Shown piece after piece: positions 1 through 20,789 of a DNA stretch of 20,789 bases (positions within the stretch are counted from its first letter, which is position 1; each line of letters begins with the position of its first letter). The position numbers and the translations under genes were made by a program. The DNA lies in the IMG/VR virus record IMGVR_UViG_3300021197_000109, positions 1-20,789 of that record; one strand, 5' to 3'. This DNA comes from a virus. Under the pieces are notes generated by a model, which was not told the origin of the DNA, did no database searches, and was given only the letters and a program-made list of their open reading frames with translations.

Positions 1-2
1 CT

Positions 3-2411
3 TCTGTTGATGTATCGATACCACAAGCAGAAGACTTTGCGGGGGGTGCGGAAGTTATCTCCCAAGAGGACGGCACGGCTGTAGTACAGGCTCTGGCGGA
101 TATGATACAACAAGCAGAGGCTGAAGCTCCGATGGAGCACGGTGCAAACTTGTCGGAGTTTTTGGACGATGGGTATCTTGGAGAGTTGTCCAGTGAATTA
201 CGAGCAGCATATGAGGAAGACCAAGAGTCGAGGTCCGAATGGGAAGAGTCATACACTAAGGGTTTAGATCAGCTTGGCATCAAGCAGCAGGAGCGTACAG
301 AGCCGTTTCAGGGTGCCAGTGGGGTAACACACCCGTTGATAGCTGAGAGCGTCACACAGTTCCAAGCGCAAGCCTACAAGGAACTACTTCCAGCAGGTGG
401 ACCTGTACAGACACAGATCCTTGGCATGCAGAACCAAGAGCGTGAGGCACAAGCCCAGCGCGTAAAGAATTTTATGAACTATCAAATCATGGAAGTGATG
501 GAAGAGTTCGATCCTGACATGGATCAGTTGTTATTTTATTTACCCCTATCAGGTTCTACATTTAAGAAGGTTTACTACGACGAGGCCAAACAGCGGCCTG
601 TGTCTAAGTTTATTCCTGCTCAAGATTTGGTTGTGCCGTATCACGCTAGTGATTTACAAACGTCTCCTCGAGTTACGCATGTTCTACGAATGGATTACAA
701 TCAGGTTCGTAAGATGCAGGTTGCTGGTTTCTACCGCGATGTGGAGTTGTCTTCGAGTGATCACGCGCCAGACGAGGTTCGTGAGAAGGTTGATGAGATA
801 CAGGGCACAAGCAAGACGTATGCGGATGACGTATATACAATCTTGGAAATGCATGTGGACTTGGACATCGAGGGTTTCGAGGACATGTCTCCAGATGGAG
901 AGCCGACAGGCATTCAACTTCCTTATATAGTTACAATAGACGAGTCATCAGGACAGATTCTAGGTATTCGAAGAAACTTCGAAGAGGGTGGTGAACTAGC
1001 CAAGAAGCAACAATACTTTGTGCATTACAGGTTTATGCCTGGTCTTGGTTTTTATGGTTTCGGTTTGATTCACATGATTGGTGGATTGGGCCGTGCAGCG
1101 ACCAGTATTCTTCGTCAGTTGATCGATGCGGGTACGTTGGCGAACTTGCCAGCAGGTTTCAAGGCGCGTGGTGTTCGAGTACGAAATGACGACGAGCCAT
1201 TGCAGCCAGGTGAGTGGAGAGACATTGACGCTCCTGGTGGTAACATCAGAGACTCGATTATACCGCTGCCATACAAAGAACCGTCAGGTACGCTTGCACA
1301 ACTGCTTGGTGCGTTGATCGAGGGCGGTAGACGTTTTGTGTCATTGGCTGACCAACAGGTTAGCAACATGAACCAAGAGACGCCTGTGGGTACAACCATG
1401 GCGATGTTGGAACGTGGCATGAAAGTTATGTCGGCTATCCACAAACGGTTGCACTATGCACAGAAAACAGAGTTCCGTATTCTAGCTAGAATTATTGCCG
1501 AGAACCTACCGCCTGAGTATCCATATCAGGTTGCGGGTGGGGAGCAATCAATCAAGGCTACAGACTTTGATGATCGTGTTGATATCATTCCTGTCAGCGA
1601 TCCAAACATATTCTCCATGGCACAAAGGGTGACGTTAGCACAAACTCAATTGCAGTTAGCTCAGTCAAATCCTCAGATGCATAATCTGCATGCGGCTTAT
1701 CGTCGAATGTATCAGGCCCTCGAGGTCCAGAACATCGATGAGATTCTCCCTCCGCCGCCGCAGCCACAGCCGATGGACCCTGCCTTGGAGAATGCCAAAG
1801 GCTTAATGGGTCAGTTGTTGCAAGCGTTTCCTGATCAGGATCACGATGCACACATTAAGATCCACGTCATGTTTATGAAGACGCCATTGGTTATGACATC
1901 ACCACAGGTCATGGGTACATTTTATTCTCACTTGCAAGAACATATCGCCATGAAAGCACGTCAGTTAGTTATGACAGAGATTCAAGGATTGATCAGTCAG
2001 GTGCAATTAAATGCTCAGATGGGTGCGGTAGATCCACAGGCAGCGCAGCAGAAAATCATGGAAGTTCAGAGAGAGATGCAGAATCCCGCCGAGGTAGAGA
2101 AGATGGTAGCCTTGCAGGAGATGCAGATCATGCAGGAGACATTGGCGGAGATCACACCACAAGGACAAGATCCTATGGCTGATCCTCTTGTACAAATCCG
2201 TATGCAGGAGCTTGCTTTAAAGCAACAAGACTTGCAGCGTAAGTCTCAAACGGACGAAGCGGATGTCATGATGGATGCTGCAAAATTACAACAGCAAGCG
2301 GCAACCGATGCAGCGCGTATTGAGAGTCAGGAAGAGATTGCTGGAAATAGAAACCAAGTAAATCGTGAACGGATTGAAGTGCAACGACAAGCCGTTGCCA
2401 AACGGAGTTAG
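3..2411 (+). CDS. Portal protein (5'-partial)
   Basis: This encodes the dodecameric portal at the unique capsid vertex, through which DNA is packaged and ejected. The frame is open from base 3, with no stop and no convincing start, so the true start lies upstream. The ATG at 102 is only an internal Met with no Shine-Dalgarno in front, and the residues before it (SVDVSIPQAEDFAGG) look like normal portal sequence. More than 800 residues are visible, typical of podovirus portals. Recognisable stretches are WEESYTKGLDQLGIK, EPFQGASGVTHPLIAESV and FQAQAYKELLPAGGPV near the N-terminus. The C-terminal third is rich in Gln and Met and predicted helical (barrel/crown-like). The assignment rests on resemblance to marine phage portals and on the capsid genes downstream. 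The lysis-type genes that follow after 2 bases are an unusual neighbour. Confidence 0.9.
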   Translation, partial: SVDVSIPQAEDFAGGAEVISQEDGTAVVQALADMIQQAEAEAPMEHGANLSEFLDDGYLGELSSELRAAYEEDQESRSEWEESYTKGLDQLGIKQQERTEPFQGASGVTHPLIAESVTQFQAQAYKELLPAGGPVQTQILGMQNQEREAQAQRVKNFMNYQIMEVMEEFDPDMDQLLFYLPLSGSTFKKVYYDEAKQRPVSKFIPAQDLVVPYHASDLQTSPRVTHVLRMDYNQVRKMQVAGFYRDVELSSSDHAPDEVREKVDEIQGTSKTYADDVYTILEMHVDLDIEGFEDMSPDGEPTGIQLPYIVTIDESSGQILGIRRNFEEGGELAKKQQYFVHYRFMPGLGFYGFGLIHMIGGLGRAATSILRQLIDAGTLANLPAGFKARGVRVRNDDEPLQPGEWRDIDAPGGNIRDSIIPLPYKEPSGTLAQLLGALIEGGRRFVSLADQQVSNMNQETPVGTTMAMLERGMKVMSAIHKRLHYAQKTEFRILARIIAENLPPEYPYQVAGGEQSIKATDFDDRVDIIPVSDPNIFSMAQRVTLAQTQLQLAQSNPQMHNLHAAYRRMYQALEVQNIDEILPPPPQPQPMDPALENAKGLMGQLLQAFPDQDHDAHIKIHVMFMKTPLVMTSPQVMGTFYSHLQEHIAMKARQLVMTEIQGLISQVQLNAQMGAVDPQAAQQKIMEVQREMQNPAEVEKMVALQEMQIMQETLAEITPQGQDPMADPLVQIRMQELALKQQDLQRKSQTDEADVMMDAAKLQQQAATDAARIESQEEIAGNRNQVNRERIEVQRQAVAKRS

Positions 2412-2413
2412 CC

Positions 2414-2815
2414 ATGGACCTGCCCAAGGTTAATATACTTACTGCTGGAACAATGGTTATAGCAATTGTAAGCACCATTGGGGGAGGTATTTGGTATGCA
2501 AGCAATCAAGCCTCCGTTATAGAAGGACTTAGTTCTGAAGTAGAAAGATTGACTATCCAAAACAATCAGGCAGATAAAACAAATTTAATACGTGACGTAC
2601 AGCAAAATGCGGAAAAAATAGAAGAAATGGTAGATATATTAGCTGAGTTTTATGATGATATGGAAGAAGCTGATGATGAACTATGGGGTGACATTGATGT
2701 ATTGCATGATGAAACTGCGTCTATGGCTTCGCACATGATGGCTATTGTAAAGCTGCAAGCTCGTATAGCTGTATTAGAAAAGACTGTGGAGTTTACAAGA
2801 AAAGACGGGATTTAA
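2414..2815 (+). CDS. Small membrane protein: N-terminal TM segment plus coiled coil
   Basis: This is a 133-residue protein of unknown function. A hydrophobic segment at about residues 8-28 is followed by heptad-like helical sequence at about 33-75 and 88-125 that is acidic and rich in Glu, Asp and Ile/Leu. The layout (short N-tail, one TM segment, long coiled coil) suits a membrane-anchored protein whose body lies in the periplasm or cytoplasm, as in some spanin- or holin-accessory proteins. That role is inference from the lysis genes downstream. It starts 2 bases after the portal stop with GGAG upstream. It is visibly AT-richer than the portal: bases 2581-2640 have 17 G+C of 60, against 31 of 60 at 1201-1260. 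Confidence 0.75.
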   Translation: MDLPKVNILTAGTMVIAIVSTIGGGIWYASNQASVIEGLSSEVERLTIQNNQADKTNLIRDVQQNAEKIEEMVDILAEFYDDMEEADDELWGDIDVLHDETASMASHMMAIVKLQARIAVLEKTVEFTRKDGI

Positions 2816-2816
2816 C

Positions 2817-3272
2817 ATGGACCCGTTAACAATCCTTGCAGGTATAAAAACAGGACTTGCTGCTGGAAAGTCTATAGCTGGACTTAGTAAACAGATTGGT
2901 CAATTCTTCGATGCAACAGATGCAGCTAAAAAACAATTACAGAAAAAAGGTGTTTCAAGCAAAAGTGTTTCGCAGACTGCTTTTGATCGTTGGGCCACTT
3001 TAAGAAATAATGCGGCTGCTGAAGCTGAATTACAGGAGTGGATTACCCAAACTTATGGGAGGTCAAAATGGTTAGAACTTTTGAAGATCCGTAAAGAAGT
3101 TCTAGCAGAAAAACGTGAGGCAGAGGCTAGGGCGCGACGTGAGGCACAGGAACGTGCTGACTTGGCACTTACTGCCGTATCTATTGTTTTGCTTCTCACA
3201 GCGGCTCTTATTGGATCTACGGCTTATTTGCATCATATGGGTTGGCTAGATATTTGGGACTACTTGCCATGA
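2817..3272 (+). CDS. Conserved phage protein with C-terminal TM segment
   Basis: This 151-residue protein has no function I can assign with confidence. The N-terminal 40 residues are Gly/Ala/Lys-rich and amphipathic. The middle is helical, with Trp59, Trp75 and Trp85. A strongly charged helix (Arg/Glu/Ala at about 92-114) leads into one TM segment at about 116-136 and a short tail, HHMGWLDIWDYLP. A charged helix in front of a C-terminal membrane anchor suggests a membrane-attached protein exposed to the cytoplasm. Proteins of this pattern occur beside portal genes in marine phages (recalled, not searched). It begins one base after the previous stop and its TGA overlaps the next ATG (ATGA), so it belongs to the same transcription unit. 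Confidence 0.75.
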   Translation: MDPLTILAGIKTGLAAGKSIAGLSKQIGQFFDATDAAKKQLQKKGVSSKSVSQTAFDRWATLRNNAAAEAELQEWITQTYGRSKWLELLKIRKEVLAEKREAEARARREAQERADLALTAVSIVLLLTAALIGSTAYLHHMGWLDIWDYLP

Positions 3273-3442
3273 TTTACGTTTTAGTTTTTTTACATTTTAT
3301 TAGCACAGATCGATTACAGTATTACCAAATAGGGACTTATTCGGACAAACAGGAATGCCTCGACCAAGCAGAAAAAGCAAAGATAATGGTAACACACAAC
3401 TCAATGAAGGTGACCTGCCTAGAAGTGAACAGCCAACAATAA
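3269..3442 (+). CDS. Short hydrophobic-N-terminus protein
   Basis: This is a 57-residue protein with a hydrophobic first 14 residues (MIYVLVFLHFISTD) followed by a soluble tail carrying two Cys (CLDQAEKA and VTCLEV). The hydrophobic start could be an uncleaved signal or a single TM segment, which would place the Cys-containing tail outside the cytoplasm. I chose the ATG at 3269 because it makes an ATGA overlap with the preceding gene. An in-frame TTG at 3242 would add nine residues inside the neighbour and is not needed. The last 88 bases overlap the next gene in another frame. Similar short proteins with a YYQ-G-Y-ECL pattern are familiar from marine phages, but the function is unknown. Confidence 0.6.
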   Translation: MIYVLVFLHFISTDRLQYYQIGTYSDKQECLDQAEKAKIMVTHNSMKVTCLEVNSQQ

Positions 3443-3561
3443 TAGAACGTGGCAAGAAGTTCGCAGCATACGATAAGTTTGGCAAATTAATTATTTTAGG
3501 TTATGATCGAAGAATAGTACAGGATTATGCAAATGACAGAGTTCGACAAGGCAGACACTAA
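3355..3561 (+). CDS. Small basic protein of unknown function, overlapping both neighbours
   Basis: This 68-residue ORF starts inside the preceding gene (88-base overlap, different frame) and ends inside the EF-hand gene that follows. The first half is polar and low-complexity, as expected of a segment constrained by another frame. The second half, IERGKKFAAYDKFGKLIILG followed by YDRRIVQDYA, looks like a small folded domain with a beta hairpin and a helix. AGGA lies just before the ATG, but at only one base of spacing, so the ribosome site is weak and translation may depend on coupling. Without this ORF there would be a gap of about 90 bases in an otherwise gapless cassette. Reality is probable rather than certain. 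Confidence 0.5.
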   Translation: MPRPSRKSKDNGNTQLNEGDLPRSEQPTIIERGKKFAAYDKFGKLIILGYDRRIVQDYANDRVRQGRH

Positions 3562-3880
3562 CGGAAATGGTGTCATTGAAAAAGTAGAATGGAATAAAAT
3601 AGCTTTAGAAGATAGACGGTTAGAGATGATAGACCGTGATTTGAAACGTAATGCCGAAAGAAGATTTACAGGTTTTGCTTTGGCAGGGATGTTAATTTAT
3701 CCGTTTATTATATTACTTGCTAGTGTTCTTGGTTTTGATCAGGCCGCAGCGTTAATTACAGATATCGCATCCGTTTATGTTATTGCTGCTAGTGGTGTTG
3801 TTGCTGCATTTATGGGGTTCAATGCTTACTCTGCAAAGGCGGATAAAAAAATGTCCATGAGTATGGAGGGTGAGAAATGA
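3533..3880 (+). CDS. EF-hand calcium-binding-motif protein with two TM segments
   Basis: This is a 115-residue protein. Residues 8-19 (DTNGNGVIEKVE) form a canonical 12-residue EF-hand loop: Asp1, Asn3, Asn5, Gly6, Ile8, Glu9 and the bidentate Glu12 are all present. A charged helix follows (EWNKIALEDRRLEMIDRDLK), then two TM segments at about 45-68 and 72-98 and a Lys/Met-rich tail. It would sit in the inner membrane with the loop at the membrane surface, most likely cytoplasmic. I prefer the ATG at 3533 over the ATG at 3527, because AGGA at 3521-3524 is then 8 rather than 2 bases away. Its place among holin-type genes suggests a lysis or membrane role, which is inference. Only one EF-hand is present, so binding may need a dimer. 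Confidence 0.75.
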   Translation: MTEFDKADTNGNGVIEKVEWNKIALEDRRLEMIDRDLKRNAERRFTGFALAGMLIYPFIILLASVLGFDQAAALITDIASVYVIAASGVVAAFMGFNAYSAKADKKMSMSMEGEK

Positions 3881-4272
3881 TAGGACAGTTATTAGGAAAC
3901 GCTATTGGTCCAATAGCAAATCTTGCTGGAAGCTGGATACAAGGTAAGGCAGATAAAACCGCAGCTAGTGCAAAATTAAAACTTGTTGAGGCAGAAAGTA
4001 AAGCTGCCATTTTGATGTCAAAAGAAACCTCTACCGCCGACTGGGAAAGGATTATGGCAGAGAGCACAAAGAACTCGTGGAAAGACGAATTTATAACTAT
4101 TGTAGTAATGATTCCAGTAATTTTATGTTTTATTCCTGGTCTAGAAGAAGTTGTAAAAAACGGCTTTGATCGTCTCTCTGAATTACCAGAGTGGTACACT
4201 TGGTTAGTTTTTGCTGTATGCAGTGCGGCTATAGGAATAAGGGGCGGCAAACAATTAATGGGTAAGAAATAA
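3877..4272 (+). CDS. Holin, 3TM-type (GTA-holin-like)
   Basis: This is a 131-residue membrane protein. The N-terminal 20 residues are hydrophobic and Gly/Ala-rich, followed by a helical charged region (about 24-66), a NSWKDEF segment, TM1 at about 71-88 (TIVVMIPVILCFIPG), an acidic amphipathic linker ending in LPEWYTW, TM2 at about 106-122, and a basic tail. The SWKDE / IP-IL-F-PG / PEWY / G-R-G-K-L order matches what I recall of the 3TM holin family first described for gene transfer agents and found in many alphaproteobacterial and marine phages. Its role would be to permeabilise the inner membrane and let the endolysin reach peptidoglycan. It overlaps the EF-hand gene by ATGA and shares its last base with the next start (TAATG). 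Confidence 0.7.
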   Translation: MIGQLLGNAIGPIANLAGSWIQGKADKTAASAKLKLVEAESKAAILMSKETSTADWERIMAESTKNSWKDEFITIVVMIPVILCFIPGLEEVVKNGFDRLSELPEWYTWLVFAVCSAAIGIRGGKQLMGKK

Positions 4273-4469
4273 TGAGTTATATAAAAGATATAGTTGTTTT
4301 AGTTATGGCGGTGGGACTTATGTCCATACTGGGCCTTATTATTTATGATGAGTTTGCCATGGCAAATGAACATGGCGGTGAGTTAGATGAAAATATCATT
4401 GGCTTATTGCAGATGTCATTGACAGGTATCATCGGTGTTGTCGGTGGTTATGTCGGCGGCAAGTCTTAG
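4272..4469 (+). CDS. Small two-TM membrane protein (holin-like accessory)
   Basis: This 65-residue protein has two hydrophobic segments, at about 5-27 and 42-62, separated by an acidic loop (about 28-41, with several Glu and Asp). The second segment ends in a glycine-rich run, IIGVVGGYVGGKS. Size and topology fit class II holins or antiholin-like partners, and the position between a 3TM-type holin and the endolysin supports a lysis role. The sequence alone does not say whether it opens or inhibits the pore. Its start overlaps the stop of the preceding gene by one base, and a spaced AAGGAAA site precedes the endolysin 12 bases downstream. Confidence 0.7.
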   Translation: MSYIKDIVVLVMAVGLMSILGLIIYDEFAMANEHGGELDENIIGLLQMSLTGIIGVVGGYVGGKS

Positions 4470-4481
4470 AAAGGAAAAGAC

Positions 4482-4955
4482 ATGAGTTTCAAACTAAGCA
4501 GAAGAAGCCTTGACAGGCTTGAAGGTATTGATGACAGGCTACAGGCTGTTGTTAAAATGGCAATCACACTGACAAAAACAGATTTCGGAGTGATTCAAGG
4601 GATGAGAACTTTGGATGAGCAAAAAGAACTTGTGGCAAAGGGCGCATCGAAAACTTTAAAAAGCAAACATCTTGAGGGCAAAGCTTTTGATATTATGGCA
4701 TTTGTCAACTCAAGGGCGTCTTGGGAATTAAATCTGTACGATGATCTAGCTGACGCAATCAAAGAAGCAGCTATCAATCTAAATGTTCCTATTTGTTGGG
4801 GAGCAGCATGGGCCGTCCCAGAAAAAGGTTATCCTATGGATATTCGTAAGTGGGAAGGAACTATGGAAGAAGCCATGAATGCCTACATTGATTTGCGTAG
4901 GTCGCAGGGTAAACGTCCGTTTATTGATGGTCCACATTTTGAACTCATAGACTAA
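4482..4955 (+). CDS. Endolysin, M15-family L-Ala-D-Glu / D-Ala-type peptidase
   Basis: This 157-residue zinc peptidase would cleave peptidoglycan stem peptides at lysis. The M15 (VanY / T5 endolysin-like) signature is intact. SKHLEGKAFDI supplies His63 and Asp70, IDGPHFEL supplies His152 as the third zinc ligand, and Asp149 three residues before it sits where the catalytic acid of T5 endolysin lies. The upstream Q-G-R-T-EQ pattern (IQGMRTLDEQKELVAKG, about 38-54) is also typical of the family. There is no signal peptide and no separate wall-binding domain, so export depends on a holin, in keeping with the membrane genes directly upstream. Start: AAGGAAAAG precedes the ATG. It is the last gene of the lysis block; a 49-base gap follows. 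Confidence 0.9.
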   Translation: MSFKLSRRSLDRLEGIDDRLQAVVKMAITLTKTDFGVIQGMRTLDEQKELVAKGASKTLKSKHLEGKAFDIMAFVNSRASWELNLYDDLADAIKEAAINLNVPICWGAAWAVPEKGYPMDIRKWEGTMEEAMNAYIDLRRSQGKRPFIDGPHFELID

Positions 4956-5004
4956 ACGTGTAAAGTATGTATAGTACACAAGAGGACTACAGGGACAATA
5001 TGTA

Positions 5005-5217
5005 ATGGACGTTATTGACTTATCGAAATATTTGTATAAAAAATTAGAAGAGCGGCAAAAGGATATATCTTTTTCCCTCGCTAATGGTGCTGTTAAAGAT
5101 TGGGAACAGTACAAAATGTCAGTAGGAGAGATACGGGGACTCTCTTTTGCTCGTGAAGAAATCAAGTCCCTGCTGGAGAAAAACGTAGACGATGTCGAAG
5201 ACTTTATATCTTCCTGA
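5005..5217 (+). CDS. Small conserved phage protein upstream of co-chaperonin
   Basis: This is a 70-residue, mostly helical, charged protein with no TM segment. Its pattern, DLSKYLYKKLEERQKDIS ... WEQYKMSVGEIRGLSFAREE ... DDVEDF, is one I recall in front of the GroES-like gene in other marine phages, so it is probably conserved there, but I know no function. The last 26 bases overlap the start of the co-chaperonin gene in another frame, which implies translational coupling and perhaps matched amounts. The ATG at 5005 is preceded by AGGGACA. The ATG at 5000 is followed at once by a stop and is not used. Confidence 0.7.
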   Translation: MDVIDLSKYLYKKLEERQKDISFSLANGAVKDWEQYKMSVGEIRGLSFAREEIKSLLEKNVDDVEDFISS

Positions 5218-5686
5218 CCATGTCGCGCAGAAAATGAACAAAGAGAAAGACGCTGCAAAAGCTGAAGTCTCTGGTGTTGCAGTTGATAGCGCGTATGTGG
5301 ATGCACAGGAGCGCGTACTAGAGCCATCCCTTTTAGATAAACCGTTACTTGAACGTTTGCCACAACCGACTGGTTGGCGGCTTTTAGTTATGCCGTATCA
5401 AGGCAAATCTAAAACTTCGAGCGGCTTATACATTCCTGACGAAGTTCGAGAACGGGAATCGATTGCTACTGTAGTAGCATACGTTCTTCGAATAGGACCT
5501 TTGGCATACAAGGATCCAAACAAGTTCGGGCCTGATGGAGCACCTTGGTGTGAAGAAGGTCAATGGGTTTGCATAGGCAGATACTCAGGTTCTCGTTTTA
5601 AAATTGACGGCGGTGAAGTCCGCATCATTAATGATGATGAGGTTATTGCTACAATTTTAGAACCAGATGATGTGAAACAAGTATAG
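5192..5686 (+). CDS. GroES-like co-chaperonin (T4 gp31-type function)
   Basis: This is 164 residues, longer than bacterial GroES (about 95). Residues 1-50 are a polar extension. The GroES beta-barrel spans about 55-158. RLLVMPYQGKSKTSSGLYIP (63-82) aligns with the GroES first strand and mobile loop, and LYI would stand for the hydrophobic tripeptide that docks into GroEL. ATVVAYVLRIGP (92-103) matches the V-A-VG-G segment, and GRYSGSRFKIDGGEVRIIN (129-147) with DDEVIATI matches the C-terminal half. The insert about 104-121 is phage-like. It probably replaces host GroES so that GroEL can fold the capsid protein, as T4 gp31 does. Its position just before scaffold and capsid genes supports this. 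Confidence 0.85.
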   Translation: MSKTLYLPDHVAQKMNKEKDAAKAEVSGVAVDSAYVDAQERVLEPSLLDKPLLERLPQPTGWRLLVMPYQGKSKTSSGLYIPDEVRERESIATVVAYVLRIGPLAYKDPNKFGPDGAPWCEEGQWVCIGRYSGSRFKIDGGEVRIINDDEVIATILEPDDVKQV

Positions 5687-5696
5687 GGGCAGGATT

Positions 5697-6584
5697 ATGG
5701 CTGAAGAAAAACAAGAAGTTGAAGAGCAAGAAATTATTGTAGAAGAAGAAAAAGAAGATACTAAAGCAGAAGAAAAGGTTGAAAAAAAGACCGAGGTAGC
5801 TGCTGCTGAAGGTGATGACGAACTCGAAGATTACGGCGAGAAGGTACAGAAACGTATCAAAAAACTTACCGAGCGTTATAGAAATGAACAACGTGACCGT
5901 GAAGAAGCGGTGCGAATGGCGCAAAAGTTATTGGATGAAAACAATAAACTTAAAGGTCGAGTGCAACAATTAGATAACGGATACTTAAACGAGTATGGAA
6001 ACCGTTTATCTACACAAGAACAGTCTGCAAAAACTGCATATAAACAGGCATACGAAGCAGGTGATTCAGACGCAATGCTTGCTGCACAAGAGCAAATTGC
6101 TCAAGTTGCAATAGATAAACAACGGTATGGAGCAGCAAAAAATCGTGTCGATCAACAACAAAAAGTGCAGGTCGATCAACAAGCGCAGCCACAACAACAA
6201 ACGCAGCCACAACAGGCTCAAACCCCTGCAAAGGTTGATCCAAAGGCTAAAGACTGGGCTGAAAAGAACGAGTGGTTTGGCAACGATAAGATCATGACCA
6301 CCGCTGCTTTTACGCTACATCAACAACTTGTCGAAGAAGAAGGGTTTGACCCGAACAGCGATGAGTATTATACTGAAATAGATGGTCGTATTCGTTCGGA
6401 GTTTCCGCACAAGTTTAATACGGCTAAGAAATCGGGTGGAAATCAGGTCGCATCTGCTGGTAATTCCGCATCCCGCACTAACAAACAGGGGCGCAGGTCG
6501 GTCAAGTTATCGCACTCACAAGTAGCGATTGCGAAAAAACTGGGCGTACCTCTCGAAGAATACGCCAAGTATGTAAAGGAGTGA
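5697..6584 (+). CDS. Capsid scaffolding protein
   Basis: This 295-residue protein would direct capsid protein assembly around the portal and then leave the prohead. The first 45 residues are extremely rich in Glu and Lys. A long helical, coiled-coil-like segment follows (about 46-100, including DEELEDYG-type acid runs and KRIKKLTERYRNEQRDREEA). A Gln-rich low-complexity linker lies at about 150-180. The basic C-terminus (about 245-295, with SVKLSHSQVAIAKKLGVPL) is a likely capsid-binding helix region. Composition, length, and position between co-chaperonin and capsid genes are the evidence; scaffolds rarely show sequence motifs. RBS: GGGGCAGGATT just before the ATG. No protease motif is visible in it. 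Confidence 0.8.
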   Translation: MAEEKQEVEEQEIIVEEEKEDTKAEEKVEKKTEVAAAEGDDELEDYGEKVQKRIKKLTERYRNEQRDREEAVRMAQKLLDENNKLKGRVQQLDNGYLNEYGNRLSTQEQSAKTAYKQAYEAGDSDAMLAAQEQIAQVAIDKQRYGAAKNRVDQQQKVQVDQQAQPQQQTQPQQAQTPAKVDPKAKDWAEKNEWFGNDKIMTTAAFTLHQQLVEEEGFDPNSDEYYTEIDGRIRSEFPHKFNTAKKSGGNQVASAGNSASRTNKQGRRSVKLSHSQVAIAKKLGVPLEEYAKYVKE

Positions 6585-6588
6585 TATA

Positions 6589-7050
6589 ATGGCTGACACT
6601 AGAACACCGCGCAAAAGCGCGACACGCGAAAATGAAACGCGCAGAACACCATGGGCACCGCCCAGTCATCTTGCTGCACCACCCCCTCCTGAAGGGTTCG
6701 TGCATCGCTGGATAAGAGTCGCAATGCGTGGCGAGGAAGACAAAATGAATGTCAACTCCAAGCTGCGTGAAGGATGGGAACCCGTCCGTAAAGATGAATA
6801 TCCAGACTACGAAGCTCCAACTATTGACGAAGGTCGATACGAGGGCGTCATAGGACAAGGTGGTCTGATGCTGTGCCGTATTCCTGCCGAAACAGCCCAA
6901 GAGAGAAACGAGTATTACGGGAGCCGAACCCGCGAACAGATGGTAGCTGTAGATCAGGACCTTATGAAGGAACAACATCCTTCAATGCCGATACAAAATA
7001 ATCGGCAAAGTCGTGTAACGTTCGGCGGATCAAGACGAGACGCCGACTAA
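6589..7050 (+). CDS. Conserved virion-associated protein of unknown function
   Basis: This is 153 residues. The N-terminal 25 residues are basic and Thr/Arg-rich. A Pro-rich stretch (WAPPSHLAAPPPPEGF) leads to a compact region, HRWIRVAMRGEEDKMNVNSK and LREGWEPV, then an acidic part and a conserved-looking GGLMLCRIPAETAQERN. A C-terminal tail, MPIQNNRQSRVTFGG, ends the protein. I recall this set of motifs between scaffold and capsid genes in many marine podovirus-like genomes, but no function has been assigned to my knowledge. It could be a minor head protein. Note its initiator lies 4 bases after the scaffold stop, with AAAGGAG in the overlap. Confidence 0.7.
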   Translation: MADTRTPRKSATRENETRRTPWAPPSHLAAPPPPEGFVHRWIRVAMRGEEDKMNVNSKLREGWEPVRKDEYPDYEAPTIDEGRYEGVIGQGGLMLCRIPAETAQERNEYYGSRTREQMVAVDQDLMKEQHPSMPIQNNRQSRVTFGGSRRDAD

Positions 7051-7067
7051 CTTAGAGGATTGCTACT

Positions 7068-7703
7068 ATGGCAAACACTAACGGTGCATTCGGGTTACGC
7101 CCGATTGGAGTAGTCGGTCAGGCTGCTAACACTACTGGTGCGACCGAGTATCGTATCGCCTCTGGAAATACAAACACGATCTTTCAAGGCTCTCCTGTTA
7201 TCCCGCTTTCAACTGGTTTTATTGACAAAGTTGGCGCGGCTGCTGGGGGCACTGTTGGTCTCGTGGGTGTTTTCTGGGGTTGCGAATACGTTTCGTCCAC
7301 CAGTGGTGAGAAAATTTTCTCAAACAACTGGCCTGGTTCTGGCGCGGATTCTAACCATCCCGTCAAAGCTTTCGTGTATGACAACCCAATGCAAACATTT
7401 GTTATATGTTCAGACGCTTCGCTAACTAGCGCGGCAACTGCGCGTGGACATGTGTTCGCAAACGCAAACTTCGCAGACGGTGCTGCTGGTTCTTCAACCA
7501 CAGGTATTTCTTCTGCTAAGTTGGGTGTTAGCACAATCGCCACCACTGCTAATTTAAATCTGAGAATTATGGGCATCCAAGATGACCCAGACAACTCAGA
7601 CTTTACTGCGGCTGGTATCCCTGTAATTGTTCGTTTAAACAACTCCTTCAATTCCGCCAATGGCGCGATTGCAGGTGGCACTGTTTCAACGACTGGCGTA
7701 TAA
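7068..7703 (+). CDS. Putative capsid decoration/cement protein
   Basis: This 211-residue protein is rich in Gly, Ala, Ser and Thr with alternating hydrophobic residues, as in beta-sandwich virion proteins. It begins MANTNGAFGLRPIG, a start seen in many marine phage structural proteins. Further landmarks are FQGSPVIPL (44-52), FSNNWPGSGAD, and GIPVIVRLNNSFNS near the end. Placed immediately before the major capsid gene (12-base gap, AGGAG site), it most likely coats or stabilises the capsid. It could instead be a second coat protein or head fibre; the sequence does not decide. No TM or signal segment is present. Confidence 0.65.
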   Translation: MANTNGAFGLRPIGVVGQAANTTGATEYRIASGNTNTIFQGSPVIPLSTGFIDKVGAAAGGTVGLVGVFWGCEYVSSTSGEKIFSNNWPGSGADSNHPVKAFVYDNPMQTFVICSDASLTSAATARGHVFANANFADGAAGSSTTGISSAKLGVSTIATTANLNLRIMGIQDDPDNSDFTAAGIPVIVRLNNSFNSANGAIAGGTVSTTGV

Positions 7704-7715
7704 GGAGACTAACTT

Positions 7716-8627
7716 ATGGCTATATCTCGCGCTCAACTAGCGAAAGAGTTGGAACCTGGTCTCAACGCCTTGTTTGGTATGGAGTACGATAGGTACGAAA
7801 ACCAACATGCAGAGATTTACACAACAGAATCCTCGGATCGTGCATTCGAAGAAGAGGTTATGTTGAGTGGTTTCGGCGCAGCACCAACCAAATCGGAAGG
7901 TTCTGCAATCAACTACGACGACGCTAACGAAGCATATACTGCTCGTTACAACCACGAAACAATAGCGTTGGCATTCTCAATCACTGAGGAAGCTATCGAA
8001 GACAATCTTTATGATCGTCTTGGTTCACGTTATACTCGTGCGTTGGCTCGTTCAATGGCACACACAAAGCAAGTTAAGGCCGCTGCGGTTCTTAACAACG
8101 CATTTACTGCTGGCGCATCTGCTGGTGGTGACGGTGTTGCGCTTTGTGCAACGGATCACCCGCTTACTTCAGGTGGTACATTTGCCAACGAACCAGCAAC
8201 TGCTGCGGATTTGAATGAGACATCTCTTGAAGATGCTCTTATCAGTATCGCAGGATTTGTTGACGAGCGTGGTCTCAAAGTCGCGTTGCGCGGCACCAAG
8301 TTGCTCATCCCACGTCAACTGCAATTCGTTGCAGAGCGTTTGATGGTATCAAACTTGCGTGTTGGCACAGCCGACAATGACACCAATGCATTACGTTCAA
8401 TGGGTATGTTGCCAAACGGTTATGCCGTTAACGACTTCCTAACGGACCCAGATGCGTTCTTCGTCATGACAGACGCGCCTCGTGGATTTATCAACTTCGA
8501 ACGTACGCCAATGACTACTGGCATGGAAGCTGATTTCGACACAGGCAACATGCGCTTTAAGGCTCGTGAGCGTTACAGCTTCGGCTTTAGTGACCCACGC
8601 GCAGTATTTGGTTCGCCAGGTGCATAA
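7716..8627 (+). CDS. Major capsid protein (HK97-like fold expected)
   Basis: This is 303 residues. It has the look of an HK97-fold coat protein: an N-terminal helix (about 1-20), then an extended-loop region with EVMLSGFGAAPTKSEGSAIN (about 47-66), then a spine-like helix carrying SITEEAIEDNLYDRLGSRYT and RALARSMAHTKQVKAAAVLN (about 89-127). A central domain includes ATDHPLTSGG (about 145-154), RGTKLLIPRQLQFVAERLM and a C-terminal beta-rich part, FKARERYSFGFSDPRAVFGS. There is no N-terminal delta domain long enough to act as a fused scaffold, which agrees with a separate scaffold gene. A strong terminator follows after about 50 bases, and RBS AAGGAG precedes the ATG. Confidence 0.85.
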   Translation: MAISRAQLAKELEPGLNALFGMEYDRYENQHAEIYTTESSDRAFEEEVMLSGFGAAPTKSEGSAINYDDANEAYTARYNHETIALAFSITEEAIEDNLYDRLGSRYTRALARSMAHTKQVKAAAVLNNAFTAGASAGGDGVALCATDHPLTSGGTFANEPATAADLNETSLEDALISIAGFVDERGLKVALRGTKLLIPRQLQFVAERLMVSNLRVGTADNDTNALRSMGMLPNGYAVNDFLTDPDAFFVMTDAPRGFINFERTPMTTGMEADFDTGNMRFKARERYSFGFSDPRAVFGSPGA

Positions 8628-8675
8628 ATTTATGTTATAGTGTAGGTGGTGTTTCATACACCTCCTCCCTGAACT

Positions 8676-8705
8676 AAGGGGCAGCTTCGGTTGCCCCTTT
8701 CTTTT
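8676..8705 (+). terminator. Rho-independent terminator after the capsid gene
   Basis: The arms AAGGGGCAGC (8676-8685) and GTTGCCCCTT (8690-8699) form a 10-bp stem with one G-U pair, closed by the very stable C(UUCG)G tetraloop. The stem is followed by TTTCTTTTTGTTT. This is a textbook intrinsic terminator on the + strand, about 48 bases after the capsid stop. It would set the capsid operon apart from the genes downstream, or attenuate transcription into them. Confidence 0.9.
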
Positions 8706-8740
8706 TGTTTAAAGATAAGGTACTCTGTTTGTATCCCTGA

Positions 8741-8759
8741 CAGTCACATGGTGTGACTG
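8741..8759. promoter_or_regulatory. Perfect inverted repeat in the intergenic region
   Basis: CAGTCACA and TGTGACTG are perfect 8-base arms around a 3-base centre (TGG). They sit between the capsid terminator and the ribosome site of the next gene. It could be an operator, a phage polymerase promoter element or an mRNA 5' hairpin. There is no T tract after it, so it is not a terminator. No convincing -35/-10 pair is visible in the 8701-8783 interval. Confidence 0.4.
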
Positions 8760-8783
8760 ACTAACCCTAGACAGGAGATCAAC

Positions 8784-9254
8784 ATGGGTACGACAACTTT
8801 TTCAGGTCCGATTCGGGCTGGTAATATTAAAAACACAACTGGAACTACAGTTGGATCAGACATAGCAAACGTTGGTTATGTCGTCATGACTCAGCAACAT
8901 GTAATGGATATATCTGGTGGTGCTGTTGCAGCAGAAGCCACAACGGTAGTAATTCCTGCTAACTCAAAAATCGTAGACATAATTATTGATTTAGAAGTGG
9001 CGGCTAACACTACAACAAATATTAGTGTTGGTGATACGGTAGGCGGTGCAGCAACACTCGTTAACGCAGTCGCTTCTGGAACTACTGTAGGTATTAAAGC
9101 ATTAGGTGCTTCTGGTGGTGGTACACTTACATGGAAGAACACTGGTACATCCGATTTAAAACTAACAGCTACCTCAAGCGCAGGTACGAATGCGGGATCA
9201 GTTGTTATAACAGTAATGTATGCTCAAGCGTTTAATACGGCTATTCAACCTTAA
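8784..9254 (+). CDS. Putative virion protein, beta-rich (head or fibre associated)
   Basis: This 156-residue protein starts MGTTTFSGPIRAGNI, then runs through strands of Val, Ile, Thr and Ala with Gly turns, and has one short Met/Gln segment (VVMTQQHVMDI, about 33-43). Such TTTFSGPI starts are common in marine phage structural proteins. The body (about 50-150) resembles a small beta-sandwich with VVIPANSKIVDIIIDLEV as a likely central strand pair. Composition and location after the capsid gene suggest a decoration or head-fibre protein, but no named family is certain. A good ribosome site (AGGAGATC) precedes it, and it is the first gene after the terminator. Confidence 0.65.
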   Translation: MGTTTFSGPIRAGNIKNTTGTTVGSDIANVGYVVMTQQHVMDISGGAVAAEATTVVIPANSKIVDIIIDLEVAANTTTNISVGDTVGGAATLVNAVASGTTVGIKALGASGGGTLTWKNTGTSDLKLTATSSAGTNAGSVVITVMYAQAFNTAIQP

Positions 9255-9267
9255 TAGGAGATGTTAA

Positions 9268-9540
9268 ATGGCTGCTTCTATTTTTGCTAAAACAGCTACG
9301 GCTACTGGAACACTGCAAAGTGGTCGAACTAGATTGAAAGCGTTTATAGTAAAAACCGCTAGTTCTGGTTCTCCACAGGTTGTGTTTAAAAATGGCAGTG
9401 GTGGCGCAACTCAGTTGGACGTGGTGTTTAACACCAGTGACTGGGTTCAAGTCTCCATTCCAGATCACGGCATCATCTTTGACGATGAGTGTCATATTAC
9501 CCTAACTAACATAACCTCGATAACAGGTATGTTTGGTTGA
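9268..9540 (+). CDS. Small beta-rich putative virion protein
   Basis: This is a 90-residue protein with no Cys-rich or membrane features apart from one Cys near residue 75 (DDECHITL). The pattern TATGTLQSGRTRLKAFIVKT, SPQVVFKNGSGGATQLDVVF, VSIPDHGIIF and LTNITSITGMFG is that of a small single-domain beta protein. I recall similar proteins next to the preceding gene in marine phages. It is likely a partner of that gene product in the virion. RBS TAGGAG lies at normal distance, 13 bases after the previous stop. A hairpin follows its stop codon. Confidence 0.65.
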   Translation: MAASIFAKTATATGTLQSGRTRLKAFIVKTASSGSPQVVFKNGSGGATQLDVVFNTSDWVQVSIPDHGIIFDDECHITLTNITSITGMFG

Positions 9541-9545
9541 TTTTT

Positions 9546-9569
9546 AGCGGCGGGATAAAACCCGCTGCT
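9546..9569 (+). terminator. GC-rich stem-loop, possible weak terminator
   Basis: The arms AGCGGCGGG and CCCGCTGCT pair over 9 bp with one G-U, around an ATAAAA loop, just after the TGA at 9538-9540. The stem is followed only by ACTTAATTT, a poor T tract, so it may be a weak terminator, an mRNA-stabilising 3' end or a processing site. On the minus strand it is followed by A residues and cannot terminate. Confidence 0.45.
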
Positions 9570-9587
9570 ACTTAATTTGGAACGGTT

Positions 9588-9833
9588 ATGGCAAAGATCG
9601 ACAAGTCAAGGATGAAGTGCAACAAGCCAAAACGTCAAGTTTCTGGCGGCAAGAAGTTTGTTGTCAAAGCATGTGACAAAGGTAAAGAAAAGATTGTTCG
9701 TTTCGGAGATGCTAATATGAAGATCCGAAAGTCTAATCCAAAAGCCAGGAAATCATTTCGTGCAAGGCATGGATGTGACAAAGGCACTCTTGATAAATTA
9801 AAGGCCAAATATTGGTCCTGTAAGCAGTGGTAG
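9588..9833 (+). CDS. Small basic Cys protein (conserved in marine phages)
   Basis: This 81-residue protein is very basic (Lys and Arg throughout) with four Cys (11, 29, 63, 78) and no hydrophobic segment. The start MAKIDKSRMKCNKPKR, the middle KKFVVKACDKGKEKIVRFGD and the end ARKSFRARHGC / YWSCKQW form a pattern I recall as recurring in cyanophages and other marine phages, without known function. The Cys spacing could bind zinc but is not a standard knuckle. The charge suggests contact with DNA or RNA, perhaps inside the capsid. It is the first of a run of tiny basic genes. Confidence 0.65.
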   Translation: MAKIDKSRMKCNKPKRQVSGGKKFVVKACDKGKEKIVRFGDANMKIRKSNPKARKSFRARHGCDKGTLDKLKAKYWSCKQW

Positions 9834-9838
9834 AGAGA

Positions 9839-10072
9839 ATGGATAAAAACGTACAGCTTTTGTTTTGGGGCGCGGGTTTAACATTAGGATCAGCGGGACT
9901 GGTGTGGATGATATCTACATTGATTACTGTGGATAAACGGACAGAAGTTATGGACGTAAAAATAGATCATTTAGTTCAAGCGGTAGAGACTTTGACAGAG
10001 AGGCAAGCAAGTTATGATCAGTCGTGGACAGATGCCCTTCCAAATCTCCAAGCCTCCAAAGGAGATAACTAA
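9839..10072 (+). CDS. Small single-TM protein with coiled-coil tail
   Basis: This is a 77-residue protein. Residues 6-30 are hydrophobic (LLFWGAGLTLGSAGLVWMIS) and form one TM segment. The rest is a short helical heptad region (EVMDVKIDHLVQAVETLTER) and a polar tail. I chose the ATG at 9839, preceded by GAGAG. A GTG at 9827 lies inside the previous gene and would only add MVER. The layout recalls the first gene of the lysis block (TM, then coiled coil) and small phage membrane proteins of the Rz/holin-accessory type, but nothing specific supports a function. Its TAA overlaps the next ATG by one base. Confidence 0.65.
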   Translation: MDKNVQLLFWGAGLTLGSAGLVWMISTLITVDKRTEVMDVKIDHLVQAVETLTERQASYDQSWTDALPNLQASKGDN

Positions 10073-10362
10073 TGGCAAAAAAAGCAAAAACAAAAAAAGA
10101 CGCATGCTACCACAAGGTAAAAAGCCGATACAAGGTTTGGCCCAGCGCATACGCTTCAGGGGCACTTTCTAAATGTCGCAAGGTTGGAGCTAAAAACTGG
10201 GGTAACTCGAAGAAACAAAAGAAAGCAGACGGTGGCGTAGTCTCAGCTATTGATAATCCAAAACGTCCACCAAGAAGAAATCTTAACGGTGGTGGTTATA
10301 TTGCTGCTGGATGTGGACCTGCTATGCAAGAAAGCAAACGAAAAGTTACAAGGAATTTCTGA
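10072..10362 (+). CDS. Small basic protein with KVWPSAYASGAL-KCRK motif
   Basis: This is 96 residues, strongly basic. A conserved-looking core, DACYHKVKSRYKVWPSAYAS (10-29) then GALSKCRKVGAKNWG, holds two of three Cys (12 and 35, the third at 81). The motif occurs, as far as I recall, in many marine phages and some large DNA viruses, with unknown function. The C-terminal half is Gly-rich, with ADGGVV (52-57) and NGGGYIAAG, and the protein ends KVTRNF. It belongs with the following genes, which also show GG-V motifs and Arg-x-Phe ends. RBS AAAGGAG; the start overlaps the previous stop (TAATG). Confidence 0.7.
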   Translation: MAKKAKTKKDACYHKVKSRYKVWPSAYASGALSKCRKVGAKNWGNSKKQKKADGGVVSAIDNPKRPPRRNLNGGGYIAAGCGPAMQESKRKVTRNF

Positions 10363-10595
10363 TGGCAAAGAAAAATTCTTTACGCGACTGGTTCGCTAAG
10401 AACGATGGAAAGGGTTGGGTAGACTGTAAAACGGGTAAACCTTGCGGTCGTCAAAAAGGGGAGAATCGTAAAGGATATCCTGCTTGTAGACCAACAATGG
10501 CTCAGTGCACATCTGCGGCAAAGAAAAAGAAATCATCAAAACGCATTAGTTGGAAAAATAAAAAGGCTAATGGTGGATTAGTAAGAGTTTTTTAA
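10362..10595 (+). CDS. Small basic four-Cys protein (WVDCKTGKPCGR type)
   Basis: This 77-residue protein begins MAKKNSLRDWFAKNDGKGWV. Four Cys lie at 22, 28, 42 and 49 in VDCKTGKPCGRQKGE and YPACRPTMAQC, a spacing that could hold a zinc ion. The tail is Lys/Ser-rich and ends ANGGLVRVF. I recall this D-WF / GWVDC / PCGR / YPACRPT pattern from marine phages and also from algal and giant viruses, where it is uncharacterised. The ATG at 10362 has AAGGA in front and overlaps the previous TGA (TGATG), so an upstream non-ATG start inside the neighbour is not needed. Confidence 0.7.
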   Translation: MAKKNSLRDWFAKNDGKGWVDCKTGKPCGRQKGENRKGYPACRPTMAQCTSAAKKKKSSKRISWKNKKANGGLVRVF

Positions 10596-10608
10596 AAGGA
10601 GAACTAAC

Positions 10609-10848
10609 ATGGCAATGAAGAAAAAAGGTTACCGAAACGGTGGTAAAGTCAAACCCAAGGGAATGAAGAACGGCGGTAAAGTCAAACCCAAGGGAATGAA
10701 GAACGGCGGTAAGGTTATGCCCAAGGGAATGAAGAACGGTGGTAAAGTCAAACCCAAGGGAATGGCAAACGGTGGTAAGGTGCAGTCTAAAGGGGCAGCA
10801 GCAGGTGGATTAATGGCTCAAGGAATGAAGCCAGTGAGGATCTTCTAA
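10609..10848 (+). CDS. Lys/Gly tandem-repeat protein (11-residue units)
   Basis: This 79-residue protein is built of five 11-residue units of the form KVKPKGMKNGG (residues about 13-67), followed by LMAQGMKPVRIF. There are almost no acidic residues, so it is strongly positive and likely unstructured. A role in binding DNA or the capsid interior is plausible but unproven. The first two units are identical at the DNA level, so the copy number may vary by slippage or recombination. The GG-KV motif and the R-x-F end recur in neighbouring small proteins. RBS AAAAGGAG precedes the ATG after a 13-base gap. Confidence 0.75.
   Translation: MAMKKKGYRNGGKVKPKGMKNGGKVKPKGMKNGGKVMPKGMKNGGKVKPKGMANGGKVQSKGAAAGGLMAQGMKPVRIF
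10642..10806 (+). repeat. Five tandem 33-bp repeats inside the Lys/Gly-repeat gene
   Basis: Units start at 10642, 10675, 10708, 10741 and 10774. The first two are identical over 33 bases, the third and fourth differ at a few positions, and the fifth is degenerate. The period is a multiple of three, so gain or loss of units keeps the frame. Confidence 0.95.
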
Positions 10849-10853
10849 CCATA

Positions 10854-11555
10854 ATGTCATACTTACAAAGTAATATACCTTATTTTAAGGCTTGGGTTCG
10901 TCGTGAGTACACCCATAATCATGAGAAATATCACGGCGAGTTTCTCCATGCTATGGTGGTTGCAGTTACAACCATACCAAATAGAAGTCTTAGTTTTCAA
11001 GTTATCTTCACAGGATGTGAGGCAGAGGGCGAAGAGGAAGATACGATTCACGGCGGAGCTATGTGGGCAAGAATGCCTATAACTGCCTTGGTCGCAGATA
11101 TACCGTTAGAAGAATGGCCTCAACCGATGGCAACGCATGACGCTCAACCTTGGGACTGTTCCTCCCATAATCACGCGGTATACACACTAGATCGAGCCAC
11201 ACCATGCCCGTGGTTAGCTAAGATAAACGGTGAAATGTTTCCTGCAAAATATTTATTTACGGTAGACTATACGGACAGTGAGATTGCTGATGATCCCGCT
11301 CAACATAAACAAAGTCATGTAATGCAGCTTTTAGATGCTGGAGAATGGACGGGTAATATTGTTGCGCTACCAAACAACCGAGTTCGTGTGACACACCCTG
11401 CTTGGTTTGCGATGGGCGAGGGCGCACCAGACTTTAGACCCTCTCAACATATACACTATTCAAAAAGTGATTTAGACTATACACTAGATGTGAATAGAGT
11501 TTTCGATAACCTTTACAATCAGGAGGATGAAGATGAACAAGAAACAAATACCTGA
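10854..11555 (+). CDS. Conserved phage protein of unknown function, Trp/His-rich
   Basis: This 233-residue soluble protein has no recognisable catalytic motif. It contains His-rich patches (HNHEKYHGEFLHAM about 22-35, SHNHAVYTLD about 103-112), many Trp and an acidic tail ending EDEDEQETNT. The central part, HGGAMWARMPITALVADIPL and PCPWLAKINGEMFPAKYLF, looks like a folded beta-rich domain. I recall a homologue in other marine podovirus-like genomes between the small basic genes and the connector, suggesting a head or DNA-injection role, but this is only context. The ribosome site is weak (GAGGAT about 14 bases upstream). Its end overlaps the next small gene by 23 bases. Confidence 0.65.
   Translation: MSYLQSNIPYFKAWVRREYTHNHEKYHGEFLHAMVVAVTTIPNRSLSFQVIFTGCEAEGEEEDTIHGGAMWARMPITALVADIPLEEWPQPMATHDAQPWDCSSHNHAVYTLDRATPCPWLAKINGEMFPAKYLFTVDYTDSEIADDPAQHKQSHVMQLLDAGEWTGNIVALPNNRVRVTHPAWFAMGEGAPDFRPSQHIHYSKSDLDYTLDVNRVFDNLYNQEDEDEQETNT
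11521..11526 (+). promoter_or_regulatory. Ribosome binding site deciding the start of the 48-residue gene
   Basis: A perfect AGGAGG lies inside the 3' end of the preceding gene. It touches the ATG at 11527 directly but is six bases from the in-frame ATG at 11533, so it supports 11533 as the start and shows the tiny gene is translated. Confidence 0.7.
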
Positions 11556-11679
11556 AGGAAAAAAAGGGGCTGGGATGAGAGCCTTAAAAAAAGCAGCACC
11601 GCAAGTCGCCTCTCGTATGGGGTATAAAAACGGTGGGTGTGTAATGGTTAAAACAAACCAAAAACCAAAATTGAGTTGA
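11533..11679 (+). CDS. 48-residue basic peptide with KNGG-V motif
   Basis: This small ORF encodes MNKKQIPEGKKGAGMRALKK, then AAPQVASRMGYKNGGCVMVK and a short polar tail. It is highly basic, with a central helix and the YKNGGCV motif at 31-37 that resembles the NGGKV units of the repeat protein 700 bases upstream. A perfect AGGAGG six bases before the ATG strongly supports it. I recall short proteins of the form M-K-IP-G-KG ... A-P-V--RMGY-GG in other marine phages, always without a function. It fills the 128-base gap between the genes at 10854 and 11684 and overlaps the former by 23 bases. Confidence 0.75.
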   Translation: MNKKQIPEGKKGAGMRALKKAAPQVASRMGYKNGGCVMVKTNQKPKLS

Positions 11680-11683
11680 TGCT

Positions 11684-12349
11684 ATGACTACTTCAGGTTC
11701 ACGAGATTTTAATATGGATGTTGGCGAGATTGTCGAGGAGGCGTACGAACGCTGTGGTCTCGAGGTTCGCACAGGATATGATGCCCGAACGGCAAGAAGA
11801 TCGTTGAACATAATGTTTGCCGATTGGGCGAACCGTGGTTTAAATCTTTGGACGGTAAAACAAGCAACGATTACGCTTACGTTAGGTCAGGCGCAGGAAA
11901 CACTTGGCACAGATGTGGTAGATATCCTGGAAGTTATACTTCGTAGAGATGGTACGGACTATGAGATAGATAGAATTAGCCGTGGTGAATATGCAACACT
12001 GCCTAACAAAACCACTCAAGGACGACCCTCTCAATTTTATTTTGACAGACAAATAGCTCCTGTAATCAACTTGTGGGCTGTTCCTGAAAACTCAACAGAT
12101 CAGATAGTTTACTATTATGTGCAACGAATCGAAGACGCTGATACTCTTGTTAATACTACTGATATGCCTTTTCGTTTCTATCCTTGCATGGTGGCTGGAT
12201 TAGCATATTACATCGGTATGAAACGTGCGCCAGAACGATTGCAGTATTTAAAAGCTGTGTACGAAGAAGAGTTTCAACGAGCAGCGGACGAAGACGAAGG
12301 ACGTACACCACTTAAACTTCAACCTAGCATTCAATACTTGAGGGTTTAA
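11684..12349 (+). CDS. Head-to-tail adaptor, P22 gp4-like
   Basis: This 221-residue protein resembles the tail accessory / portal-ring adaptor that attaches below the portal in podoviruses. The N-terminal helical part has VGEIVEEAYERCGLEVRTGY and LNIMFADWANRGLNLWTVKQ (about 10-66), the best-known signature. The beta-rich middle includes ILEVILRRDGTDYEIDRISR. A C-terminal helix (about 165-205) carries RFYPCMVAGLAYYIGMKRAP and a tail LQPSIQYLRV that could dock into the portal. The next genes are connector and nozzle candidates. The ribosome site is weak; the gene starts 4 bases after the preceding stop and its TAA shares a base with the next ATG. Confidence 0.8.
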   Translation: MTTSGSRDFNMDVGEIVEEAYERCGLEVRTGYDARTARRSLNIMFADWANRGLNLWTVKQATITLTLGQAQETLGTDVVDILEVILRRDGTDYEIDRISRGEYATLPNKTTQGRPSQFYFDRQIAPVINLWAVPENSTDQIVYYYVQRIEDADTLVNTTDMPFRFYPCMVAGLAYYIGMKRAPERLQYLKAVYEEEFQRAADEDEGRTPLKLQPSIQYLRV

Positions 12350-12648
12350 TGGCATACGCATCAGGCAGTAAAGCATTTGGTATCTCTGATCGATCAGGGT
12401 TCAGGTTTCGTTTGCGTGAGATGAAGCGTGAATGGACGGGTGCATTAGTAGGTCCTGACGAATTTGAGCCAAAACATCCACAGTTAGAGCCTATTCGAGT
12501 GGGGCCAGATCCTCAAGCCTTGCAAAACCCACGACCTGATAAGGCGGAAGCGTTACAGGTGTATGTCGATGTTCCGACAGTTGAAGCACCTAACTTAGAA
12601 CGTGTTCGAGCCATAGGCCAGGTCGGTAGCGTTACGGTGACGACATGA
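12349..12648 (+). CDS. Small conserved connector-region protein with VGSVTV tail
   Basis: This 99-residue protein begins MAYASGSKAFGISDRSGFRF, a start I recall in many marine phage structural genes. It continues with REMKREWTGALVGPDEFEPK and PQLEP-R-DPQAL-NPRPD, and ends IGQVGSVTVTT. The first half is basic and aromatic; the middle is Pro-rich and extended. It is probably a virion protein at the head-tail joint, since it is locked between two adaptor genes by one- and four-base overlaps. The VGSVTV tail is the same motif that builds the repeat protein encoded 1.4 kb downstream, in different codons. Confidence 0.7.
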   Translation: MAYASGSKAFGISDRSGFRFRLREMKREWTGALVGPDEFEPKHPQLEPIRVGPDPQALQNPRPDKAEALQVYVDVPTVEAPNLERVRAIGQVGSVTVTT

Positions 12649-13292
12649 CTATGACATTCGACGAGTTAAAGACCGCGATACAAGATTATACAGAGAATGA
12701 TGAAACAACCTTTGTAAACAATCTACCTTTGTTTATTCGTCTAGCGGAAGAACGTATTCTTAAAAGTATACAACTCAACCTGTTTCAAAAAAATGCAGGT
12801 GGTGCTATGACCACAGGCAACAAATTCTTAGCTGCTCCTACTGATTTTCTTGCACCTTTTTCTTTAAGTATTGAGGTAAGTGGGGCCAAAGAGTTTCTAT
12901 TGTTTAAAGATTTGGACTTTGTTCAAACATACACTCCTGATGCGACCACTACAGGACAGCCCAAGTATTACGCACAATTTGATGTGGGCAATTTTATTAT
13001 CGCGCCAACTCCCGATGCTGCTTATGTGGTAGAACTTCAGTATTTATATCGACCCGCCTCTCTGACTGCTGGTGCAGGTAGCGGCACAACGTGGCTATCA
13101 GAAAACGCTGAGATTACTTTATTGTATGCATCGTTAATCGAAGCGTATACTTATATGAAAGGTGATCCTAACTTAATGCAGATGTATAACCAACGATATG
13201 CAGAGGGAATTACAAGATTGAAAAACCTTGGTGAAGCTCAAGAAGTTGTGGATGAGTATCGTTATGGTCAGATTAGGAAGCCAAGAACATGA
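12645..13292 (+). CDS. Phage adaptor / collar protein (tail tubular A-like)
   Basis: This is 215 residues. The layout fits connector proteins that stack below the portal: an N-terminal helical part (MTFDELKTAIQDYTENDETT, LPLFIRLAEERILKSIQLNL), a beta-rich core (FLAAPTDFLAPFSLSIEV, PKYYAQFDVGNFIIAPTP, YVVELQYLYRPASLT) and a C-terminal helix region (AEITLLYASLIEAYTYMKGD, MYNQRYAEGITRLKNLGEAQ). This order is typical of the phage adaptor family that includes T7 gp11-like and SU10-like proteins. ATGA overlaps link it to both neighbours. A second ATG at 12651 is an equally possible start. It and the gp4-like gene may form consecutive rings. Confidence 0.75.
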   Translation: MTMTFDELKTAIQDYTENDETTFVNNLPLFIRLAEERILKSIQLNLFQKNAGGAMTTGNKFLAAPTDFLAPFSLSIEVSGAKEFLLFKDLDFVQTYTPDATTTGQPKYYAQFDVGNFIIAPTPDAAYVVELQYLYRPASLTAGAGSGTTWLSENAEITLLYASLIEAYTYMKGDPNLMQMYNQRYAEGITRLKNLGEAQEVVDEYRYGQIRKPRT

Positions 13293-13585
13293 TACCAGAA
13301 TTAAATATAGATTTACCGAAAGACTTTAAGGTAGAGGTTCACACCACTCAGAACCGTGGCTTTACGCCAGAAGAAATAGCAGAACGGTGTGCAGATAAAA
13401 TTATTTCGGTTTCGGACAGTACACATCCTGCAATACAAGAGCAAGTTCATGCTTTTCGAAAACGTATCGTACAGTTGGTAGGGTTTTACTTACGAGAAGC
13501 TGTTAAAAGTGATAGAACTACTGTATATAATGCAATCAAAGACGCAGGTCATCCCGACCTTGCAGAACTTATAAGGAGAATGTGA
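13289..13585 (+). CDS. Small helical conserved phage protein
   Basis: This is 98 residues. After an extended N-terminus (IPELNIDLPKDFKVEVHTTQ), the rest is helical: TPEEIAERCADKIISVSDST, HPAIQEQVHAFRKRIVQLVG and REAVKSDRTTVYNAIKDAGH. I recall the CADKIISVSD-HPAI / Q-FY---A--SDRTT-YN pattern as a small protein always near the connector genes of marine podovirus-like phages, with no assigned role. It may be an assembly chaperone or a minor virion component. It is joined by ATGA to the adaptor gene, and AAGGAG near its end serves the next gene. Confidence 0.7.
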   Translation: MIPELNIDLPKDFKVEVHTTQNRGFTPEEIAERCADKIISVSDSTHPAIQEQVHAFRKRIVQLVGFYLREAVKSDRTTVYNAIKDAGHPDLAELIRRM

Positions 13586-13586
13586 C

Positions 13587-14021
13587 ATGGCCTTTTCAGG
13601 TAACTTCATGTGCACGAGCTTTAAGAAGGAGCTTCTTGAAGCCAAGCACAACTTTTTAAACAGCGGAGGTAGCACCTTTAATCTTGCACTCTATACAAAC
13701 AGTGCTTCTTTTACCGCTGCAACTACAGCATACACCACTTCAAACGAAGTGTCTGGTACAGGATATACAGCAAAAGGTGCGGCTCTTACTCGTGTAGACC
13801 CATCAACAAGTGGAACTACAGCACTCACTGATTTCTCTGATCTTACTTTTAGTACAGCAACAGTCACGGCTCGTGGTGCGTTGATCTTTAATGACAGTGC
13901 ATCAGGGGATCCCACTGTTGTGGTTCTTGATTTTGGTGGTGATAAAACTTCTACCGCAGGTGATTTTACAGTTGTATTTCCAACAGCGGACGCAAGTAAC
14001 GCGATTATCAGGATAGCCTAA
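13587..14021 (+). CDS. Beta-rich virion protein (fibre/decoration type)
   Basis: This is 144 residues. The start MAFSGNFMCTSFKKELLEAK, then HNFLNSGGSTFNLALYTNSA, NEVSGTGYTAKGAALTRVDP and TVTARGALIFNDSASGDPTV, and the end FPTADASNAIIRIA, make up a widely distributed phage structural protein, known to me from marine and roseobacter-type podoviruses and others. It is all-beta with no Cys beyond residue 9 and no TM segment. It probably decorates the tail or head surface; the precise location is unknown. The strong AAGGAG site lies at the end of the preceding gene, and its TAA shares a base with the next ATG. Confidence 0.7.
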   Translation: MAFSGNFMCTSFKKELLEAKHNFLNSGGSTFNLALYTNSASFTAATTAYTTSNEVSGTGYTAKGAALTRVDPSTSGTTALTDFSDLTFSTATVTARGALIFNDSASGDPTVVVLDFGGDKTSTAGDFTVVFPTADASNAIIRIA

Positions 14022-14887
14022 TGGCAGACATCATCGTTCCAATTGGCGGTTGGTCCCGCTTTGGTTGGGGCGAGATGCCTTGGGGTCAGACTAATCTACC
14101 CAAGGCTACAGCTTCAGTTGGCTCTGTAACTGTAGTTGCAGAAGCAAACACGCCCGTCACAGGACTAGCCGCTACAGCTTCAGTGGGTTCTGTTTCTGTG
14201 GTTGCAGAAGCAAACACTTCTGTCACGGGAATTGCAGCTACTGGGTCAGTTGGCTCTGTAACTGTTACAGGATTAGCTAATGTCACAACCACTGGTGTAG
14301 CGGGAACTGGGTCAGTTGGCGCAGCTACGGCTACTGCGGGAGCAAACGCCTCCGTCACAGGGTTAGCTGCCACAGGCTCCGTTGGTACTACTACAGTCGT
14401 TGCAAAGGCTAATGTGTCTCCGACTGGTGTAGCTGCGACAGGAGCAGTTGGCTCTGCAACAATTAGCGGAAAAGCAAATGTACCTGTTACTGGTGTAGCG
14501 GGAACAGGTGCCGTTGGAACTGTTACAGCAAACGCCGCAGCCGATGTTTCGGTGACTGGCCTTGCAGCAACTGGAGGCGTAGGCACCACAACAGTTACTG
14601 GGAAAGCAAATGTACCTGCTACTGGTCTTGCAGGAACGGGTGCCGTTGGCAGCGTTTCAGTTCAGCTTGGCATGACAGTTAATGTGACAGGGTTATCTGC
14701 TACTGGCGAAGTTAGTACAGCCACTGTTACTGTTACCGCAGGAGCCGATGTTTCTGTAACAGGAATAGCCGCCACAGGACAGGTCGGACAAGTTCTTGTA
14801 TGGGGAACCATTGTTCCAAATCAAAATCCGAGTTATACTACAATCAACCCGAGCCAAACACCAAGTTGGACGGATATAGCAGCATAG
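14021..14887 (+). CDS. 22-residue-repeat protein, putative fibre or surface protein
   Basis: This is 288 residues. An aromatic head (IGGWSRFGWGEMPWGQTNLP, residues 8-27) is followed by ten near-regular units from residue 29 to 250. Nine units are 22 residues and the last is 24, of the form A-T-A/G-x-V-G-S-V-T-V ... A-N-V-x-V-T-G-L/V-A. A part unit and a tail with three short imperfect repeats (NQNPSYTTI, NPSQTPSWTDI) end the protein. Alternating Val/Thr/Ala with Gly turns predicts stacked beta hairpins, suited to a thin fibre or a host-binding filament. No Cys, Lys-poor. The gene lies directly before the S74 tail fibre. Copy number at the 66-bp DNA level may vary. Confidence 0.7.
   Translation: MADIIVPIGGWSRFGWGEMPWGQTNLPKATASVGSVTVVAEANTPVTGLAATASVGSVSVVAEANTSVTGIAATGSVGSVTVTGLANVTTTGVAGTGSVGAATATAGANASVTGLAATGSVGTTTVVAKANVSPTGVAATGAVGSATISGKANVPVTGVAGTGAVGTVTANAAADVSVTGLAATGGVGTTTVTGKANVPATGLAGTGAVGSVSVQLGMTVNVTGLSATGEVSTATVTVTAGADVSVTGIAATGQVGQVLVWGTIVPNQNPSYTTINPSQTPSWTDIAA
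14105..14770 (+). repeat. Degenerate tandem 66-bp repeats (about ten copies)
   Basis: The codons for the 22-residue units form a 66-bp period. DNA copies are diverged, yet some stretches two units apart stay nearly identical, for example around 14466-14515 and 14598-14647 (GCAAATGTACCTG-TACTGGT then GG-GCCGTTGG). This suggests unit shuffling by recombination. Confidence 0.85.
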
Positions 14888-14896
14888 GATAGAAAC

Positions 14897-17662
14897 ATGC
14901 CTAGTACATATACATTGAACAACGGTATCGAGCTTGTAGCAACTGGCGAACAGTCAGGCACATGGGGCGATACAACAAATACAAACTTTACACTTTTAGA
15001 TACATCGCTTGATGGTCAGGTTACGGTGACACTAGGAGCCACAGGCTCTTCTGGTTCTCCAAACGCTTTGCCCGTCAGTGATGGCGCAACGTCCAATGGA
15101 CGCAATCGTTTAATAATATTTGCGGACAGCGGTGACCTTGGGGGCACAGCTTTTGTGCAACTAACGCCAAACGACGCAGAAAAAATTATATATGTCCGAA
15201 ACAACCTGTCTGGTTCTCGCAGCATTTTATTGTTTCAAGGAACATACAACGCAAGTAATGACTATGAAGTTCCTGCTGGCACGACTGCGGTTGTGTTTTT
15301 TAACGGTGCAGGTTCTGGTGCGGTAGCAGCAAACGTTTTCAACAACGCACACTTTGATGCGATGAATGTTGTTGGTGGTGTTACAATCACAACTGCTGAT
15401 AACACTGCACAGCTTACTCTTATCTCTACTGATGCTGATGCTAATGCAGGACCTAAATTAAAACTTCGTAGAAATTCAGCTTCACCAGCAGATGATGATT
15501 TAATAGGTGCTTTAGATTGGACCAGTGAAAATTCTGATGGAGATGAGCATGACTTTCTTAATCTTACAGCTAGAATGCGAGATGTTACAGCAGGGAATGA
15601 AGATGTAGCGTATGCTTGGACAGCTTATTTAGGTGGAACAGGAAGAGAAGTACAGTCATTCGTAAATACTGATGCTAGTGCTGCTTCAATGGTATTTAAC
15701 GAAGACTCTCAAGACATAGACTTCCGTGTTGAGACTAATGGAAGAGAAAACACTCTTTTTGTAGATGGTGGTAACGATGCTGTTGTAATAGGTGAGTCTG
15801 TTGCACACACAACAATATCTGGTGGAACTCCTGCTTTTCAAGTTTCTGGAGAGGGGTTTAGAGGTGGGGCTGCAATCGTTAGAAATGATAATGGTGCGTT
15901 TGGACCATTCGTTGCTCTTACAAAAAGTAGAAATACAACTCCAGGAAGTTTTACTATTGTTCAAGATGATGATAATTGTGGTACTATAAGTTGGTTTGCA
16001 GATGACGGAACAAATCTAGATTCTCAAGTCGCAGTTATAGGTGCTTTAATTGATGGCACTCCAGGAGCAAATGACACTCCAGGAAGACTTGTGTTTAGTA
16101 CAACGGCTGATGGTTCTGCTGCTGCAACCGAGAGACTCCGCATATCATCAAATGGCACAATCCTCATTGCCACTGGTTCTGACCTCATTACAAACTCAGC
16201 CAGTGGAATCAATAATATTCGTTTTGGCAATGATGCAGGAGATAGCATCGTTGCTGATAATGCAGGGGTAAACAATGTCTGTATAGGAACAAGTGCAGGG
16301 ACTGCATTGGATTCAGGTGACTCTAATATAGCCATTGGATATAACGCATTAAAAACAGAAGATGATCATGCAAACAACATAGCGATTGGTGCATATGCAC
16401 TAGAAAATCAAGATGCTGGTGCTGATGCTTATAACGTAGCCATTGGCTATAATTCTGGAAATGACATTACCGATGGTCTTCGCAACGTAATTATTGGCGG
16501 CATTGCAGGAGATCAAGCAACCACCATAGATGACTGTGTAATTATTGGGTATAACGCTGGTGGTAATGCCACTATGACAGGCCATGATAACGTATTTATT
16601 GGAAAAGATGCAGGGCAAGAAATATCCAGTGGGCAGCAAAACATATTAATTGGACGAGATGCTGGAACAGCAATGTCTACTACAAGTAATAATGTGGTTA
16701 TAGGACATGAAGCTGCTCAAGCGTCTATAGCAGCCGATCAAGTTATTATTGGACACAAAGCGGGATATACGGGCGATCATGCAAACTCTAGGCGCAATGT
16801 TTTAGTTGGATTAAGTGCAGGATATAATTCTGACCCAACAAGTAGCAACTCGTATGGAAACACGCTTATAGGTGCAGATGCGGGATTTTCAATAACCACT
16901 GGTTATGCAAATTGCATTGTGGGTGGCAACTCTTCTGGTGGAGGAAATTCAGCAGGATATGCTATGAACACAGCAGTTGGAAATAGTTTGTTTGGAGCAG
17001 GTGCGGGTGCTGCTATGACCTCTGGATCAAACAATGTTGTTATTGGTGGTTATGACGGCAACGAAAACGGCTTGGACATCCGCACATCAGACGGCAACAT
17101 CGTGCTGTCAGACGGACTTGGTAATCCTAGGATTACTGTGAATGGCACTGGTGACAGTTTTATAAAACAAAATTTAAGAGTAGGAACCGTAGCAGCGGGA
17201 AATGGAGTAGTTGATTTAAATGGGCGTACTGGGACTTATGTTGTAGATTACATAGATAGCGCTGGAACAAGAAGAATGGTTGTTGTTGCAGGGTCAGGTG
17301 ATCTACAAAACGTAAACAATAGCTACGGTGCTATTTCAGACGTTAAGCTAAAAGAAAACATCACGGATGCAGCATCGCAGTGGGATGACATTAAGGCATT
17401 AACTGTCCGTAAGTACAGCATGAAAGCCGATAATCTTGAGGCACCAAACCAACTTGGTGTTATCGCTCAAGAACTTGAAGCCGCAGGAATGAACGGTCTT
17501 GTATCAGAAGCACCTGACATGGATGCTGATAATAATGACCTTGGCACAACAACTAAGGCTGTTAAATACTCCATCCTATACATGAAAGCAGTCAAGGCAC
17601 TGCAAGAAGCCATGACCCGCATTGAAGCATTAGAAACTAAAGTAGCTGCATTGGAAGGATAA
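14897..17662 (+). CDS. Tail fibre with NxxIGxxAG repeats and S74 self-cleaving chaperone
   Basis: This 921-residue trimeric-fibre candidate would serve host recognition. The N-terminus (STYTLNNGIELVATGEQSGT, then WGDTTN-NF-LLD) is a common phage fibre attachment start. Residues about 150-420 form a beta-rich shaft. About 439-720 carries repeated N-x-x-I-G-x-x-A-G motifs (NNIAIGAYAL, NVFIGKDAG, NILIGRDAG, NVVIGHEA), like the YadA/trimeric-adhesin head. The C-terminal 108 residues are an intramolecular chaperone (peptidase S74): SDVKLKENI gives Ser814 and Lys819, the expected dyad spacing, so autocleavage would fall between Ile813 and Ser814. The end (TRIEALETKVAALEG) is a coiled coil. Codon use shifts in the shaft, suggesting exchange. 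Confidence 0.9.
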   Translation: MPSTYTLNNGIELVATGEQSGTWGDTTNTNFTLLDTSLDGQVTVTLGATGSSGSPNALPVSDGATSNGRNRLIIFADSGDLGGTAFVQLTPNDAEKIIYVRNNLSGSRSILLFQGTYNASNDYEVPAGTTAVVFFNGAGSGAVAANVFNNAHFDAMNVVGGVTITTADNTAQLTLISTDADANAGPKLKLRRNSASPADDDLIGALDWTSENSDGDEHDFLNLTARMRDVTAGNEDVAYAWTAYLGGTGREVQSFVNTDASAASMVFNEDSQDIDFRVETNGRENTLFVDGGNDAVVIGESVAHTTISGGTPAFQVSGEGFRGGAAIVRNDNGAFGPFVALTKSRNTTPGSFTIVQDDDNCGTISWFADDGTNLDSQVAVIGALIDGTPGANDTPGRLVFSTTADGSAAATERLRISSNGTILIATGSDLITNSASGINNIRFGNDAGDSIVADNAGVNNVCIGTSAGTALDSGDSNIAIGYNALKTEDDHANNIAIGAYALENQDAGADAYNVAIGYNSGNDITDGLRNVIIGGIAGDQATTIDDCVIIGYNAGGNATMTGHDNVFIGKDAGQEISSGQQNILIGRDAGTAMSTTSNNVVIGHEAAQASIAADQVIIGHKAGYTGDHANSRRNVLVGLSAGYNSDPTSSNSYGNTLIGADAGFSITTGYANCIVGGNSSGGGNSAGYAMNTAVGNSLFGAGAGAAMTSGSNNVVIGGYDGNENGLDIRTSDGNIVLSDGLGNPRITVNGTGDSFIKQNLRVGTVAAGNGVVDLNGRTGTYVVDYIDSAGTRRMVVVAGSGDLQNVNNSYGAISDVKLKENITDAASQWDDIKALTVRKYSMKADNLEAPNQLGVIAQELEAAGMNGLVSEAPDMDADNNDLGTTTKAVKYSILYMKAVKALQEAMTRIEALETKVAALEG

Positions 17663-17665
17663 ACT

Positions 17666-17911
17666 ATGAGCGAAGATTTAACAGCAGCACAAATTGCAGC
17701 TACCTACGAAGGCATGTTGCATGCTGTGCAATCAATAACAGATATAATTGATGGAAACACATTATCACCATTTAATAACGCTAATAAGCAAGACTATATG
17801 GATAGAAGTGTAGGTCACTTAGAAGCAATGAAAGTTAAAACTTTTTGGACAACAGAAGACATGAGTCCAATTGATGCCGCAATAACTGCTGGCAAAGCAT
17901 GGTCAGAATAG
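17666..17911 (+). CDS. Small conserved helical protein downstream of the fibre
   Basis: This is 81 residues, soluble and helical, with no Cys. MSEDLTAAQIAATYEGMLHA, VQSITDIIDGN, FNNANKQDYMDRSVGHLEAM and KTFWTTEDMSPIDAAITAGK are the recognisable parts. I recall this protein beside fibre genes of marine phages, but do not know its function; a fibre-assembly helper is possible from position alone. It starts 3 bases after the fibre stop, with AAGGAT at normal distance, so it is translated from the same message. It is AT-richer than the nozzle gene, like its right-hand neighbour. Confidence 0.65.
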   Translation: MSEDLTAAQIAATYEGMLHAVQSITDIIDGNTLSPFNNANKQDYMDRSVGHLEAMKVKTFWTTEDMSPIDAAITAGKAWSE

Positions 17912-17922
17912 AGGAGTAGAAC

Positions 17923-18285
17923 ATGGCAATTACATTTACATGGTCTGTAAAAGATATGCACAGAGTAAACTCTACAGGTGCAGTATATAGGGTTGATTGG
18001 ATATGTGTTGGTTTAGATGCTGACAGTAAGGTAACACATAATCGGTCAGGACAGTATATTCACACAGAATTAGATTCAAAAACAGGTTTTAATAAAAGGG
18101 CTACGCCAGATCACACTGCATCAGGTTTTAAAACTTATGCAGACTTAACTGAAGCAGATGTATTAGGTTGGGTTAAAGGTAATGGCGAAGGTGATAGAAT
18201 AGAAGCCTTAATAACAAAGTCAATTAACAGTAAGATAGCTAATCATAATGCAAGCTCAACAGGTGTGCCGTGGGCTGCTGAATAA
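17923..18285 (+). CDS. Small conserved tail-region protein (TEADVLGWVK / GVPW type)
   Basis: This is 120 residues. An N-terminal beta-rich part (FTWSVKDMHRVNSTGAVYRV, DWICVGLDAD) is followed by YADLTEADVLGWVKGNGEGD, a helix and the end HNASSTGVPWAAE. The combination of strand-rich start, L-TE--V-GWVK and a C-terminal G-PW is a pattern I know from many cyanophages and marine phages. It has been given only domain-of-unknown-function status, as I recall. AGGAG precedes the ATG after an 11-base gap. A minor tail or fibre-linked part is likely from context, not from any motif. Confidence 0.65.
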   Translation: MAITFTWSVKDMHRVNSTGAVYRVDWICVGLDADSKVTHNRSGQYIHTELDSKTGFNKRATPDHTASGFKTYADLTEADVLGWVKGNGEGDRIEALITKSINSKIANHNASSTGVPWAAE

Positions 18286-18315
18286 TTTTAACCCCAACCC
18301 CGAAAGGAGATCACA

Positions 18316-18540
18316 ATGGCTGAGAAACAAACAAAAACCATTACGATCAACGGAACTGACTACACTGAAGACCAACTGACAGATCAGCAGAAGGCTATGT
18401 GTAACCATATAGCCGACCTAGATCGTAAGATTGGTTCTACACAGTTTAATCTGGACCAACTGCAAGTCGGCAAAAAAGCCTTTATGGATATGCTGACAAA
18501 GTCATTAGAAGATGCTACGACGGATGTAGCCGCCGAATAA
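18316..18540 (+). CDS. Small conserved protein, TITINGTDYTEDQL type
   Basis: This 74-residue protein has a short beta hairpin start (KQTKTITINGTDYTEDQLTD) and then one long amphipathic helix with heptads (about 26-62, CNHIADLDRKIGSTQFNLDQ, LQVGKKAFMDML), ending acidic. Proteins of the form KTITI-G--Y----L---A-------D-EI--L are widespread in marine phages near tail genes. They are unassigned; the helix suggests a dimer or a binding partner. An excellent AAAGGAG ribosome site precedes the ATG in the 30-base gap. It is separated by 16 bases from the nozzle gene. Confidence 0.65.
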   Translation: MAEKQTKTITINGTDYTEDQLTDQQKAMCNHIADLDRKIGSTQFNLDQLQVGKKAFMDMLTKSLEDATTDVAAE

Positions 18541-18556
18541 ATGCTGGGAGTAACGA

Positions 18557-20671
18557 ATGCCTCTGACCAAACTCCAGTTCCGACCAGGAATTAATAGAGA
18601 AACCACGTCCTATTCTAACGAGGGCGGTTGGTTTGATATGGACAAAGTCAGATTTAGGTTTGGTTACCCTGAAAAAATAGGTGGGTGGGTGAAGTCTTCA
18701 GCCACCTACTTCTTAGGTACATGTCGTGCTTTACACCCATGGGTTGCTCTACAAGGTGAAAGATACCTTGGTGTGGGCACCCATCTTAAATACTACATTA
18801 ACGAGGGTGGTGGCTATAACGATATAACGCCCCTTCGAGTTACTACTTCCGCAGGGGATGTAACGTTTTCCGCAAAAGCGAACACCATCGCTGCTAATGT
18901 AGCTATTGTAGACACTAACATAACACTTACTTCGTCATCAGGGTTTCCAACATCTGGACGAATTAAAATAAACAGTGAGATAATAACCTACGCCGCTATA
19001 TCAGGCAACGTATTACAGGGTTGTTTACGGGGCCAATCAAGCACCACAGCAGCAACCCACACTTCTGGTGACGCAGTTTTATGTGCAACAATCACAGTAA
19101 CAGACAATGACCATGGTGTTTTAGCCAACGATTTTGTCACGTTTTCTGGGGCGGCTTCTTTGGGCGGCAACATTACCGCAGCCATATTAAACCAAGAGTA
19201 TGAAGTTATTTCTGTTGTGAGTGTGAACTCATACCTAATCGAAGCTCGAGATACAGCATCAATAGGGTCTATCACAGGACCCAGTGGACTAGACCCTACT
19301 TTTATTTTTGCATCTACAAGCGACAGTGGCAATGGAGGTTCGAGTGTCGTCGGTGCCTATCAAATTAACACGGGTCTTGACACAACAATTGTAGGAGCAG
19401 GTTGGGGCGCAGGAACATGGGGCCGTGGCACATGGGGCAGTGCAGCTTCGTTGGCGGCATCTGGTCAGACGCTCCGTATTTGGTCGCATGATAACTTTGG
19501 TGAGGATCTCCTTATCAATGTGCGTGATGCGGGTATATATTATTGGGACAAAACCAACGGTACATCAACTCGTGCTGTAGAACTTAGTGGTTTAGTGGGA
19601 GCAAATACGACTCCGACTATTGCTAAAAAGGTACTTGTCTCAGATAGAGATAGACACGTTATAGCTTTTGGTTGTGACCCACAGGATAACATCGGGGTTC
19701 AAGATCCGTTGCTCATACGGTTCTCGGACCAGGCATCTCTTACCGATTGGGCATCCACAGCAACCAATACAGCAGGTGACTTGCGACTTGGTTCTGGGTC
19801 AGAAATTATTACTGCTGTAGAAACACGGCAACAAGTTATAGTATTTACGGATGTTTCGCTCCACGCAATGCAGTTCCTCGGACCACCGTTTACTTTTGGT
19901 ATCAACACTGTGTCAGAAAACATTACGATTGCTAGTCCATTGGCAGCGATTGCTATTGAGGACCAGATATACTGGATGGGTGCGGAAGAGTTTTACGTTT
20001 ACTCAGGTAACGTGCAACGCCTACCATGTTCCGTTCGAGACTATGTGTTTAGTGATATCAACACTGATCAGTTAGAAAAAGTTACAGCGTCAACAAACAC
20101 GGCGTTTTCTGAAGTATGGTGGTTCTATCCGTCAGCTTCGAGCAGCGAATGCGATAAGTACGTTGTGTATAACTATCAGCAACAGATTTGGTACTACGGA
20201 TCTTTGAACCGCACAGTCTGGTTGGATCGTGGCGTGGAAAGTTTCCCAGTTGCGGCAAGCACAGATCATGCTTTGTACTTTCATGAACGAGGTTTCGATG
20301 ACGGATCAACCGTTCCAGACAGTGCTATCACGTCGTTTATCGAAAGTAGTCAGATGTCGATTGGTGACGGGGATAACTTTGTGTTCTTACGCAAGTTAAT
20401 ACCTGACTTAACGTTCCGAGACAGCACGGCGGCGGCTCCGTCAGCCACAATGACACTTCAAACGCGCAATTATCCAGGTGGTGCATACCTTCAAACCAAT
20501 AGTAAAACAGTCACAAAAACAGCATCAGTGCCTGTGGAGCAGTGGACTAATGAAGTAAACGTCCGTCTTCGAGGGCGGTCCTTTGCCTTTAAAATAGAAA
20601 CAACAGACACAGGTGTGGGTTGGAGACTTGGTTCTCCAAGGGTAGAAGTGCAGCCTGACGGGATGCGGTAA
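18557..20671 (+). CDS. Tail nozzle / hub protein, P22 gp10-like stabilisation protein
   Basis: This 704-residue protein begins MPLTKLQFRPGINRETTSYS, NEGGWFDMDKVRFRFGYPEK, IGGW, a start typical of podovirus nozzle proteins that seal the head after packaging (P22 gp10 class). Repeated beta-propeller-like blades follow: LLINVRDAGIYYWDKTNG (319-336), VLVSDRDRHVIAFGCDPQDN, SDQASLTDWAS, IVFTDVSLHAMQFLG, IYWMGAEEFYVYSG, WWFYPSASSSECDKYVVYNY and ALYFHERGFDDG. Two modular insertions lie near the N-terminus (about 116-175 and 179-235), and a GWGAGTWGRGTWG segment is at 282-294. RBS GGGAG. Its TAA shares a base with the next ATG. The gp10-like call is a recalled resemblance, but position and pattern fit well. 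Confidence 0.8.
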   Translation: MPLTKLQFRPGINRETTSYSNEGGWFDMDKVRFRFGYPEKIGGWVKSSATYFLGTCRALHPWVALQGERYLGVGTHLKYYINEGGGYNDITPLRVTTSAGDVTFSAKANTIAANVAIVDTNITLTSSSGFPTSGRIKINSEIITYAAISGNVLQGCLRGQSSTTAATHTSGDAVLCATITVTDNDHGVLANDFVTFSGAASLGGNITAAILNQEYEVISVVSVNSYLIEARDTASIGSITGPSGLDPTFIFASTSDSGNGGSSVVGAYQINTGLDTTIVGAGWGAGTWGRGTWGSAASLAASGQTLRIWSHDNFGEDLLINVRDAGIYYWDKTNGTSTRAVELSGLVGANTTPTIAKKVLVSDRDRHVIAFGCDPQDNIGVQDPLLIRFSDQASLTDWASTATNTAGDLRLGSGSEIITAVETRQQVIVFTDVSLHAMQFLGPPFTFGINTVSENITIASPLAAIAIEDQIYWMGAEEFYVYSGNVQRLPCSVRDYVFSDINTDQLEKVTASTNTAFSEVWWFYPSASSSECDKYVVYNYQQQIWYYGSLNRTVWLDRGVESFPVAASTDHALYFHERGFDDGSTVPDSAITSFIESSQMSIGDGDNFVFLRKLIPDLTFRDSTAAAPSATMTLQTRNYPGGAYLQTNSKTVTKTASVPVEQWTNEVNVRLRGRSFAFKIETTDTGVGWRLGSPRVEVQPDGMR

Positions 20672-20789
20672 TGTCCAGAAACCTTGTCCTTCCCTTCTTT
20701 CCAGTTGCACCGCCAGACTACAATCAACAGTATCTTGAAGAAATTGTACGCTCGTTTTCTGTATATCTTGAGCAAATGCAAAACCCAGG
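20671..20789 (+). CDS. Conserved virion protein, 3'-partial
   Basis: Only 39 residues plus part of the next codon lie in the window. MSRNLVLPFFPVAPPDYNQQ, YLEEIVRSFSVYLEQMQNP is open to the end. The start LVLPFFP-PP--YN--Y--E--RSF--YL-Q--NPG is one I recognise from small structural proteins next to nozzle genes in many marine phages, where the remainder is beta-rich. It begins with a one-base TAATG overlap of the nozzle gene, so it is in the same operon. No function is established that I know of; a minor tail protein is likely. Confidence 0.7.
   Translation, partial: MSRNLVLPFFPVAPPDYNQQYLEEIVRSFSVYLEQMQNP

Follow-up and report, generated by a model that had tools for sequence, protein, structure and literature searches.

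The window, by which we mean the whole 20,789-nucleotide stretch analysed here (IMG/VR record IMGVR_UViG_3300021197_000109, positions 1 to 20,789), encodes a major capsid protein with 71.1% identity to that of HTVC023P over 99% of the protein, and, as judged from this relation, the window is a contig of an HTVC023P-like podovirus. HTVC023P-type viruses are described as widespread phages of SAR11 (PMC9599517). Four small basic genes in the window, at 10072, 10362, 10609 and 11527 (Table 1), had been singled out in an initial annotation for their related short motifs. All four are present with the motifs it described, including, in the first, an internal ADGGVV and a terminal KVTRNF; three of its gene starts also stand, and the fourth lies at 11527 rather than 11533. 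As it had noted, three of the four proteins end in R-x-F, and these are the only such termini among the 29 window genes examined. Its description of the proteins as strongly basic is equally accurate: net charges are +21, +18, +22 and +12 in gene order, or +0.22 to +0.28 per residue, a basicity matched among the other 25 window genes examined only by the gene at 9588 (+0.26 per residue). GG-x-V occurs eight times in the four proteins against a shuffle mean of 0.46 (0 of 2000 shuffles reach 8), and GG-x-[VI] counted without the repeat protein occurs four times against 0.16 in shuffles (0 of 5000).

Table 1. Features of the window that bear on the tail tags (all coordinates are window positions)
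Feature	Position	Strand	Basis
PSAYA-domain protein, basic, 96 aa, with full T1 tag at C-terminus	10072..10362	+	phrog_727 positions 262-310, E 2.2e-21; T1 HMM 35.8 bits
T1 tag, final 25 residues of the 10072 protein (NGGGYIAAGCGPAMQESKRKVTRNF)	10285..10359	+	tail list, T1 HMM
WVDxKTGKPCGR-domain protein, basic, 77 aa, with short ending ANGGLVRVF	10362..10595	+	phrog_727 positions 111-159, E 4.6e-5
Short GG-x-V and R-x-F ending of the 10362 protein	10566..10592	+	translation
Repeat protein, five NGGKV units, KPVRIF end	10609..10848	+	translation; 33-bp tandem repeat, 4.3 copies
Small basic protein, YKNGGCV near end, terminus PKLS (not R-x-F)	11527..11679	+	translation
DUF5754/Tlr6F-like basic protein, same cluster	9588..9833	+	phrog_7595 E 7.6e-15; PF19058 only E 0.027, under Pfam cut-off
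Major capsid protein of the tag-bearing lineage; first candidate partner	7716..8627	+	phrog_371
Possible scaffolding protein; second candidate partner	5697..6584	+	phrog_28737 (function unknown); role inferred from gene order only
SU10-type adaptor; right-hand border of main tag-gene slot	11684..12349	+	PF24175 E 4.6e-12

The enrichment that had been predicted for related genomes holds for one motif more cleanly than for the other. Among distinct open reading frames (ORFs) of the window and 154 related viral loci, called mechanically in loci picked for relatives of two of these genes, R-x-F ends are concentrated at 60-99 aa (64/685), against 1/268 at 35-59 aa, 9/355 at 100-149 aa, 0/574 at 150-249 aa and 0/224 at 250 aa or more. 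GG-x-V within the last 40 residues is less restricted to one size class, being found in 117/685 ORFs of 60-99 aa and in 39/574 of 150-249 aa, the latter being other, conserved proteins. Both motifs are real, but as a definition of the tails they are too loose: GG-x-V is a lead-in and R-x-F is one form of ending. Relatives of the 10362 protein may carry a T1 or T3 tag (defined below) at their end instead; repeat proteins similar to 10609 have, at related loci, endings such as VRIF, VRTF and FKG[IVH]F; and proteins similar to 11527 end in NGGCVMAGRGxRxTKM or NGGCVMVKTNQ. Within the window, gene 10072 alone bears a full tag; 10362 and 10609 have short versions and 11527 has GG-x-V only.

Three tail-core patterns capture the full tags: T1 (GCGxVMxxRRKxT), T2 (GDGxAxRGKTKG) and T3 (GAAxRGxxFKG). 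Although they were written without a stop codon, their matches in a viral-contig collection, at least 120 stretches each against 5 for the reversed T2 pattern, lie almost invariably at the C-terminus. Among the matches listed, all 119 for T1 are 16-22 aa from the stop (87 at 16 and 22 at 20), 129 of 134 for T2 are exactly 15 aa from it, and 124 of 125 for T3 are 11-13 aa from it (122 at exactly 13), so that 372 of the pooled 378 fall within 22 residues of the end. Because this distance is nearly fixed, the tails look like docking tags. In GTDB genomes, 19 of the 120 T2 matches listed are within 22 aa of the stop, and only two (L578 and L618) adjoin structural genes of the window lineage, both ending in T2-like tails. 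T2 is constrained at the protein level (entropies of 0.84, 0.82 and 1.65 bits at the three codon positions), and a DNA-level element is ruled out for it because third codon positions vary most. Conservation also extends to positions that the patterns leave free: of 117 T2 tails, 111 have R at -16 and 114 have M, F, I, Y or L at -2, and 71 of 82 T3 tails finish in F or Y. Internal matches of at least 8 bits to the T2 HMM number 107 in T2 contigs and 30 in the GTDB control. Tags are not clearly more similar within a contig (mean 0.608) than between contigs (mean 0.590), the observed value being reached in 66 of 500 permutations, which gives no support to their concerted evolution within genomes. 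A PHROG scan of ten isolated tails returned 0 matches. In tblastn searches of named phages, which are too insensitive for such peptides, the T1 tail found one record, the T2 consensus none and the Pag-Yong1 tail three records of 65,014 bases; the sources of the tagged named phages are SAR11 and a cyanobacterium.

The tags behave as modules on otherwise unrelated proteins, and the initial annotation's preference for shared tails over descent of whole genes is borne out by comparison of their carriers. Among the matches listed, T2 carriers of at least 60 aa (n = 125) fall into 63 N-terminal clusters and T3 carriers of at least 50 aa (n = 119) into 27; 60 of the 80 T1 carriers listed are halves of DUF5872, and 63 of the 80 belong to one loose N-terminal cluster. 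Carriers include these halves, EF-hand-like proteins and DUF5824-like proteins, each with distinct motifs, and one domain may bear T1 or T3 in different members. Scans of 62 T2 carriers gave one marginal Pfam match and six PHROG families of one or two members each, including 'virion structural protein' (E 1.3e-5), 'endolysin' (E 3.4e-4) and 'tape measure' (E 0.006). Proteins of the gene block do not need a tag, since neighbours of the DUF5754 type (0/99) and DUF6321 (0/198) never carry one; these and other domain-by-tag fractions are not prevalences, because the tag or the domain was itself the ground for including many of the loci. By eye, some carriers have low-complexity stretches in common.

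Judged through their relatives, the proteins of 10072 and 10362 are the N- and C-terminal halves of DUF5872 (PF19197). The C72C1 relative matches PF19197 positions 1-39 with its first half (28.8 bits) and scores 24.4 bits with its second, below the Pfam cut-off of 27.5 bits; in the P-SCSP2 relative, the second half matches positions 55-112 (53.3 bits) and the first has no match; the two window proteins themselves gave no Pfam match. The relatives of the two neighbouring genes thus follow the order of the domain; unlike DUF5872 itself, the phage halves are separate proteins and either can bear a tag. Among 219 loci of the lineage that have both halves, T1 is on exactly one half in 173. Of 194 N-halves in lineage loci, 60 lack it. 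T1 is on 0/8 of each half in loci with other morphogenesis genes, a class assigned by capsid, portal, terminase, connector or tail markers and comprising only 8 loci with both halves; these counts omit frames above 260 codons and hence fused T4-like chains. Where the domain has no tag, it often finishes in a run rich in K and R, of which KKKKKKAKKRKR is an example.

The tags are also associated with one capsid lineage, one strand and one part of the genome. Wherever tag loci among those listed match a capsid model, it is of the window type (T1 53/53, T2 57/57, T3 30/30), the other models being HTVC106P and HTVC203P for T1, with P-SCSP2 added for T2 and T3, and T4-like capsids left out. All 673 tag ORFs on the marker-bearing loci listed are on the strand of the morphogenesis module. 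Tag genes adjoin adaptor, portal and GroES genes, and many carriers lie near the phage major capsid gene. Among the loci listed, a structural marker of the window lineage is present in 117/120 for T2 and 115/119 for T3, and at least one of 29 marker proteins, a set that takes in DUF6321, in 118/119 for T1; adaptor-type proteins cross-match, the HTVC106P protein 106_27365 matching 22 of these 119. Tag type tracks capsid phylogeny, with T2 requiring 5 changes on the capsid tree against 35.0 with shuffled labels. Duplicate loci were removed for the ORF census and for the DUF5872-half, domain-by-tag and capsid-tree counts; elsewhere, loci may overlap. The lineage is not tagged throughout: in the examined parts of HTVC027P, CRP-902 and DSL-LC04, no tag scores above 4 bits, and no data on these genes were found in the available text of the HTVC027P transcriptome paper (PMC12753301). 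Association with a single lineage may also reflect plain inheritance, and does not distinguish the capsid protein from other genes inherited along with it.

The reading we favour, with a probability of about 0.5, is that the tails are tags for C-terminal docking, recognized by some component of the particle that the phage itself encodes and serving, most probably, to bring their carriers into the procapsid. The late, particle-building block would encode a set of proteins of small or medium size and diverse N-terminal parts, each with a tag of one of three or more types at its exact C-terminus. The tag would be bound by a component present throughout the lineage, for which the scaffold and the inner face of the major capsid protein are the likeliest candidates; this binding would draw carriers into the procapsid, and some of these may be released into the host along with the DNA. 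Here the original proposal of a sorting or docking tag for the capsid interior is strengthened in its first part by the near-fixed distance to the C-terminus, while gene position, strand and capsid-protein lineage point to the capsid by association; from these we infer binding, partner and loading. We offer more tentatively, and lean somewhat against, a lineage-wide code for loading cargo, in which a pocket in the capsid or scaffold would read a few interchangeable C-terminal tags and any gene acquiring one would become a passenger of the particle.

Several other roles for the tags can be weighed against loading of the head. Docking on another late component, such as the portal, the adaptor or GroES-assisted machinery, for assembly would suit the genes that tag genes adjoin, and the adaptor is the commonest marker among the T2 loci listed and joint commonest among those for T1; this frequency is partly due to the nearness of the adaptor gene on short loci, however, and many unrelated carriers would fit cargo better than a single assembly step. 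We consider assembly docking unlikely. It is quite unlikely that the tags are RG-rich basic tails that act directly on packaged DNA, condensing or coating it, and have no particular protein as partner: R, K and G are abundant in all of them and the K/R-rich ends of many untagged versions could do an equal job, but binding of nucleic acid would not readily account for a nearly fixed distance to the C-terminus, for constraint at the pattern-free positions of T2 (-16 and -2) and T3 (the last residue), or for a tag type that follows the capsid tree.

Exact C-terminal placement is typical of degrons, and the tags have it, which gives some appeal to a role with proteases, whether as degrons, protection tags or cleavage sites for a prohead protease. 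We nevertheless rate this as improbable, as tag type tracks the capsid clade of the phage, the tagged named phages come from both SAR11 and a cyanobacterial source, and the cut after GG that had been suggested at the outset would discard the best-conserved part of the tag. We give still less credence to the carriers being old paralogues whose N-termini diverged past recognition while the tail was retained; a single gene block does hold the tag genes and some carriers share low-complexity stretches, but the DUF5872 halves, EF-hand-like and DUF5824-like proteins have motifs of their own, the DUF5872 halves are untagged elsewhere, and the same domain can carry either T1 or T3.

Loading by a short shared peptide, as we propose for these tags, has precedents. 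In T4, the first 10 residues of IPIII suffice for entry into the head, and fusions to this capsid-targeting sequence (CTS) load foreign proteins (PMC9026906). Like the CTS of internal proteins IPI-III, the tags are short sequences common to otherwise divergent proteins; unlike it, they are C-terminal, whereas the CTS sits at the N-terminus and is cut off by the prohead protease, and they belong to another capsid lineage, occur on many more kinds of protein and would load them only by our reading. Short C-terminal peptides on various cargo proteins mediate entry into the HK97-fold shell of Family 1 encapsulins (PMC8346489), and the tags are likewise C-terminal peptides common to different proteins, here on putative cargo; encapsulins, however, are cellular compartments with enzyme cargo, and the likeness we draw is not one of sequence. 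We assume an HK97 fold for the window-type capsid protein from its PHROG match to major head proteins; a sequence search of the PDB found no relative of it, the one match (E 0.66) being an unrelated toxin-like protease, and gave a weak match to the SU10 adaptor for the second adaptor gene (E 0.02). Such tags were not found described in the full-text literature searched, a scope that leaves out most subscription journals and preprints.

No function is known for the proteins concerned, and a short C-terminal tag would allow particle-bound proteins of this kind to be listed from sequence alone and the list to be tested in phages already isolated, such as Pag-Yong1, in which UMO75986.1 is a T2 carrier, and HTVC023P, in which gp32 (QGZ17661.1) is a T3-like carrier. 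If the tag loads cargo, it would also be a simple handle for placing chosen proteins in these capsids. Were the cargo-loading code to hold, dozens of uncharacterized families would be marked as packaged, and perhaps injected, with possible roles in counter-defence, host takeover or DNA condensation.

Modelling gave poor structures for both DUF5872 halves (mean pLDDT 62.7 and 64.6), and a PDB sequence search with the 10072 protein gave no match; with the fused cyanophage protein P0001 it gave one, to Sau3AI (E 2.9e-5 over 73 residues). The 9588 product resembles Tlr6F/DUF5754 (PF19058), which is reported as a conserved protein of unknown function in polinton-like viruses, virophages, Megavirales and some phages (PMC4642659); as a cluster neighbour of a kind never tagged, it differs from the carriers. 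T4-GC 119 unites both DUF5872-like motifs and DUF6321 in a single chain, which GenBank labels 'structural protein' in S-P4 and 'hypothetical protein' in S-SM1, a cyanophage for which proteomics reported 41 virion proteins (PMC3037559).

The window, 20,789 bases long, carries genes for portal, GroES, a scaffold-like protein, capsid, adaptor and tail, all read on the + strand. The window's capsid protein shares 71% identity with its counterpart in Pelagibacter phage HTVC023P, and a row of small genes sits between the capsid and adaptor genes. The initial annotation had described related short motifs in four genes (10072, 10362, 10609 and 11527, named by start position) and read the shared endings as a sorting or docking tag on otherwise different proteins; the motifs are present as described, and their likeness exceeds chance. 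Relatives of gene 10072 carry a longer conserved C-terminal tail (for example, GGxIASGCGxVEESRRKxTRTF), and similar tails occur on a neighbouring protein in related loci L037, L038, L041 and L044 and on a presumed EF-hand-like protein in L062. Because the C termini of 10609-like repeat proteins include VRIF, VRTF and GFKG[IVH]F, the short R-x-F and FKGxF ends appear to substitute for each other at one position. A tail HMM at 10 bits or more matched 269 of 24,768 ORFs in 286 records whose loci were partly picked for having the tail; all matches ended within 8 residues of the stop, with none elsewhere, and reversed proteins gave no such C-terminal matches and three elsewhere.

To lessen carrier-selection bias, viral contigs were searched with DNA patterns that covered just the tail core and included no stop codon, in three forms: T1 (GCGxVMxxRRKxT), T2 (GDGxAxRGKTKG) and T3 (GAAxRGxxFKG). 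All 119 T1 matches listed (119 loci) lay 16–22 residues from the stop, 87 of them at 16 and 22 at 20, and their longest stop-to-stop frame was 170 codons. T2 gave at least 134 matches in at least 120 loci; of these 134, 129 were exactly 15 residues from the stop and the other five were at 23, 23, 24, 26 and 62. For T3 (at least 125 matches, at least 120 loci), 124 of 125 lay at 11–13 residues, 122 of them at 13. Among the matches listed, T2 carriers (proteins ending in the tag) were 15–453 aa long, the 125 of at least 60 aa falling into 63 N-terminal clusters, and the 119 T3 carriers of at least 50 aa into 27. Eleven of the T2 contigs listed had two or three carriers of at least 60 aa, from different clusters in 10. 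T1 carriers from 80 of the loci listed comprised 29 N-halves and 31 C-halves (separate phage proteins like the N- and C-terminal parts of DUF5872, PF19197) and 20 other proteins; loose clustering placed 63 of their N termini in one cluster, presumably both halves together, and left 17 single.

At 8 bits, a T2 HMM found 214 C-terminal carriers on the 120 T2 contigs listed (1–4 per contig on 115) besides 107 internal matches; on 118 control GTDB contigs it found one C-terminal and 30 internal matches. The reversed T2 pattern hit five stretches in the same viral collection, none with a matched marker. The forward pattern had at least 120 matches in GTDB genomes; among 120 listed, 19 lay within 22 residues of a stop and only two adjoined structural genes of the window's lineage, both ending in T2-like tails. 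These two lie on contigs L578 and L618, which are filed as uncultured bacteria and are probably mis-binned phage or infected cells. Variability in T2 tails is highest at the third codon position (0.84, 0.82 and 1.65 bits), so conservation acts on the protein; tag positions left free by the search patterns are conserved too. The tag family itself is firmly established.

On the tag-pattern loci listed, the window-type capsid model matched 53 (T1), 57 (T2) and 30 (T3), and the other capsid models tried matched none. Of 687 pooled tag ORFs from 476 loci, 14 were on loci without a marker; the other 673 all share the strand of the morphogenesis genes. These occupy the capsid–adaptor slot (216), lie upstream of the adaptor on loci that bear no other marker (259), or fall in portal–GroES (38), terL–portal (30) and other or open slots, a nearness to markers partly expected on short loci, strand agreement being less so. 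Lineage loci had T1 on 134 of 194 N-halves and 28 of 160 C-halves when recognised by structural markers, and on 60 of 76 and 24 of 72 when recognised by adaptor only. Unassigned contigs had it on 6 of 61 and 7 of 57, respectively, and eight loci with other morphogenesis genes on none of eight of either half. Many of the N-halves without a tag finish in runs rich in K and R. A FastTree of 151 capsid proteins, 150 of them labelled, in which near-copies favour clustering of labels and good support is limited to 41 of 148 inner branches, needs 5 changes to separate T2 from the rest (35.0 on average with shuffled labels) and 13 to separate all three groups (52.7 on average with shuffled labels). 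Tag type therefore tracks particle lineage more than carrier identity, which fits a phage-encoded tag reader and also plain inheritance.

Judged through their relatives, the adjacent genes 10072 and 10362 (window 10072-10595) look like counterparts of the two DUF5872 halves. C72C1 proteins match Pfam positions 1–39 and 53–106 and a P-SCSP2 protein positions 55–112, one of the three falling under Pfam's cut-off; the 10072 and 10362 proteins both match phrog_727, at separate parts of that one profile. In cyanophage proteins P0001 and P0002, a single long chain combines DUF6321 with both DUF5872 motifs, the latter recognised by eye. The same fusion occurs in the T4-GC 119 proteins of cyanophages. 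A table in PMC12085832 also lists DUF5872 for the algal virus CpV-BQ1. DUF5872-like, DUF6321 and DUF5754/Tlr6F-like families co-occur in phages of quite different kinds.

A pooled set cleared of duplicates, biased in its sampling and with domains recognised by simple motifs, had T1 on 211 and T3 on 18 of 382 N-halves (153 untagged), T1 on 58 and T3 on 17 of 330 C-halves (255 untagged), T2 on 2 and T3 on 8 of 58 proteins that we take to be EF-hand-like, T1 on both of two that we take to be DUF5824-like, and no tag on 99 DUF5754 or 198 DUF6321 proteins. One domain can therefore bear different tags, and some neighbours are never tagged. Across 219 lineage loci with both halves (153 recognised from structural markers and 66 from the adaptor alone), whose shared ancestry makes a formal test unsafe, only the N-half carried T1 in 139 and only the C-half in 34, while both halves carried it in 14 and neither did in 32. 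A docked complex would require just one tag for each pair. Where the C-half is tagged (L171, L190, L202 and others), the N-half often has a plain K/G/R-rich tail.

We give a probability of about one half to the reading that the tails are docking tags, which a particle component would read so as to load their carriers into the particle. This reading is favoured because the C-terminal distance is nearly fixed and several interchangeable forms occur on many proteins, and because late expression, judged from gene order, is joined to association with one capsid lineage. The nearest working parallels are T4's capsid targeting sequence and the cargo peptides of encapsulins. That the tags dock carriers elsewhere in assembly is a lesser possibility, and binding of nucleic acid by the tags is improbable. 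Some T2 carriers (L471, L500, L517, L528, L541) have small-residue hydrophobic stretches resembling, by eye, membrane-active segments, which would suit ejected proteins.

Among named phages, in a set where spurious frames reach about 6 bits, T1 is found on an unannotated ORF of 023Pt_psg01 (55.3 bits), T2 on Pag-Yong1 UMO75986.1 (27.0 bits) and a T3-like end on HTVC023P gp32 (14.7 bits); no tag exceeded 4 bits in whole HTVC106P and HTVC203P or in the fetched parts of HTVC027P, CRP-902, DSL-LC04, P-SCSP2 and C72C1. SAR11 is the host of HTVC023P, and Planktothrix the source of Pag-Yong1. In relatives of gene 10609, repeat unit and copy number differ.

Positions of genes and repeats in the window and in two other loci
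Record	Positions	Feature	Observation
Window	9588 (start)	Gene 9588	DUF5754/Tlr6F-like
Window	10636-10778	33-bp tandem repeat, 4.3 copies	Source of NGGKV units in gene 10609
Window	10854-11555	Acidic protein, 233 aa	Matches phrog_3704; label 'ferredoxin' doubtful, no obvious ferredoxin motif visible
Window	14105-14265	66-bp tandem repeat	Within gene 14021-14887
L155	2029-3618	P0001, fused cyanophage protein	Matches restriction enzyme Sau3AI (73 residues, E 2.9e-5); could be a composition effect
L288 (023Pt_psg01)	13157-13351	T1-tagged DUF5872-N-like gene	Absent from GenBank annotation
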